Shown here: piece by piece, positions 1 through 64,000 of the stretch
Layout: each line of letters starts with the position of its first letter
Numbering within the stretch: the first letter of the stretch is position 1
Assembly (NCBI RefSeq): GCF_001682385.1
Contig: NZ_CP016210.1
Span: 1,798,001-1,862,000 of the forward strand
Direction of reading: 5' to 3'
Length of the DNA: 64,000 nucleotides
DNA from: Azoarcus olearius
GTDB lineage: Bacteria; Pseudomonadota; Gammaproteobacteria; Burkholderiales; Rhodocyclaceae
Notes under the pieces: generated by a model
Database searches by the model: none
What the model was told of the DNA's origin: nothing
The model's input: only the letters and a program-made list of their open reading frames with translations
Translations under genes and position numbers: made by a program

Positions 1-156
1 CGCCCGGACTTCGGCAAACCGCCGCTGTGGCCGGACAACCCCCACGTGGTTGCCGTGGCCACCGACGCAGACATCGCCTGTCCGCTGCCGCGCCTGCCGC
101 TCAACGACGCGGCCGCGGTTGCGGCCTTCATTCTCGAATTCACGGAGTCCACATGA
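1..156 (+). CDS. mobB: MobB, molybdopterin-guanine dinucleotide biosynthesis adaptor (C-terminal end only)
   Basis: Frame 1 is open from the left edge and gives 51 residues before a TGA. The visible tail contains KPPLWPDNPHVVAVATD and then PLPRLPLNDAAAVAAFI. This is the usual ending of MobB, the GTP-binding partner of MobA in guanylating molybdopterin. The P-loop and most of the protein lie outside the window. The stop overlaps the moeA start (ATGA), indicating translational coupling in a molybdenum-cofactor operon. Identity rests on the tail motif and the neighbours, so it is good but not certain. Confidence 0.7.
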   Translation, partial: RPDFGKPPLWPDNPHVVAVATDADIACPLPRLPLNDAAAVAAFILEFTEST

Positions 157-1358
157 ACGCCAGCATGCTCTCCTTCGACGAAGCGCTTGCCGCGCTCCTC
201 GGTCACGCGCGTCCGGTTCGCGAGGTCGATCAGGTTGACACCATGGTCGCCAACGGGCGCGTGCTCGCCGTGGCCCAGCACTCCCCGATCGACCAGCCGC
301 CGATGGACAACTCCGCCATGGACGGCTACGCGTTGCGCGTGGCCGACGTTGCCGCGGCCGGCACCCGGCTGCCGGTGAGCCAGCGCATTCCCGCCGGCGG
401 CACCGCGCATGCGCTGGCGGCCGGAACCGCCGCGCGCATCTTCACCGGCGCTCCGCTGCCGGCCGGTGCTGACGCCGTGGTGATGCAGGAATTCTGCGAA
501 CACGACGGTGAGAGCGTGATCGTCAACCGCGTTCCCCGCCTCGGTGAGGCGGTGCGGCGCGCCGGCGAGGACATCCGCGCGGGCGCGGCGATTCTCCCTG
601 CCGGCACGCGGCTGCGGCCGCAGGAGGTGGCGCTGGCGGCCTCGGTCGGTCTCGCCCAGCTGCCCGTCTTCCGCCGCGTGCGGGTGGCGATGTTCTCCAC
701 CGGCAGCGAGCTGGTGATGCCCGGCGAGCCGCTGCCGCCCGGCGGAATCTACAACTCGAACCGTTTCATGCTGCATGCACTGCTGGTCGGGATGGGCTGT
801 GAAGTCACCGATTTCGGCATCGTGCCCGACCGGCTGGATGCGACCCGCGATGCGTTGCGCGCGGCCGCCGAGGGCCACGACCTGATCCTCACCAGCGGCG
901 GCGTGTCGATGGGCGAAGAAGACCACGTCAAGCCCGCGGTCGAGGCCGAGGGCAGCCTGGACATGTGGAAGATCGCGATGAAGCCCGGCAAGCCGCTCGC
1001 CTATGGCCGCGTCCGCGGCGCGGCGTTCATCGGCCTGCCCGGCAACCCGGTATCGAGCTTCGTCACCTTCCTGCTGATGGTCCGGCCCTTCCTGCTCGCC
1101 ACCCAGGGCGTGGCCGAGACGGCGCCGCTGGCGCTGTCCCTGCGCGCCGCGTTCGACTGGCCGAAGCCGGACCGTCGGCGCGAGTTCCTGCGCGCGCGGG
1201 TCAACGCCGCCGGTGAAGTCGAACTCTTCTCCAACCAGGGCGCCGCCGCGCTCGGCTCCACCGTTTGGGCGAACGGGCTGGTCGACGTGCCCGCCGATAC
1301 CCCGATCCGCCAGGGTGACACCGTGCGCTTCCTGCCGTATGGCGAACTGCTTGCCTGA
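153..1358 (+). CDS. moeA: MoeA, molybdopterin molybdenumtransferase
   Basis: A 401-residue protein of normal MoeA length. MoeA inserts molybdate into adenylylated molybdopterin in the cytoplasm. The N-terminal MoeA domain carries DQPPMDNSAMDGYA near residue 50. The MoCF-fold core shows STGSELV near residue 180, TSGGVSMGEEDHVK near 246 and GLPGNPVSSF near 294. The C-terminal domain IV follows. The frame is open further upstream, but the ATG at 153 gives the family N-terminus and overlaps the mobB stop, so it is chosen. moaD follows after 12 bp. Confidence 0.96.
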   Translation: MNASMLSFDEALAALLGHARPVREVDQVDTMVANGRVLAVAQHSPIDQPPMDNSAMDGYALRVADVAAAGTRLPVSQRIPAGGTAHALAAGTAARIFTGAPLPAGADAVVMQEFCEHDGESVIVNRVPRLGEAVRRAGEDIRAGAAILPAGTRLRPQEVALAASVGLAQLPVFRRVRVAMFSTGSELVMPGEPLPPGGIYNSNRFMLHALLVGMGCEVTDFGIVPDRLDATRDALRAAAEGHDLILTSGGVSMGEEDHVKPAVEAEGSLDMWKIAMKPGKPLAYGRVRGAAFIGLPGNPVSSFVTFLLMVRPFLLATQGVAETAPLALSLRAAFDWPKPDRRREFLRARVNAAGEVELFSNQGAAALGSTVWANGLVDVPADTPIRQGDTVRFLPYGELLA

Positions 1359-1370
1359 CTATACTGAGCC

Positions 1371-1625
1371 ATGAACGTCAAGATCCTGTTTTTTGCCAGC
1401 CTGCGTGAAGCGCTGGGAACCGCGTCCGAGTCCTATACGTTGCCGGCCGGCGGCCTCACCGTCGGCACCCTGCGGGCGGAACTGGCGCTACGCGGGGAGC
1501 GTTGGCAGGCACTGGCGCCCGGGCGCAATGTGCGCGCGGCGGTGAACCAGCGTATGGCCGGGCCGGAGGTGGAACTGCGCCCCGGCGATGAAGTGGCCTT
1601 TTTCCCGCCGGTTACCGGAGGCTGA
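1371..1625 (+). CDS. moaD: MoaD, molybdopterin synthase sulfur-carrier subunit
   Basis: An 84-residue ubiquitin-like protein. It begins MNVKILFFASLREALG and ends in the diagnostic Gly-Gly (PPVTGG), whose last glycine is activated and thiocarboxylated. It donates sulfur to precursor Z inside the MoaD-MoaE synthase. It lies 12 bp after moeA and 4 bp before moaE, so the three are almost certainly co-transcribed and the two synthase subunits made together. Confidence 0.96.
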   Translation: MNVKILFFASLREALGTASESYTLPAGGLTVGTLRAELALRGERWQALAPGRNVRAAVNQRMAGPEVELRPGDEVAFFPPVTGG

Positions 1626-1629
1626 AACG

Positions 1630-2100
1630 ATGTCGATCAGCGTTCAGGAAGAGGATTTCGATGTCGGCGCCGAGATCGACGCGCTGACCGCGGGCAGGGT
1701 GGATGTCGGTGCGGTGGCGAGCTTCGTCGGCCTGGTTCGGGATGCGAACGAAGGCAGCGGTGTTTCGGCGATGACCCTGGAGCACTATCCGGGGATGACC
1801 GAGCAGGCACTCGCGGACATCGTCGCGGAGGCCGAGGCGCGCTGGAGGCTGAACGCGGTGCGCGTGATCCACCGCTACGGCCGGCTGGTGCCGGGCGACC
1901 GCATCGTGTTCGTCGCGGTGGCGGGGGCGCACCGTGGTGAAGCTTTCGCCGCCTGCGAGTTCATCATGGACTACCTGAAGACGCGGGCGCCGTTCTGGAA
2001 GCGCGAGGAAACGCCGCAGGGTGCGCGCTGGGTGGACGCGCGCGAGGGCGACGACGCCGCAGCCGCGCGCTGGGGCACAGGCGGCGAGGGCGGGCGCTAG
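1630..2100 (+). CDS. moaE: MoaE, molybdopterin synthase catalytic subunit
   Basis: A 156-residue protein. It pairs with MoaD and converts cyclic pyranopterin monophosphate to molybdopterin. Family motifs seen are GAVASFVGLVRD near residue 28, LEHYPGMTE near 50, VIHRYGRLVPGD near 80 and the active-site segment DYLKTRAPFWKRE near 117 with the conserved lysines. The frame is open 14 codons earlier, but the ATG at 1630 gives the typical N-terminus just after moaD. Last gene of the cluster; a strong terminator follows. Confidence 0.96.
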   Translation: MSISVQEEDFDVGAEIDALTAGRVDVGAVASFVGLVRDANEGSGVSAMTLEHYPGMTEQALADIVAEAEARWRLNAVRVIHRYGRLVPGDRIVFVAVAGAHRGEAFAACEFIMDYLKTRAPFWKREETPQGARWVDAREGDDAAAARWGTGGEGGR

Positions 2101-2120
2101 GCGACCCGGCACGCAGCAAT

Positions 2121-2151
2121 AAAAAACGGCGCCCGCGGGCGCCGTTTTTTT
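2121..2151. terminator. Bidirectional rho-independent terminator between moaE and the phasin gene
   Basis: A perfect GC-rich hairpin (ACGGCGCCC / GGGCGCCGT, tiny loop) is flanked by an A-run on the left and seven T on the right. It can therefore end transcription from both convergent genes. Confidence 0.9.
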
Positions 2152-2166
2152 GTCGCCGAGGCGATC

Positions 2167-2670
2167 TTACTTGCGCGGGCGGGCTGCGCCGGTGAAGGCC
2201 TGGAAGGCTTCGGCCGAGGCGCGGGTGACCTGCTCGAAGGCGGCGCGGGTGGTGTCCATCGCCGTCTGGATCGCGCCCATCGCGTTCTGGTCGGTGATCG
2301 GCATGCCCTGGAACATCTTCTGCATCGCTTCGAACACGTCGGTGCTGCCGGTGGTCAGCTGTTCGCCGACCAGCTTGCCAACTTCGGCCTGGGCACGGGA
2401 GGTGAGTTCCGCGATCTCGCGAGCGCAGGACAGCATCTTCTCGGTGGTCGATTGGGCGAACTGGGTACGCAGTTCCAGCAGATCCTTGGGGTCCTTGGTG
2501 GAGGACAGGGCCTTGGCGTTCTCCACGCCTTCCTCGAACAAGGCCTTGGCGGTGGTGACCTGGATTTCCATGATGCGCTGCGAGTTCTCGATCGACAGCT
2601 GGGCCAGGCGCATCGCCGCTTCGAGGTTCTTCTTTTGCAGTTCGTTGAACTGATCCTGTTTGCTTGCCAT
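2167..2670 (-). CDS. phaP: Phasin family protein (PHA granule-associated)
   Basis: A 167-residue, mostly helical protein of the Phasin_2 type. It begins MASKQDQFNELQKKNLEAAMRLAQ, continues through MEIQVTTAKALFEEGVENAKAL, and ends with an Ala-rich stretch (FEQVTRASAEAFQAFTGAARP). Phasins coat polyhydroxyalkanoate granules and limit their size, which implies that the host stores PHA. The start at 2670 follows a clear GGAGG-type ribosome site and gives the standard N-terminus; longer in-frame starts do not. Monocistronic, ending at the shared terminator. Confidence 0.9.
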   Translation of the reverse strand: MASKQDQFNELQKKNLEAAMRLAQLSIENSQRIMEIQVTTAKALFEEGVENAKALSSTKDPKDLLELRTQFAQSTTEKMLSCAREIAELTSRAQAEVGKLVGEQLTTGSTDVFEAMQKMFQGMPITDQNAMGAIQTAMDTTRAAFEQVTRASAEAFQAFTGAARPRK

Positions 2671-2838
2671 GTGTTTTCCTCCGCGCGCGGTTGAATGTTG
2701 TAAGAGGCGCTCAAGACTCCGGCAGTTGCTGGTGTGGCCTTGAACCACGGTTTCTGCTCCCTCCGCCTCGCCGAGAACCATAACACAGGCATGGGGCAGC
2801 GGGGCAGCGCGAACCCGCGGCGCGGCCCGGCGATACCG

Positions 2839-2866
2839 CTTGATTTCGGCCGCGCCGGCCCCATAT
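2839..2866 (+). promoter_or_regulatory. Candidate sigma-32 (RpoH) heat-shock promoter of clpB
   Basis: CTTGAT at 2839-2844 (consensus CTTGAA) and CCCCATAT at 2859-2866 (consensus CCCCATNT) are 14 nt apart. The expected transcript start is about 28 nt before the clpB ATG. The -10 element is a complete match, and clpB is a classic RpoH target, so the assignment is strong for a motif call. Confidence 0.75.
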
Positions 2867-2900
2867 CCGTGCCAAGCCGCTCAGCATAAGGACGATCGTC

Positions 2901-5483
<2,583 letters not shown>

Positions 5484-5499
5484 GCACGGCGCATGTTGA

Positions 5500-5523
5500 A
5501 AGGGCGGCCCGCGGGCCGCCCTT
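5500..5523. terminator. Hairpin between convergent clpB and the GGDEF-EAL gene
   Basis: An inverted repeat AAGGGCGGCCC / GGGCCGCCCTT separated by 2 nt lies between the two stop codons. There is only a short T-run (CTTGT), so it is a plausible but weak intrinsic terminator. Confidence 0.6.
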
Positions 5524-5529
5524 GTCCGT

Positions 5530-8500
5530 TTACGCCTCTTCGGTGGCCTGCATCCAGGCTTCGAACGCGGCCACGTCGAGCGGGCGCGAGTACAGATAAC
5601 CCTGCAGCGTGTGACAACCGCGCGCAACCAGGAAGTCGCGCTGGGCGACGGTCTCCACGCCTTCGGCGACGACTTCGAGGCCGAGGTCGCGCGCGAGCGA
5701 CAGCGTCGCCGCCGTCACCGCCGCATCTTCCGGGTCGCCCGGCAGATCTTTCACGAAGGAGCGGTCGATCTTGAGCCGGCCGATCGGCAGCCGCTTGAGG
5801 TAGGCGAGACTGGAGTATCCGGTGCCGAAGTCGTCGAGCGCGAGCGAGAGGCCCATGTTGGCGAGTTCGCGCAGCCGGCGCGACAGCGCGTCGCTCGCAT
5901 CCATCAGCGCGCTCTCGGTGATTTCCAGCTCGATGCGTTCCGGGTTGGCGCCGGTTTCCGCCAGCACCTGCACCACACTGTCGACGAAGTCGGCGCGGCG
6001 GAACTGGAGCGCGGAGATGTTGACCCCGACCATCAGGTGCAGCCCGCTGCGCGCCCATTTCACCTGCTGGCGACAGGCCTCGCGCAGCACCCATTCGCCC
6101 AGCGGCACGATCAGGCCCGAGTCCTCCGCGATCGGAATGAACTGGGCCGGCGGCACCAGGCCGAAGTCCGGATGCTGCCAGCGGACCAGCGCCTCGCAGC
6201 CGTTCGGTCGGTCGCTGGTGGCGGCCACCTGGGGCTGGTAGTGCAACGTCAGCTCGTTGCGCTCGATCGCGCGGCGCAGCGCGTTTTCGAGCAGCAACCG
6301 TTCGAGCGCCCGGGTGTTCATCTCGGGCACGAAGAACTGGAAGTTGTTGCGGCCGACTTCCTTGGCGCCGTACATCGCGGTGTCGGCGTGTTTGAGCAGC
6401 GTGTCCACATCGGTGCCGTCGCTGGGGAACAGCGAAATGCCGATGCTCACCGAAGGGGCGAGTTCGTGGTCGTCGATCACCACCGGTGTGGCGAGCGCAT
6501 CCAGCATCTTGCGCGCCACCGCCGCGGCGTCCTCCGCGCGCGTTACGCGCGGCAGCAGGGCGACGAATTCGTCGCCGCCGAGGCGGGCGAAGCTGTCCTC
6601 CTCGCGCAGGCAATGAGCCAGGCGCTGCGCCACCGCCGCGAGCAGGCGGTCGCCCACTGGGTGGCCGAGCGAATCGTTCACCGTCTTGAAGTTGTCGAGA
6701 TCGAGGAACAGCACCGCCAGGATGTGCTGGTGGCGCTGCGCCAGGCTGAGCGCGCTGCGCGCCTGGTTCATCCACGCGCTGCGGTTGGGCAGCCCGGTCA
6801 GCGAATCGTAATGGGCAAGGTACTGGATGTGCGCCTCGGCCTCGCGCGCGCTGGTCACGTCCTGCACCGTACCGCGGATGCGTTCCAGCACGCCGTCCTG
6901 CCACTCGCTCTCGATCTGGAACTGCACGATGCGGGTGGGACGGGCCTGGACGCGACAGTCCAGCGTGGCGTGGTCGGGGGCGCGCGCGACCTGTTCGAGG
7001 GCGCCAAGCAGGGCAGGGCGGTCGAGCGGGATCACCGCGTCCATCAGTTCTTCCATGGTGCCCAGCCGGCCTTCCGGGCGTTCCAGCACGCGGTGCAGCT
7101 CGGCCGAGCAGCGCACCTCGCACAACTCGTTGTCGGTTTCCCAGCTGCCCAGCCGGGCCACGCGCTGCGCTTGGGCGAGCGCGGCCTGCTGTTGGCGCAG
7201 CTTGCTGCCTGCGCTCGCCAGTTCGGTGGTGCGGCGCTCGATCAGGGCCGCGATGCGGCGCGTATTGCCGGTAGTGATGAGCAGGAACGCGCCGAGGATG
7301 CCGACCGACACCAGCCCGATCGCGATCGAACTCCACGCCGCCCAGCTGCGGATCGCGCCGAGGTATTCCGGCCCCGCGCGCTGCACGAGGCTCCACTGGC
7401 GGCCCGCGAACTGCAGCGCCGAGCGGCTGACCGGCAGGCCGCGCGCCCAGTCCGCTGAGTCGCATCCGACAGGCCCCGCGAGCCGGCGGTTGCCGACTGG
7501 CGCATCGAGGTCGGTGAGGCACAGCTCGATACCCGACGAGCGCGCGCCTTCCAGCGCCCCCGCGATCGCGTCGTCCATGCGGAACACGCCGGAGATCACG
7601 CCGCGCAGCCGCCGTTCGGCGGTGAAGTCGCTCTGGCGTTCGAACACGGCCAGATACACGATCACCCCGCGTTGATCGCCGCTTTCCTGCACCAGTCTTA
7701 CGCCTTCGGTCGTCACCGGACGGCCCGTCTGGCGGGTCTCGCGGATCGCTTCGGCGGTGGCCGGCAACGACAAGGGGTTGAGGCCGACCACGCTGCGATT
7801 GGTGCGGAAGGGTTCGACGAAGATGATCGGCAGGTATTCGTCGGCCTCCGCCGCGGTGAAGGTGCGGCCGTCGGGCTGGCGGTCGCGGATGCGGAAGTCG
7901 GGTGTGTCGGATTCCCGCAGCGCTGCTTCGAACGCGTCGCGCTGGGCGTGGCTGACGAGCGGACTCCAGCCGAAGTTCTGGGTCCCCGGGTAGCGCTCGA
8001 TCCATGGCATCACGAAGTCGCGGAAGTCGTTGCCGTTTACGTTTTCGCTGACGGTGATCAGACGCTCGATGGACTGCAGCATGTCCAGCTGCATGTCCAG
8101 GCGCTTGCGCACCTGGCTGGTGATGTGGTCGGCATCACGGCTGAACTGGGTTTCCACCCGCAGCGCTTCCCAGTTGCGGACCTGATGGAACGCAAATCCG
8201 AGCAGCACGATGGCGATGCCGAGGGGAATCGCGATGCCGAAGCGGCGCGCCCGCCAATCGGCCGCCGGGTGACCGAGAAACGCGAACATCAGCGGCGTCG
8301 CGACGACGACGCCGAGCGTGTCGCCCACCCACCAGTTCCACCAGTTGAATGTCGCGTCGCCGAAGGAGATGACGCCTGCCCCCATCAGCACCGGGATCGC
8401 GAAGGTGGGGCTGACGAGGCAGCTGAGCGGGGCGACGCCGAGCAGGAAGCGGATGATGGGGCGCGGCGCATCGAGCGGGTTGGGAAAGCCGATCAGGCGT

Positions 8501-8802
8501 TCGGCCAGCCATGCGCCCGCGCCTGCTTGCAGTACGGCGCCCAGCGGAACCAGTGCCGGGCCCCACCATACCGGCACCGCGACGGAGGACTGGAGCAGGG
8601 CCGGAATCTGTACGGCCAGCGAGCCGAGGAACACCGCGGGCAGGATACGCGGGCCGTAGATGATGCGCGCCGAAAGCGCAATGCCGGCCGCAGGGAAAAA
8701 CGGCACGGCATAGCCCGGCGGAACCGCAAGCTGCAACGACAGCCACCCGACGACGGCGTAGCCGAGGGCGACCAGGGAAAAACGGAGGGGGTTAGAACGC
8801 AT
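5530..8802 (-). CDS. MASE1-CHASE-PAS-GGDEF-EAL c-di-GMP signalling protein
   Basis: A 1090-residue membrane sensor with both c-di-GMP synthesis and hydrolysis modules. Residues 1-210 form a multi-helix MASE1-like membrane domain. Residues about 220-490 form a CHASE-type periplasmic sensor closed by a helix at 489-510. A PAS-like segment (535-650) precedes a GGDEF domain with intact GGDEF at 742-746 and an EAL domain with EAL at 869-871 and DDFGTGYSS at 990-998. Both output motifs look complete, so it could be bifunctional or have one activity dominant. The start at 8802 begins the first hydrophobic helix; a further 22 upstream codons lack family character. Ligand unknown. Confidence 0.93.
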   Translation of the reverse strand: MRSNPLRFSLVALGYAVVGWLSLQLAVPPGYAVPFFPAAGIALSARIIYGPRILPAVFLGSLAVQIPALLQSSVAVPVWWGPALVPLGAVLQAGAGAWLAERLIGFPNPLDAPRPIIRFLLGVAPLSCLVSPTFAIPVLMGAGVISFGDATFNWWNWWVGDTLGVVVATPLMFAFLGHPAADWRARRFGIAIPLGIAIVLLGFAFHQVRNWEALRVETQFSRDADHITSQVRKRLDMQLDMLQSIERLITVSENVNGNDFRDFVMPWIERYPGTQNFGWSPLVSHAQRDAFEAALRESDTPDFRIRDRQPDGRTFTAAEADEYLPIIFVEPFRTNRSVVGLNPLSLPATAEAIRETRQTGRPVTTEGVRLVQESGDQRGVIVYLAVFERQSDFTAERRLRGVISGVFRMDDAIAGALEGARSSGIELCLTDLDAPVGNRRLAGPVGCDSADWARGLPVSRSALQFAGRQWSLVQRAGPEYLGAIRSWAAWSSIAIGLVSVGILGAFLLITTGNTRRIAALIERRTTELASAGSKLRQQQAALAQAQRVARLGSWETDNELCEVRCSAELHRVLERPEGRLGTMEELMDAVIPLDRPALLGALEQVARAPDHATLDCRVQARPTRIVQFQIESEWQDGVLERIRGTVQDVTSAREAEAHIQYLAHYDSLTGLPNRSAWMNQARSALSLAQRHQHILAVLFLDLDNFKTVNDSLGHPVGDRLLAAVAQRLAHCLREEDSFARLGGDEFVALLPRVTRAEDAAAVARKMLDALATPVVIDDHELAPSVSIGISLFPSDGTDVDTLLKHADTAMYGAKEVGRNNFQFFVPEMNTRALERLLLENALRRAIERNELTLHYQPQVAATSDRPNGCEALVRWQHPDFGLVPPAQFIPIAEDSGLIVPLGEWVLREACRQQVKWARSGLHLMVGVNISALQFRRADFVDSVVQVLAETGANPERIELEITESALMDASDALSRRLRELANMGLSLALDDFGTGYSSLAYLKRLPIGRLKIDRSFVKDLPGDPEDAAVTAATLSLARDLGLEVVAEGVETVAQRDFLVARGCHTLQGYLYSRPLDVAAFEAWMQATEEA

Positions 8803-8951
8803 GGCGCGCAGTATAACGGCCCGCTTCGGGCGGCCCGTGTGCCGTCGGCCACGGATCGCGGCCAGCACACGCCGGATGCGCTACACTCCGGCCTCCGGCG
8901 CCGGCCCGTCCCGCCGTTCGTCGTATTCCCGCTGCTTATACGGAAATCAAG

Positions 8952-10850
8952 ATGTTCGACGCTGTTCGCAACAACAAGCGGGTGGCCCAGATCATTCTGG
9001 CCCTGCTCATCATCCCCTTCGCATTCTTCGGCCTCGACGCCTATTTCAAGGACGGTCCCGGCGGTGGCGAAGTCGCCGTCGTCGATGGGGCGCCGATCAC
9101 GGCGGCCGAGTTCGACCGCGCGCTGCGTGAGCGCCAGGATCGCCTGCGCAACGAAATGGGCGGTCCGGTGGATAGCGCCCTGCTCGAATCGCCGGCGCTG
9201 CGCCGCGCGGTGCTCGAAACCATGGTCAGCCAGCGTCTGCTCGCGCGCTATGCGGCGGACCGCCACATGGTGGTGACGCCGCAGCAACTGCAGGAGACGA
9301 TTGCCGCGGTGGAGGCCTTCCACGAGAACGGCCAGTTCTCGCTGCAGCGCTATCAGGATGTGCTGCGCGCGCAGAACATGACGCCCGCGGGTTTCGAAGC
9401 CCGGCTGGCGCAGGATGTGCGCATCCAGCAACTGGCCGCGTCGATCGGCGAAGCGGCGTTTACCCCGGCCGCATCGGCCAAGCGCTTCCTGCTCGCGCAG
9501 CTCGAAGAGCGCGAGGTACGCGAATTGCGTTTCCCCGCCAGCCGCTACCTCGGCGAGGTCAAGCTGGCCGAGGGCGCGGCGCAGGCCTTCTACGACGCCA
9601 ACGCAGCGCGCTTCGAGCAGCCGGCGCGGCTGAAGGCGGAATACGTGGTGCTGGACGAAGCCGCGCTGGCGAAGCAGGTCAAGGTTTCGGACGAGGAAGT
9701 CCGCGCGTTCTACGACGGCAATCCGGGCCGTTTCGGCCAGCCGGAAGAGCGTCGTGCGCGCCACATCCTGATCCAGGTGGATGCCGGCGCGCCTGAGGCA
9801 GAGGTGGCCAAGGCCAAGGCCGCGATCGACGAGATTGCCGCCACCCTCGCCAAGGATCCGGGCCGTTTCGAGGCGCTCGCCAAGGCGTCGTCGCAGGACT
9901 CGGGTTCGGCCGCGCGCGGCGGGGATCTCGGCTTCTTCGGCCGGGGCGCGATGGTCAAGCCGTTCGAGGACGCGGCCTTCGGTCAGGCCAAGGGCGTCGT
10001 CGGTCCGGTGGTGCGCTCCGATTTCGGTTTCCACATCATCCAGGTGACCGACATCAAGCCGGCGACCACGCGTTCGCTGGACAGCGTGCGCGGCGAGATC
10101 GTGGACGAACTGCGCAAGCAGGCGGCCGGGCGTCGTTTTGCCGAAGTCGCCAACGATTTCTCCAATATGGTCTACGAGCAGCCGGACAGCCTGAAGCCGG
10201 TGGCGGAGCAGTTCGGCCTCGAGGTGCGGACCAGCGACTGGGTGCAGCGCGGTGCCGACGCGGTGGGTAGCGTCAGCAGCAGCAAGCTGGTGGATGCGCT
10301 GTTTGCCGAAGACGCGAGCAAGAACGGCCGCAACACCCAGGCGATCGAACTGGGTCCGAACGCGCTGGCGGCAGGGCGGGTGGCGGCGTTCGAGCCGGCC
10401 CAGCGCCTGCCGTTCGATCAGGTCCGGGCCGAGATCGAGCAGCAATTGCGCAACGAAGAGGCCGCCAAGCTGGCCACCGAGCGTGGCAGCGCTGCGCTCG
10501 CCGCCCTGGAAAAGGGCGAGGCTGCGGGGGGCGGTGAGTTTTCGGCCGCGCGCAAGCTCCAGCGCGGCGCGCCGGCGCTGCCCGCCGCGGCGATGCAGGC
10601 CGTCTTCGCGGCCCCGTCCGGAAAGCTGCCGGCGCACGTCGGCGTTGCGCTGCCGGAAGGGGGCTACGCGGTTTATCGCATCGATGCGGTCAACCGCCCC
10701 GTGCTGGCGGATGATGATCCCCGCATCGCGGCCGTCGCCTCGCAGTATTCGCGCATGGTCGCGGAGCGCGATTTCGGCAGTTTCCTTGCCGGGCTGCGGG
10801 AGCGCTACAAGGTCGAGATCAAGCTGCCGGCCGCCCCGCCGCGCGAATAG
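8952..10850 (+). CDS. ppiD: PpiD-like periplasmic peptidyl-prolyl isomerase / SurA_N chaperone
   Basis: A 632-residue inner-membrane-anchored periplasmic folding factor. A short cytoplasmic N-terminus (MFDAVRNNKRVAQ) leads into one helix (about 13-31). A SurA_N-like chaperone domain with VDGAPITAAEFDRAL begins near residue 40. A parvulin PpiC domain at about 262-370 carries RRARHILIQVDAG and GGDLGFFGRGAMVKPFEDA. A long C-terminal chaperone region follows. PpiD acts on proteins emerging from the Sec translocon. Monocistronic, divergent from the GGDEF-EAL gene and ended by the terminator at 10871. Confidence 0.92.
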   Translation: MFDAVRNNKRVAQIILALLIIPFAFFGLDAYFKDGPGGGEVAVVDGAPITAAEFDRALRERQDRLRNEMGGPVDSALLESPALRRAVLETMVSQRLLARYAADRHMVVTPQQLQETIAAVEAFHENGQFSLQRYQDVLRAQNMTPAGFEARLAQDVRIQQLAASIGEAAFTPAASAKRFLLAQLEEREVRELRFPASRYLGEVKLAEGAAQAFYDANAARFEQPARLKAEYVVLDEAALAKQVKVSDEEVRAFYDGNPGRFGQPEERRARHILIQVDAGAPEAEVAKAKAAIDEIAATLAKDPGRFEALAKASSQDSGSAARGGDLGFFGRGAMVKPFEDAAFGQAKGVVGPVVRSDFGFHIIQVTDIKPATTRSLDSVRGEIVDELRKQAAGRRFAEVANDFSNMVYEQPDSLKPVAEQFGLEVRTSDWVQRGADAVGSVSSSKLVDALFAEDASKNGRNTQAIELGPNALAAGRVAAFEPAQRLPFDQVRAEIEQQLRNEEAAKLATERGSAALAALEKGEAAGGGEFSAARKLQRGAPALPAAAMQAVFAAPSGKLPAHVGVALPEGGYAVYRIDAVNRPVLADDDPRIAAVASQYSRMVAERDFGSFLAGLRERYKVEIKLPAAPPRE

Positions 10851-10870
10851 CGGACAGTGGCAAAAAGAAA

Positions 10871-10897
10871 AACGCCCGGTCCAAGCCGGGCGTTTTT
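10871..10897. terminator. Bidirectional terminator between ppiD and fabI
   Basis: The hairpin AACGCCCGG / CCGGGCGTT has a 6-nt loop, an upstream A-rich tract and a downstream T6. It serves both convergent genes. Confidence 0.9.
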
Positions 10898-10930
10898 TCA
10901 TGCGGCGGCGGTGTGCCGCGCGCGTCGGGT

Positions 10931-11722
10931 TCAGACCTGTTCGGAGTTGCCGAGCGCGGTGGTGTTGAATCCGGCATCGACGTACATGACTTCGCCGGTG
11001 ATGCCGCTGGCCAGATCGGAGCACATGAACGCGGCGGCGTTGCCGACTTCGTCGATGGTGACGTTACGGCGCAGCGGCGCATTGCGCTCGTTGAACGCCA
11101 GCAGCTTGCCGAAGCTGCCGATGCCCGAGGCCGCCAGGGTCTTGATCGGACCCGCCGAGATCGCGTTGACGCGGGTGCCTTCGGGGCCCACGCAAACGGC
11201 CATGTAGCGCACCGAGGCTTCGAGGCTGGCCTTGGCCAGGCCCATGATGTTGTAGTTGGGCATGGTGCGCACCGCGCCGAGATACGACAGCGTCAGCAGC
11301 GCGCCATTGCGGCCCTTCATCAGCGGGCGGGCGGCCTTGGCCAGCGCCGGGAAGCTGTAGGCGCTGACTTCCTGCGAGATGCGGAACGCTTCACGCGAGA
11401 AACCGTCGAGGAAGTCGCCTTCGAGCGCGTCGCTCGGCGCGAAAGCGATGGAGTGCACCAGACCGTCGAGGCCATCCCATTTCTGGGCGAGCTGCTCGAA
11501 AAGGGCGTTGATCTCGGCGTCGTTCTGAACGTCACAGGCGTACAGCATGTCGCTGTCGAAGTCCGCGGCCATCTTCGCCACGCGCTCCTGGAACCGCTCG
11601 TTCTGGTAGGTGAACGCGAGTTGCGCGCCTTCGCGATGCATGGCTTTGGCAATGCCGTAGGCAATCGAGCGATTGCTGAGCAGACCGGTGATGAGGATGC
11701 GTTTGCCGGCGAGAAAGCCCAT
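10931..11722 (-). CDS. fabI: FabI, enoyl-[acyl-carrier-protein] reductase (NADH)
   Basis: A 263-residue short-chain dehydrogenase-type enzyme for the last step of the fatty-acid elongation cycle. The N-terminal cofactor motif of Fab[16 protein letters not shown], is present. The catalytic set is Tyr147, Tyr157 and Lys164 (SYLGA...[14 protein letters not shown]). The C-terminal [16 protein letters not shown] is typical. Length and motifs match FabI rather than FabL or FabV. This is the triclosan/isoniazid-class target family. Monocistronic. Confidence 0.97.
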
Positions 11723-11752
11723 GTAGTACAGCTCCGAATGACAGAGCCAAGG

Positions 11753-11758
11753 ATTATA
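11753..11758 (-). promoter_or_regulatory. Probable -10 box for fabI
   Basis: A perfect TATAAT reads toward fabI, with its end 30 nt before the ATG. No good -35 hexamer is visible 16-18 nt upstream, so only the -10 is annotated. Confidence 0.45.
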
Positions 11759-11888
11759 GCCAAAACTGCCCTCTGCTTAGGGTTGTTGGCGGCCGCCCTG
11801 CGCGCGCCCGGCGGTCTGTGCGGCAGTGCAGCAAAAAAACTGACAGAATTCGGTTCCCGTCCATTTTCCTCGCCCTCCGGCGTCTCCC

Positions 11889-12797
11889 GTGATCGTCCGT
11901 CCCCGGCCACACTGGCTCAAGCTGCTCTTCGTCCGCCGCGGTTCCATCCTCAACCGCATCTTTCCGCAACTGCTGTTCACCACTGGCCTCGCCGCGGTCG
12001 TCGTGCTGGCGCATGGCCAGCTCTTTCACTGGAAGGTCACGCTTACCTCGGCGCCGTTCTCGCTGATGGGTGTGGCGCTGGCGATTTTTCTGGGTTTTCG
12101 CAACAACGCGAGCTACGACCGCTACTGGGAGGCGCGCAAGCTGTGGGGGCGTCTGCTGGTGGAGGCGCGCACGGTGTCGCGCCAGGCGCTGACCATGACG
12201 CGACGGCGCACCGATGCGCGTCCCTTCGTGCTCGGCGTCATCGCTTTTGCCCACGCGTTGCGCAACCAGTTGCGCGGACAGCCCTCGGCGCAGGGGCTGG
12301 ACGGGTTGTTGCCGACCACGCTGCTGGCGCGGATCGGCCAGGCCCGGTTTCCCTGCGCCCTGATCCTGCTGTGGCTGGCCGAATGGCTGCGCGAGCGGCG
12401 GGATGCCGGTGAACTCGACGTGGTGCTGCAGCAGCGCATGGACGTGCACGTGTCCGGGCTATCAGAAGTGCTGGGCGGCTGCGAGCGCATCGCGGGCACG
12501 CCCTTGCCATTCACCTATTCGGTCATCCTGCACCGTACGGTGTACCTGTACTGCATGATGCTGCCCTTCGGCCTGGTGGATGCGATCGGCATGATGACGC
12601 CGGTGGTCGTGCTGTTCGTTTCCTACACCTTCTTCGCGCTCGAAGCGCTGAGCGACGAGATCGAGGAACCCTTTGGTCTCGCGCCCAACGACCTCGCGCT
12701 CGACGCCATGGCCGCCGGCATCGAGGCCAGCCTGCGCGAGATGCTGGGCGAGAAGCCGTTGCCGGCGCCGGTGGCCACGGATTACATACTGACTTGA
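11889..12797 (+). CDS. Bestrophin-like (UPF0187/YneE-type) membrane channel
   Basis: A 302-residue bacterial bestrophin-family protein. In the family these are pentameric ion channels; bacterial members have been seen to conduct cations or anions. The start is GTG, giving the typical N-terminus MIVRPRPHWLKLLFVRRGS. Hydrophobic helices lie near residues 28-45 and 55-72, followed by the hallmark FRNNASYDRYWEARKLWG near 72-89, and another helix pair near 215-250. The hydrophilic C-terminus is normal. No strong ribosome site is visible upstream of the GTG. Physiological role here unknown. Confidence 0.85.
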   Translation: MIVRPRPHWLKLLFVRRGSILNRIFPQLLFTTGLAAVVVLAHGQLFHWKVTLTSAPFSLMGVALAIFLGFRNNASYDRYWEARKLWGRLLVEARTVSRQALTMTRRRTDARPFVLGVIAFAHALRNQLRGQPSAQGLDGLLPTTLLARIGQARFPCALILLWLAEWLRERRDAGELDVVLQQRMDVHVSGLSEVLGGCERIAGTPLPFTYSVILHRTVYLYCMMLPFGLVDAIGMMTPVVVLFVSYTFFALEALSDEIEEPFGLAPNDLALDAMAAGIEASLREMLGEKPLPAPVATDYILT

Positions 12798-12825
12798 GCG
12801 CCCGGCCCGCATACACTCGCGGGCG

Positions 12826-15039
12826 ATGAGCCGCTCCGTGTCCTTTCCGTTTCGCCATATCGTGGCCGCCTGTGCGGCCGCGATGCTGATGGGCGCCTGC
12901 GGCCCGCTGTGGAACGACCCTTATCCCGCGGCCGAACGCGGTCAGAACATTCTGTACAGCGCCTTCAGCCAGCGCCCTAAGCACCTCGACCCCGTGCAGT
13001 CCTATGCCGAGGACGAGGCGGTGTTCGTCTATCAGATCTACGAGCCGCCGCTGCAGTACCACTACCTGAAACGGCCCTACACGCTGGAGCCGGGCTCCGC
13101 GGCCGGAATGCCTGCGCTGCGCCGCTATGACGCCGCGGGCCGCGAACTGCCCGCGGATGCGGACCCGGCGAAGGTGGCGACCAGCGTTTATGAGATCAGC
13201 GTGCGTCCCGGCATCCTGTTCCAGCCACACCCGGCCTTCGCCCGCGACGACAGCGGAAATCCGCGCTACCTCGACCTTTCCCCCGCCGCGTTGGCCGGCA
13301 TCGACGGCATCGGCGATTTCGAGCACACCGGCACGCGCGAGCTGGAGGCGGCGGATTTCGTCCACCAGATCAAGCGGCTTGCCCACCCGCGCCTGCATTC
13401 GCCGATCTTCGAGCTGATCGCGGAATACCTGCCCGGGCTGAAGACGCTGCAGCAACAGCTTGCGGACGAGCTGAAGCGGAACCCCGGGCCGCTGGACCTC
13501 ACCCGCTTCGAACTGCCCGGCGTCCAGGTGGTGGACCGGCACACGTATCGCATCACGCTCCGCGGCGCCTATCCGCAGTTCGTGTACTGGCTCTCGATGC
13601 CCTTCTTCGCTCCGGTGCCGCCCGAGGCGGACCGCTTCTACGACCAGCCGGGGATGGCGGAGCGCAACCTCACGCTGGACTGGTGGCCGATCGGCACCGG
13701 GCCCTACATGATGGTCGAGAACGATCCCAACAACCGCATGGAACTCGTGCGCAACCCCAACTTCCGGGGCGGGCGTTATCCCTGCGAAGGCGAAGCGGCC
13801 GATGCCGCCGAGGGCTTGCTTGCCGATTGCGGCAAGCCGATCCCGTTCATCGACCGTGCCGTGTTTTCGCGCGAACGCGAAGGCATTCCCTACTGGAACA
13901 AGTTCCTGCAAGGCTATTACGACGCCTCGGGCGTGTCGTCCGACAACTTCGACCAGGCGGTGACGATGACCAGCCAGGGCGAGGTTTCGCTGTCGGACGA
14001 GATGAGCGAGCGCGGCATCCGCCTGCTGACCTCGGTGTCGCCGTCGATCTTCTACCTGGGCTTCAACATGCTCGACCCCGTGGTCGGCATGCCCGAAGGC
14101 GCTTCGGCCGCCGCGCGCGAGCGCGCCCGCAAGCTGCGGCAGGCGGTGTCGGTGGCGCTGGATATGGAAGAGTTCGTCTCCATCTTCCTCAACGGCCGCG
14201 GCATCCCGGCGATGAGCCCGATTCCGCCCGACGTGTTCGGTGCGCGTGACGGCGAGGCCGGCATCAACCCGGTGGTCTACGAATGGCGCGACGGGCGCGC
14301 GGTGCGGCGCAAGCTCGAGCGCGCGCGCCAGTTGCTGGCCGAGGCCGGCTACCCCAACGGACGGGACGCAAAGACCGGCGAACCGCTGATCCTGAATCTC
14401 GACACCACGCCGGGCGGCTTGGGCGACAAGGCGCGGTCGGACTGGCTGGCAAAGCAGTTTCGCGAACTGGGCGTGCAGTTCGTGGTGCGCCCCACCGACT
14501 GGAACCGCTTCCAGGACAAGATCCGGCTGGGTAATGCGCAACTGTTCTTCTTCGGCTGGAACGCCGATTACCCCGATCCGGAGAACATGCTCTTCCTGCT
14601 CCACGGCCCGCAGGGCAAGGTGAAGTTCCAGGGGCAGAACGCCTCCAACTATGCCAACGCGGAGTTCGACCAGTTGTTCGAGCGGATGAAGATGCTGCCC
14701 GACGGACCCCGCCGGCAGGCGGTGATCGACCGCATGGTGGGCCTGGTTCAGCAGGACGCTCCCTGGCTGTTCGGCTTCCATCCCAAGTCCTACTCGTTGC
14801 AGCACGGCTGGCTTTACAACCGCAAGCCGGGCAGCATCGTGCGCAACGGGCTCAAGTACCAGCGCATCGACGTCGCCCAGCGCGAGGCAGCGCGGGCCGA
14901 GTGGAACCGCCCGGTGCTGTGGCCCTTGCTGGTGGTGGCGCTCGTATTGGCCGCTGCGGTAGCGCCCGCGCTGCTGCACTGGCGACGGCACGAGCGCGGC
15001 ACCGCGCGTACCGCAACGGCCGGATCAGAGGCGCGCTGA
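12826..15039 (+). CDS. Extracellular solute-binding protein, family 5 (peptide/oligopeptide type), with extra C-terminal helix
   Basis: A 737-residue SBP_bac_5 protein. The N-terminus carries a lipoprotein-type signal ending LMGAC with Cys25 as the likely lipidated residue. The body has the family pattern, including NILYSAFSQRPKHLDP early, PIGTGPYMMVENDPNNRMELVRNPN near 288 and FFGWNADYPDPENMLFLL near 570. Unusually, a strong hydrophobic helix (about residues 698-718) followed by basic residues closes the protein, so it may be anchored at both ends. It starts an operon with two permeases, separated from the first by one base. Substrate class (peptide or similar) is inferred from the family. 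Confidence 0.88.
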   Translation: MSRSVSFPFRHIVAACAAAMLMGACGPLWNDPYPAAERGQNILYSAFSQRPKHLDPVQSYAEDEAVFVYQIYEPPLQYHYLKRPYTLEPGSAAGMPALRRYDAAGRELPADADPAKVATSVYEISVRPGILFQPHPAFARDDSGNPRYLDLSPAALAGIDGIGDFEHTGTRELEAADFVHQIKRLAHPRLHSPIFELIAEYLPGLKTLQQQLADELKRNPGPLDLTRFELPGVQVVDRHTYRITLRGAYPQFVYWLSMPFFAPVPPEADRFYDQPGMAERNLTLDWWPIGTGPYMMVENDPNNRMELVRNPNFRGGRYPCEGEAADAAEGLLADCGKPIPFIDRAVFSREREGIPYWNKFLQGYYDASGVSSDNFDQAVTMTSQGEVSLSDEMSERGIRLLTSVSPSIFYLGFNMLDPVVGMPEGASAAARERARKLRQAVSVALDMEEFVSIFLNGRGIPAMSPIPPDVFGARDGEAGINPVVYEWRDGRAVRRKLERARQLLAEAGYPNGRDAKTGEPLILNLDTTPGGLGDKARSDWLAKQFRELGVQFVVRPTDWNRFQDKIRLGNAQLFFFGWNADYPDPENMLFLLHGPQGKVKFQGQNASNYANAEFDQLFERMKMLPDGPRRQAVIDRMVGLVQQDAPWLFGFHPKSYSLQHGWLYNRKPGSIVRNGLKYQRIDVAQREAARAEWNRPVLWPLLVVALVLAAAVAPALLHWRRHERGTARTATAGSEAR

Positions 15040-15040
15040 G

Positions 15041-16018
15041 ATGCTGGCCTACATCGTCCGCCGCCTGCTCTACGCCATTCCCATCCTGGTCGGCGTCAAT
15101 CTGCTGACCTTCGTGCTGTTCTTCGTCGTGAATTCGCCCGACGACATGGCGCGCATGCAGATCGGCGTCAAACGCGCCACGCCCGAGGCGATCGAGCGCT
15201 GGAAGGTCGAGCGCGGCTATGACCGCCCGCTGCTGGTGAATACCGAGGCCAAGGGCCTGGAACGGGTGACCGACACGATCTTCTTCGACAAGTCCCTGCG
15301 CATGTTCGCGTTCGATTTCGGCCAGGCCGACGACGGCCGCGACATCGGCCGCGAGATCCGCACCCGCATGGGGCCGTCGCTCGCAATCGCGCTGCCGACC
15401 TTCGCGCTCGGCCTGTTCGCCGCGGTCAGCATGGCGCTGCTGCTGGTGTTCTTCCGCGCCACCTACCTGGATTTCTGGGGCGTGGTGCTGTGTGTCGGCA
15501 TGATGTCGATCTCCAGCCTGTTCTACATCATCGGTGGCCAGTGGCTGGTTTCCAAACTGTGGGCGCTGGTGCCGATTTCCGGCTACGCCGGCGGTCTGGA
15601 CGCCGCCCGCTTCCTGGTGCTGCCGGTGCTGATCAGCGTGATCGGCGGGGTGGGGTCGAGCGTGCGCTGGTATCGCACGCTGTTCCTTGAAGAGATCTCG
15701 CGCGACTATGTCCGCACCGCGCGCGCGAAGGGGCTGTCCGAACTGGCCGTGCTGTTCCGCCACGTGCTCAAGAACGCGATGATCCCCATCCTGACCGGCG
15801 TGGTCGTGCTGATCCCGCTGCTGTTCCTCGGCAGCCTGCTGGTGGAATCCTTTTTCGCCATTCCGGGGCTGGGCAGCTACACGATCGACGCGATCAACGC
15901 GCAGGACTTCGCCGTGGTGCGCGCCATGGTGTTCATCGGCTCGCTGCTCTACATCGTCGGCCTGATCCTGACCGACCTGTCGTACACGCTGGTCGATCCG
16001 CGGGTGAGGCTGGGATGA
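15041..16018 (+). CDS. ABC transporter permease, DppB/YejB type
   Basis: A 325-residue inner-membrane permease. It begins with the canonical MLAYIVRRLLYAIPILVGVNLLTF helix. The BPD_transp_1 domain has the EAA loop near residues 215-240 (DYVRTARAKGLSELAVLFRHVLKNAMIPILT), which contacts an ATPase. The C-terminus [14 protein letters not shown] is typical of the DppB family. It overlaps the next permease by 4 bp (ATGA). No ATP-binding subunit is encoded next to it. Confidence 0.93.
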   Translation: MLAYIVRRLLYAIPILVGVNLLTFVLFFVVNSPDDMARMQIGVKRATPEAIERWKVERGYDRPLLVNTEAKGLERVTDTIFFDKSLRMFAFDFGQADDGRDIGREIRTRMGPSLAIALPTFALGLFAAVSMALLLVFFRATYLDFWGVVLCVGMMSISSLFYIIGGQWLVSKLWALVPISGYAGGLDAARFLVLPVLISVIGGVGSSVRWYRTLFLEEISRDYVRTARAKGLSELAVLFRHVLKNAMIPILTGVVVLIPLLFLGSLLVESFFAIPGLGSYTIDAINAQDFAVVRAMVFIGSLLYIVGLILTDLSYTLVDPRVRLG

Positions 16019-17427
16019 TGGCGGGCTTTCAACCCGTGCTGTTGTGGACCGACGCGCTGCTGTTCCTGCTGCTGCTCGCCGGCGTTGGGGTGGTCCTGCA
16101 TGCGCGCGCGCAACCGCCACTGCGGCAGGCCTGGCGCAAGGTGGGCGAGCGCGCGACCGGCATGGTGTCGGCGTGCGTGCTGGGGGTGTTCATCGTGATC
16201 GGCGTGATGGACAGCCTGCATTACCGGCCGCAACTGGCGCAGCTGGAAGGGGCTGCGGGGCCCTCAGAAACCTACTCGGCCGAGGTCCTGAGCCTGCTCG
16301 ACCGGGTGCTGGAGCCACTGCGGCTGAATACCGAGAAGACCTATTCGGCGCCGCTCGCCGCCACCCTGTACCAGCGCGAAACCGTGGAAACCGGGGGCGG
16401 GCAGGTTCGGACGTATCCGCGCCTGCAGCACGGTGGTGCCCACCTGCAGGCGCCGGAAGCGGAGTTCGCCCCGGATCTGGCCCGCCGCCTGGGGCACGCA
16501 GCGGGGTTGGCGGTGGTCGCCAGCGTCGCGCTGCTGGCGGCGCTGGCGGTGGGCCTTGCCGCCCGTCATGGCGGGCCGATCCGGGCCGCCGCCGCGGTGC
16601 TTGCGGGCCGTACCGTGCTGGCGTGGCGTGCGGCGTGGGTCGCATGCAGCATCATCGCGCTGGTCGTCGCGGTGGTGGTGATGCTGGCGCCGTACTACCA
16701 CGTGCTCGGTACCGACAAAGTCGGCCAGGACGTGCTCTATCTCTCCCTGAAGAGCGTGCGGACCGCCCTCGTGATCGGGACCGTCACCACGCTGGTGATG
16801 CTGCCGTTCGCCATCGCGCTCGGCATCGCCGCGGGCTACCTGGGCGGGTGGGTGGATGACGCCGTGCAGTACGTCTATACGGTGCTCAACGCGATTCCCT
16901 CGGTGCTGTTGATCGCCGCCGCCGTGCTGATGATGCAGGTGGTGATCGATACCCACCCGCACTGGTTCGGCACTGCGGCGGAGCGTTCCGATGCGCGCCT
17001 GCTTGCGCTGTGCTTCATTCTCGGCATTACCAGCTGGACCGGCTTGTGCCGGCTGCTGCGGGGCGAAACGCTCAAGCTGCGCGAACTCGAATACGTCCAG
17101 GCCGCGCGGGCCTTCGGGGTTGGCACCACAGGCATCCTGCGCCGCCACATCCTGCCCAACGTCATGCACATCGTGCTGATCGCCCTGGTCATGGATTTTT
17201 CGGGGCTGGTGCTTGCCGAGGCGGTGCTGTCCTATGTCGGGATCGGGGTCGATCCCACCACCATCAGCTTCGGCACCATGATCAACCTGGCGCGGGCGGA
17301 ACTGGCGCGCGAGCCCATGGTGTGGTGGTCGCTTGCCGCGGCCTTCGTGTTCATGTTCGTGCTGGTCCTGGCGGCCAACCTGTTTGCCGACGTCGTGCGC
17401 GACGCCTTCGATCCGCGCTGGCGCTGA
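16015..17427 (+). CDS. ABC transporter permease, DppC/YejE type, with extended N-terminus
   Basis: A 470-residue permease, longer than the usual 280-340 residues. Two N-terminal helices and a long periplasmic-looking insert (about 60-155) precede the standard BPD_transp_1 core. That core has [20 protein letters not shown] near residue 235 and an EAA loop [28 protein letters not shown] near 352-380. It ends [12 protein letters not shown], as DppC-type proteins do. It should pair with the upstream permease. The operon appears to end here, with a 107-bp gap before selO. Confidence 0.9.
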
Positions 17428-17534
17428 CCGCGTTGGCGCGCTCCTTGCTCGGGTATCTGGCCACGCGGCCGAACCATCGCTGTGCGCGTCACTCTGATGA
17501 TCTAAACCCGACAAAAGCTGCGATCCCCTACCCG

Positions 17535-19094
17535 ATGAGACCACTCGTTTTCGACAATCGCTTCGTGCGCGAACTGCCCGCGGATCCGGAGACCGGGCCG
17601 CATACCCGGCAGGTTGCGGGCGCCAGCTATTCGCGCGTGAATCCCACCCCGGTGGCCGCGCCGCATCTCGTGGCCCATTCCGCAGAGGTTGCGGCGCTGC
17701 TCGGCTGGGACGAAACCGACATTGCCAGCCCGGAATTCGCCGAGGTGTTCGGCGGCAATCGTCTGCTCGACGGCATGGAGCCGTACGCGGCCTGCTACGG
17801 CGGGCATCAGTTCGGCAACTGGGCCGGGCAACTGGGCGACGGTCGCGCAATCACCTTGGGTGAGGTGCTCAACGGGCAGGGCGAGCGTTGGGAACTGCAA
17901 CTGAAAGGCGCTGGGCCAACCCCTTATTCCCGGCGCGCCGACGGGCGTGCGGTGCTGCGGTCCTCGATCCGGGAATTCCTCTGCAGCGAAGCGATGCATC
18001 ACCTGGGGGTGCCGACCACGCGCGCCTTGAGCCTGGTCGGCACCGGCGAAAAGGTCGTGCGCGACATGTTCTACGACGGCAACCCGCAGGCCGAACCCGG
18101 GGCCATCGTCTGCAGGGTGGCGCCATCCTTCATCCGCTTTGGCAACTTCGAACTGCTGGCGGCGCGGGGCGATCTCGACCTGCTCAACCGCCTGATCGAC
18201 TTCACCATCGCGCGCGACTTCCCCGGGATCGAGGGCAGTGCGCGCGACAAGCGGGCGCGCTGGTTCGAGACGGTATGTGCGCGTACCGCCACGATGGTGG
18301 CGCACTGGATGCGGGTCGGTTTCGTCCATGGGGTGATGAACACCGACAACATGTCTATCCTCGGACTCACGATCGACTACGGCCCTTACGGCTGGGTCGA
18401 CAACTTCGATCCTGGCTGGACGCCCAACACCACCGACGCCGGCGGCCGGCGCTACCGGTTTGGCCACCAGCCGAGGATCGCCAACTGGAATCTGCTCCAG
18501 TTGGCGAACGCCCTGTTTCCCGCCTTTGGCAGCACGGAGGCGCTACAGGCGGGGCTGAACACCTACGCGGAGGTCTATGACCGTGAGAGCAGGGCGATGA
18601 CCGCCGCAAAGCTGGGGTTGGCGGCGCTCGCCGATGCCGATCTGCCGATGGTGGACGCATTGCACGGCTGGATGAAGCGCGCCGAAGTCGACATGACCCT
18701 GTTTTTCCGCGCGCTGGCCGAAGTCGATCTCCTGAAGCCGGATCCGGCGCTGTTCCTCGATGCCTTCTACGATGACGCAAAGCGCCTCGAGACGGCCGAC
18801 GAATTCTCCGGCTGGTTGCGGCTGTATGCGGACCGCTGTCGCCAGGAGGGTCTGGATGCGGCCCAGCGGCGGGCGCGCATGAATGCGGCCAACCCGCGTT
18901 ACGTCATGCGCAATTACCTGGCGCAGCAGGCCATCGATGCGGCGGAGCAGGGCGATTACGGTCCCGTTCGCAGTCTGCTGGACGTGATGCGCCGGCCCTA
19001 CGACGAGCAACCCGAGCGCGCGGCGTACGCGCAGCGCAGGCCCGACTGGGCGCGCGAGCGCGCCGGGTGTTCGATGCTCTCCTGCAGTTCCTGA
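17535..19094 (+). CDS. selO: SelO (YdiU/UPF0061) protein AMPylase
   Basis: A 519-residue pseudokinase-fold protein. Characterised SelO enzymes transfer AMP to Ser/Thr/Tyr residues in redox-linked regulation. Family motifs seen include [20 protein letters not shown] near residue 77, [20 protein letters not shown] near 118, [20 protein letters not shown] near 258 and NLLQLANAL near 318. The C-terminus ends CSMLSCSS, the redox-active position that is selenocysteine in some eukaryotes and cysteine here. The frame is open far upstream, but the ATG at 17535 gives the family start [18 protein letters not shown]. Confidence 0.94.
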
Positions 19095-19100
19095 ACCGCT

Positions 19101-19682
19101 TCAGACGAAGGGCGGCACGCCGATCAGGGGGCCGTGCAGGAAGCGCGCGAAAATCGCCCAGGCGACGATGCCGAGCAACACTGCGGTCGCATCCACTTTC
19201 AGGGCCGGCCGCGTGATGCCGCTCGCGGGCTCACGCCGGCGGGCGGAGACAAAGTCGGTCGCGGACCACGCCAGAAAGCCGCCGAACAGCAGCAGATCGG
19301 CCAACGTGCCGTTGGCGAGCAGGTGGGCAAAGGCCCACAGCGCCGTGCCGGCCAGCATCGGGTGACGGAGGGTGGCCTTGATATGCGAGCCGGGCAGGTA
19401 GGCCGCCACCAGCAGCACAAAGGCGGGCAGCGTCAGGACGGCGGCCAGATGGCGGGTCCAGACCGGCGCGCTCCAGATCGCTACTGGCACGTCGCGAGTG
19501 AGCCCGTAACCCCACACGACGAGCACCAGGCCGACCGCGGCGACCGCGGCGTAGATGCCTTTCCAGCGTTTTTCCCCAAGCGCGGCGACGCGCCGGTGCC
19601 GCCAGTCATCGGCAAAGATGCGGAGGGAATGGGGGCCGAGGAAAAGCAGCAGCCCGAGGACGAGGACAGTGTGCGCGAACAT
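19101..19682 (-). CDS. NnrU family integral membrane protein
   Basis: A 193-residue protein with about six hydrophobic segments and the NnrU-type motif LGPHSLRIF near the N-terminus. The segment LRHPMLAGTALWAFAHLLANGTLADLLLFGGFLAWS is also characteristic of the family. NnrU was named from denitrification gene clusters, but its biochemical function is unproven and no nitrogen-oxide genes lie nearby. Convergent with selO, with a 6-bp gap. Confidence 0.85.
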   Translation of the reverse strand: MFAHTVLVLGLLLFLGPHSLRIFADDWRHRRVAALGEKRWKGIYAAVAAVGLVLVVWGYGLTRDVPVAIWSAPVWTRHLAAVLTLPAFVLLVAAYLPGSHIKATLRHPMLAGTALWAFAHLLANGTLADLLLFGGFLAWSATDFVSARRREPASGITRPALKVDATAVLLGIVAWAIFARFLHGPLIGVPPFV

Positions 19683-19782
19683 GGCGTGTGGGGAGCAAGA
19701 CTCGGACTTGCAGCTTATGCCGCGGAGATGAAATCCACACTGCCCGGAGTGTCAGGAGACGTATCGGCCTCGCGGCGGCGAC

Positions 19783-20229
19783 CTACGCTTTCACCCGCAT
19801 CAGGCGCTGCTTCTCGCGCTCCCAGTCGCGCTTTTTCTCGTCTTCGCGCTTGTCGTACTGCTTCTTGCCTTTCGCCAGCCCGATCTCGGCCTTCACGCGG
19901 CCCTTGGCATAGTGGAGGTCCAGCGGCACCAAGGTGAATCCTGCGCGTTCGACCTTGCCGATGAGGCGCGCGATCTCGGCGCCATGAAGTAGCAGCTTGC
20001 GGGTGCGGGTGGGGTCGGTGCGAATGTGGGTGGAGGCGCTGGCGAGCGGAGTGATGTGCATGCCGAGGATGAAGATTTCCTCACCGCGCACGATGATGTA
20101 GGCCTCCTTGATATTGGCGCGGCCGGCGCGGATCGCCTTCACCTCCCATCCTTCGAGGACGAGGCCGGCCTCGTACTTTTCCTCGATGAAATAGTCGTGA
20201 TAAGCCTTGCGATTATCGATGATGCTCAT
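19783..20229 (-). CDS. smpB: SmpB, SsrA (tmRNA)-binding protein
   Basis: A 148-residue protein of the usual length. It binds tmRNA and delivers it to stalled ribosomes for trans-translation. Seen are ARAY-type N-terminal [29 protein letters not shown] split across residues 6-35, ILGMHITPL near 64, and the basic C-terminal tail [20 protein letters not shown], which inserts into the mRNA channel. The start [10 protein letters not shown] at 20229 is the family start. No tmRNA gene is seen in the window. Divergent from ratA. Confidence 0.97.
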
Positions 20230-20341
20230 GGAAGAACCTGGGTGTCCTCGGCGTGTATTGGTTCGGCGCGGCGGACGGGTGCCGGGCATGCGGTAGAATC
20301 GCGCATGTTATCAGTTCGGCAGCGCGTTCCGTTCCTGTCAT

Positions 20342-20779
20342 ATGGCCGATGTCAAGAAACTGGTCCTGATCGAATTCACCCCGGCGCAGATGTTCGACCT
20401 GGTGGATCGGTGCGAGGACTACCCGTTGTTCCTGCCCTGGTGTGGCGGTGCAGACGTGCATGAGCGCACCGAGAGCGTCACCGCGGCTACGCTGCACATC
20501 AACTACCACGGCATCAAGGCCCACTTCAGCACGGTCAATGCCAAACGCCGGCCCACCGAGATGGACATCCGCCTGAAGGAAGGGCCGTTTACCCATCTGC
20601 ATGGCAGCTGGCGTTTCACGCCGCTGGGCGAAACCGCCTGCAAGATCGAGTTCAGCCTGCACTACGAGTTCTCCAGCAGGCTGCTGGAGAAAGCGTTGGG
20701 GCCGGTGTTCAGCCACATTGCCAACACCTTCGTCGATTCCTTCGTGAAGCGCGCAGCGCAGGTTTATCCACGCCCATGA
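20342..20779 (+). CDS. ratA: RatA/PasT, START-domain (coenzyme Q-binding COQ10 type) protein
   Basis: A 145-residue START/SRPBCC-fold protein. In E. coli RatA has been described as a ribosome-association toxin, while COQ10-type homologues bind ubiquinone, so the cellular role remains debated. Motifs seen are TPAQMFDLVDRCEDYPLFLPWC near residue 13 and GPVFSHIANTFVDSFVKRA near 118. It overlaps rnfH by 4 bp (ATGA), and smpB is divergent next to it. The smpB/ratA/rnfH arrangement is widely conserved in proteobacteria. Confidence 0.92.
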   Translation: MADVKKLVLIEFTPAQMFDLVDRCEDYPLFLPWCGGADVHERTESVTAATLHINYHGIKAHFSTVNAKRRPTEMDIRLKEGPFTHLHGSWRFTPLGETACKIEFSLHYEFSSRLLEKALGPVFSHIANTFVDSFVKRAAQVYPRP

Positions 20780-21099
20780 ATACCCCCGACCTGATTCACG
20801 TCGAGGTTGTCTATGCACAGCCCCACAATGCAGAACTGGTCCGGCTGCAACTTCCCGCAGGGGCGAGTGCAGGTGATGCCGTTGCCGCTTCCGGCCTGCT
20901 CGAAAAGTATCCCGAGCTGGAGATCGATGGACGCAACAAGCTGGGCATCTTCTCGCGCCCGATCAAAGCGGATGCCGCGCTGCGCGACCGCGACCGGGTG
21001 GAGATCTACCGGCCCTTGATTGCCGACCCCAAGGCCGTCCGTAAAAAACGGGCCGATGAAGGCAAGGCGATGAAGAAGGGCGGCGGCGAGGGCGGGTAA
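20776..21099 (+). CDS. rnfH: RnfH family (UPF0125/RatB) ubiquitin-like protein
   Basis: A 107-residue beta-grasp protein with HVEVVYAQPHNAEL at the start and GIFSRPIKADAALRDRDRVEIYRPLIADPK near residues 57-86, the signature of the RnfH/UPF0125 family. A basic, glycine-rich tail follows. It is translationally coupled to ratA. No Rnf electron-transport genes are nearby, so a role with RatA is more likely than one with the Rnf complex. Function unproven. Confidence 0.9.
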   Translation: MNTPDLIHVEVVYAQPHNAELVRLQLPAGASAGDAVAASGLLEKYPELEIDGRNKLGIFSRPIKADAALRDRDRVEIYRPLIADPKAVRKKRADEGKAMKKGGGEGG

Positions 21100-21117
21100 G
21101 GCCAGCGCCCGGCGGCG

Positions 21118-21675
21118 TCAGCGGCAGGCTTCGTCCACGTGGCGTTGCGTGCGTGCGGCTTCCTCCGCGCGCATTGCGTCGTCGAGCACCACGCGCTCAC
21201 CGTCCTTGCCATAGCGCACCATGCGCTGGCCGGACTGTAGCGCCGCCAACTGGTTGCGCGCTTCCTGGCACAGGCGCTCGCGGTCCGCCTTGACCGCGTT
21301 CTCCTTTTCAGCCTTGGCCTGCGCCTCGGCCGCTTCGGCACGGCGCTGGCGGAAAGCCTGTTCCTGCTCGGCGGCGGTCTTGGGGCGGTTTTCAGCCGAC
21401 TTCGCCTCCGCAGCGGGCTTGGCTTCGCCATTGGCACCGGACTGCGTGGCGCCGTTTGCGGCGGCGGACGCTCCGTCTTCCTCCGCTGGCGTCGGCGCTG
21501 CGCTACGGGGCCGCTGGACGCCGCCGCGCAACACCTTCACGTCGCCGCTCGGCGGCGCCTGGTCGGAATAGTGGACCTTGCCGTCCTTGTCGCGCCAGCT
21601 GTAGATCTCGCCGAGGACGGGGAGGGCGGACGAGAGCGCCACGACAAGCGCGCTGAGAACGAGGGCACGGGGCAT
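21118..21675 (-). CDS. DUF4124 domain-containing secreted protein
   Basis: A 185-residue exported protein. A signal peptide (about 1-22) leads directly into a DUF4124 domain (EIYSWRDKDGKVHYSDQAPP, residues 23-42). The rest is a low-complexity Ala/Glu/Lys-rich region that looks like a long charged helix or coiled coil (about 95-150). DUF4124 is common in betaproteobacterial periplasmic proteins of unknown role. Convergent with rnfH; upstream it faces the guaB promoter. Confidence 0.82.
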   Translation of the reverse strand: MPRALVLSALVVALSSALPVLGEIYSWRDKDGKVHYSDQAPPSGDVKVLRGGVQRPRSAAPTPAEEDGASAAANGATQSGANGEAKPAAEAKSAENRPKTAAEQEQAFRQRRAEAAEAQAKAEKENAVKADRERLCQEARNQLAALQSGQRMVRYGKDGERVVLDDAMRAEEAARTQRHVDEACR

Positions 21676-21734
21676 GCGGAGCGGGCTCCTGGACGGTTCG
21701 CGCCACGGCTTGGCGCAGGATATATCAGGGGTGA

Positions 21735-23252
<1,518 letters not shown>

Positions 23253-23330
23253 CGCTGCATCGTCGTAGCGTCACCTACAGGCGGTCGTCGGGTTGTACCG
23301 ACGCCGCCTTTCCTGTTTGTTGAGACGGAC

Positions 23331-24896
23331 ATGTCCCACCAGAAAATCCTCATTCTCGATTTCGGCTCCCAGGTTTCGCAGCTGATTGCACGGCGCGTGC
23401 GCGAACAACACGTGTATTGCGAACTGCACCCCTACGACGTGTCCGAAGCCTTCATCCGGGACTTCAAGCCGCAGGGCATCATCCTTTCCGGCGGTCCGAA
23501 TTCGGTGTACGAGGCGGTGGACTGGCGTGCGCCGCAGGTGGTCTTCGAACTCGGCGTGCCGGTGCTCGGTATCTGCTACGGCATGCAGACCATGGCCGAG
23601 CAACTCGGCGGCAAGGTCGAAAGCTCCGCCAAGCGCGAGTTTGGCTACGCAGAACTGCGCGCCCGCGGCCATTCCAAGCTGTTCCAGGGCATCGAGGACC
23701 GGACCAACGCCGAAGGCTACGGCCTGCTCGACGTGTGGATGAGCCACGGCGACAAGGTCACTGAGCTGCCCGCAGGCTTCAAGGTGATCGGCAGCAACGA
23801 ATCCTGCCCGGTGGCGGCGATGGCGGACGAGGAGCGCGGCTTCTACGGCGTGCAGTTCCACCCGGAAGTCACTCACACGATCAAGGGCAAGGAAATGCTC
23901 GCCCGCTTCGTGCACGAGATCTGCGGCTGCGGCAATGACTGGAACATGCCGGACTACATCTCGGAAGCGGTCGAGAAGATCCGCGCCCAGGTCGGCGATG
24001 AGGAAGTCATCCTCGGCCTGTCGGGCGGGGTCGACTCCTCGGTGGCGGCGGCGCTGATCCACCGTGCCATTGGCGACCAGCTCACCTGCGTGTTCGTCGA
24101 CAACGGCTTGCTGCGCCTCAACGAAGGCGCGCAGGTGATGGAGACCTTCAACCGCTCGCTCGGCGTCAAGGTCATCCACGTCGATGCCACCGAGCAGTTC
24201 ATGGGCCATCTGAAGGGCGTTTCGGACCCCGAGCAGAAACGCAAGATCATCGGCCGCGAATTCGTCGAGGTGTTCCAGGCCGAAGCGGCCAAGCTGCCCA
24301 AGGCGCGCTGGCTGGCGCAGGGCACGATCTACCCGGACGTGATCGAGTCCGCTGGCGCCAAGACCGGCAAGGCGCACGCGATCAAGAGCCACCACAACGT
24401 CGGCGGCCTCCCCGAAACGCTCAACCTCAAGCTGCTGGAGCCGCTGCGCGACCTCTTCAAGGACGAAGTGCGCGAACTCGGCGTCGCCCTCGGTCTGCCG
24501 CACGACATGGTCTATCGCCATCCCTTCCCCGGCCCCGGCCTGGGCGTGCGCATCCTCGGCGAGGTCAAGAAGGAATTCGCCGACCTGCTGCGTCGCGCCG
24601 ATGCGATCTTCATTGACGAACTGCGCGCCGCGGACTGGTACGACAAGACCAGTCAGGCTTTTGCGGTCTTCCTGCCGGTAAAGAGCGTGGGCGTGATGGG
24701 CGACGGCCGCACCTACGAATACGTGGTGGCGCTGCGCGCCGTGCAGACCCAGGACTTCATGACGGCGCACTGGGCGGAGCTGCCCCACAGCCTGCTGGGC
24801 AAGGTGAGTAACCGCATCATCAACGAAGTCCGCGGCATCAACCGGGTGGTGTACGACATCTCGGGCAAACCGCCAGCGACGATCGAGTGGGAGTGA
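23331..24896 (+). CDS. guaA: GuaA, GMP synthase (glutamine-hydrolysing)
   Basis: A 521-residue two-domain enzyme that converts XMP to GMP using ATP and glutamine. The N-terminal class I glutamine amidotransferase has the nucleophile Cys82 in [12 protein letters not shown] and the His/Glu pair in [11 protein letters not shown]. The ATP-pyrophosphatase domain has the P-loop [10 protein letters not shown] near residue 228. The C-terminal dimerisation domain ends [18 protein letters not shown], the standard GuaA end. The guaB-guaA gap (23253-23330) holds an imperfect hairpin around 23280-23308 but no clear terminator, so the pair is likely one operon. Confidence 0.98.
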
Positions 24897-24902
24897 CCGA
24901 TA

Positions 24903-24934
24903 AAGCCTGACGCCTGAAAACGTCAGGCTTTTTT
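24903..24934 (+). terminator. Rho-independent terminator after guaA
   Basis: A 10-bp stem AAGCCTGACG / CGTCAGGCTT with an 8-nt loop, followed by a T-run. It lies 6 nt after the guaA stop. Confidence 0.92.
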
Positions 24935-24980
24935 GTTGGTGCTCACGCGCTCGCCGTGTGGCAGACGGGGCCGGCTGATT

Positions 24981-25877
24981 TCAGACGGCGCCGGCAATCT
25001 GCTCCCGCAACCACTGGTGCGCCGGGTCGCGGTGGACGCGTTCGTGCCACAGCATCACCATCTCGAAGCCGGGCAGTTCCAGTGGCGTATCCACGACCTG
25101 TAACGCGGTGTTGTCGCGGACCAGCCGCGACGGGACCATCGCCACCAGGTCGGTGCGGGCGAGGGTGGCGCTGAGGAAGAGGAAGTGCGGCACCGAGAGC
25201 GCGACCTTTCGTGTCATTCCGAGTGCAGCAAGGGCAGTGTCGGTGACGCCGTGAAATCCACCGCCGTTGGGCGACACGATCACGTGTTCGAGTTCGCAGA
25301 ATTCGGCAAGGGTGGGGCGAACAGTCAAGCGCGGGTGTCCGACTCGGCCCGCGAGCACGTAATGCTCGGCGAACAACAGCCGCTGGTGCAGGCCGGGAGG
25401 GGCTTCCGAGCTGATGTGGAACGCGAGATCGATGTCGCCGCGTTCCGACCGTTGCACCAGGGTGGCGGGTTGCAGTTCCACAACAGCCAGGCGGGTGTTG
25501 GGGGCTGCGGCCCGCAGCGTAGTCAGCGCCGGCAGGAGGATTGTCGATGCGCCATAGTCGGTGGCAGCCACGCGCCAGTTCTGGCGTGCCAGACCCGGAT
25601 CGAATGGGGAAGCGGGCGCCACAGCCCGCTCGAGTGCTTTGAGTGCGTCTTGCAGCGGCTCGCGCAGCGCGTCGGCGCGGGCGGTTGGGCGCACGCCGCG
25701 CGGGCCCGGCAGCAACAGCGGATCTCCGAACATCTCACGCAGCTTGGCAAGCTGGACGCTGACCGTCGGTTGTGACAGATGCAGGCGCTCGGCTGCACGC
25801 GTGACGTTCAGTTCGGTCAGCAATGCGTCCAGCGTTACCAGCAGATTGAGGTCGAGACGTCGCAAGGAATTATCCAA
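24981..25877 (-). CDS. LysR-type transcriptional regulator
   Basis: A 298-residue LTTR. The N-terminal winged helix-turn-helix (LDLNLLVTLDALLTELNVTRAAERLHLSQPTVSVQLAKLRE, about residues 8-48) resembles the NodD/LinR branch. A periplasmic-binding-fold effector domain follows (about 90-295). The start is TTG at 25877; no ATG or GTG would keep the whole DNA-binding domain. It is divergent from a quinone reductase with an 84-bp shared region, the usual layout of an LTTR and its target. Effector unknown. Confidence 0.92.
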   Translation of the reverse strand: MDNSLRRLDLNLLVTLDALLTELNVTRAAERLHLSQPTVSVQLAKLREMFGDPLLLPGPRGVRPTARADALREPLQDALKALERAVAPASPFDPGLARQNWRVAATDYGASTILLPALTTLRAAAPNTRLAVVELQPATLVQRSERGDIDLAFHISSEAPPGLHQRLLFAEHYVLAGRVGHPRLTVRPTLAEFCELEHVIVSPNGGGFHGVTDTALAALGMTRKVALSVPHFLFLSATLARTDLVAMVPSRLVRDNTALQVVDTPLELPGFEMVMLWHERVHRDPAHQWLREQIAGAV

Positions 25878-25891
25878 GGCAATACCAGAGA

Positions 25892-25899
25892 TTCCGGAA
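25892..25899. promoter_or_regulatory. Possible operator palindrome between the LysR gene and the quinone reductase
   Basis: TTCCGGAA is a perfect 8-bp palindrome inside the AT-richer 84-bp divergent spacer. Its position suits an LTTR site, but it is not a clear T-N11-A box, so it is a candidate only. Confidence 0.3.
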
Positions 25900-25961
25900 A
25901 TTCATTTCAACTATATCTCACGCAACCCTATCCTGCGGCGGTCTATTACGGAGCCTCCGCC

Positions 25962-26765
25962 ATGAATGTTCTGATCGTCTATGCCCACCCTGAACCGCAA
26001 TCCCTGAACGGTTCACTGAAGGATTTTTCTGTTCACCGCCTCCAGCAGGGCGGTCACTCAGTCCAGGTCTCGGACCTCTATGCCATGCGATGGAAGCCGG
26101 CACTGGATGCGAGCGACAACACGGCGGGTGCCGCCCCTGCGCGCTTCGAGGCGTCCGAGGATTCAAGGCGGGCGTTCGAACGCGGCACGCAGAGCGCCGA
26201 TATCGCGGGCGAGCAGGACAAGCTGCGTTGGGCCGATGCCGTCATCCTGCAATTTCCGCTGTGGTGGTTCTCGATGCCCGCGATTCTCAAGGGCTGGGTC
26301 GACCGTGTGTACGCCTGCGGTTTTGCCTATGGCGTCGGTGAGCATTCCGACGTCCGCTGGGGACAACGCTATGGCGAAGGCACGCTGGCGGGAAAGCGGG
26401 CGATGCTGGTGGTGACGACCGGCGGCTGGGCATCGCACTACGGACCGCGGGGCATCAACGGGCCGATCGACGATCTGCTGTTCCCTATCCAGCACGGCGT
26501 GCTGTTCTATCCCGGTTTCGATGTGCTGCCGCCGCATGTGATCCATCGCACCGGCAAGATCGATGACGCGGCATTCGAACGCGTTTGCGAGGCGCTCGGC
26601 CGCCGACTCGATACCTTGGCGACGACTGCGCCGATTCCGTTCCGTCGCCAGAACGGCGGCGACTACCGCATTCCGGAGCTAACGCTACAGCCAGAACTCG
26701 CGCCAGGCGCTTCGGGCTTCGGCATCCACCTGTCGTCCGCAGAGGCAGGCGTGCCGGCCGTGTAG
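25962..26765 (+). CDS. Flavodoxin-fold NAD(P)H:quinone oxidoreductase (NQO1/MdaB-like)
   Basis: A 267-residue flavoprotein of the Flavodoxin_2 family. It begins MNVLIVYAHPEPQSLNGSL, the FMN/FAD phosphate-binding start. FPLWWFSMPAILKGWVDRVYACGFAYG near residues 98-125 and VVTTGGWASHYGPRGINGP near 150 are typical of NQO1-like reductases. These perform two-electron reduction of quinones or related compounds and protect against redox cycling. The longer open frame upstream overlaps the LysR gene and is rejected. Probably controlled by the divergent LTTR. Confidence 0.88.
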   Translation: MNVLIVYAHPEPQSLNGSLKDFSVHRLQQGGHSVQVSDLYAMRWKPALDASDNTAGAAPARFEASEDSRRAFERGTQSADIAGEQDKLRWADAVILQFPLWWFSMPAILKGWVDRVYACGFAYGVGEHSDVRWGQRYGEGTLAGKRAMLVVTTGGWASHYGPRGINGPIDDLLFPIQHGVLFYPGFDVLPPHVIHRTGKIDDAAFERVCEALGRRLDTLATTAPIPFRRQNGGDYRIPELTLQPELAPGASGFGIHLSSAEAGVPAV

Positions 26766-26784
26766 TCAGCCGGCTGCGGCGGCG

Positions 26785-28404
26785 TCAGTCGAACGCGGTG
26801 CTGCAGCGGGATGCGGGGGCCGGCAGCGTGAAGCGGAAGACGGCCCCGTCCCCGGGTGTCGCTTCCGCCCAGATGTGTCCGCCGTGCTTGTGGATGATGC
26901 GCTGGACGATGGTGAGGCCGATGCCGGTGCCGCTGAATTCGGCTTCGGGGTGGAGGCGGTGGAAAGGCTGGAAGAGTTCGTCGGCAAGGGCCATGTCGAA
27001 ACCGACGCCGTTGTCGCGCACGGTGAAGACGGTGGCGCTGCCCGGGAACTTCTCGGAGAAGAACTCGATGGTGGGACTTTCCGTATTGGCGGTGTACTTC
27101 CACGCGTTCGACAGCAGGTTTTCGAGGGCGATCGTCAGCAGTCCGGGATCGCCTTCGGCCTGCAGCGTTTCGTCGATCGATATGCGTAGATGTTCCCGCG
27201 GCGGCGAAACATTCCGGAGGCTGGCAATGACGTCCGCGGCGATGCGGCCAAGCGGCACCGGCAGCGTCTGCAATTCCGTCCGTGACACCTTCGACAGCTT
27301 CAGCAGATCTTCGATCAGTACCTGCATGCGCCGGGCAGACGAACGCATCCGCTCGACGTAGCTCAGCGGGGTGCCTTCGAGCGGCGGATCCACGCGGGTC
27401 GCCAGCAGGTCGGCATAGCCCTGGATGGTGCGCAGCGGCGCGCGCAGATCATGCGAAACCGACGACGAGAACGCTTCCAGTTCGGCGTTTGCAGCCTGCA
27501 GGCGTCGGGTGCGGTCGCGCACCCGACGTTCAAGGTCGCGGTAGAGGGAAAGATTCTCCAGCGCCAGCGAGGTGGAATCGGCGAGTGCCTGGATGAGTTC
27601 CACCTCTTCCGGCGTGGCTTCGTGCGGATGGGCCCAATAGTTGCCGATGGCGCCGATCGGCGCTTCGGCGCGGATCGGTACCATGACCAGACTTTTCACG
27701 AAGGTCGGCCGGTAGGCGTCGGCGGGAATCCGCTCGTCGGCGTAGATATCGGGAACCACCGCCGCGCGGCCCTCCAGCATGGCCCACCCGCTGATGCAGG
27801 CGCGCAGGGGAAAACGCCGTCCCTGCCACAGCGGGCCGATCGCGTCCTCGGCGACGTAGTGACAGTGGTCGCCTTCGCGCAGCACGAAAGTTGCCCCGTC
27901 CGCGCCATTGAGCTGGCGCGCTCCGCTCTTGACGATATCGACCACTGCATCGAGGCTGCGCGCGAGCGACAACTGCTTGACGATTTCCACCAGCAGCGCG
28001 TGAGCCCGCGCCAGCCGCGCCAGGCGCCGGCGTTCCGCTTCGGCGCCAACACCCTGCAACACGGGCACGAGACGCCACAACTGGTCCTTGGATACGTGGT
28101 CGTACGCCCCCTGGCGGAAACACTGCTCCACCCACAGGGGATCATCGGTGCCACTGACGAAGACGAAGGGCAGGTCCGGGTGGCGTTCGCGCACCAGCCG
28201 CATCGCTTCCTGGCCGTCCATTCCGGGTACGCGGCTGTCGGACAGGACCAGATCGAAATCGCGCCCGGTCAGCGCTTCCAGAAAGGCGGGCCGTGATTCG
28301 GCCATGGTCCAGTCTGGCGGTACGCCGAGGCGGGTCGCGGCGTGGTGAATCAGGTCGGCGTCGTCGTGATCGTCCTCGATATGCAGAATTCGCAACCTGC
28401 TCAT
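26785..28404 (-). CDS. REC-GAF-histidine kinase (hybrid two-component protein)
   Basis: A 539-residue soluble protein with the receiver at the N-terminus. The REC domain (1-115) has acidic pair Asp11/Asp12 and probable phospho-acceptor Asp56 in LVLSDSRVPGMDG. A GAF-type sensor spans about 130-290. A short coiled linker precedes the HisKA domain with His318 in SVSHDLRAPL. HATPase_c (about 420-530) has NLLSNAWKYT, DNGVGFD and GTGIGLTIV. Its kinase half closely resembles that of the kinase at 29858-31639, suggesting the two are related. No membrane segment. The signal and the phosphorelay partner are not evident. Confidence 0.9.
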   Translation of the reverse strand: MSRLRILHIEDDHDDADLIHHAATRLGVPPDWTMAESRPAFLEALTGRDFDLVLSDSRVPGMDGQEAMRLVRERHPDLPFVFVSGTDDPLWVEQCFRQGAYDHVSKDQLWRLVPVLQGVGAEAERRRLARLARAHALLVEIVKQLSLARSLDAVVDIVKSGARQLNGADGATFVLREGDHCHYVAEDAIGPLWQGRRFPLRACISGWAMLEGRAAVVPDIYADERIPADAYRPTFVKSLVMVPIRAEAPIGAIGNYWAHPHEATPEEVELIQALADSTSLALENLSLYRDLERRVRDRTRRLQAANAELEAFSSSVSHDLRAPLRTIQGYADLLATRVDPPLEGTPLSYVERMRSSARRMQVLIEDLLKLSKVSRTELQTLPVPLGRIAADVIASLRNVSPPREHLRISIDETLQAEGDPGLLTIALENLLSNAWKYTANTESPTIEFFSEKFPGSATVFTVRDNGVGFDMALADELFQPFHRLHPEAEFSGTGIGLTIVQRIIHKHGGHIWAEATPGDGAVFRFTLPAPASRCSTAFD

Positions 28405-28520
28405 CGACCGCTCCAGGGAGGTGGGGATCGGGCGCCGGTGGGCGCTTATGCACTATAGACGACGGTGGTGACAGTGCCGGAGGGGGAGAAACCGGTGGCT
28501 CGCGTTACCGCGGGGCCAGC

Positions 28521-28556
28521 AAAAAGCGGGCAAGCCGAGGTGCGACTTGCCCGCTT
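28521..28556 (-). terminator. Terminator after the PEP-CTERM gene
   Basis: Reading leftward, the stem AAGCGGGCAAG / CTTGCCCGCTT (11 bp, 11-nt loop) is followed by T5. It lies 31 bp past the stop of the PEP-CTERM gene. Confidence 0.85.
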
Positions 28557-28587
28557 CCGAAAACGCGCAGAAGAACTGCTTCGGACC

Positions 28588-29097
28588 TTAGCCGCGCTTG
28601 CGGCGCAGGGCGCCCAGTCCGAGCAGCCCGATGCCGAACAGCGCGAGACTCGCCGGTTCGGGAACAGCTTGGGCGGTATCAACCCGCAGTGCGGCGCCGC
28701 CGCCCGAGAACGGGCTGTCAACCACAATACCGGTGATCGAATAGGTACCCGCGGAGAGCAGGAAAGTACCGCTGCTCCAGTTCGCGTCGTTGAAAGCGGC
28801 CTCGTAGTCGGGGCCGATGGAGTCGCCGACGCTTCCCGGAGCGCGGGTGAGGCCAAGGCTGCTGCCGAAGTTGAAGATCTCGAAGCGGTCGCCCGACAGG
28901 AAGGCATCGGTGACCTTCAGGATGCCGGCGGTCGTCAGCGTGAAGGTGAACGGCTCCTCGATGAACGTCTGGCCTGCCTGCCCGAACCCGAAGCTTGCCC
29001 AGCCACCATCGACCGTGATGGGGATGGCATGAGCGGGGGCGGAGAAAATGGCGGCGGCACCGAAGAGGGCGGCTGCAAGACGCTTGAAGGGTCGCAT
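28588..29097 (-). CDS. PEP-CTERM sorting-domain secreted protein
   Basis: A 169-residue exported protein. A signal peptide (MRPFKRLAAALFGAAAIFSAPAHA split at about residue 24) is followed by a small beta-rich, acidic body. The C-terminal sorting signal starts VPEPASLALFGIGLLGLGAL and ends RRKRG. Exosortase (EpsH family) is expected to cut this tail, and such proteins accompany exopolysaccharide and floc matrix. No exosortase gene is in the window. The start at 29097 places the signal peptide correctly; an upstream extension of the frame lacks it. A sigma-54 promoter and an intrinsic terminator bracket it as a single-gene unit. Confidence 0.92.
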   Translation of the reverse strand: MRPFKRLAAALFGAAAIFSAPAHAIPITVDGGWASFGFGQAGQTFIEEPFTFTLTTAGILKVTDAFLSGDRFEIFNFGSSLGLTRAPGSVGDSIGPDYEAAFNDANWSSGTFLLSAGTYSITGIVVDSPFSGGGAALRVDTAQAVPEPASLALFGIGLLGLGALRRKRG

Positions 29098-29154
29098 GGC
29101 TCTGATTTTCCTTATGTGCCCAAGATGGGAGGTGGATGGGCTTGGATTGCCATA

Positions 29155-29170
29155 AGCAAAGGATGGGCCA
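29155..29170 (-). promoter_or_regulatory. Sigma-54 (RpoN) -24/-12 promoter of the PEP-CTERM gene
   Basis: Reading leftward the site is TGGCCCATCCTTTGCT. Against the consensus TGGCACG-N4-TTGCW it keeps TGGC, the C at position 6, TTGC, the final W and the exact GG-N10-GC spacing. The predicted start is about 47 nt before the ATG. The stretch from 29171 to about 29300 is AT-rich compared with the rest of the window and could hold activator sites and bendable DNA. Confidence 0.75.
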
Positions 29171-29300
29171 GCGCGGGGAATTTGGGTTTCTGAAAAAATA
29201 AAAATAGAAAATTCAAAGGCTTGCAAGGTGATTGAAGCGCGTCTGAACGGGGTGGTACAAATTTGAAACAGCCAAGTGTAAAAAAAATCGACGTGGGCGT

Positions 29301-29804
29301 TCAGCGGGAGGGTGTCGCCCGGCACAGGCGATGTTCCACCCAATCCGCGAGCATCGCGCGCTCATAGCCCAACTCGCTGCGCGGGCCCCGGATCATCGCG
29401 GCGCGGTTAAGGTAGGTCATGTCAGTCAAGCGCTCGGAGGCCTGCCCGCGCGTGGCGCCGGTCTCGTCGCGCCAGACGTAGCGCAGGTTGATGCGGGGCC
29501 AGGTGGTCTCGCGCATCACCCGGAGGTCGGCGCTCGCGTGGTGCCACCACTCCTCCCTTCCCGCGAGATCGACGTCGAGCACCTGGACGTCCAGGTTGTG
29601 GCCTGGGGGAAGGCAGCGTTCCGCTTCGGTGCGCAGATGTCGTTCCAGCGCCTGCAGGTTGTGCTGGCGATCCTTGCCCGGCGGACCGATGTCGGTGAAC
29701 TGCTCCGGATCGACGAAACGGACGCTGACTTCGGCCTGACTCGCGGACGCCCCAAGTGCCGCCAGCGCGGCGAGGGCCAGGGGGATGAGACGGTAAGGGC
29801 GCAC
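29301..29804 (-). CDS. DUF3016 domain-containing exported protein
   Basis: A 167-residue protein with a signal peptide (about 1-25, ending ASASQA). The DUF3016 body begins EVSVRFVDPEQFTDIG and includes RINLRYVWRDETGATRGQASERLTDMTYL. The start chosen is GTG at 29804 because it has AGGAG seven nt upstream and begins the signal peptide; the open frame continues upstream into the kinase gene without family features. Function of DUF3016 is unknown. It lies 53 bp downstream of the kinase gene in the same direction and may share its transcript. Confidence 0.82.
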   Translation of the reverse strand: MRPYRLIPLALAALAALGASASQAEVSVRFVDPEQFTDIGPPGKDRQHNLQALERHLRTEAERCLPPGHNLDVQVLDVDLAGREEWWHHASADLRVMRETTWPRINLRYVWRDETGATRGQASERLTDMTYLNRAAMIRGPRSELGYERAMLADWVEHRLCRATPSR

Positions 29805-29857
29805 GATCCTGCTCCTGCTGCTGCATTGCAGGATTAGACCGGCCGCGGGACGTCGGT

Positions 29858-31639
29858 TCAGTCGTTGGTGGCGGTGTCGCGCGGAGCGAGGCTGAAGCGG
29901 AAACAGGCGCCTTTGCCGGGTGCGCCATGGGCCTCGATGTGGCCGCCGTGCCGCTGGACGACACGCGCCACCGTGGCCAGGCCGACGCCGGTGCCGGGAA
30001 ATTCGCGGTCGGTATGCAGGCGCTGGAACGCGCCGAAGAGCTTGTTCGCGTAGCGCATGTCGAAGCCGGCGCCGTTGTCCTCGACGCAGATCACCCCGGG
30101 TTGGCTGCGGTCCGGATATAGGCTGATGCGTGCGGCGGGCTCCCTGGAGGTGAATTTCCACGCGTTCGAAAGCAGGTTGTGGAGCGCGATCTCCAGCAAC
30201 CCCGGGTCCGCCTGCACGACGATGCCCGGCGTGATGTCGACCTCCACCGTGCGTTCGGGATCGTTTTCCCGCAGTTCCGCGACGATCTTCGCCGCGAGCG
30301 CCGAGAGATCGACCCGCCCACGCTGCAAGGGTTGGCGCGACATGCGGGCGAGGTCGAGGAGATCGTCGATCAGCTCGCCCATCCGCTGCACGGCCAGCCG
30401 CATCCGTCCCAGCAAGCCGCGGGCGTCGCTGTCGAGCTGCTCGGCGTATTCGCTTTCGAGCAGTGCGCTGTAGCCGTCGATGACCCGCAGCGGCGCGCGC
30501 AAGTCGTGGGAGACCGAGTAGCTGAACGCTTCCAGTTCCTTCACCGCGGCGGCGAGCTGGGCAGTGCGTTCCTCGACGCGCGACTCCAGCTCGCGGTTCA
30601 TGTTCTTCAGCGCGGTTTCGGCGCGTTTGCGTTCGGTGATGTCCCCGATCGACCCCACCATGCGGTAGGCGCGTCCCTTCCAGTCGCGCTGGGCGAGGCC
30701 ACGCGCCAGCACCCAGCGGTAGCTGCCTTCGGCGTCGAGCACGCGGTACTCGCATTCGAAATGCGGAGTCTGGCCTTTCAGATGGGCGGTCAGGCAGCGC
30801 TGGAAGGCCGGGCGGTCCTCTTCATGGATGCGGCGCAGCCACTCGTCACTGTTGGTGCTGAGGTGTTCGCTCGATACGCCGAGCGCGGTGAGCAGGCGAC
30901 TGGAGAGGAAGAGGCCGTGCGTGACCGGGTTCCAGTCCCACAGGCCTTCGTTGGTGCCGCGCATCGCCAGCGCGTAGCGCGCCTCGCTTTCGCGCAGCAT
31001 GGATTCGGCCTCGTGCCGCGCGGTGGTGTCCTCGACGATGCCGATGCCGCCGACGATCGTGCCGGCCGCGTCCCGCAGCGGGGCGGTCCGCAGGCTGACG
31101 TGGATCTGGCGGCTCGAGTGGGTGGCGACGTAGTCGCCTTCGTACTGGGCGGCCTGGCCTTCGAGGGCGGCGCGGATGGCGGGCAGCACACGCTGGTCGC
31201 GCAGGGCATCGAGCGTCAGCCCCTGCAGCGACTCCGGCGGCGACTTCAGTATTTCGGCGAAACGGGTATTGAACTGGGTGAGGCGCAGCGTGGTGTCGAA
31301 ATGGAATATCCCCATTGGGGAACTGTCCACCAGCACGCTGTAGCGGGTTGCCACCTCGGCAAGCCGGCGCTGCAGGGATTCCGCCGGTTCGCCCTCCGGG
31401 GCCGCGCCCCCGAGCAGCGTAGTACGCGCGGCCAGCGGCAGTGCGGCGGCCGTCAACGCCACCAGGCCCCAGAAGCGCAGTGCATCCGTCGCTTCCGGCG
31501 GCAGACCCAGCAGCGCCGGCAGCAGGGTGATTGCCAGACTCCATGCGACCGCCGCCGCACAGTACAGTGCGACCAGACGGAGCACGGGAATGCGGGCGGT
31601 ACGCGGTGACGAAGAGGGGTGTCCGGACAGCGGCGGCAT
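29858..31639 (-). CDS. Membrane sensor histidine kinase with two PAS domains
   Basis: A 593-residue kinase. Two N-terminal hydrophobic segments (about 20-45 and 55-75) anchor it. PAS-1 (about 95-208) and a PAS_3-type domain (about 218-338, with the YRWVLARGLAQRD pattern) precede HisKA with His378 in SVSHDLRAPL. HATPase_c follows with NLLSNAWKFT, DNGAGFD and GTGVGLATV. The cytosolic kinase core resembles that of the REC-GAF kinase at 26785. No response regulator gene lies next to it. Divergent from tadA. Confidence 0.92.
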   Translation of the reverse strand: MPPLSGHPSSSPRTARIPVLRLVALYCAAAVAWSLAITLLPALLGLPPEATDALRFWGLVALTAAALPLAARTTLLGGAAPEGEPAESLQRRLAEVATRYSVLVDSSPMGIFHFDTTLRLTQFNTRFAEILKSPPESLQGLTLDALRDQRVLPAIRAALEGQAAQYEGDYVATHSSRQIHVSLRTAPLRDAAGTIVGGIGIVEDTTARHEAESMLRESEARYALAMRGTNEGLWDWNPVTHGLFLSSRLLTALGVSSEHLSTNSDEWLRRIHEEDRPAFQRCLTAHLKGQTPHFECEYRVLDAEGSYRWVLARGLAQRDWKGRAYRMVGSIGDITERKRAETALKNMNRELESRVEERTAQLAAAVKELEAFSYSVSHDLRAPLRVIDGYSALLESEYAEQLDSDARGLLGRMRLAVQRMGELIDDLLDLARMSRQPLQRGRVDLSALAAKIVAELRENDPERTVEVDITPGIVVQADPGLLEIALHNLLSNAWKFTSREPAARISLYPDRSQPGVICVEDNGAGFDMRYANKLFGAFQRLHTDREFPGTGVGLATVARVVQRHGGHIEAHGAPGKGACFRFSLAPRDTATND

Positions 31640-31696
31640 GATCTCTTCTATAGTACTTAGGTAATAGCTAATGGCAAGTGTCGAACGGAAAAGTGA

Positions 31697-32206
<510 letters not shown>

Positions 32207-32207
32207 G

Positions 32208-32687
32208 ATGCGGATCCGGATCGACCTTGGCAGCCAGACCCTGGCGCTGTTTGGCGACGACGGCGCCTGCATCCGCCGCTACGCGGTGTCGACCGCCGCC
32301 AACGGCCCCGGCGAACGCGAAGGCAGCGGGTGCACGCCGCGCGGGCGGCATCGCATCCGCGCGGCAATCGGCCGCGCAATGCCGATCGGAACCGTGTTCC
32401 GGGGCCGGCGCCCCACCGGCGAGATATGGACGCCAGCGCTTGCGGCCGCCGCGCCCGGGCGCGACTGGATCCTGTCGCGCATCCTGTGGCTGTGCGGCGA
32501 GGAGCCGGGGCGCAACCGGCTGGGCGAAGTGGATACGATGCGCCGCTATGTCTATATCCACGGCACCGGTGACGATCAGCCGATGGGCACGCCGCGCTCG
32601 CATGGCTGCATCCGCATGCGTAATCGCGAGGTGGTGGAGCTGTTCGATCTGGTGCGGCCGGGTACGCCGGTGGAGATCTGCGAATGA
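32208..32687 (+). CDS. L,D-transpeptidase (YkuD) fold protein without a signal peptide
   Basis: A 159-residue YkuD-domain protein. The catalytic motif is complete, with His118 and Ser131-His132-Gly133-Cys134 (HGTGDDQPMGTPRSHGCIRM). YkuD enzymes normally make 3-3 crosslinks in peptidoglycan or attach lipoproteins in the periplasm. The predicted start MRIRIDLGSQTLALF enters the catalytic fold directly with no signal peptide or membrane anchor, so export is not explained by the sequence. Translationally coupled to the acetyltransferase. Confidence 0.88.
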   Translation: MRIRIDLGSQTLALFGDDGACIRRYAVSTAANGPGEREGSGCTPRGRHRIRAAIGRAMPIGTVFRGRRPTGEIWTPALAAAAPGRDWILSRILWLCGEEPGRNRLGEVDTMRRYVYIHGTGDDQPMGTPRSHGCIRMRNREVVELFDLVRPGTPVEICE

Positions 32688-33115
32688 CGGCAGCGGTGTG
32701 CGTGGCCTTGCTCGAGTGGCCGGCGGCGGAGGCCGCGGTGATGCCGCTTCGGGAAGCGGTTTTCGTGGTCGAGCAGGGCGTTCCGCTGGAGCTGGAGCGC
32801 GATGCTTTCGACCCGGTTTGCGTGCACGCGCTGGTAAGGACTGAGCAGGGGGAGGTCATCGCCACCGGTCGCCTGCTGCCGGATGGGCACATCGGACGGA
32901 TGGCGGTGGCACAGGCCTGGCGCGGGCGTGGCGTCGGTGGCGCGGTGCTCGAGGCGCTGGTCGCGGCGGCGCGCGAACGCGGGTTTGCCGAAGTCGTCCT
33001 CAACGCGCAGATCACGGCGATGCCGTTCTACGAGCGGCACGGCTTCGCGGGCTTTGGTGAACGCTTCATGGACGCCGGGATTCCGCATCGGGCGATGCGT
33101 CGTTCGCTCGGATAA
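32684..33115 (+). CDS. GNAT family N-acetyltransferase
   Basis: A 143-residue GNAT-fold protein. The acetyl-CoA binding motif is RMAVAQAWRGRGVGGAVLEAL near residues 70-88, followed by the motif B region NAQITAMPFYERHGFAGFGERF, resembling the ElaA/YjcF branch. It overlaps the preceding gene by 4 bp (ATGA), so it belongs to the tadA operon. Substrate unknown. Confidence 0.85.
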   Translation: MTAAVCVALLEWPAAEAAVMPLREAVFVVEQGVPLELERDAFDPVCVHALVRTEQGEVIATGRLLPDGHIGRMAVAQAWRGRGVGGAVLEALVAAARERGFAEVVLNAQITAMPFYERHGFAGFGERFMDAGIPHRAMRRSLG

Positions 33116-33126
33116 AGGGCGTCGCG

Positions 33127-33894
33127 CTAGCAGACTGAGGGGCGAAAGCGGTGGGTGACGCTGGCGCCGGATTCGCCGGCGGCATTCCAGCTCCACTCGG
33201 TAAGGCAATGCTCGCCGCTGGCATCCACTGTCAGCAGCGTGGAGCAACGGGTGCCGTAGCCGGGTGCCTGCACGAAGGCTGGCGACAGCCAGCGCTCCCA
33301 CTCCAGCCCGACACCGGTTGCCGGCAGGTCGGCATCGTCGGCAACGGTCGTGTCCCGCAGTAAGGCGAGAAAGGCGCCCTCGTCCGGCAGGGTGGCCAGC
33401 GCTGCGCCAAATGCCGCGCGCGCGCGCTTTACCTTGGGCCAGTCCGAATCGAGCAAGTGGTTGGAGAGCCCGTAGATGCCCGGTGGGAGTTCCTGCACCG
33501 CGCCGGTCGTGCTTTCTAGGATGCCCAGGGTGTTCCCGTCACCCACAAGCAGGTTGAAGGGGACGTAGTCGGCGCTGCGGGCGCCGATTTCGTGCAGCAC
33601 ATCCAGCGCCGGACGATCGCTTTCCAGCGCATCGCGTACCAGCATGCCGCGCGAGGGCGCGCCGGGGCGCCGACGCGCCGGGTCGCGGTAATTGGTGAGG
33701 GCGGCGAAGCGTCCGCGGCGCGAAACGCCCATCCAGGTGCCGCCGGCTTCCAGGTCGCGCCCCGCCAGCAGGCCGGGGCGATCCGCCCACCAGTGGGCCG
33801 CGGCCGCCGGGCGGTCGTGGAATTCGTCGCGATTGGCAGCGACGACCAGCGGAAAATCCGCCCGCGCCTGCCAGCCGAACAGGATCAGGCACAT
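33127..33894 (-). CDS. NRDE (TANGO2-like) family protein
   Basis: A 255-residue protein starting MCLILFGW with an N-terminal Cys2. The family-naming Asn-Arg-Asp-Glu motif is at residues 21-24 (AANRDEFHDRP). GGTWMGVSRRGRFAALTNYRDP and GIYGLSNHLLDSDWPKV are further signatures. Homologues in eukaryotes (TANGO2) affect haem and lipid handling; the bacterial function is not established. It overlaps the upstream DUF4936 gene by 10 bp, so the two are co-translated. Confidence 0.9.
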   Translation of the reverse strand: MCLILFGWQARADFPLVVAANRDEFHDRPAAAAHWWADRPGLLAGRDLEAGGTWMGVSRRGRFAALTNYRDPARRRPGAPSRGMLVRDALESDRPALDVLHEIGARSADYVPFNLLVGDGNTLGILESTTGAVQELPPGIYGLSNHLLDSDWPKVKRARAAFGAALATLPDEGAFLALLRDTTVADDADLPATGVGLEWERWLSPAFVQAPGYGTRCSTLLTVDASGEHCLTEWSWNAAGESGASVTHRFRPSVC

Positions 33895-34202
33895 TCGATG
33901 AAGCGTTCGATATGGCGCACGGTGCCCTCGGCGAGGTGACTGTCGAGCGCCGCCGCGTTTACGGCGGCGCCGAGCGCGGCTTCGAACCGGGTGGGGTCGG
34001 CCACGTCGGCATAGACCTCCATCCAGGTCGCCGGCTCGTTCAACCGCGTCAGCAGGCGGCCGCGCACGCCATGGGTGCGTTCCAGTTCCGCCTGCATGGC
34101 GCGCACCGCCGCCTGGGCAACCTCGGCGTCCAGTTCTTCGCGCACCCGGTAGTAGATGAAGTACTGGACGGTCGTGGACAGGCTGGCGGTGCCATCGCTC
34201 AT
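33885..34202 (-). CDS. DUF4936 family protein
   Basis: A 105-residue soluble protein beginning MSDGTASLSTTVQYFIYYRV. The fold looks like a ferredoxin-type dimeric barrel (YFIYYRV...WMEVYADV). DUF4936 proteins occur mainly in betaproteobacteria and have no assigned role. The longer open frame upstream overlaps ygfZ and is rejected. It lies 13 bp after ygfZ and overlaps the NRDE gene, so ygfZ, DUF4936 and NRDE look like one operon. Confidence 0.75.
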   Translation of the reverse strand: MSDGTASLSTTVQYFIYYRVREELDAEVAQAAVRAMQAELERTHGVRGRLLTRLNEPATWMEVYADVADPTRFEAALGAAVNAAALDSHLAEGTVRHIERFIECA

Positions 34203-34215
34203 GGCGTCTCCTGGA

Positions 34216-35244
34216 TCAGGGCAGCGGGTAGGGCAGGTCGAGGACGCGCACCGGCGCTCCCGCCGGGCTTCCGTAGCGCAGCTGGCCGCCTTCGACGCTG
34301 GTGTTCTGCAGTACCGCCAGGGCCTCGTAGCCGCCTTCGGGCGACGGCGCCACGTTGACCACCTTGCCGGCGGACTGCTCGCCGAAGTCGGGCGCATACA
34401 GGTCGCTGCCAGGCGTGGGCACGCTGTCGGCATCGAGCGCCACGCGATAGAGGCGCTTCTTGACGGTGCCGAGGTACTGCGTGCGGGCCACGATCTCCTG
34501 CCCGGGGTAGCAGCCCTTCTTGAAATTGACGCCGCCGATGAGGTCGTAATTCAGCATCTGGGCGACGAATTCTTCCTGGGTCGGCGCGGTGATCAGCGGC
34601 ACGCCCGCGCGGATCATCGCCAGTTGCCAGGCGGCGGTGCCGGCCTTGTGGGCGCCGGCCGCGACAAGGGCGGTAAACACGCTGCTCGCTGCCGCGCTGT
34701 CGATCGCAAGGACAAAGGCCTGTTCGCCCACGCGCACGACACGGCCTGCCGCGGCGGACGCCTGCTGCATGGGCGCCGCCGGCACCGGCAACCCGGCACC
34801 CTGGAGCACGGCGGCCGCGTCGCCGCCGGCCACGCCGATCAGCACCGTGGTTTCACCGGCGTCGTTCAGCTTGACCTTGCTGCGCAGCACATACATCGAC
34901 AGCTTCTTCAGCATCGCCGGCAGAATGTCCGCAGCCATGACGAGTGCATGGCCTTCGGCCTCCGGCCACAGGAGCAGGCTGGCCAGCATGCGGCCCTTCG
35001 GGCTGTTGAAGCTGCTCCACTGCGCGCCGTCGGCGGGCAGCTTGGCGACGTCGTTGGAGAAAAGGTTGTGCAGGAAGGTCGTCGAGTCGGGGCCGACGCT
35101 GCGGATCAGCCCCAGGTGCAACAGCGGAACGACGACGGTACCCCGCTCAAGCGCGGCGGCATCGGATCGGGCGTCCGCAAAACTCACGGACAGGGTGTCG
35201 AGCTTGGCGCCTTCCAGCGCGAGGTGATCGGTCCAGGCGGTCAT
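34216..35244 (-). CDS. ygfZ: YgfZ, folate-binding Fe-S cluster maintenance protein
   Basis: A 342-residue GcvT-fold protein. YgfZ uses tetrahydrofolate and supports repair or assembly of certain iron-sulfur enzymes such as MiaB. The signature KGCYPGQE is present at residues 243-250, including the essential cysteine, followed by IVARTQYLGTVKKRLYR. The start MTAWTDHLAL at 35244 is chosen; the 29 extra upstream codons lack family similarity and lie in the divergent promoter region facing mltG. Confidence 0.93.
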   Translation of the reverse strand: MTAWTDHLALEGAKLDTLSVSFADARSDAAALERGTVVVPLLHLGLIRSVGPDSTTFLHNLFSNDVAKLPADGAQWSSFNSPKGRMLASLLLWPEAEGHALVMAADILPAMLKKLSMYVLRSKVKLNDAGETTVLIGVAGGDAAAVLQGAGLPVPAAPMQQASAAAGRVVRVGEQAFVLAIDSAAASSVFTALVAAGAHKAGTAAWQLAMIRAGVPLITAPTQEEFVAQMLNYDLIGGVNFKKGCYPGQEIVARTQYLGTVKKRLYRVALDADSVPTPGSDLYAPDFGEQSAGKVVNVAPSPEGGYEALAVLQNTSVEGGQLRYGSPAGAPVRVLDLPYPLP

Positions 35245-35474
35245 GTCGGATTCTGCACAAAGGTTGAGGGAAGGGGCGGCGACACGCGGGACGCACAGCG
35301 CCCGCCGGCGTCCGCGGCGGCACTGGAGCAATGAAGTATTATAGGGCCCCGCGAACGACGGGAAACGGCTTCACCCATGTCGCGCCTGCTGTAAAAGCAG
35401 GAAGCATGCCCTTGATGAGGGTGTCGCGCTGCTCATTCAAACCGCTGCCCGGGCGGCAGCCTTTCATCCTGCGC

Positions 35475-36479
35475 ATGAAACGTCTCTTGATTCGTCTTGC
35501 CGCTCTGTTCGGCGTGATCCTGCTGTCGACGATCGGCGCGCTCACCTGGTACGCCGGGCGTCCCTTGACGCTGCAGCAGCCGGTGGTCGATTTCACCGTG
35601 CAACGCGGATTCACCATGCGTCAGGCCGCCGCGGCCATCGCCCGCGCGGGTGTCGACGTCCAGCCCGACCTGCTCTACTGGATCGCGCGCCTAGGCGGCA
35701 AGGCGGCCTTGATCAAGGCCGGCAGCTACGAGGTTCACGCCGGTGTCACGCCGTGGCAGCTGGTGCTCAAGCTCTCCGCCGGCGATGTCTCGCAGGGCGA
35801 AGTGCTGTTCGTCGAGGGCTGGAATTTCCGCCAGGTGCGCGAGGCGCTGGAAAACCATCCCTATCTGCAGCCGGACACGCGCGGGCTCTCCGAGGAGGAG
35901 ATCATGCGGCGCATCGGCGCCGGCGAGTCGCGCGCCGAAGGCCTGTTCTTTCCCGATACCTATCTGTTCGACAAGCAGTCGAGCGCGCTTGCCGTGCTGC
36001 GCCGCGCCTACGTCGCCATGCAGCAACGGCTGGCGGCAGCTTGGGAGAGCCGTGATCCTGCGCTGCCGCTCGCGTCGCCCTACGAATTGCTCGTGCTCGC
36101 ATCCATCGTCGAGAAAGAGACGGGGCGGGCGGAGGATCGCGGCCTGATCGCATCGGTGTTTGCCAATCGCCTGCGCATCGGCATGCGGCTGCAGACCGAT
36201 CCCACGGTGATCTATGGCCTGGGGACCGCCTTCGATGGGCGGTTGCGCCGGCGCGACCTGGACACCGACCATCCGTGGAATACGTACACGCGCGCCGGCC
36301 TTCCGCCCACGCCCATCGCGATTCCGGGCCGCGACTCCCTGCAGGCGGCGGTGCGGCCGGCCAAGACCGACTATCTCTATTTCGTCTCGCGCGGCGATGG
36401 CACCAGCGTCTTCTCGCGCACGCTCGAAGACCACAATCGCGCGGTCGATCGTTACCAGCGCAACGGCAAAGGAAGCTGA
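35475..36479 (+). CDS. mltG: MltG, endolytic murein transglycosylase
   Basis: A 334-residue membrane-anchored YceG-family enzyme that cleaves nascent peptidoglycan strands and is proposed to end glycan polymerisation. One N-terminal helix (about 5-26) is followed by a LysM-like region ([18 protein letters not shown]) and the catalytic domain with SIVEKETG, where Glu213 is the likely catalytic acid. The C-terminal [19 protein letters not shown] is also conserved. The start at 35475 begins the membrane helix; 48 upstream codons are excluded. First gene of a six-gene run. Confidence 0.95.
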
Positions 36480-36484
36480 ACGAC

Positions 36485-37105
36485 ATGCAGCACGGGCGTT
36501 TCATCACTTTCGAGGGCATCGACGGCGCCGGCAAGAGCAGCCAGATCGCAGCCGTCGTAGACATCCTGCGCGCGCGCGGTTGCACGGTGGAGCAATCGCG
36601 CGAGCCCGGCGGCACGCCGCTCGGCGAGCGTCTGCGCGAGTTGCTGTTGCATGAGCCGATGAACCTGGAAACCGAAGCCTTGCTGATGTTCGCCGCACGC
36701 CGCGAACATCTTGCCGCGCGCATCGTGCCCGCGCTGCAGGCCGGAAACTGGGTGGTGTGCGACCGCTTTTCCGACGCCACCTATGCCTATCAGGTCGGCG
36801 GGCGCGGGCTCGCGCGGGCGAAGTTCGACGCGCTCGAAGCCTGGGTCCATCCCGGCCTTCAACCCGATCTGACGCTGGTTTTCGACTTGCCGCCGGAGAT
36901 CGCCGCCGCGCGCGTGGTGTCGAGCGGCGCGCAGCCGGACCGCTTCGAACGCGAACAGCGCGACTTCTTCGAGCGCGTGCGCAACGCCTATCTCGAGCGC
37001 GCGCAGGCAGCGCCCCAGCGCATCCGCGTGATCGACGCCAACCGCCCGCCGGAAGTGATCCGCGCCGAGATCGAGCAACTCGTGGTGGAGCGCTGGTTCG
37101 CATGA
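36485..37105 (+). CDS. tmk: Tmk, thymidylate kinase
   Basis: A 206-residue enzyme phosphorylating dTMP to dTDP. The P-loop [12 protein letters not shown] is at residues 9-20. [17 protein letters not shown] near 39 and the [17 protein letters not shown] segment near 92 are canonical. It starts 5 bp after mltG, and its TGA overlaps the holB ATG (ATGA). The mltG-tmk-holB-pilZ-tatD order is widely conserved in proteobacteria. Confidence 0.97.
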
Positions 37106-38151
37106 TCCATCCGTGGCTGCAGCCGGTCTGGTCGCGTCTGGTCGCGCTCGAAGGGCGCTTGCCGCACGCGCTGCTGTTCATCGGCCCGGCCGGCCTGGGC
37201 AAGCGTGATCTGGCCGAGATGCTGGCTGCGCGCCTGCTGTGCGACAGCCCGGCGGCCGACGGTGCCGCCTGCGGCCGTTGCGCCGCCTGTGCCTGGCGGC
37301 TGGCAGGCAATCACCCGGACTTCTATCACCTGGTGCCGGCGGCGGACGCCGAGAAGGAAGCTGCCGCCGAAGGCGGCGACGGCGAGGGCGGGACGACCAA
37401 GGCCAAGTCGGCGCAGATCGTGATCGAACAGATCCGTGACCTGCAGGAGGCGCTGACGGTAACCGGCCACCACAGCGCGCGCCGGGTGGTCGTCGTCGAC
37501 CCTGCCGAGGCGATGAACGTATTCACCGCCAATGCGCTGCTCAAGCTGTTGGAGGAACCGCCCGCGGGCTGCACCTTCGTGCTGGTGTCCTCGGCACCGC
37601 GCCGCCTGCTGCCCACGCTGCGCAGCCGCTGCCAGCAGTGGTCGTTTTCCCGCCCGTCGTCCGGGCAACTGGCGCAATGGCAGGGGCACGCCGGCGCCGC
37701 AAGCGCGCTGCTCGATGTCGTGGGCGGCATGCCCCTGGCCGCGGTCCGGTTGCAGGAGGCGGGCGGCGACGCGCTGCTCGCACGCTTCGTGCGCGAGTTG
37801 GGCGAGCTGCCGGCGGCCGACCCCTTGCAGCTTGCCGGCCGCTGGGAAGCGTGGCTGAAGTCCAAGGAGGCGATCGCGGCCGGTTTCGGTCTGCCACAGC
37901 TGATCGACTGGATGCAGCGCTGGGTGGCCGATCTGGCGGCGCTCCGGCTGGGCGGCCGGGTACGTTTCTTCTCCGCCCAGCAGGCTGCGCTCGCCGCGCT
38001 GTGCGAGCGCAGCAGCGTGGCCGCGATAACCAACTGCTACAATGAATTCGCCCAGATCCGCCGCGTTGCCCAGCATCCATTGAACATGCGGCTGGTGCTC
38101 GAAGACATGCTGTTGCGCTATGCGCGCGCCCTTTCCGGAGCCAGAGGATGA
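37102..38151 (+). CDS. holB: HolB, DNA polymerase III delta' subunit
   Basis: A 349-residue clamp-loader subunit. A P-loop-like [12 protein letters not shown] is near residue 28, a zinc-binding set CGRCAACAW is near 57-65, and [23 protein letters not shown] is near 132. The SRC motif appears as LRSRCQQW near 175. A Gly/Glu-rich insert (about 80-100) between the zinc module and the next strand is slightly unusual. It overlaps tmk and pilZ by 4 bp each. Confidence 0.95.
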
Positions 38152-38519
38152 GCGAACCCGCCGCACCCAGACCGCAGGTGGCGCGCCCCAGCGTGCTGTC
38201 GCTGAACATCAATTCAAAGTCGGCGTTGTATGCGGCCTACATGCCCTTTCTGGTCAATGGCGGCATCTTCGTGCCAACCCCCAAGACCTACAGCCTCGGC
38301 GATGAAGTCTTCATGCTGCTGCAGCTGATGGATGACCCGACCAAGCATCCCGTGGCGGGGTCGGTGGTGTGGGCCACGCCGCACGGCGCCCAGGGCGGCA
38401 AGACCCAGGGCATCGGCGTGCATTTTTCCGAGGACGAATCGGGCAAGGCCTTGCGTCACCGCATCGAGCAGATCCTCGCCGGCCATCTCGGCTCCAATCG
38501 CCCCACCCACACGCTCTGA
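38148..38519 (+). CDS. pilZ: PilZ domain protein (type IV pilus PilZ-like)
   Basis: A 123-residue single PilZ domain protein between holB and tatD, the same place as pilZ in Pseudomonas. It keeps LVNGGIFVPTPKTYSLGDEVFMLLQL and GIGVHFSED. It lacks the RxxxR and D/NxSxxG residues needed to bind c-di-GMP, as in the original PilZ, which instead acts with PilF/FimX in pilus assembly. Translationally coupled to holB. Confidence 0.92.
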   Translation: MSEPAAPRPQVARPSVLSLNINSKSALYAAYMPFLVNGGIFVPTPKTYSLGDEVFMLLQLMDDPTKHPVAGSVVWATPHGAQGGKTQGIGVHFSEDESGKALRHRIEQILAGHLGSNRPTHTL

Positions 38520-38544
38520 CCCGCGCCCGGCGCGCTGCTCCACG

Positions 38545-39315
38545 ATGTACGTCGATTCCCACTGTCATCTCGATTTTCCCGACCTGATCGCGCGCGAGGA
38601 CGAAGTGCTCGCCGCCATGGCGGCCAACGACGTGCGCCACGCGCTGTGCGTCAGCGTCAAGCTCGAGGATTTTCCGCGTGTTCTCGCCGTGGCCGAACGC
38701 CATCCCGGCCTGTGGGCTTCGGTGGGCGTGCATCCGGACAACGCCGACTGCGAAGAGCCCGATGTCGCGCGGCTGACCGCACTGGCGGCGCATCCGCGGG
38801 TGGTTGCCATTGGCGAGACCGGGCTGGATTACTACTGGCACAAGGACGCGCCGGAATGGCAGCGGGCACGCTTTCGCACCCACATCCGCGCCGCGCGCGC
38901 CTGTGGCAAGCCGCTGATCGTCCACACCCGTAACGCCGCCGCCGACACCCTGCGGCTGATGAACGAGGAAGATGCCGGCGCCGCCGGCGGTGTCATGCAC
39001 TGTTTCACCGAAACCCGCGAGGTGGCTGAGGCCGCGCTGGACCTCGGCTTCTACATCTCCTTTTCCGGCATCGTCACCTTCCGCAATGCGGCCGCGCTCA
39101 AGGAGGTCGCCACCCTGGTGCCGCTCGACCGTCTGCTGATCGAGACCGATTCGCCCTATCTGGCGCCGGTGCCGCACCGCGGCCACACCAACGAGCCGGC
39201 CTGGGTGGTGCATGTGGCGGAGGAGATCGCCCGCCTGCGCGGCGAGCCGCTCAGCCGTATCGCGGAAGCCACCACCGACAACTTCTTCCGTCTGTTCAGC
39301 CATGCGCACCCCTGA
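38545..39315 (+). CDS. TatD family metal-dependent hydrolase (YcfH-like DNase)
   Basis: A 256-residue amidohydrolase-fold nuclease. Metal ligands are visible: His6 and His8 in DSHCHLD, Glu in GETGLDYYW near 93, His in PLIVHTRNA near 129, MHCFTE near 154, and the terminal Asp in LIETDSPYL near 204. The family members YcfH/TatD are reported 3'-5' exonucleases. The gene sits in the conserved tmk-holB operon. The start at 38545 gives the standard MYVDSHCHLDFP; the last 14 bp overlap the ankyrin gene. Confidence 0.94.
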   Translation: MYVDSHCHLDFPDLIAREDEVLAAMAANDVRHALCVSVKLEDFPRVLAVAERHPGLWASVGVHPDNADCEEPDVARLTALAAHPRVVAIGETGLDYYWHKDAPEWQRARFRTHIRAARACGKPLIVHTRNAAADTLRLMNEEDAGAAGGVMHCFTETREVAEAALDLGFYISFSGIVTFRNAAALKEVATLVPLDRLLIETDSPYLAPVPHRGHTNEPAWVVHVAEEIARLRGEPLSRIAEATTDNFFRLFSHAHP

Positions 39316-39991
39316 TTCCGCACGCCGTTTCATCCTCGTCGCCGCACTCGGTGCCTGTTTGTGCTGGGGCCCGGCACGCGCCGGCAGCTACGATGACGCC
39401 TTGAGTTCCGCGCGCCTGGGCGATACCGCACAACTGCAACGCCTGCTGGAGCGGGGCATCGACCCCAACACGGTGGACGAGCAGGGCAACACGCTGTTGA
39501 TTCTCGCCGCGCGTGAAGGCAACGCGGATACGGTCGAAGCCCTGCTGCGGCACCGGGTGGCGCTGGGCCAGCGCAACCTGGCGGGGGATTCTGCGCTGAT
39601 GCTGGCGGTGCTGCGGGGCTACGACCGGGTTGCCGAGATGCTGATCGCGGCGGGCGCGCCGGTCAGCCACGACGGCTGGTCGCCGCTGCATTACGCCGCC
39701 TTCGAAGGGCGTCTCGAAATCGCCCAGCGCCTGCTTGCCGCGGGGGCCGAGGTCGACGCGCCCGCCCCGAACAAGTCCACGCCCTTGATGCTCGCCGCGC
39801 GCAACGGCCACATCGAGGTGGTTCGCCTGCTGCTGCGCGCGGGCGCCAGCGTCGATGCGCGCAATGATGCCGGGCAGACCGCCGACTCGTGGGCGATGGC
39901 CAACGGCAATACCGACATTGCGGCGCTGATTCGGCAGGAACGGGTGCGCCGTGGTGGCGAAGTACCCACGCTGCGCATCGAAATCCAGTAA
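39302..39991 (+). CDS. Exported ankyrin-repeat protein
   Basis: A 229-residue protein. An N-terminal signal peptide (about 1-27, ending GPARA) is followed by about five ankyrin repeats (for example GNTLLILAAREGNADTVEALL, GWSPLHYAAFEGRLEIAQRLL, STPLMLAARNGHIEVVRLLL). A short basic tail follows. Its ATG lies inside the tatD end, so it is translationally coupled to the operon. It probably mediates protein contacts in the periplasm; partner unknown. Confidence 0.88.
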   Translation: MRTPDSARRFILVAALGACLCWGPARAGSYDDALSSARLGDTAQLQRLLERGIDPNTVDEQGNTLLILAAREGNADTVEALLRHRVALGQRNLAGDSALMLAVLRGYDRVAEMLIAAGAPVSHDGWSPLHYAAFEGRLEIAQRLLAAGAEVDAPAPNKSTPLMLAARNGHIEVVRLLLRAGASVDARNDAGQTADSWAMANGNTDIAALIRQERVRRGGEVPTLRIEIQ

Positions 39992-39997
39992 GTCGCC

Positions 39998-40831
39998 TCA
40001 GCCGCAGGCGACGATCCAGCCTTCCAGCGGGTCGAAGCCGGCCGGCAACCCGTACAGCGGCGCACCGGCGTGCAAGGCCCACGCGGCCTGCACCAGCGCC
40101 AGCGTCGCGTCCAGACAATCTCCGCTCGCATCGGCCAGCAGTTGGGTCCGCAGCGACGCATCCGCAACGAGCCGCAGGCGCAGCGGATGTCCGCCGGCTT
40201 CGAGCGCCTCCACGATCGTTTGCCGTGCCGCCGCCCGCGCCTCGGTCTGCTTGCGCCGTTCGTCGCTCTTGTACGGAGCGCGCGTGATGCCGCGTGCGAG
40301 CGCGCCGGGATAGGCCTCCATCGCCACCCGCTGCGGGTCCGCGAGGTGCATGCCGGGCAACGTGACGCCCGCGTCGAGCAGGCGTGGCGCGCCTTCGAGG
40401 AACATCAGCCCCACCGGCGGATTGACCAGCTTGAGCGGGCTATGTGACCCGGCCGGACCATCGGCCGCGCGGTGGGCATAGCGGCGGCCGGGCGGCCGGC
40501 TCTCGCGGTAGGCGTCGAGTGCGCTGCGGAAAGCGTCGCGTCCGCTCCGCCGGCAATGTTCCACCAGCGCTGGCCACGCGGTGGGCCAGCCGAGGTCCAG
40601 CACTGCCTCACGCGGCAAGCCGAAGGGGAGATCGAACGCGCCCAGCCAGGGGCCCGGTCGGGTCAGGATGGCTTCGAACGCGCGCCAGTCAGCGCAGCGT
40701 TCGAGGGCGAGCAAGGCCACCTCGTTGCCGACGGCGTGTCCGCGCGCAATCACGATCGGCTTGTGCGCGCGCGGTGCCGACGTGAAGTCCACGCCGTAAA
40801 GCGTCCAGTCTGATGGCGAGCCTGCGCTCAT
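39998..40831 (-). CDS. DUF429 family protein (RNase H-like fold)
   Basis: A 277-residue protein starting MSAGSPSDWTLYGVDFTSAPRAHKPIVIARG, the DUF429 opening with an acidic residue after the first strand (GVDFTSAP). Later segments GAFDLPFGLPRE near 64, KLVNPPVGLMFLEGAPRLL near 133 and SGDCLDATLALVQAAWA near 237 fit the family. DUF429 members are predicted nuclease- or RNase H-like proteins with no proven function. It overlaps the HDAC-like gene by 4 bp and is the last gene of the five-gene unit. Confidence 0.8.
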   Translation of the reverse strand: MSAGSPSDWTLYGVDFTSAPRAHKPIVIARGHAVGNEVALLALERCADWRAFEAILTRPGPWLGAFDLPFGLPREAVLDLGWPTAWPALVEHCRRSGRDAFRSALDAYRESRPPGRRYAHRAADGPAGSHSPLKLVNPPVGLMFLEGAPRLLDAGVTLPGMHLADPQRVAMEAYPGALARGITRAPYKSDERRKQTEARAAARQTIVEALEAGGHPLRLRLVADASLRTQLLADASGDCLDATLALVQAAWALHAGAPLYGLPAGFDPLEGWIVACG

Positions 40832-41745
40832 CGCACGCCGGCTGGGCGGTGGAAAAGGCCTGCGGCGGTGAGGACGGTGCGGTAGTGGATGTCCACCGTA
40901 TCGTCGATCTCGCTGGCGTACCCGCCGGCCATCGCAATGGCGACGGGCAGGCCGCTGGCGTGGCAGCGTGCAAGGACGCGCCGGTCGCGTTCCGCCAGGC
41001 CCTGTTTGCTCAGCGCAAGTCGGCCAAGGCGGTCGCCGGCGTAGGGGTCCGCCCCCGCGAGGTAGATCAGCAGTTGCGGGCGGAACTCGCTGAACACGCG
41101 CTCGAGCGCGTTGTCGAGCGCCGCCAGGTAAGGCTCGTCGCCCGTGTCGTCGGGGAGTTCGACGTCGAGATCGCTGCGCGCCTTGCGGAACGGAAAATTC
41201 TTGGCGCCGTGCAGGCTGCAGGTGAATACCTCGGGTACGCCGGCGAGGATGGCGGCGGTGCCGTCGCCCTGATGCACGTCGCAATCGACAACCGCGACGC
41301 GTTGCACCCGGCCTTCGGCACGCATCGCCAGTGCGGCCACCGCGGCGTCGTTGAACACGCAGAAGCCGGAGCCGAATTCGCGATGGGCGTGGTGGGTGCC
41401 ACCCGCCAGATTGATCCCGCAGCCTTCGTCGAGCGCGCTGCGGCAGGCGGCAAGCGTCGCGCCGGCGGAGCGGCGCGAGCGTTCGACCATGGCTTCCGAC
41501 CACGGAAAGCCGATGCGGCGGATCTCGTCCGCCGCGAGTTCGCCTTGCGCCACGCGTGCCACATAGGCCGGATCGTGGGCGCGGGCGAGTTCGGCGTCGG
41601 TGGCGGCCGCGGGCTCACGCAGGTCGCCGTCGCCAAACACGCCGCTGGCGACGAGCCGCGCCCGCAGCCGGCTGTACTTTTCCATCGGGAAGCGGTGGCC
41701 CGGCGGCAGCGGCAGGACGAAATGGTCGGCGTAGTACAGCTTCAC
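40828..41745 (-). CDS. Histone deacetylase-fold amidohydrolase (acetylpolyamine amidohydrolase/AcuC type)
   Basis: A 305-residue zinc hydrolase of the arginase/deacetylase fold. The charge-relay pair is His118-His119 (GGTHHAHREFGSGFCVFND). Zinc ligands Asp156 and His158 (VVDCDVHQGDGTA) and Asp233 (AGADPYAGDRLG) are all present, so it should be active. Bacterial members remove acetyl or related acyl groups from polyamines, lysines or small amides. It sits 37 bp after the second transglutaminase, suggesting a product or substrate of that operon as its target. Substrate not known. Confidence 0.9.
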   Translation of the reverse strand: MKLYYADHFVLPLPPGHRFPMEKYSRLRARLVASGVFGDGDLREPAAATDAELARAHDPAYVARVAQGELAADEIRRIGFPWSEAMVERSRRSAGATLAACRSALDEGCGINLAGGTHHAHREFGSGFCVFNDAAVAALAMRAEGRVQRVAVVDCDVHQGDGTAAILAGVPEVFTCSLHGAKNFPFRKARSDLDVELPDDTGDEPYLAALDNALERVFSEFRPQLLIYLAGADPYAGDRLGRLALSKQGLAERDRRVLARCHASGLPVAIAMAGGYASEIDDTVDIHYRTVLTAAGLFHRPAGVR

Positions 41746-41782
41746 GAATGCAGCCCGGAGGGCGGCCGGCGTGCCGGCCGCG

Positions 41783-42763
41783 TCACTCGATCAGCGGCGC
41801 CAGCACGGCTTCGCTGTCGCCATACACCGCCGCGAGTTCGCCCTCGGGCACCATGGTCACCGCGATCTTGGGCTCGTGGCCGCCGCCGCCCAGCAGCACG
41901 CCGCGCAAGGGCGAGACGTCGGCGAAATCGCGCCCCCAGCCGATCGTGACGTGTTCGAGCGCGGGCATCAGCGCATTGGTGGGGTCGAAGTCCACCCAGC
42001 CGTGCCGCGGGCAGTACACCGCGATCCAGGCGTGTGTGGCATCGGCGCCGATCAGCCGCGGCTTGCCGGCCGGCGGCCGGGTCAGGATGTAGCCGCTCAC
42101 GTAGCGCGCGGCCAGACCGAGCGAACGCAGGCAGGACAGCATGAAGTGGGCGTAGTCCTGGCAGACGCCGCGGCGTTTTTCGAACACCTCGGTGACCGGC
42201 GTCGACACGTCGGTGGCCTCGGGGTCGAAGGTGAATTCGTCGAAGATGCGCCGCATCAGACCGTTGACGGCCGCCAGCAGCGGCACGCCGGGCTTGAAGT
42301 CGGCCCCGGCATAGTCGGCGAAGTCGCGTTTGACGCGGACATGGCTCGATTCGAACAGGTAGCCTGCGGCGTCGAGTTCCGCCGGGTCGTTACGCCGCCC
42401 CGCGCGATAGGCGAGGCCGTCGCGCACGGCTTCCCAGGGTGGCGATTCGGCGGCCACCACCGGCGGGCGCAGCGCGAGACACACCCAGCTTTCGGCGCGG
42501 ATGAAGAGTTCCTCGTGGTCGCGTTCGAAATGCAGCGACTGCACCGCGTTGCCGAAACCGTCGATGAACTGCTGACGGCGGGCGGGTTCGGGGTGGACGT
42601 CGATGCGGTGGGTGAGGCAGCGCTGCCACGGCAACTCGCGCGGCGTCAGGCGCAGCAACTGGCGCGACTCGCCCACCGGCTGGTCGTAGGCGTAAAGCGT
42701 GTCGTGCCGGATGTGGTAGCGGACCGCGGCCGCCATCGGCGCGCTGGGCGGGAGCAGGGTCAT
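41783..42763 (-). CDS. Transglutaminase-like cysteine protease-fold protein (small, 326 aa)
   Basis: A 326-residue protein. An N-terminal bacterial transglutaminase-like domain (RYHIRHDTLYAYDQPVGESRQ) leads into a catalytic core with Cys201 (RRGVCQDYAH), His244 (ATHAWIAVY) and Asp260 (GWVDFDPTN), a complete triad. Such proteins act as proteases, amidases or crosslinkers; no signal peptide is seen, so it should be cytosolic. The start at 42763 follows GAGGGTGG; the open frame further upstream overlaps the ATP-grasp gene. It lies 61 bp after the ATP-grasp/Alpha-E gene. Confidence 0.88.
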   Translation of the reverse strand: MTLLPPSAPMAAAVRYHIRHDTLYAYDQPVGESRQLLRLTPRELPWQRCLTHRIDVHPEPARRQQFIDGFGNAVQSLHFERDHEELFIRAESWVCLALRPPVVAAESPPWEAVRDGLAYRAGRRNDPAELDAAGYLFESSHVRVKRDFADYAGADFKPGVPLLAAVNGLMRRIFDEFTFDPEATDVSTPVTEVFEKRRGVCQDYAHFMLSCLRSLGLAARYVSGYILTRPPAGKPRLIGADATHAWIAVYCPRHGWVDFDPTNALMPALEHVTIGWGRDFADVSPLRGVLLGGGGHEPKIAVTMVPEGELAAVYGDSEAVLAPLIE

Positions 42764-42824
42764 GGCGCCACCCTCAGGCCATCGCCGCGGCGGGGGCCGG
42801 GCACGGGCGTCCAGGCGCGCGCGT

Positions 42825-45311
42825 TCATGCCACCCTCCGCAGGTGCATCGGCCGCACCGTGTGGGTGAAGAAGCGGCGATGGACCTCGTCCGACAGGTTG
42901 CCGGCCGCCTCCAGCGCATCGTTGAGCAGCGTGCGCAGGGTGCGGATCGCGAGTTCGCAGTCCTCGGCCTCGAAGCGGGTGAGGTCGAAGTCTTCGAGGC
43001 GGCGGGCGAGCGGGTCGATCATCAGCGAAGGGTAGGGGTGGCCGAGTTCGCGCGCCGTGCGGGCCAGATAGCGTTGCAGGATTTCCACCTGGAAGCCCAC
43101 CGCGTGCGGGTTGGCGGTGTCGAACACCAGCAGGTGCACCACCGGCAGCAGCTCGGGCACGCGGCGGTAGCGGGCGCGGTAGGTGACGATGGAGTTGGCG
43201 ACTTCCAGCATCCACTCGAACATGCGCTCGCGCGCTTCGGCCGGCGCCTCCATCGGCACCGAGATCAGGCCCGACAGGCCCGCCATGCGTTCGATGCGGC
43301 GGCCGAGGATGAGGAAGCGCCAGCCTTCGTCGCGCGTCATGTCGTCCATCGCGTAACCCGCGAGCGCGATGCAGGACTGCATCACGCGGTCCAGCGCCGA
43401 CAGCGCCTGGTCGGTGGTCTGCACCGGCTCGGAGAGCTGCTGTTCGAGCCGGTTGAGCGCGTGCCAGTTGTCGGACGACAGGCGCTCGCGCACCTGGCTG
43501 GCGGAAAACGCGAGTGCGCGCAGGTTGGCTGCGACCGAACCGGGCTGGGTGGGGTCAGTGAGCGCGGCGACCAGTTCGTCTTCGAGCGCCACCGGCTCCT
43601 CGTCCTCATCCTCGCGCTCGGCGGACAGCACGCCCAGTCGGCGCGCCGCCAGCACCAGACCGGCGAGACTTTGCTCCGTTTCCGGGTCGGTACTGGCCAC
43701 GCGCGTCAGCGCCGCGCGCAGCATGCGTGCGCTGGCTTCGCAGCGTTCGGCGTAGCGCCCCATCCAGAACAGGTTTTCGCCGACGCGCGAGGGGATGTCC
43801 GAGCCGCCGCACACCAGGTCGATCACGCCGAGCCGGCGCTTGAGCAGCGAGGTGCGCACCACCGGCGCCTCGGCCCGCACCCAGGTGTCCTTGGACAGGC
43901 CGCCGCGCTGCATCGAGATGACTTCCATGCCGGGGCGGGGCGCGACGCGGCCGAGCGCGCCGGGCATGACGGTGTAGCCCTCGGGCGTGGCGGTGGCGAA
44001 CACCCGCATGCCCATCGAGCGCGGGGTCAGGCGGTGATTCCACACGGGTGCCTGCGACAGCCGCACCCATTCCTGCGCCACGTAGGCGTGGGGCTGCTTG
44101 AGGATGCGCTCGATCATGGTCTTGCGCGCCTCGCCCTTCAGCTGGTGGCCGAACACCGCCTCCATCCGCATGCTGGGGAAGGCCGGCTTGATGACGAGTT
44201 CGTCGAGGTGTTCGAGCACGTATTCCAGCGCCGGGGGTTCGCCGCACCACCAGCTCGCCACCGAGGGCATGGCCAGCGGCTCGCCGAGCAGGCGTTCGCA
44301 GATGGCCGGCAGGAAGCCGAAGATCGCGCCGGATTCGAGCACCCCGCTGCCGATCGCGTTGGCCATCAGCACGCGCCCGGCCCGGATGGCGCCGAGCAGG
44401 CCGGGGATGCCGAGCGCGGAGTCGGCGCGCAGCTCGAGCGGATCGCAGAAGTCGTCGTCGAGCCGGCGCAGGATGGCATGCACCCGGCGCAGGCCGCGCA
44501 GCGTCTTGAGATAGACAGTGTCGTCGCGCACGGTGAGATCCTGCCCCTCGACCAGCGGAAAGCCGAGGTAGCGGGCGAGGAAGGCGTGCTCGAAATAGGT
44601 TTCGTTGTACGGGCCGGGCGTCAGCAGCACGGTGAGCGGCACGTCGCCGTCGGCCGGTGCGAGGCGGGCGAGGCCGTCCTGCATCGCGCGGAAGAAGCTG
44701 GCCAGCGGCTGCACGTGCAGCTCACGGAAGGCATCCGGAAACGCGCGCGAGACGATGATGCGGTTCTGCAGCGCATAGCCTGCGCCCGAGGGGCCCTGGG
44801 TGCGGTCGGCGATCACCCAGAAGCGGCCGTCCGGCGCCCGGGCGAGGTCGGCACCGTAGCTGAACAGCCATACGTTGCCGGGCGGCACCGTGCCGCGCGC
44901 GGGCCACTTGAAACCATGCTGGCCGAACACCAGCGCGGGTGGCAGCAGGCCTTCGGCGAGCAGGGTCTGCGGCCCGTAGAGATCGGCCAGGATGGCGTTG
45001 AGCAGGCGCGCGCGCTGGCTGATCGCCCCGGCTATGCCCTTCCACTCGTCGGCGCTCACCAGCAGCGGCAGCATGTCGAGCTCCCACGGGCGCTTGGTGC
45101 CCTTGGGGTCGGCATAGACGTTGTAGGTGACGCCGTCCGATTCGATGGCGTCGCGGACGAACTCGGCGCGGCGCTTCAGGACGTCGTCGGGAGCGTGCTC
45201 GAGCCGCTCGGCGAATGCCTGCCAGTGCGGGCGCGCGTCGCCGCGCGTGGCAAGCATCTCGTCGTAGCGGTCTGCGATGAGCGGATAGGTGGCGATGAGG
45301 CTTGCGGGCAT
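42825..45311 (-). CDS. Fused circularly permuted ATP-grasp / Alpha-E domain protein
   Basis: An 828-residue fusion. Residues about 1-475 form a circularly permuted ATP-grasp domain (YADPKGTKRPWELDMLPLL, WVIADRTQGPSGAGYALQNR, LTPGPYNETYFEHAFLARYLG, VIKPAFPSMRMEAVFG). Residues about 495-820 form an all-helical Alpha-E domain (SRVGENLFWMGRYAERCEASARML, RFLILGRRIERMAGL). In many genomes these are two neighbouring genes. ATP-grasp enzymes of this group are predicted amide or peptide ligases; the Alpha-E partner has no proven activity. It sits between the two transglutaminases, 49 and 61 bp from them. Confidence 0.9.
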   Translation of the reverse strand: MPASLIATYPLIADRYDEMLATRGDARPHWQAFAERLEHAPDDVLKRRAEFVRDAIESDGVTYNVYADPKGTKRPWELDMLPLLVSADEWKGIAGAISQRARLLNAILADLYGPQTLLAEGLLPPALVFGQHGFKWPARGTVPPGNVWLFSYGADLARAPDGRFWVIADRTQGPSGAGYALQNRIIVSRAFPDAFRELHVQPLASFFRAMQDGLARLAPADGDVPLTVLLTPGPYNETYFEHAFLARYLGFPLVEGQDLTVRDDTVYLKTLRGLRRVHAILRRLDDDFCDPLELRADSALGIPGLLGAIRAGRVLMANAIGSGVLESGAIFGFLPAICERLLGEPLAMPSVASWWCGEPPALEYVLEHLDELVIKPAFPSMRMEAVFGHQLKGEARKTMIERILKQPHAYVAQEWVRLSQAPVWNHRLTPRSMGMRVFATATPEGYTVMPGALGRVAPRPGMEVISMQRGGLSKDTWVRAEAPVVRTSLLKRRLGVIDLVCGGSDIPSRVGENLFWMGRYAERCEASARMLRAALTRVASTDPETEQSLAGLVLAARRLGVLSAEREDEDEEPVALEDELVAALTDPTQPGSVAANLRALAFSASQVRERLSSDNWHALNRLEQQLSEPVQTTDQALSALDRVMQSCIALAGYAMDDMTRDEGWRFLILGRRIERMAGLSGLISVPMEAPAEARERMFEWMLEVANSIVTYRARYRRVPELLPVVHLLVFDTANPHAVGFQVEILQRYLARTARELGHPYPSLMIDPLARRLEDFDLTRFEAEDCELAIRTLRTLLNDALEAAGNLSDEVHRRFFTHTVRPMHLRRVA

Positions 45312-45360
45312 GATCGCAAGAAAACGGCGCCGCGTCCGGGGACCGGGCGCGGCGCGCGGG

Positions 45361-48300
45361 TTAGTAGTGGCGCAAGTCTAACGTGAATGGGAACTCCGGG
45401 TTGATGCGGGCTTCCCCGACCTCCATCCGCCCCGGTGTGTGGCCCATGCGGAAGTAGCGCGCCATGCGACGGCTCTCCGCTTCGAAGGCGTTGACCGGGA
45501 AGGTGTCGTAGTTGCGCCCGCCCGGATGGGCGACGTGGTATTGGCAGCCGCCCAGGCTGCGCTGGTTCCAGGTATCGACGATGTCGAAGGTGAGCGGGCC
45601 GTCGGTGCCGATGGTGGGGTGCAGGCAGGAAGCGGGCTGCCACGCGCGGTAGCGCACGCCGGCGACGAACTCGCCCACGGTGCCGGTGGGCTGCAGCGGC
45701 ACCGGCACGCCGTTGCAGGTGACGGTGTAGCGGTCGGGCGCGGCGCCGTTGAGCTTGACCTGGATACGTTCGAGCGACGAGTCCACATAGCGCACGGTGC
45801 CGCCGATCGCGCCTTCCTCGCCCATCACGTGCCAGGGCTCCAGCGCCGCGCGCAGTTCGAGCTGCATGCCCTTGACCGCGAAGTCACCATACTTGGGGAA
45901 GCGGAACTCGAGGTGCGACGCGAACCACTCCGGCTGGATCGGATAGCCGTCGGCCTGCAGGTCGCCGATGACGTCGCTGAAGTCCTGCCAGACGAAATGC
46001 GGCAGCAGGAAGCGGTCGTGCAGTTCGGTGCCCCAGCGCACCAGCTTGGGCGGGGTGTAGGGGTCTTTCCAGAAGCGGGCGACCAGTGTGCGCAGCAGCA
46101 GCTGCTGGGTCAGGCTCATGCGCGCATGCGGCGGCATTTCGAACGCGCGCATCTCCAGCAGGCCGAGACGGCCGGTGGGGCCGTCGGGCGAGTACAGCTT
46201 GTCGATGCAGAACTCGGCGCGGTGGGTGTTGCCGGTAACGTCGATCAGCAGGTTGCGCAACAGCCGGTCGACCATCCACGGCGGGCAGCCGTTGGGGCCG
46301 GACTGGCACACGCGGTCCATCTCGCGGAAGGCGAGTTCGATCTCCGGCACCGAGTCGTTGCGCGCTTCGTCGATGCGCGGCGCCTGCGAGGTCGGCCCGA
46401 TGAACATGCCGGAGAAGAGGTAGGACAGGCTGGGGTGGTTGTTCCAGTAGCTCACCAGACTGCGCAGCAGGTCGGGCCGGCGCAGGAAGGGCGAGTCGGC
46501 CGGGGTTGCGCCGCCGAGCACGAAGTGGTTGCCCCCGCCGGTGCCGGTGTGGCGGCCGTCGAGCATGAACTTCTCGGTGGTGAGGCGCGAGTAGTGGGCC
46601 GATTCGTACAGGTGGGTGGTCTGGTCGACCAGCTCGTCCCAGTTCGACGCCGGGTGGATGTTCACCTCGATCACGCCCGGGTCGGGGGTGATGCGGAAGT
46701 GCGACAGGCGCGGGTCGCGCGGCGGCTCGTAGCCTTCGAGCATCACCGGGTGGTTGAGGCTTTCGGCGGTGGCTTCGACGGCGGCGGCGATCTCCAGGTA
46801 GTCCTCCAGCGTGGCGACCGGCGGCATGAACACGTACAGCGTACCGTTGCGCGCCTCGGCGCACATCGCGGTGCGGGTGATCCAGCCGGCCGATTGCTTG
46901 CCCTGCGGCTTGCGATCGGTGATTTCGGCCTGGCTGCGGGCCTTGCCGTTGCTGTTGCCGTCTTCGCCGCCGCTGCCCGGCATGCCGCCGGCCGCGGGGC
47001 GCAGGGTTGCAAAGCCGCTTGCGGGGCCGAACTGCTGGCGGATTGCGGCATGCGTCGGAAGCGGCTTGAAGCGCTCGAACGGGTCGGGCTGGTGGATCCA
47101 GGGGTAATCCCCCGGCGTGGCCCACGGCTGGGAATCGAGCGGCAGGCGGTAGCCGAGCGGCGAGTCGCCGGGAATCAGGTAGCACCGTTCGCTGCGGAGG
47201 AACCACGGCCCGGTCTGCCAGGCGTCGTTGGCCGGGTTGCGAGCGATCGGCAGCACGTGGCCGGCGATCTTGGTGAGCCCCTGGCTATAGACCTTCATGA
47301 GCCGCTCGCGCTCGAGCGGATCGTCCAGGCGCGAGTCGAAGGGATCGACGTTGGCCGGCAGGCGGCGTTCGCGCCACAGGTAGTAGAAGACGTCTTCATA
47401 CGCCGGAAAGACGTATTGCGCGTCCAGCCCGAGGCGATCGGCGATGCCGCGCAGGAAGCGGCCCGCGATGATGTCGGTTGCTCCGCCCGGGCGCGATTCG
47501 TCGGCGATCAGATCGCGGCGGGTCCACATCGGCTCGCCATCCTTGCGCCAGAAGCAGTTGAGCGACCAGCGCGGCAGCTGTTCGCCCGGATACCACTTGC
47601 CCTGACCGTAATGCACCAGCCCCTGCGGGCCGTACTTGGCCGCAAGGCGGTCGTACAGGTCGGAGGCCAGCCGCTTCTTGTTGGGCCCCATCGCGGTGGT
47701 GTTCCACTCGGCGCCGTCCGGATCGTCCACCGACACGAAGGTGGGTTCGCCGCCTTGCGTGAGGCGGACGTCGTGCTCCGCGAGTTCGGCGTCGATCGCG
47801 TGGCCGAGGCGTTCGATCTCGCTCCACTGCGCCTCGGTATAGGGTTTGGTGACGCGCGGCGCTTCCCAGATGCGGGTGACCTTCATCGCGTGTTCGAACG
47901 CCACCTCGCACTTGTCCAGCGCGCCGGTAACCGGGGCGGCGGAGTAGGGGTCGGGCGTGCACGCCAAGGGAATGTGGCCTTCGCCGGCGAAGAGCCCCGA
48001 GGTGGGGTCCAGTCCGATCCAGCCCGCGCCGGGCAGGTAGACCTCGCACCAGGCGTGCAGGTCGGTGAAGTCCTTCTCCGGGCCGGAGGGGCCGTCGAGC
48101 GATTTGACGTCGGGCGTGAGCTGGATCAGGTAGCCCGACACGAAGCGGGCCGCCAGACCGAGGTGACGCAGCAGCTGCACCAGCAGCCAGGCCGAGTCGC
48201 GGCAGGAACCGGAACGCTTTTCCAGCGTCTCTTCCGGGGTCTGCACGCCGGGTTCCATCCGGATCGTGTATTCGATGTGCTTGAACAGCTCGGCGTTGAG

Positions 48301-48741
48301 ATCGACGAGGAAGTTCACGCTCTGGCGCTTCTCGCGCTCGATGCCGTTGAGGTATTCCGCGAAACGCGGGGTCAGCGGCAGCTTCTTGAAATAGGGCGAC
48401 AGCTCGTCGCGCTGCCACGATTCGTATTCGAAGGGGATGTGCTCGGCATGGGGTTCGAGGAAGAAGTCGAACGGGTTGATCACCGCCATCTCGGCGACCA
48501 GGTCCACCTCGATGCGGAACTCCTTCGTCTTTTCCGGGAAGACGAGGCGCGCGAGATAGTTGGACTGGGGGTCCTGCTGCCAGTTGATGAAGTGGGTGGC
48601 GGGCAGCACGCGCAGCGAGTACGACAGGATGCGGGAGCGGCTGTGCGGCGCAGGGCGCAGCCGGATCACCTGCGGTCCGAGGTTGATCGGGCGGTCGTAC
48701 GTGTAGGTGGTGACGTGATTCAGCGCCACATGGATGGACAT
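45361..48741 (-). CDS. Giant transglutaminase-like protein with DUF2126 domain
   Basis: A 1126-residue cytosolic-looking protein. The N-terminal bacterial transglutaminase-like beta domain (about 1-90) precedes a core with Cys180 ([11 protein letters not shown]), His229 (DLHAWCEVY) and Asp245 ([10 protein letters not shown]), a complete triad. The remaining 800 residues are a DUF2126 region ([20 protein letters not shown] near 340, [18 protein letters not shown] near 395, [20 protein letters not shown] near 755). A Gly/Ser-rich linker lies near 590-610. This region resembles glutamate-cysteine-ligase or amidoligase-like catalysis in published predictions, but no reaction is proven. First gene of the unit, with ribosome site AAGGAA and a sigma-54-like promoter upstream. 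Confidence 0.9.
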
Positions 48742-48779
48742 GAACGGATTCCTTCTTCGAGCTGTTTGAAAGTCGGCTC

Positions 48780-48795
48780 AGCAAGTCTTGCGCCA
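48780..48795 (-). promoter_or_regulatory. Candidate sigma-54 promoter of the transglutaminase/ATP-grasp operon
   Basis: Reading leftward the site is TGGCGCAAGACTTGCT. It keeps TGGC, C at position 6, TTGC, the final W and the exact GG-N10-GC spacing; positions 5 and 7 differ from consensus. The predicted transcript start is about 28 nt before the first ATG. A TGCACC half-site at 48836-48841 resembles an NtrC half-site but lacks a good partner. No better sigma-70 promoter is visible in the 248-bp spacer. Confidence 0.55.
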
Positions 48796-48989
48796 AGCGC
48801 GATAGGCCATCTGCCGGGGCCAGCGGGCGTATTCATGCACCCTAATCGGGCGCGCCCTGTTTTGGGGCGCACTGTTTTCGTACGGTTCTCGCACCGGGGA
48901 GCGGGCGGCGCACAGTCCTTCGGGTCCTGTACTACACTCGGCCGTTCCCGCCGTCCGTCTTCCGCCGCCTTTCCGGCCTGGGTGCAACC

Positions 48990-50159
48990 ATGAGCATCAT
49001 CGACATCGTCAGTCCGCGTCTTTACAACCTGAAGGCGATCCGCCGCGACCTTCACGCCCATCCGGAACTCGCCTTCGCCGAACACCGCACTGCCGACGTC
49101 GTCGCCCGCCACCTGACGTCGCTCGGGCTGGAGGTGCATCGCGGCCTTGGCGGCACCGGCGTGGTCGGCGTCGTGCGCGGTGGCCGCGGCCTGCGTGCGA
49201 TCGGCCTGCGCGCGGACATGGACGCGCTGCCGATTACCGAGCGTAACACCTTCGCCCACCGCTCCACTGTGGAGGCCTGCATGCATGCCTGCGGGCATGA
49301 CGGCCACACGACGATGCTGCTCGGCGCTGCCGAGGTCCTGGCCGCGCGGCCGGATTTCGACGGCACGGTGTACCTGATCTTCCAGCCTGCCGAAGAGGGT
49401 GAGGGCGGCGCGCGGGCGATGATCGAGGACGGCCTGTTCGACCGTTTTCCGATGGAGTCGGTATTCGGCATGCACAACTGGCCCGGCATGGCGGCCGGCA
49501 GCTTTGCGGTGCACGCCGGGCCGGTGATGGCGAGCGCAGACCGCTTCGACATCACGGTCCGCGGCCATGGCGCCCACGCCGCGATGCCGCACCTGGGCAC
49601 CGACCCGGTGACCGCGGCCGCGGCGCTGGTGCAGGCGGTGCAGACCATCGTCTCGCGCAACCTCGACCCGGTGGTGTCGGCGGTGGTGTCCATCACCCAG
49701 TTCCATGCGGGCGAGGCCTACAACGCCATTCCCGACCGCGCCGAGCTGGCCGGCACCGTGCGGGCCTTCTCGGAACAGGTGCAGGAGGCGGTGGAAGCGC
49801 GCCTGCGCACGCTGTGCGAGGGCACCGCGGCGGCATTCGGCGTGGAGGTCGAATTCGAATACCGGCGCGGCTATCCGCCGACGGTCAACACCGCCGCCGA
49901 GGCCGCGCTGTGCGCCGACGCCGCGCGGGCGGTGGCGGGGGAAAGCGCGGTGACTACCGCCGCGCCACCCAGCATGGGGGCAGAGGACTTCGCCTTCTTC
50001 CTGCAGAAGAAGCCGGGCGCCTATATCTGGATCGGCAACGGCCCGGGCGAGGGCGGCTGCACGCTGCACAACCCGCATTACGACTTCAACGACGACATCC
50101 TGCCGGCGGGCATCGGCTATTGGGTGGAGCTGGTGCGGCGTCTGCTGCCGGCGCGCTGA
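48990..50159 (+). CDS. M20 family amidohydrolase (hippurate/IAA-amino acid hydrolase type)
   Basis: A 389-residue M20D metal hydrolase. Metal-site motifs seen are LRADMDALPITE near 72, HACGHDGHTTMLLGAAE near 97, QPAEEGEGGARAMI near 130 and GMHNWPG near 160. The dimerisation insert (GHGAHAAMPHLGTDPVTAA) follows, and a final His is in LHNPHYDFNDD near 365. The family cleaves N-acyl amino acids such as hippurate. It is divergent from the transglutaminase operon across 248 bp and 9 bp upstream of the FtsX-type permease gene. Substrate not assignable. Confidence 0.92.
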   Translation: MSIIDIVSPRLYNLKAIRRDLHAHPELAFAEHRTADVVARHLTSLGLEVHRGLGGTGVVGVVRGGRGLRAIGLRADMDALPITERNTFAHRSTVEACMHACGHDGHTTMLLGAAEVLAARPDFDGTVYLIFQPAEEGEGGARAMIEDGLFDRFPMESVFGMHNWPGMAAGSFAVHAGPVMASADRFDITVRGHGAHAAMPHLGTDPVTAAAALVQAVQTIVSRNLDPVVSAVVSITQFHAGEAYNAIPDRAELAGTVRAFSEQVQEAVEARLRTLCEGTAAAFGVEVEFEYRRGYPPTVNTAAEAALCADAARAVAGESAVTTAAPPSMGAEDFAFFLQKKPGAYIWIGNGPGEGGCTLHNPHYDFNDDILPAGIGYWVELVRRLLPAR

Positions 50160-50168
50160 GGACCCTTC

Positions 50169-52661
50169 ATGAACACGCTCCGGCTCGCTTTCCGCATGAT
50201 GCTGCGCGACCTGCGCGCGGGCGAATTGCACCTGCTGGGGCTGGCGATCGTGGTCGCGGTCGCCAGCCTTACGAGTGTCGGCTTTCTCGCCGACCGCGTC
50301 GGGCGCGGGCTGGACCGCGAGGCAAACCAGTTGCTCGGTGGTGACCTGCTGCTGCGCGCGGACCGGCCGTGGTCCGAGGAGTTTGCCGACGAGGCGCGGC
50401 GGCGCGGGCTGGAAGCGGTGGTCACGGTGCAATTCACCAGTATGGCGAGCACGCCGGACGCCACTCAGCTGGCGGGGGTCAAGGTGGTACAGCCGGGCTA
50501 TCCCTTGCGCGGCGCGTTGCGCATCGCGCCGGCGCCCAATACACCGGACGCGGTGGCGGGGCGGGTGCCGGAGCGCGGCGAAGCCTGGCTGGACGAGCGG
50601 CTGTTCGCCGAGTTGGGTCTGAAAGTGGGCGACACGGTGGAGCTGGGCCGGGTGGCTTTCCGCGTGGGCGCCATGGTCAGCTTCGAATCCGATCGCGGTA
50701 GCAATTTCTTCAGCCTACTGCCGCGTGCCATGTTCAATGCCGCGGATCTGGAAGCGACCGGCCTGCTCGGCGTCGGTAGCCGCGCAACCTGGCTGCTTCA
50801 ACTCGCAGGGCCTCAGGCCGCCGTCGATGCCTATGCCGAATGGGCGCGTCCGCGGTTGGGGCGCGGCCAGCGCATCGAAACGATCGAGAACGCCCGCCCC
50901 GAGGTGCGCGACATGCTCGACCGCGCACAGCGCTTCCTGCGCCTGTCGGCGCTGCTGGCGGTGATCCTCGCGGCGGTCGCGGTGGGGCTGTCGGCGCGCC
51001 GCTTCATGCGGCGTCACGTCGACGCCTGCGCGGTGATGCGGTGCCTGGGTGCCCGCCAGCGTCAGGTGCTGGGTGTGATGGCCGGCGAATTCCTGGTGTT
51101 CGGCCTGATCGCGGCGCTGTGCGGCAGCGCCTTGGGCTGGCTCACGCAGTGGGCGCTCGCGGGCGGCGTCAGCGAACTCGTCGCCAGCGAGCTGCCGCAG
51201 CCCTCGCTGCTGCCGCTGGCGCACGGCCTCGTGGTCGGCATCGCGCTGCTGGTCGGCTTCGTGCTGCCGCAGCTGCTGCGGTTGGGGCGGGTGTCGACGC
51301 TGCGGGTGTTGCGGCGCGAATTCGACGTGGTCGAAGCCGCCAGCAGCGCCGCCTGGGGCTTCGGTGGCGTTGCGCTGCTTGGGCTGGTGTTCTGGATCGC
51401 GGGCGACCTGCGCCTCGGGGCCTTCGCGGCGGCCGGCTTTGTCGCCGCGCTCGGCGTCTTCGCGCTGGCCGCTTGGTGGGGGCTGCGGGCTGTCACCCGC
51501 CTGAAGGGTGGCGCCGGGGTGCGCGGCGGCTGGCGGTATGGCCTGGCCGCGCTCGGCCGGCGCATGGGCGGCAGCGTGATCCAGGTGACGGCGCTCGGGC
51601 TCGGCATGACCGCGTTGCTGCTGCTGACGCTGATCCGCGGCGACCTGCTGGACAACTGGCAGCGGATGGCGCCGCCGGACGCGCCCAATCGCTTCATCAT
51701 CAACATCCAGCCCGACCAGCGCGAGGGCATCGCGGCCCGCTTCGTCGAAGCCGGCCTGCCGGCCCCGGATATCCAGCCGATGATCCGCGCCCGCCTGACC
51801 GCCATCAACGACGCGCCGGTGAAGGCGTCGGACTTCCAGGATGAACGCACGCGCCGGCTTGCGGAGCGCGAGTTCAACCTGTCCTACGACAGCCGCCTGC
51901 CGTCCGGCAACCGCGTCTCCGCCGGGCGCTGGCACGGCGACGCCGCGCAGCCGCAGTTGTCGGTGGAAGCCGGGTTGGCGGAGACCTTCGGCCTGAAGGT
52001 CGGAGACCGCGTGCGCTTCGAGATTGCGGGACGCAGCGTGGAGGCGCCGATCACCAGCGTGCGTGCGCTGTCGTGGGATTCGATGCGGGTCAATTTCTTC
52101 TTCATCGCCTCGCCCGGCTGGCTGGAGGACTATCCGGCCAGTCTCATCACCAGTTTCCATCTGCCGCCGGAGCGGGCGGCGTTCTCCACCGCGCTGGTCA
52201 ATGCCTTTCCCAACCTGTCGGTCATCGACGTGACGGCGGTGCTTGCGCAGGTGCACACGATGGTCGACAAGCTGGTGCTCATCGTCCAGTTCGTGTTCGG
52301 TTTTGCGGTGCTGGCCGGGCTGGTGGTGCTGTTCGCGGCGCTGCAATCCACGCATGACGAGCGCGAGTTCGAACTGGCGGTGCTGCGTACCCTGGGCGCG
52401 CGCAACCGTCAGGTACGGCAGGCGCTGCTGGCGGAATTCCTGGTCCTCGGCGGCGCGGCCGGCGTGCTGGCCGGCGCGGGCGCGAGTGCGATCGGCTGGC
52501 TGCTCGCGCACTTCGTGTTCAAGATGGCCTACGTGCCGGGGGCGGCGCCGGTGCTGCTGGCGGCGGCGCTGGGCGCGACCGGGGTGGTGGCCGGTGGCTG
52601 GCTGGGCACGCGCGGCCTGCTGCGGCGGCCGCCGCTTGCCAGTTTGCGGGCGTTGGCCTGA
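50169..52661 (+). CDS. FtsX-like (YbbP-type) ABC transporter permease
   Basis: An 830-residue membrane protein with two FtsX-type units. An N-terminal helix (about 20-43) is followed by a MacB-like periplasmic region. Helix clusters lie near 255-285, 310-335, 355-380, 405-460 and 480-505, and a second periplasmic domain and three C-terminal helices near 710-735, 755-785 and 795-815. This is the YbbP layout, normally paired with a YbbA ATPase for lipoprotein or envelope export. No ATPase gene is adjacent, so the partner must be elsewhere or upstream of an ancestral rearrangement. Confidence 0.88.
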   Translation: MNTLRLAFRMMLRDLRAGELHLLGLAIVVAVASLTSVGFLADRVGRGLDREANQLLGGDLLLRADRPWSEEFADEARRRGLEAVVTVQFTSMASTPDATQLAGVKVVQPGYPLRGALRIAPAPNTPDAVAGRVPERGEAWLDERLFAELGLKVGDTVELGRVAFRVGAMVSFESDRGSNFFSLLPRAMFNAADLEATGLLGVGSRATWLLQLAGPQAAVDAYAEWARPRLGRGQRIETIENARPEVRDMLDRAQRFLRLSALLAVILAAVAVGLSARRFMRRHVDACAVMRCLGARQRQVLGVMAGEFLVFGLIAALCGSALGWLTQWALAGGVSELVASELPQPSLLPLAHGLVVGIALLVGFVLPQLLRLGRVSTLRVLRREFDVVEAASSAAWGFGGVALLGLVFWIAGDLRLGAFAAAGFVAALGVFALAAWWGLRAVTRLKGGAGVRGGWRYGLAALGRRMGGSVIQVTALGLGMTALLLLTLIRGDLLDNWQRMAPPDAPNRFIINIQPDQREGIAARFVEAGLPAPDIQPMIRARLTAINDAPVKASDFQDERTRRLAEREFNLSYDSRLPSGNRVSAGRWHGDAAQPQLSVEAGLAETFGLKVGDRVRFEIAGRSVEAPITSVRALSWDSMRVNFFFIASPGWLEDYPASLITSFHLPPERAAFSTALVNAFPNLSVIDVTAVLAQVHTMVDKLVLIVQFVFGFAVLAGLVVLFAALQSTHDEREFELAVLRTLGARNRQVRQALLAEFLVLGGAAGVLAGAGASAIGWLLAHFVFKMAYVPGAAPVLLAAALGATGVVAGGWLGTRGLLRRPPLASLRALA

Positions 52662-52676
52662 GCGTCAGCTGAGCGC

Positions 52677-53750
52677 TCAGCCGCCGATGTAGGACATCTC
52701 GATCTTGTGCGCCTTGGCCGTGGCGGCAGTGCGGATTTCGGAATAGTGGTCGTCGCGTTGCTGCCACACATGGGCGATGGCGGCATCGAGCTGGCCATCA
52801 TCGGCCCCTTCGCGCAGCAGCTGGCGCAGGTCGTGCCCCTGCTGGGCGAACAGACAGGTGTAGAGCTTGCCTTCGGTGGATAGGCGGATGCGGGTGCAGG
52901 TGCCGCAGAACGCCTGTGTCACCGAGGAAATCACCCCGACCTCGCCGCTTCCGTCCTTGTAGCGCCAACGCTCCGCCACCTCGCCCTCATAGTTGGGGTC
53001 GATGGGTTCGAGCGGAAACAGGCGGTCGATGCGCGCGATCACCTCGCGCGAGGGCAGCACTTCGTCCATCTTCCAGCCGTTGCTGGAGCCGACGTCCATG
53101 AATTCGATGAAGCGCAGGATGTTGCCGCTGCCGCGGAAATGCCGCGCCATCGCCTCGATGTCCTGGTCGTTGGTACCGCGCTTGACCACCATGTTCACCT
53201 TGATGCCCTCGAAGCCGGCGTCCCGCGCCGCGGCGATGCCTTCGAGTACGCGTTCGACCGGGTAGTCGGCATCGTTCATGCGGCGGAAGGTCGCGTCGTC
53301 CAGCGCGTCGAGGCTGACGGTGACGCGATGCAGGCCGGCATCGCGCAGTTTCTTGGCCAGCCGCGGCAGCAGCACGCCGTTGGTGGTCAGCGTCAGCTCG
53401 ACGCCATCCAGCGCCGCCAGCATTTCCACCAGCCGCTCGATGTCCTTGCGCAGCAGCGGCTCGCCGCCGGTGATGCGGATCTTGCGGACCCCGCGCGCCA
53501 CGAACAGGCGGGCGACGCGCAGGATCTCCTCGAAGCTGAGCAACTGGCCGCGCGGGAGGAAGGGATAGTCCTTGTCGAACACCTCGCGCGGCATGCAATA
53601 GACGCAGCGGAAGTTGCAGCGGTCGGTTACCGAGATGCGCAGGTCGCGCACGCTGCGGCCGCGGGTGTCGAGCAAGGGCAAGCCGGCGGCCGGAGGGGGC
53701 GGCAGGTCGATGCGGGCGGAGGAGGCGGGGCGGATCGGGATGACCTTCAT
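52677..53750 (-). CDS. moaA: MoaA, GTP 3',8-cyclase (radical SAM)
   Basis: A 357-residue radical SAM enzyme for the first step of molybdopterin synthesis. The SAM cluster is [10 protein letters not shown] near residue 44. The second cluster has [20 protein letters not shown] near 285-305, and the C-terminal Gly-Gly needed for catalysis is present (MSYIGG). The start MKVIPIRP at 53750 is preferred, although its ribosome site is weak; an alternative ATG lies at 53783. It is separated by about 50 kb from the moeA-moaD-moaE cluster. Confidence 0.95.
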
Positions 53751-53961
53751 GGGATGCGAGCTTGCCGTCGTTCGGTGTTGCATTGTCGGCACCGCTTTAC
53801 CGGCTGCGCCTTGTCGGCGATCAAGTAGCGGAGCGCGATCGCCTGTGTTCGACCGGATTATCGGCAGCCCGTTGCAGGCTGGCAAGGCAGCCGCCGGACG
53901 GAACGCCGCCGGGGGCCGGGCGGACTAACAGGCGGTAGCGCCAGCGAAGACAGGAGGTCCC

Positions 53962-54240
53962 ATGGAGACACCCGGCATCCAAGCGTCGCGCAAAGTGGAT
54001 ACCACCGCCTTGTATCAACGTTTTCCCCACTTGCAGGCGATCGAGAGCGAATGGGGCACGCGCGCCTGCCGACGGCGGTTGATGAACCTGTTGACCGACT
54101 CGCGCGGTGGGACCCGGCAGGGCTTTCCGCCAGAGCACGCCCGCACCATATTCGGCCTGCTGGCCGAGCACGACCGCCTGTATCCGGCGTTCGAGAACGA
54201 TCTGCAGGGGCAGGCCTGGACCGAGTACAGCCCGCGCTGA
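53962..54240 (+). CDS. Small protein of unknown function (92 aa)
   Basis: A 92-residue hydrophilic protein that I do not recognise. It has an excellent ribosome site (AGGAGG) six nt before the ATG and normal codon use for the window. The sequence is mainly helical and charged (ALYQRFPHLQAIESEWGTRA, RRRLMNLLTDSRGG, FPPEHARTIFGLLAEHDRLYP). No signal peptide, membrane segment or metal motif is seen. It is 131 bp upstream of the Lon-like protease gene on the same strand and divergent from moaA. Coding is likely; function is open. Confidence 0.7.
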   Translation: METPGIQASRKVDTTALYQRFPHLQAIESEWGTRACRRRLMNLLTDSRGGTRQGFPPEHARTIFGLLAEHDRLYPAFENDLQGQAWTEYSPR

Positions 54241-54371
54241 TGCATCTTGCCCGATTGCGGCGAGCCGCGTTGCGGGCTTGCCCGCACGCACGCTTGCGGT
54301 AAAGATGGCGGGGAGCGCGCGTCGTCCGTGCGCTCCTCGATACACCTTCGGCTCCCGGAGAAAAACACATA

Positions 54372-56789
54372 ATGGCCGACGCCACACCCTTGTCCGCGGA
54401 TCTGCTGCGGACGCGCTGCAATCCCGAGCAATTCGATTTTGAGACCACTGAAACCCTAGAAAGCCACCCAGGCGACCTGGGCCAGGAACGCGCGATGGAT
54501 GCGCTGCGTTTCGGCCTGTCGATCGCCCATTCCGATTACCACGTGTTCGTGCTGGGCGAGGCCGGCAGCGGCAAGCATGCGACGACCTTCCGCATGCTGC
54601 GCGAACGTGCGGCCAATGAGGCGGTGCCGCCCGACCTGTGTTACCTGCACAACTTCGACGAGGTGCTGCGCCCGCGCCTGCTGACGCTGCCGGCCGGGCG
54701 TGGCGCCGCGCTGCGCGCGGACATGCAGACCTTCATCCGCGAACTGGGTCCGGCCATCGAAGCGGCCCTGGGCCAGGAGGCCCATACCGAACGCGTCGAA
54801 GCGCTGCAGAACAATCACAAGGCGCGTGAAGAGGCGGCCTTGCGCGAGATCGGCGAGGCCTGCGCCGAAGAAGGCATTTCGTTGCTGCAGACGCCCGACG
54901 GCTTCGTGTTTGCCCCCTCCAAGGACGGCGAACCCTTGTCGCCGGAGGCGTTCGAGGTGCTTCCGCAGGAAGAGCGCGACGCGATCGAAGTCCGCGTCGC
55001 ATCGTGGAGCGACAAGCTCGAGGAACTGCTCAACGAGTTTCCCGGCTGGCGCAAGGCGCTGCGCGAAGCAGTGGTACGCGCGGAGCACGAGGTGCTGTCG
55101 CCGGCCGTGGGACACCTGATGCGCGACATGCGCGAGCGTCACGCCGACCTGCCCGAGGTGCTGTCCTTCTTCGACGCGGTGTTCCGCGATGTGCTCGACA
55201 ACGCGGTTAACCACATGATGATGGAGGAGGACGACGAGGACGGCGAACCGGAGGAATCCACCCGCTTCACCCGCTATCAGGTCAAGCTGCTGGTGGATCA
55301 CGCCAGTTCGCAGGGCGCGCCCATCGTGTTCGAGAACAATCCTGGCTACGGCAATCTCATCGGCCGCATCGAGCACGTGGTGCAGCAGGGCGTGCAGGTC
55401 AGCCACTTCAACCTGATCCGCGCGGGTGCGCTGCATCGCGCCAACGGCGGCTACCTCGTCATCGACGCCGAACGGGTGTTGTCGCAGCCGTTTGCCTGGG
55501 AGGGCCTCAAGCGCACGCTGCGCTCGGGAGAAATCCGCATCGAACCGCCCGCCGAGGCGCAGGGCTGGAGCGGGGCGCTGACGCTGGAGCCGGAGGCGGT
55601 GCCGTGCCGGCTCAAGGTGGTGATGATCGGCGACCGCGACATCTATTACCTGCTGATGGAGCACGATCCCGAGTTCGCCGAACTGTTCAAGGTGGCGGCG
55701 GACTTCGACGACGATCTGCCGCGCACCGCGGCAACCGAGTTCGAATACGCGCGCCTGCTCGCCATGTTGGCCCGCGGCGCCAAGCTGATGCCCTTGGAGC
55801 GCAACGCCGTTGCGCGCCTGATCGAGGAGGGCGCACGGCTGGCTGAAGACGCCGGCAGGCTGTCGCTGCAGACCCGCAGCCTCGCCGACCTGATGCGCGA
55901 GGCGGATCACTTCGCCCGCCTGCAGCAGCGCGACCGGGTGGACGTGGCCGCGGTGGAGTCGGCACTGGCGGCACGCCGCCACCGTTACGGTCGCTATTCC
56001 GAACGGGTGCGGCAGTCGATGCTGGAAGGCACCACCTTGATCAGCACCAGCGGCGCCCGTGCCGGCCAGATCAACGGCCTGGTCGTCATCGAACTCGCCG
56101 GCGAGCGCTTCGGCCATCCGGTGCGCATCTCGGCCACGGTGAGGCTGGGCGAGGGCGACGTGGTCGACATCGAGCGCGAGGCCGACCTTGGCGGCGCGAT
56201 CCACTCCAAGGGTGTGCTGATCCTGTCGGCCTTCCTTGCCGCCCGCTACGCCCGCCATCAGCCCCTGTCCTTGTCGGCCAGCCTGGTGTTCGAACAGTCG
56301 TACGCGCCGGTCGAAGGTGATTCCGCGTCGCTGGCGGAGCTGTGCGCGCTGCTGTCGGCCCTCACCCAGTTGCCGATCGAACAGCGGCTGGCCATCACCG
56401 GTTCGGTCAACCAGTTCGGTGAGGTGCAGGTGATCGGCGGGGTGAACGAGAAGATCGAAGGCTTCTTCGACCTCTGCGCCGCACGCGGTCTGGACGGCAG
56501 CCATGGCGTGGTGATTCCCGCAGCCAGCGTGCGCCACCTGATGCTGCGCCAGGACGTGGTCGAAGCAGCCCGCGCCGGCCGCTTCCACATCTACCCGGTG
56601 AGCACGGTGGACGAGGCGATGGAAGTGCTGACCGGCGTGCCGGCAGGCGAACCCGACGCCAAGGGCGCGATGCCGCGCGGATCGCTGAACTACAAGGTGG
56701 CCGCGGTGCTGGCGGACATGACGGCGGCGCGTCACGCCTTCAACGACGGCGAATCGGCCTCGCGCCGGCGGCGTTCGCGAACGCATTGA
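54372..56789 (+). CDS. ATP-dependent Lon-like protease (AAA_32 type, LonB/LonC-like)
   Basis: An 805-residue protease. An N-terminal AAA_32-type segment has Walker A GEAGSGK at 62-68. A helical insert (about 120-300) interrupts the ATPase, and a Walker-B-like GGYLVIDAERV is near 359. The C-terminal S16 protease domain has Ser651 in EGDSASLAEL and Lys694 in VNEKIEGFFD, the expected catalytic dyad. It lacks the N-terminal LAN domain of classical LonA. Such proteins are widespread but their substrates are little known. A terminator follows the stop. Confidence 0.9.
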   Translation: MADATPLSADLLRTRCNPEQFDFETTETLESHPGDLGQERAMDALRFGLSIAHSDYHVFVLGEAGSGKHATTFRMLRERAANEAVPPDLCYLHNFDEVLRPRLLTLPAGRGAALRADMQTFIRELGPAIEAALGQEAHTERVEALQNNHKAREEAALREIGEACAEEGISLLQTPDGFVFAPSKDGEPLSPEAFEVLPQEERDAIEVRVASWSDKLEELLNEFPGWRKALREAVVRAEHEVLSPAVGHLMRDMRERHADLPEVLSFFDAVFRDVLDNAVNHMMMEEDDEDGEPEESTRFTRYQVKLLVDHASSQGAPIVFENNPGYGNLIGRIEHVVQQGVQVSHFNLIRAGALHRANGGYLVIDAERVLSQPFAWEGLKRTLRSGEIRIEPPAEAQGWSGALTLEPEAVPCRLKVVMIGDRDIYYLLMEHDPEFAELFKVAADFDDDLPRTAATEFEYARLLAMLARGAKLMPLERNAVARLIEEGARLAEDAGRLSLQTRSLADLMREADHFARLQQRDRVDVAAVESALAARRHRYGRYSERVRQSMLEGTTLISTSGARAGQINGLVVIELAGERFGHPVRISATVRLGEGDVVDIEREADLGGAIHSKGVLILSAFLAARYARHQPLSLSASLVFEQSYAPVEGDSASLAELCALLSALTQLPIEQRLAITGSVNQFGEVQVIGGVNEKIEGFFDLCAARGLDGSHGVVIPAASVRHLMLRQDVVEAARAGRFHIYPVSTVDEAMEVLTGVPAGEPDAKGAMPRGSLNYKVAAVLADMTAARHAFNDGESASRRRRSRTH

Positions 56790-56831
56790 GGCGAGGGGCG
56801 GCGGAGCGATCCGCCGCCGTCGAAAAACAAA

Positions 56832-56868
56832 AAGGCCGCGTTCCTTGTGGAACACGGCCTTGAATTTT
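56832..56868. terminator. Bidirectional terminator between the Lon-like gene and the tRNA-Asn genes
   Basis: The stem AAGGCCG-GTTCC / GGAAC-CGGCCTT has one mismatch and a 4-nt loop. It is flanked by A-rich sequence on the left and a T-run on the right. It can stop the Lon-like transcript rightward and the tRNA transcript leftward. Confidence 0.85.
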
Positions 56869-56944
56869 TGGCTCCCCGACCTGGGCTCGAACCAGGGACC
56901 TACGGATTAACAGTCCGGCGCTCTACCGACTGAGCTATCGGGGA
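56869..56944 (-). tRNA. tRNA-Asn (anticodon GTT), copy 2 in the transcript
   Basis: A 76-nt cloverleaf with encoded CCA. The acceptor stem is TCCCCGA / TCGGGGA, the D-arm has GCTCAGTCGGTAGAGC, the anticodon loop is CTGTTAATCC with GTT, and the T-arm is CTGGTTCGAGCCCAG. It differs from the other copy only at acceptor pair 4:69 (C-G here). Confidence 0.98.
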
Positions 56945-57009
56945 ATAAAACGTGTTGGTGCTTCTTGTACTGCAGATGCCCGCAACCGGAGGTTTCGTGC
57001 ATCGAATTT

Positions 57010-57085
57010 TGGCTCCTCGACCTGGGCTCGAACCAGGGACCTACGGATTAACAGTCCGGCGCTCTACCGACTGAGCTATCGAGGA
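57010..57085 (-). tRNA. tRNA-Asn (anticodon GTT), copy 1 in the transcript
   Basis: A 76-nt cloverleaf with encoded CCA. The body is identical to the copy at 56869 except for acceptor pair 4:69, which is T-A (TCCTCGA / TCGAGGA). It is nearest the promoter and separated from the second copy by 65 nt. Confidence 0.98.
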
Positions 57086-57097
57086 ACAGAGCCGCGC

Positions 57098-57126
57098 ATT
57101 CTAGGCATGAATGTGCGCTTCGTCAA
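57098..57126 (-). promoter_or_regulatory. Sigma-70 promoter of the tRNA-Asn pair
   Basis: Reading leftward, TTGACG, a 17-nt spacer and TAGAAT precede the first tRNA. They are followed by a GC-rich discriminator (GCGCGGC), typical of stringently controlled stable-RNA promoters. The predicted start is about 6 nt before the mature tRNA. Confidence 0.85.
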
Positions 57127-57181
57127 GAACGGGGCCGCGGATTATTCGTTCGCACGGCAATCGGCCGCCCCGACTCGATGA

Positions 57182-58390
57182 TCAGCCCTTGACCACCGCC
57201 GCGATCGCCTTGGCGACGTAGCCGATGTTCTTGGAGTTCAGCGCCGCCAGGCAGATGCGGCCCGTCGACACCGCGTAGATGCCGAAGTCGGTCTTCAGCT
57301 TCTCGACCTGGGCGGCGGTGAGGCCGGTGTAGGAGAACATGCCGCGCTGCTTGATCACGAAGGAGAAGTCCTGCGCCACGCCTTCGGCCTTCAGCTGCTC
57401 GACCAGCCCCGTCCGCATCGCGCGGATGCGGTCGCGCATGCCGGCGAGTTCGTCTTCCCACTGCTGGCGCAGTTCGGCGGAGTTGAGCACCGCGGCGACG
57501 ATGGCGCCGCCGTGGATCGGCGGGTTGGAATAGTTGGTACGGATCACGCGCTTGACTTGCGACAGCACGCGGCCGGACTCTTCCTTGCTGGCGGTGATGA
57601 TGGACAGCGCGCCGACGCGCTCGCCGTACAGCGAGAAGCTCTTGGAGAACGAGCTGGAAACGAAGAACTGCAGGCCGCTGGCCGAGAAGGCGCGCACCGC
57701 GACGGCGTCGGCGTCGATGCCGTCGGCGAAGCCCTGGTAGGCCATGTCGAGGAAGGGCACCAGGCCGCGGGCGCGGCAGGCGGCGACGACCTCATCCCAC
57801 TGGGCGTCGGAAAGATCCGCGCCGGTCGGGTTGTGGCAGCAGGCGTGCAGCACGATGATCGAGCCGGCCGGCAGGCTTTCCAGCTTGGCCTTCATGCCGG
57901 CGAAGTTCACGCCGCGGGTGGCGGCGTCGTAGTAAGGGTAGGTGTCGACCGGGAAGCCGGCCGATTCGAACAGCGCGCGGTGGTTTTCCCAGCTCGGGTC
58001 GGAGATGTAGACCGTGGCGCCCGGCAGCAGGCGCTTGAGGTAGTCGGCGCCGACCTTCAGCGCGCCGGTGCCGCCGAGTGCTTCGACGGTGACGACCTGG
58101 CCGTTGGCGATCAGCGCGGAATCCTTGCCGAGCAGCAGGTTCTGCACCGCGTTGTTGTAGGCGGCGGGGCCTTCGATCGGCTGGTAGCCGCGCGGCGGCA
58201 TGGCTTCGAGGCGGGCCTTTTCGGCGGCGCGGACGGCGGCCAGCAGCGGAATCTTGCCGTTGTCGTCGTAGTAGACGCCGACGCCGAGGTTCACCTTCTC
58301 GGCGCGGGTGTCGGCGGCGAAGGCCTCGTTGAGGCCGAGGATCGGGTCACGGGGCGCCAACTCGACGGCGGCGAAGATCGATGCGGACAT
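57182..58390 (-). CDS. tyrB: Aromatic/aspartate aminotransferase (class I, PLP)
   Basis: A 402-residue aminotransferase of the gamma/AspC-TyrB type. The PLP lysine is Lys250 in SSSFSKSFSLYGERVGAL. HACCHNPTGADLS near 182 and Asp215 in FLDMAYQGFADG are the expected cofactor residues. It transfers amino groups between aspartate or aromatic amino acids and 2-oxoglutarate. Sequence alone does not separate AspC from TyrB; the symbol is tentative. Monocistronic and divergent from uvrB. Confidence 0.9.
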   Translation of the reverse strand: MSASIFAAVELAPRDPILGLNEAFAADTRAEKVNLGVGVYYDDNGKIPLLAAVRAAEKARLEAMPPRGYQPIEGPAAYNNAVQNLLLGKDSALIANGQVVTVEALGGTGALKVGADYLKRLLPGATVYISDPSWENHRALFESAGFPVDTYPYYDAATRGVNFAGMKAKLESLPAGSIIVLHACCHNPTGADLSDAQWDEVVAACRARGLVPFLDMAYQGFADGIDADAVAVRAFSASGLQFFVSSSFSKSFSLYGERVGALSIITASKEESGRVLSQVKRVIRTNYSNPPIHGGAIVAAVLNSAELRQQWEDELAGMRDRIRAMRTGLVEQLKAEGVAQDFSFVIKQRGMFSYTGLTAAQVEKLKTDFGIYAVSTGRICLAALNSKNIGYVAKAIAAVVKG

Positions 58391-58533
58391 TTGGACTCCA
58401 GTTGCGCTAGCGGTTCGGTCGCGCCGCGGCGCGGCCTGGGCCGTGCCTTGAGACGCGATTTGGGAAATAATCGGTGTTTCCGCCTGCTTCCCCTGGTGGG
58501 CGCAGGCGCTTGAAACAAGACGGGAATTCTAGC

Positions 58534-60609
<2,076 letters not shown>

Positions 60610-60618
60610 GGAGGAGAG

Positions 60619-61083
60619 GTGAAGCGCGTTCTATTCGTTTGCACCGGCAACATCTGCAGGTCGCCCACGGCCGAAGGGGTTGCGCTGCACATGATCCACA
60701 GTGGCGGCCTCGGCGCCCATGTTCATGTGGATTCCGCGGGCACTCACGGCTACCACGTGGGCGAGGCGCCGGATCCGCGTACGCTCAAGGCGGCGGCCCG
60801 ACGTGGCTACGATCTCAGTCCCTTGCGGGCGCGCAAGCTGGAACTGCGCGATTTCCAGGATTTCGACCTGCTGCTGGCAATGGATCGCGGCCACCTCGAC
60901 CTGATGAAGCGGGCCTGCCCGGAGGTGTATCGGCCCAAGCTCGATCTGTTCCTGCGCTACGCCGCGAAAACCGAGTTCGATGAGGTGCCGGACCCGTATT
61001 ACGGCGGTCCGCAGGGTTTCGAGATGGTGCTCGACATGTGCGAGGCTGGCGTCGACGGCCTGCTGGATCGGATCGGCGCCTGA
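60619..61083 (+). CDS. Low-molecular-weight protein-tyrosine phosphatase
   Basis: A 154-residue LMW-PTP. The P-loop is VCTGNICRS with nucleophile Cys8 and Arg14, and the general acid is Asp125 in PDPYYGG. The start is GTG at 60619, just after GGGAGGAGAG, giving the exact family N-terminus MKRVLFVCTGN. Bacterial members dephosphorylate tyrosine kinases of capsule or exopolysaccharide export, but no such kinase is nearby. It probably shares the uvrB transcript and is ended by the terminator at 61131. Confidence 0.95.
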   Translation: MKRVLFVCTGNICRSPTAEGVALHMIHSGGLGAHVHVDSAGTHGYHVGEAPDPRTLKAAARRGYDLSPLRARKLELRDFQDFDLLLAMDRGHLDLMKRACPEVYRPKLDLFLRYAAKTEFDEVPDPYYGGPQGFEMVLDMCEAGVDGLLDRIGA

Positions 61084-61130
61084 CGGGAATGGGCGCGCAC
61101 GCGCCCCGGTCGTCAGCGCCGATCAGAACG

Positions 61131-61160
61131 AAAAAAGGCCACCTTGCGGTGGCCTTTTTT
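61131..61160. terminator. Bidirectional terminator between the phosphatase gene and rne
   Basis: A perfect inverted repeat AAAAAAGGCCACC / GGTGGCCTTTTTT with a TTGC loop. It serves both convergent genes. Confidence 0.95.
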
Positions 61161-61177
61161 CTGGACGCGGTCTGCGC

Positions 61178-64000
61178 TTACTTGCGCGTCTCAACCTGCT
61201 GCAGCGGTTCTTCCGCAATTACCATCGCCTGACGGGGCTTGCGGCCCAGCGGCACGGACTGTTCCACGGCACCGGTGCCAAACTTGGACAGCTTGTCGCG
61301 GCTCGTTTCGATCAGTACCAAGCCGCTGTCAGCCAGCGCCGGTCCCAGGTCGATCGGATCCGAAGGCGCGGGCTTCTGCTCAACGCCGGCGGCGCGCGTC
61401 TCGGTCGGCGCAGGCGGGACGATGCTGTCTTCCGCCACGACCACCGGGATCGGCGCCTCGGCGACCGGTTCTGCCTCAGGGGCGGCCACCGGCTGCACCG
61501 TCGCGGTTTCGAACGTCGTCGCCACCGCCTCGGCTTCCACGGACACCTCGGGGTGGTCGGCGGCCGGGGGTTCGGCCACGCACAGCGGCGGAACCGTCTC
61601 GGGCGCAACGGTTTCGGTGACCTGGGCGCCAGCGACCTCCTCGGTGGGAACCGCCGTTTCGATGGCGACCGGCAGCGGTGCCGCCTCGACGATCGACTCC
61701 ACCGCCGTAGCGGCGGAGGCGACGACCGGCAGTTCTGCGCTCGCGGGGGCCGCCTCGGCGGCAGCCGGCGCATCTTCCACCGCAGGGGCTTCGACCGCAG
61801 GGGCTTCGACCGCTTCCACGGTCGCGGCGACCTGAACCACAGCCTCGGCCTCCGCCACGACGGGCGCGGCCTCAGGGGCGAGGACGTCGGCGGTTTCGGC
61901 AACCGCATCGGCGCTGCCTTCGTTCTCGGTCACGCCATCCACGCCGGCGACTTCGGCCGGGCGGCGGTCGCGGCGGCCGCGGCCCCGGCGGCGACGCTTT
62001 TCGGGGGCTGCGTTCTCACCTGCACTGTCGTCGCCCGAGGGCACCACGGCTTCGGTGTCGTTCGCGCTGGCGAGCGCCGCGGCGGCGATGACTTCCGCCG
62101 CGACTTCGGCAGCCTTGTCGGCAGGCTTCTCGTTCAGCTCTTCGGTGCGTGCCTGGCGCTGCCCACGGCCGCGACCACGGCCGCCTTCGCCGCGCTCGGT
62201 CCGTTCGGGACGGTCAGCGCGCTCGGGACGCTCCGCACGCTCCTGTTGGGGCTTCTCGCGTTCGACGCTTTCGCTTCGTTCGCCACGTGCGTGACGGCCG
62301 TTCTCGGGGCGTGCGCGAGGCGTCTCGCCATCGCGTTCGGTGCGCTCGCGCTGGCCTTCACGGCGGTTGCGATTGCCATTGCCGCGACGGGCGTCTCCGT
62401 TACGTTCGCCGCGCGGACGGGCCTCGCGCTTGGCCGGCGTTTCGGCCGGCGCCGGCGTGGCGGCCGGGGCTGGTTCGCTGCGGAACAGGCCGAGAATCCA
62501 GTCGAGCAGGCCGCGGCGCGGCGCGGGCGCCACCGCGGCGGGCGCCGGCGCGGCTTCGGCGCGGGCTTCCACGATGGGCGCGGGCTGTTCGGGCGAGATG
62601 CCCTTGACTGCAGCTTCCTGGCGGGCCGGCTTGTCGCCGTTCTTGGTCGGCAGGCGCATTTCCTCGTCAGCCGGCTTCTGCACCATCTGGTAGCTGGCGA
62701 GGGCGATGTCTTCGAGGTTGAGCTGGTCGTGGCGCAGACGGATGATTTCGTGCTGCGGCGTCTCCAGGTGGCGGTTCGGCACGATGATGAGCTGCACCTT
62801 GTGGCGCATCTCGATGCGGGCGATGTCGACCCGCTTCTCGTTGAGCAGGAAGGTGGCGACATCGACCGGCACCTGCAGGTGCACCGCGCCGGTGTTCTCC
62901 TTCATCGCTTCCTCTTCGAGGATGCGCACGATGTGCAGCGCCGACGATTCGGTGCTGCGGATGTGGCCGGTGCCGTTACAGCGCGGGCAGGGGATGTAGC
63001 TGGTTTCGGCGAGCGCCGGACGCAGGCGCTGGCGCGACAGTTCGAGCAGGCCGAAGCGGCTGATCTTGCCGGTCTGCACGCGGGCGCGGTCGTGGCGCAG
63101 CGCGTCGCGCAGGCGGTTCTCGACTTCGCGTTGGTTCTTCTGCGACTCCATGTCGATGAAGTCGATGACGATCAGGCCGCCGAGGTCGCGCAGGCGCAGC
63201 TGGCGGGCGATTTCATCGGCCGCTTCCAGGTTGGTGCGGAAGGCGGTTTCCTCGATGTCGGCGCCCTTGGTCGCACGGCCCGAGTTCACGTCGATCGACA
63301 CCAGCGCTTCGGTGTGGTCGATGACCACCGCGCCGCCGGAGGGCAGGCCGACCTGACGCGAGTAGGCGGATTCGATCTGGTGCTCGATCTGGAAGCGCGA
63401 GAACAGCGGCACGTCGTCCTGATAGCGCTTGACCCGGTTGACGTTGCCCGGCATGACGTGGGCCATGAACTGGCGCGCCTGCTCGTAGATGTCGTCGGTG
63501 TCGATCAGGATTTCGCCGATTTCCGGCTGGAAGTAATCGCGGATCGCGCGGATCACCAGGCTGCCTTCCTGGTAGATCAGGAACGCGCCGGACTGGCTGG
63601 TGGCGGCGCCTTCGATCGCGGTCCACAGCTGCAGCAGGTAGTTCAGGTCCCACTGCAACTCTTCGGCACTGCGGCCGATCGCCGCGGTACGCGCGATCAG
63701 GCTCATGCCGCCCGGGACTTCGAGCTGGTCCATGACGTCGCGCAGTTCGGCGCGCTCGTCGCCTTCCACACGGCGCGACACGCCGCCGCCGCGCGGATTG
63801 TTCGGCATCAGGACCAGGTAGCGCCCGGCCAGCGAGATGTAGGTGGTGAGCGCCGCGCCCTTGTTGCCGCGCTCGTCCTTTTCCACCTGGACGATCAGTT
63901 CCTGGCCTTCGCGCAGGGCTTCCTTGATGCTGGCCTTGCCGGCATCCACGCCCGGCTGGAAGTAGGAGCGCGAGATTTCCTTGAACGGCAGGAAGCCGTG
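61178..64000 (-). CDS. rne: Ribonuclease E (N-terminus beyond the right edge)
   Basis: 940 residues are visible; the frame is open to the edge, so the first part, including the beginning of the S1 RNA-binding domain, is missing. The catalytic Asp residues appear in [13 protein letters not shown] and [10 protein letters not shown], and the zinc link is CPRCNGTG. These define RNase E/G. The C-terminal third is a long low-complexity scaffold: an Arg-rich region (about 62120-62470, with many RGE/ERxER repeats) and then an Ala/Val/Glu/Pro-rich acidic region down to a conserved end [15 protein letters not shown]. It initiates mRNA decay and rRNA/tRNA processing, with the tail binding RNA and degradosome partners. 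Confidence 0.97.
61781..61810 (-). repeat. 15-bp tandem duplication inside the rne tail
   Basis: Two perfect head-to-tail copies of a 15-bp unit (61781-61795 and 61796-61810) encode a repeated five-residue Val-Glu-Ala-Pro-Ala unit in the Ala/Pro-rich RNase E scaffold. Such repeats are prone to slippage and may vary between strains. Confidence 0.85.

Follow-up and report, generated by a model that had tools for sequence, protein, structure and literature searches.

An amidoligase-type transglutaminase/DUF2126/ATP-grasp gene cluster of Azoarcus olearius with a sigma54-type promoter-like site upstream and HDAC11-like and DUF429-like genes downstream

Gene clusters that combine DUF2126, circularly permuted (CP) ATP-grasp, Alpha-E and transglutaminase proteins were reportedly predicted to be amidoligase systems by Iyer et al. 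in 2009. The DUF2126 domain is presumably a ligase, an assumption that we take from its Pfam label (putative amidoligase) and from earlier literature. Such clusters are widespread and their chemistry is still unsolved in the literature searched, in which no paper was found that treats DUF2126 and transglutaminase together.

Several described systems share components with these clusters. Extracts of a study on Burkholderia cenocepacia H111 give I35_5080-83 as genes for DUF404/407 (ATP-grasp), DUF403 (Alpha-E), transglutaminase-like and large transglutaminase-like proteins, dependent on NtrC and sigma54, mutation of ntrC lowering them 6.0- to 9.4-fold; unlike the locus described below, no HDAC or DUF429 gene is named there in those extracts (PMC5491218). 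Excerpts of two reports on Pseudomonas putida indicate that PP_2685 and PP_2688 are raised on nitrate (PMC8050072) and PP2685-2687 under nitrogen limitation (PMC3325844). The Anbu operons, according to partial texts of their descriptions, are induced when cells starve for nitrogen and likewise encode members of the ATP-grasp, Alpha-E and transglutaminase families, but they differ from our locus in possessing the Anbu gene (PMC5666114, PMC6376114). The rlo operon of Pseudomonas aeruginosa has ATP-grasp and transglutaminase-fold genes in common with it, but, in the excerpted account, is distinguished by a membrane-bound inactive transglutaminase, a secreted aspartic peptidase and a RimK-like ATP-grasp, and is a separate system (PMC12239564). 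Finally, clade A of the class IV (HDAC11) deacetylases is reported, in extracts of its characterization, to be inactive on peptide substrates, with small-molecule substrates suspected and the natural substrate unknown (PMC13325672).

The locus considered here lies in the window, by which we mean the whole 64,000-nucleotide stretch of the Azoarcus olearius genome that was analysed. The arrangement given in the preliminary description, five minus-strand genes with junctions of +49, +61, +37 and -4 bp, is borne out by the coordinates (48741-45361 to 40831-39998). The features are:

48836..48841, minus strand: GGTGCA, a block resembling an NtrC half-site, within the conserved upstream region
48780..48795, minus strand: TGGCGCAAGACTTGCT, a promoter-like site of sigma54 type, some 50 bp upstream of the gene 1 start
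45361..48741, minus strand: gene 1, N-terminal transglutaminase-like domain (Cys180, His229, Asp245) fused to DUF2126, 1126 aa
42825..45311, minus strand: gene 2, fusion of a circularly permuted ATP-grasp, a predicted pseudo-ATP-grasp, with Alpha-E, 828 aa
41783..42763, minus strand: gene 3, Bact_transglu_N and transglutaminase core (Cys201, His244, Asp260), 326 aa
40828..41745, minus strand: gene 4, HDAC-fold hydrolase resembling clade A of the class IV (HDAC11) type, 305 aa, GTG start
39998..40831, minus strand: gene 5, 277 aa, a divergent protein of DUF429-like type whose gene overlaps gene 4 at ATGA
48990..50159, plus strand: gene for an M20-family amidohydrolase on the flank, oriented divergently to gene 1 and kept in synteny in relatives; not counted in the system

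The reading that we favour, and consider reasonably probable, is that of an amidoligase core that serves in nitrogen starvation and is followed by HDAC11-like and DUF429-like genes specific to the lineage, as distinct from a demonstrated five-step pathway. What the present analysis adds is the conserved sigma54-type site, the loss of the E-x-N motif from the fused ATP-grasp, and the neighbouring clade-A-like HDAC11.

Genes 1-3 are the known transglutaminase/DUF2126/CP-ATP-grasp/Alpha-E amidoligase cluster, with its unsolved chemistry. Pfam assigns Bact_transglu_N, Transglut_core and DUF2126 to gene 1, CP_ATPgrasp and Alpha-E to gene 2, Bact_transglu_N and Transglut_core to gene 3, and Hist_deacetyl to gene 4; a scan of all five proteins against NCBIfam gave zero matches. 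The core families thus assigned lie side by side in the window and are those of the Iyer et al. clusters, from which the locus differs in the HDAC11-like and DUF429-like genes added behind the core. These assignments, together with the literature on relatives, support the earlier proposal of a cytosolic amide- or peptide-modifying cluster. The Cys-His-Asp triads of both transglutaminases, described as intact, are conserved across homologues: in gene 1 the Cys is found in 34/35 (the remaining homologue being unaligned there) and the His and Asp in 35/35 each, and the gene 3 triad is kept in 34/34. For DUF2126, a profile search of the PDB returned 16 matches, the best with an E-value of 0.076 and none credible, and the predicted model was unusable (mean pLDDT 31). 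The order 1-2-3 is conserved at 17 of the 20 fetched cores that lack HDAC linkage; nine of them have both a standalone ATP-grasp and an Alpha-E gene in the same stretch, and one more has the ATP-grasp alone. In the order-level sample, an Alpha-E gene is present in all 50 genomes with DUF2126, and the fused Alpha-E is accompanied by DUF2126 in 26/27.

The ATP-grasp motifs had also been described as intact, and this did not hold for the fused protein, which lacks E-x-N and has largely lost the Gly-rich loop. A first comparison of fused and standalone forms used 35 and 10 sequences, and a second, with other cut-offs, 34 and 11; in the latter E-x-N (both Glu and Asn) is absent from 34/34 fused homologues and present in 11/11 standalone copies. 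The GGYG loop is not conserved in the fused form, one alignment row (L128) retaining two of its glycines. The fused ATP-grasp of gene 2 is accordingly a predicted pseudo-enzyme. That it is still an active ligase employing other metal ligands seems rather unlikely: the retention of the lysine (33/34) and the middle aspartate (34/34), and the many alignment positions common to both forms, speak for activity, but the uniform loss of the Glu and Asn, the degenerate loop, a distant relative (L183) in which the lysine is gone too, and the constant company of a second Alpha-E match (27/27 fused forms in the order sample) speak against it. Unlike the Iyer et al. clusters, the intact standalone ATP-grasp and Alpha-E pair of this genome (L004, with the ATP-grasp at 7312-8730) sits at another locus, about 100 kb from the operon and with an NtrC-type palindrome upstream. 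It is this standalone ATP-grasp, and not the fused one, that is worth purifying for chemistry.

Evidence on control comes from the region preceding gene 1, where the window sequence shows no complete NtrC palindrome. Of the 12 distinct regions upstream of HDAC-linked cores, 11 have the strict sigma54-like pattern, versus 0.6% of random 223-nt stretches, a count that is partly circular because the pattern was settled after inspection of the alignment (A2, whose 12 rows comprise 11 linked loci and L129, a core that is not HDAC-linked). The twelfth linked region (L020), read separately, has the looser TGGCCTGCTCCTTGCT at -51 or -52. Upstream of HDAC-unlinked DUF2126 genes the sigma54 pattern was found in only 2/21 cases and the NtrC palindrome in 9/21, and upstream of standalone ATP-grasp genes one or other motif was found in 8/11 (versus 2.8%). 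The window holds one further strict sigma54 match, at 17434. In B. cenocepacia dependence on NtrC and sigma54 is reported in the extracts of that study (PMC5491218), whereas here it is a promoter-like motif, read from the sequence alone, that is conserved; the operon is probably turned on at nitrogen shortage, and nitrogen limitation would be the condition in which to seek the product of the cluster.

Turning to the genes behind the core, gene 4 has its best PDB match in 9RJE (chrHDAC11-1/A, class IV clade A; E 4.2e-74), with a score of 253 bits for this clade A structure over 156 bits for 9gz5. In a set of 149 distinct sequences that counts the window protein and was limited beforehand to identities of at least 36%, the zinc ligands and the catalytic His and Tyr are invariant (149/149), in agreement with the zinc site noted earlier. 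In the same set, the features shared with clade A (PMC13325672, in excerpt) are the Pro-to-Arg change in loop 1 (R18 in the window; 142/149), the Glu94-to-Gly change (G79; 148/149), the Thr/Ser gatekeeper (T117; 141/149, with T in 128 and S in 13) and the foot-pocket Arg (R89; 149/149). The window protein has Ser93 in place of the Glu of the foot-pocket Arg-Glu pair (of the 149 sequences, 121 have Ser and 5 have Glu), and this, along with its place behind an amidoligase core, sets gene 4 apart from clade A as excerpted from the same source. By residues and PDB scores, then, the gene 4 product resembles class IV HDAC11 clade A. The DUF429 label of gene 5 is weak: the protein itself gave no Pfam match even at E 10 and its profile nothing credible in the PDB, but 4/14 homologues match PF04250 (best E 7.1e-8). 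Its AlphaFold model (pLDDT 77) has a strand-strand-strand-helix-strand order, which would be compatible with an RNase H-like fold.

That the five genes constitute a true pathway, in which the HDAC-fold enzyme deacylates the ligase product and the DUF429-like protein takes part, appears unlikely. The expectation of neighbourhood conservation failed at the level of the order and was partly borne out in the family, because linkage was seen in 1/16 and 13/35 genomes with both an HDAC gene and DUF2126. In the order sample, 16/150 genomes have both, and only in the window genome are they adjacent; in the other 15 they lie on different contigs or far apart, and the proposal of one conserved system extended by HDAC and DUF429 steps is unsupported. 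A conserved five-gene unit across betaproteobacteria was rejected on the neighbourhood surveys of the order, the family and the wider phylum. Some gene calls in relatives were crude (homology-scored ORFs) and were used for neighbour finding only.

Within the family, linkage in 13/121 genomes overall, from several genera, favours such a pathway, as does the gap of at most 41 bp between genes 3 and 4 in 10 of these 13, but the gap is 419-1788 bp in the other three, and gene 5 lies 725-4375 bp behind gene 4 in four linked genomes. A gene 5 homologue is present in 10/13 linked stretches versus 6/26 unlinked HDAC stretches. The tendency of HDAC to share genomes with DUF2126 in the family (35/39 vs 31/82, Fisher p 5e-8) and with gene 5 in the order (18/37 vs 12/113, p 3e-6), both uncorrected for phylogeny, also points this way, but HDAC and gene 5 are neighbours in only 1/18 order genomes with both. 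No HDAC linkage was seen for family cores of the other subtype. Elsewhere in the phylum there is one loose case among 37 neighbourhoods, in a distant genome (G409) whose core lies 5.4 kb from the HDAC gene, but with other genes between. The inactivity of clade A HDAC11 on peptides and its suspected small-molecule substrates (PMC13325672, in excerpt) would suit a deacylating step; against it, HDAC genes away from the core have the sigma54 pattern in 1/129 cases and either motif in 6/129, and the M20 flank is also syntenic, being beside gene 1 in 12/13 linked genomes (the thirteenth stretch begins inside gene 1). Only 4/26 family loci without a core have the M20 and HDAC genes next to each other, so an older M20-HDAC neighbourhood is not general, which counts against the favoured reading.

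In a gene 4 tree built by a quick method the linked rows cluster (6 changes vs a shuffled mean of 11.3, 1/500 as low), and one or several origins of the linkage may underlie this. Across 34-54 kb the GC content per kb is 0.64-0.73 and shows no step where the core lies; the core may have been inserted between the M20 and HDAC genes or lost elsewhere. The HDAC linkage to the core is real but local; the tight junction of genes 3 and 4 and the family co-occurrence favour some coupling, and nothing in the evidence shows that the HDAC11-like and DUF429-like proteins act on the core product.

For the favoured core with lineage-specific additions, we envisage that, when nitrogen is short, phosphorylated NtrC and sigma54 RNA polymerase would transcribe the operon from 48795-48780. 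The intact standalone ATP-grasp, and probably also the DUF2126 domain, would make amide bonds on an amino-acid or peptide substrate, while the two transglutaminase-fold enzymes would cleave or move acyl groups on that substrate. The fused ATP-grasp/Alpha-E, without a canonical ATP/Mg site, would most likely be a partner or scaffold, and the HDAC11-like and DUF429-like genes would be downstream additions of this lineage, probably on the same transcript here.

A bolder proposal, which we regard as quite improbable, is that the clade-A-like HDAC11 enzyme acts on a core product that is a small acylated amine or amide and not a protein, with the dead ATP-grasp/Alpha-E subunit controlling a ligase encoded elsewhere. 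Were it true, the core would be a first handle on the natural substrate of clade A HDAC11, the gene being placed inside an NtrC-type operon; the local link, itself weak evidence, suggests a small metabolite set to test.

It is very unlikely that the locus is an Anbu-type protein-tagging and proteolysis system, for, despite the shared families and nitrogen-starvation induction described above, this candidate was rejected on the absence of a proteasome-fold gene from the operon and from the vicinity of both loci (genome-wide PF00227 search), published Anbu is without peptidase activity in the assays described in the excerpts (PMC5666114, PMC6376114), and the only two PF00227 matches in this genome map to 455 kb and 2936 kb, as against 1.74 and 1.84 Mb for the two loci.

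The five genes lie on the minus strand (48741-39998) with spacings of +49, +61, +37 and -4, just as the preliminary description stated, and Pfam searches of the window proteins recovered transglutaminase and DUF2126 domains in gene 1, CP-ATP-grasp and Alpha-E in gene 2, transglutaminase in gene 3 and Hist_deacetyl in gene 4. Overall, we regard the locus as a known, unsolved amidoligase cluster with two local additions, namely the HDAC and DUF429-like genes. Genes 1-3 (the core) are a member of an already known cluster type, predicted in passages of one study to be a peptide synthesis or modification system (PMC3597751); the same prediction is made in two further papers on the related Anbu operon (PMC5666114, PMC6376114). 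The gene order 1-2-3 is retained in 17 of the 20 fetched family cores that are not linked to the HDAC gene; at the other three, the 19 kb retrieved hold DUF2126 but neither gene 2 nor gene 3, gene 2 being elsewhere in the genome. Nine of these 20 stretches also contain both the standalone ATP-grasp and Alpha-E, and at the order level an Alpha-E gene accompanies DUF2126 in every one of the 50 genomes (of 150) possessing it. In genome G182 (stretch L143), gene 2, gene 3, the standalone ATP-grasp and Alpha-E adjoin, and a DUF2126 gene was not found.

The ATP-grasp motifs had been described as intact, a claim that fails for the fused copy. The E-x-N residues are the Mg ligands of ATP-grasp enzymes. 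Both the Glu and the Asn are missing in 34/34 fused homologues with at least 40% identity to the window protein (Glu replaced by A in 26, G in 4, H in 2, and N and D in one each; Asn by R in 32 and H in 2), and the loss was seen in 35/35 members of a first set gathered with different cut-offs. The Gly-rich loop is mostly gone, with the L128 row retaining two of its glycines, and the lysine is additionally absent from L183, a distant relative (41% identical). E-D-N, lysine and GGYG are all retained in 11/11 standalone ATP-grasps. Judging from these substitutions, the fused ATP-grasp is probably catalytically dead, and we infer a partner or scaffold role for the fused ATP-grasp/Alpha-E protein. 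When the fused form was recognized in the order sample by a frame of at least 770 aa whose Alpha-E score was lower (G144, with a shorter frame, being an exception), all 27 genomes with it had a second Alpha-E match and 26 had DUF2126. The window genome carries its intact pair some 100 kb from the operon, at 1741.3-1743.7 kb; the gene ahead of it (L004 6012-7130) is alpha/beta-hydrolase-like by our reading.

Alignment of 12 regions upstream of window-type cores (gene 2 identity at least 65%), 11 of them HDAC-linked and one (L129) not, was poor overall, with a mean column identity of 39%; nevertheless, TGG, followed nine columns on by TTGCT, was conserved in 12/12. In the window this corresponds to:

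48795-48780, minus strand, sigma54-type promoter-like site upstream of gene 1, conserved in the upstream alignment

The pattern TGG[CT][AG][CT]N5[CT]TGC[AT] was selected after seeing the alignment. Of 12 distinct core-linked upstream regions 11 match it, as do 2 of 21 from unlinked cores, versus 0.6% of random stretches; the twelfth core-linked region (L020) has a looser GG-N10-GC at about -51. An NtrC-type palindrome was detected in 12/33 gene 1 upstream regions versus 2.2% (3/12 among the core-linked ones), and was not found upstream of window gene 1. Either motif precedes the standalone ATP-grasp in 8/11 cases, gene 2 in 0/31, gene 3 in 1/15 and gene 5 in 3/17. A related strict sigma54 pattern has 2 matches in the window versus 0.27 expected, a number reached by 1 of 100 shuffles; the other match (17434-17449, plus strand) stands before a frame that we read as a SelO-type protein. 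Published data on related clusters agree with this motif-based reading: that of B. cenocepacia is NtrC- and sigma54-dependent and that of P. putida is induced on nitrate or under nitrogen limitation. The cluster is probably under NtrC and sigma54 control.

Among solved structures, gene 4 comes closest to 9rje (E 4.2e-74), then to 9gkv (E 1.6e-66) and 9gz5 (E 2.4e-44), the last being identical in sequence to 9rjd. In PMC13325672, 9RJE is placed in clade A and 9RJD (Leptospira) in clade B, and the clade A enzymes assayed are reported to show no peptide deacylase activity. Gene 4 has the loop 1 Arg, the Gly at position 94, the Thr gatekeeper and the foot-pocket Arg in common with clade A HDAC11, but Ser replaces the foot-pocket Glu; hence its sequence appears clade-A-like, and we do not file it as a clade A member. 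The gene 5 protein had no match in a Pfam search, and 4 of its 14 aligned homologues matched PF04250 (DUF429; best E 7.1e-8). In its predicted model (mean pLDDT 77) we read the strand order as that of a putative RNase H-like fold, with an invariant Asp15 in strand 1 and Asp67 at the end of strand 4. PMC3985635 assigns DUF429 to the RNase H-like superfamily and puts its likely active-site residues on strands 1 and 4.

The expected co-occurrence of these families in relatives was partly borne out at the family level, where 13 of the 35 genomes with both HDAC and DUF2126 have them linked, but not at the order level. Among the 150 order genomes, 37 have a clear HDAC orthologue (one in pieces), 50 DUF2126 and 30 gene 5; HDAC occurs with DUF2126 in 16 and with gene 5 in 18, adjacent in the window genome only; positions were compared by eye, and "not adjacent" means other contigs or distant, many genomes being multi-contig. 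In the family (Thauera, Azoarcus-like bacteria and Zoogloea, by named gene 4 relatives), 39 of 121 genomes have HDAC and 66 DUF2126; the surroundings of each of the 39 HDAC genes were examined, linkage being unreadable in G249, whose contig stops at HDAC on the core side. Window-type cores occur in 17 family genomes: 13 are linked, G178 is unlinked, G235 shows no core in the 2.8 kb of sequence available ahead of HDAC, and G182 and G238 have no HDAC match. No linkage was seen for cores whose gene 2 has at most 60% identity across its length. Confirmed HDAC relatives numbered 564; among the best 80 named loci the core is present at 2, each on a contig as long as one from a sampled family genome. 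The phylum sample comprised 398 genomes, of which 90 gave a match, 76 of them outside the order. Of these 76 neighbourhoods 37 were examined, about one per genus with flanks of about 6 kb (one shorter), and one (G409) contained a core, 5.4 kb from HDAC with other genes intervening.

Common descent of one region accounts for part of this synteny. An M20 amidohydrolase gene precedes gene 1 in 12/13 linked stretches (the remaining one begins within gene 1), with FtsX beyond it in 10/13. M20 is found in only 4/26 core-less family HDAC stretches; in those 4 and at four named loci (one on the same contig as one of the 4) it lies 88-138 bp from HDAC, whereas a Thauera MAG has 2.9 kb between the two. 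Therefore, where the two adjoin, the core is either exactly between them or missing; but most family HDAC loci without the core lack such an M20 neighbour, which makes the argument for HDAC as a passenger slightly weaker. That the five genes form one coupled pathway is unlikely. Supporting it, the gap between genes 3 and 4 is at most 41 bp in 10/13 linked genomes, gene 5 is present in 10/13 linked versus 6/26 unlinked HDAC stretches, and DUF2126 occurs in 35 of the 39 family HDAC genomes; against it, linkage at the order level is confined to the window genome, unlinked HDAC genes mostly lack a promoter motif (sigma54 in 1/129, either motif in 6/129), and HDAC loci of the Burkholderiaceae type have different neighbours. 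Action of the HDAC enzyme on the product of the amidoligase core seems a shade more doubtful still. The link of HDAC to the core is worth testing, and not established.

The Burkholderiaceae-type loci (L059, L066, L069, L071 and others) often have HDAC divergent from a phasin gene, with EamA, thioesterase, nitroreductase or S11 carboxypeptidase genes downstream (Pfam, one representative each), a neighbourhood that is a possible clue to HDAC function. In several family genomes a gene with NYN and OST-HTH/LOTUS domains follows the HDAC gene and in most cases precedes the DUF429-like one (L022 8186-8935, Pfam on that copy; the same type, cluster 21, in L010, L015, L019, L020, L021 and L106). Elsewhere, the window carries two tRNA-Asn(gtt) genes with 65 bp between them (56869-57085, minus strand), and a 456-aa frame on L185 (G000:C1:2936195-2936737) has a weak proteasome-family match (E 1.8e-5).
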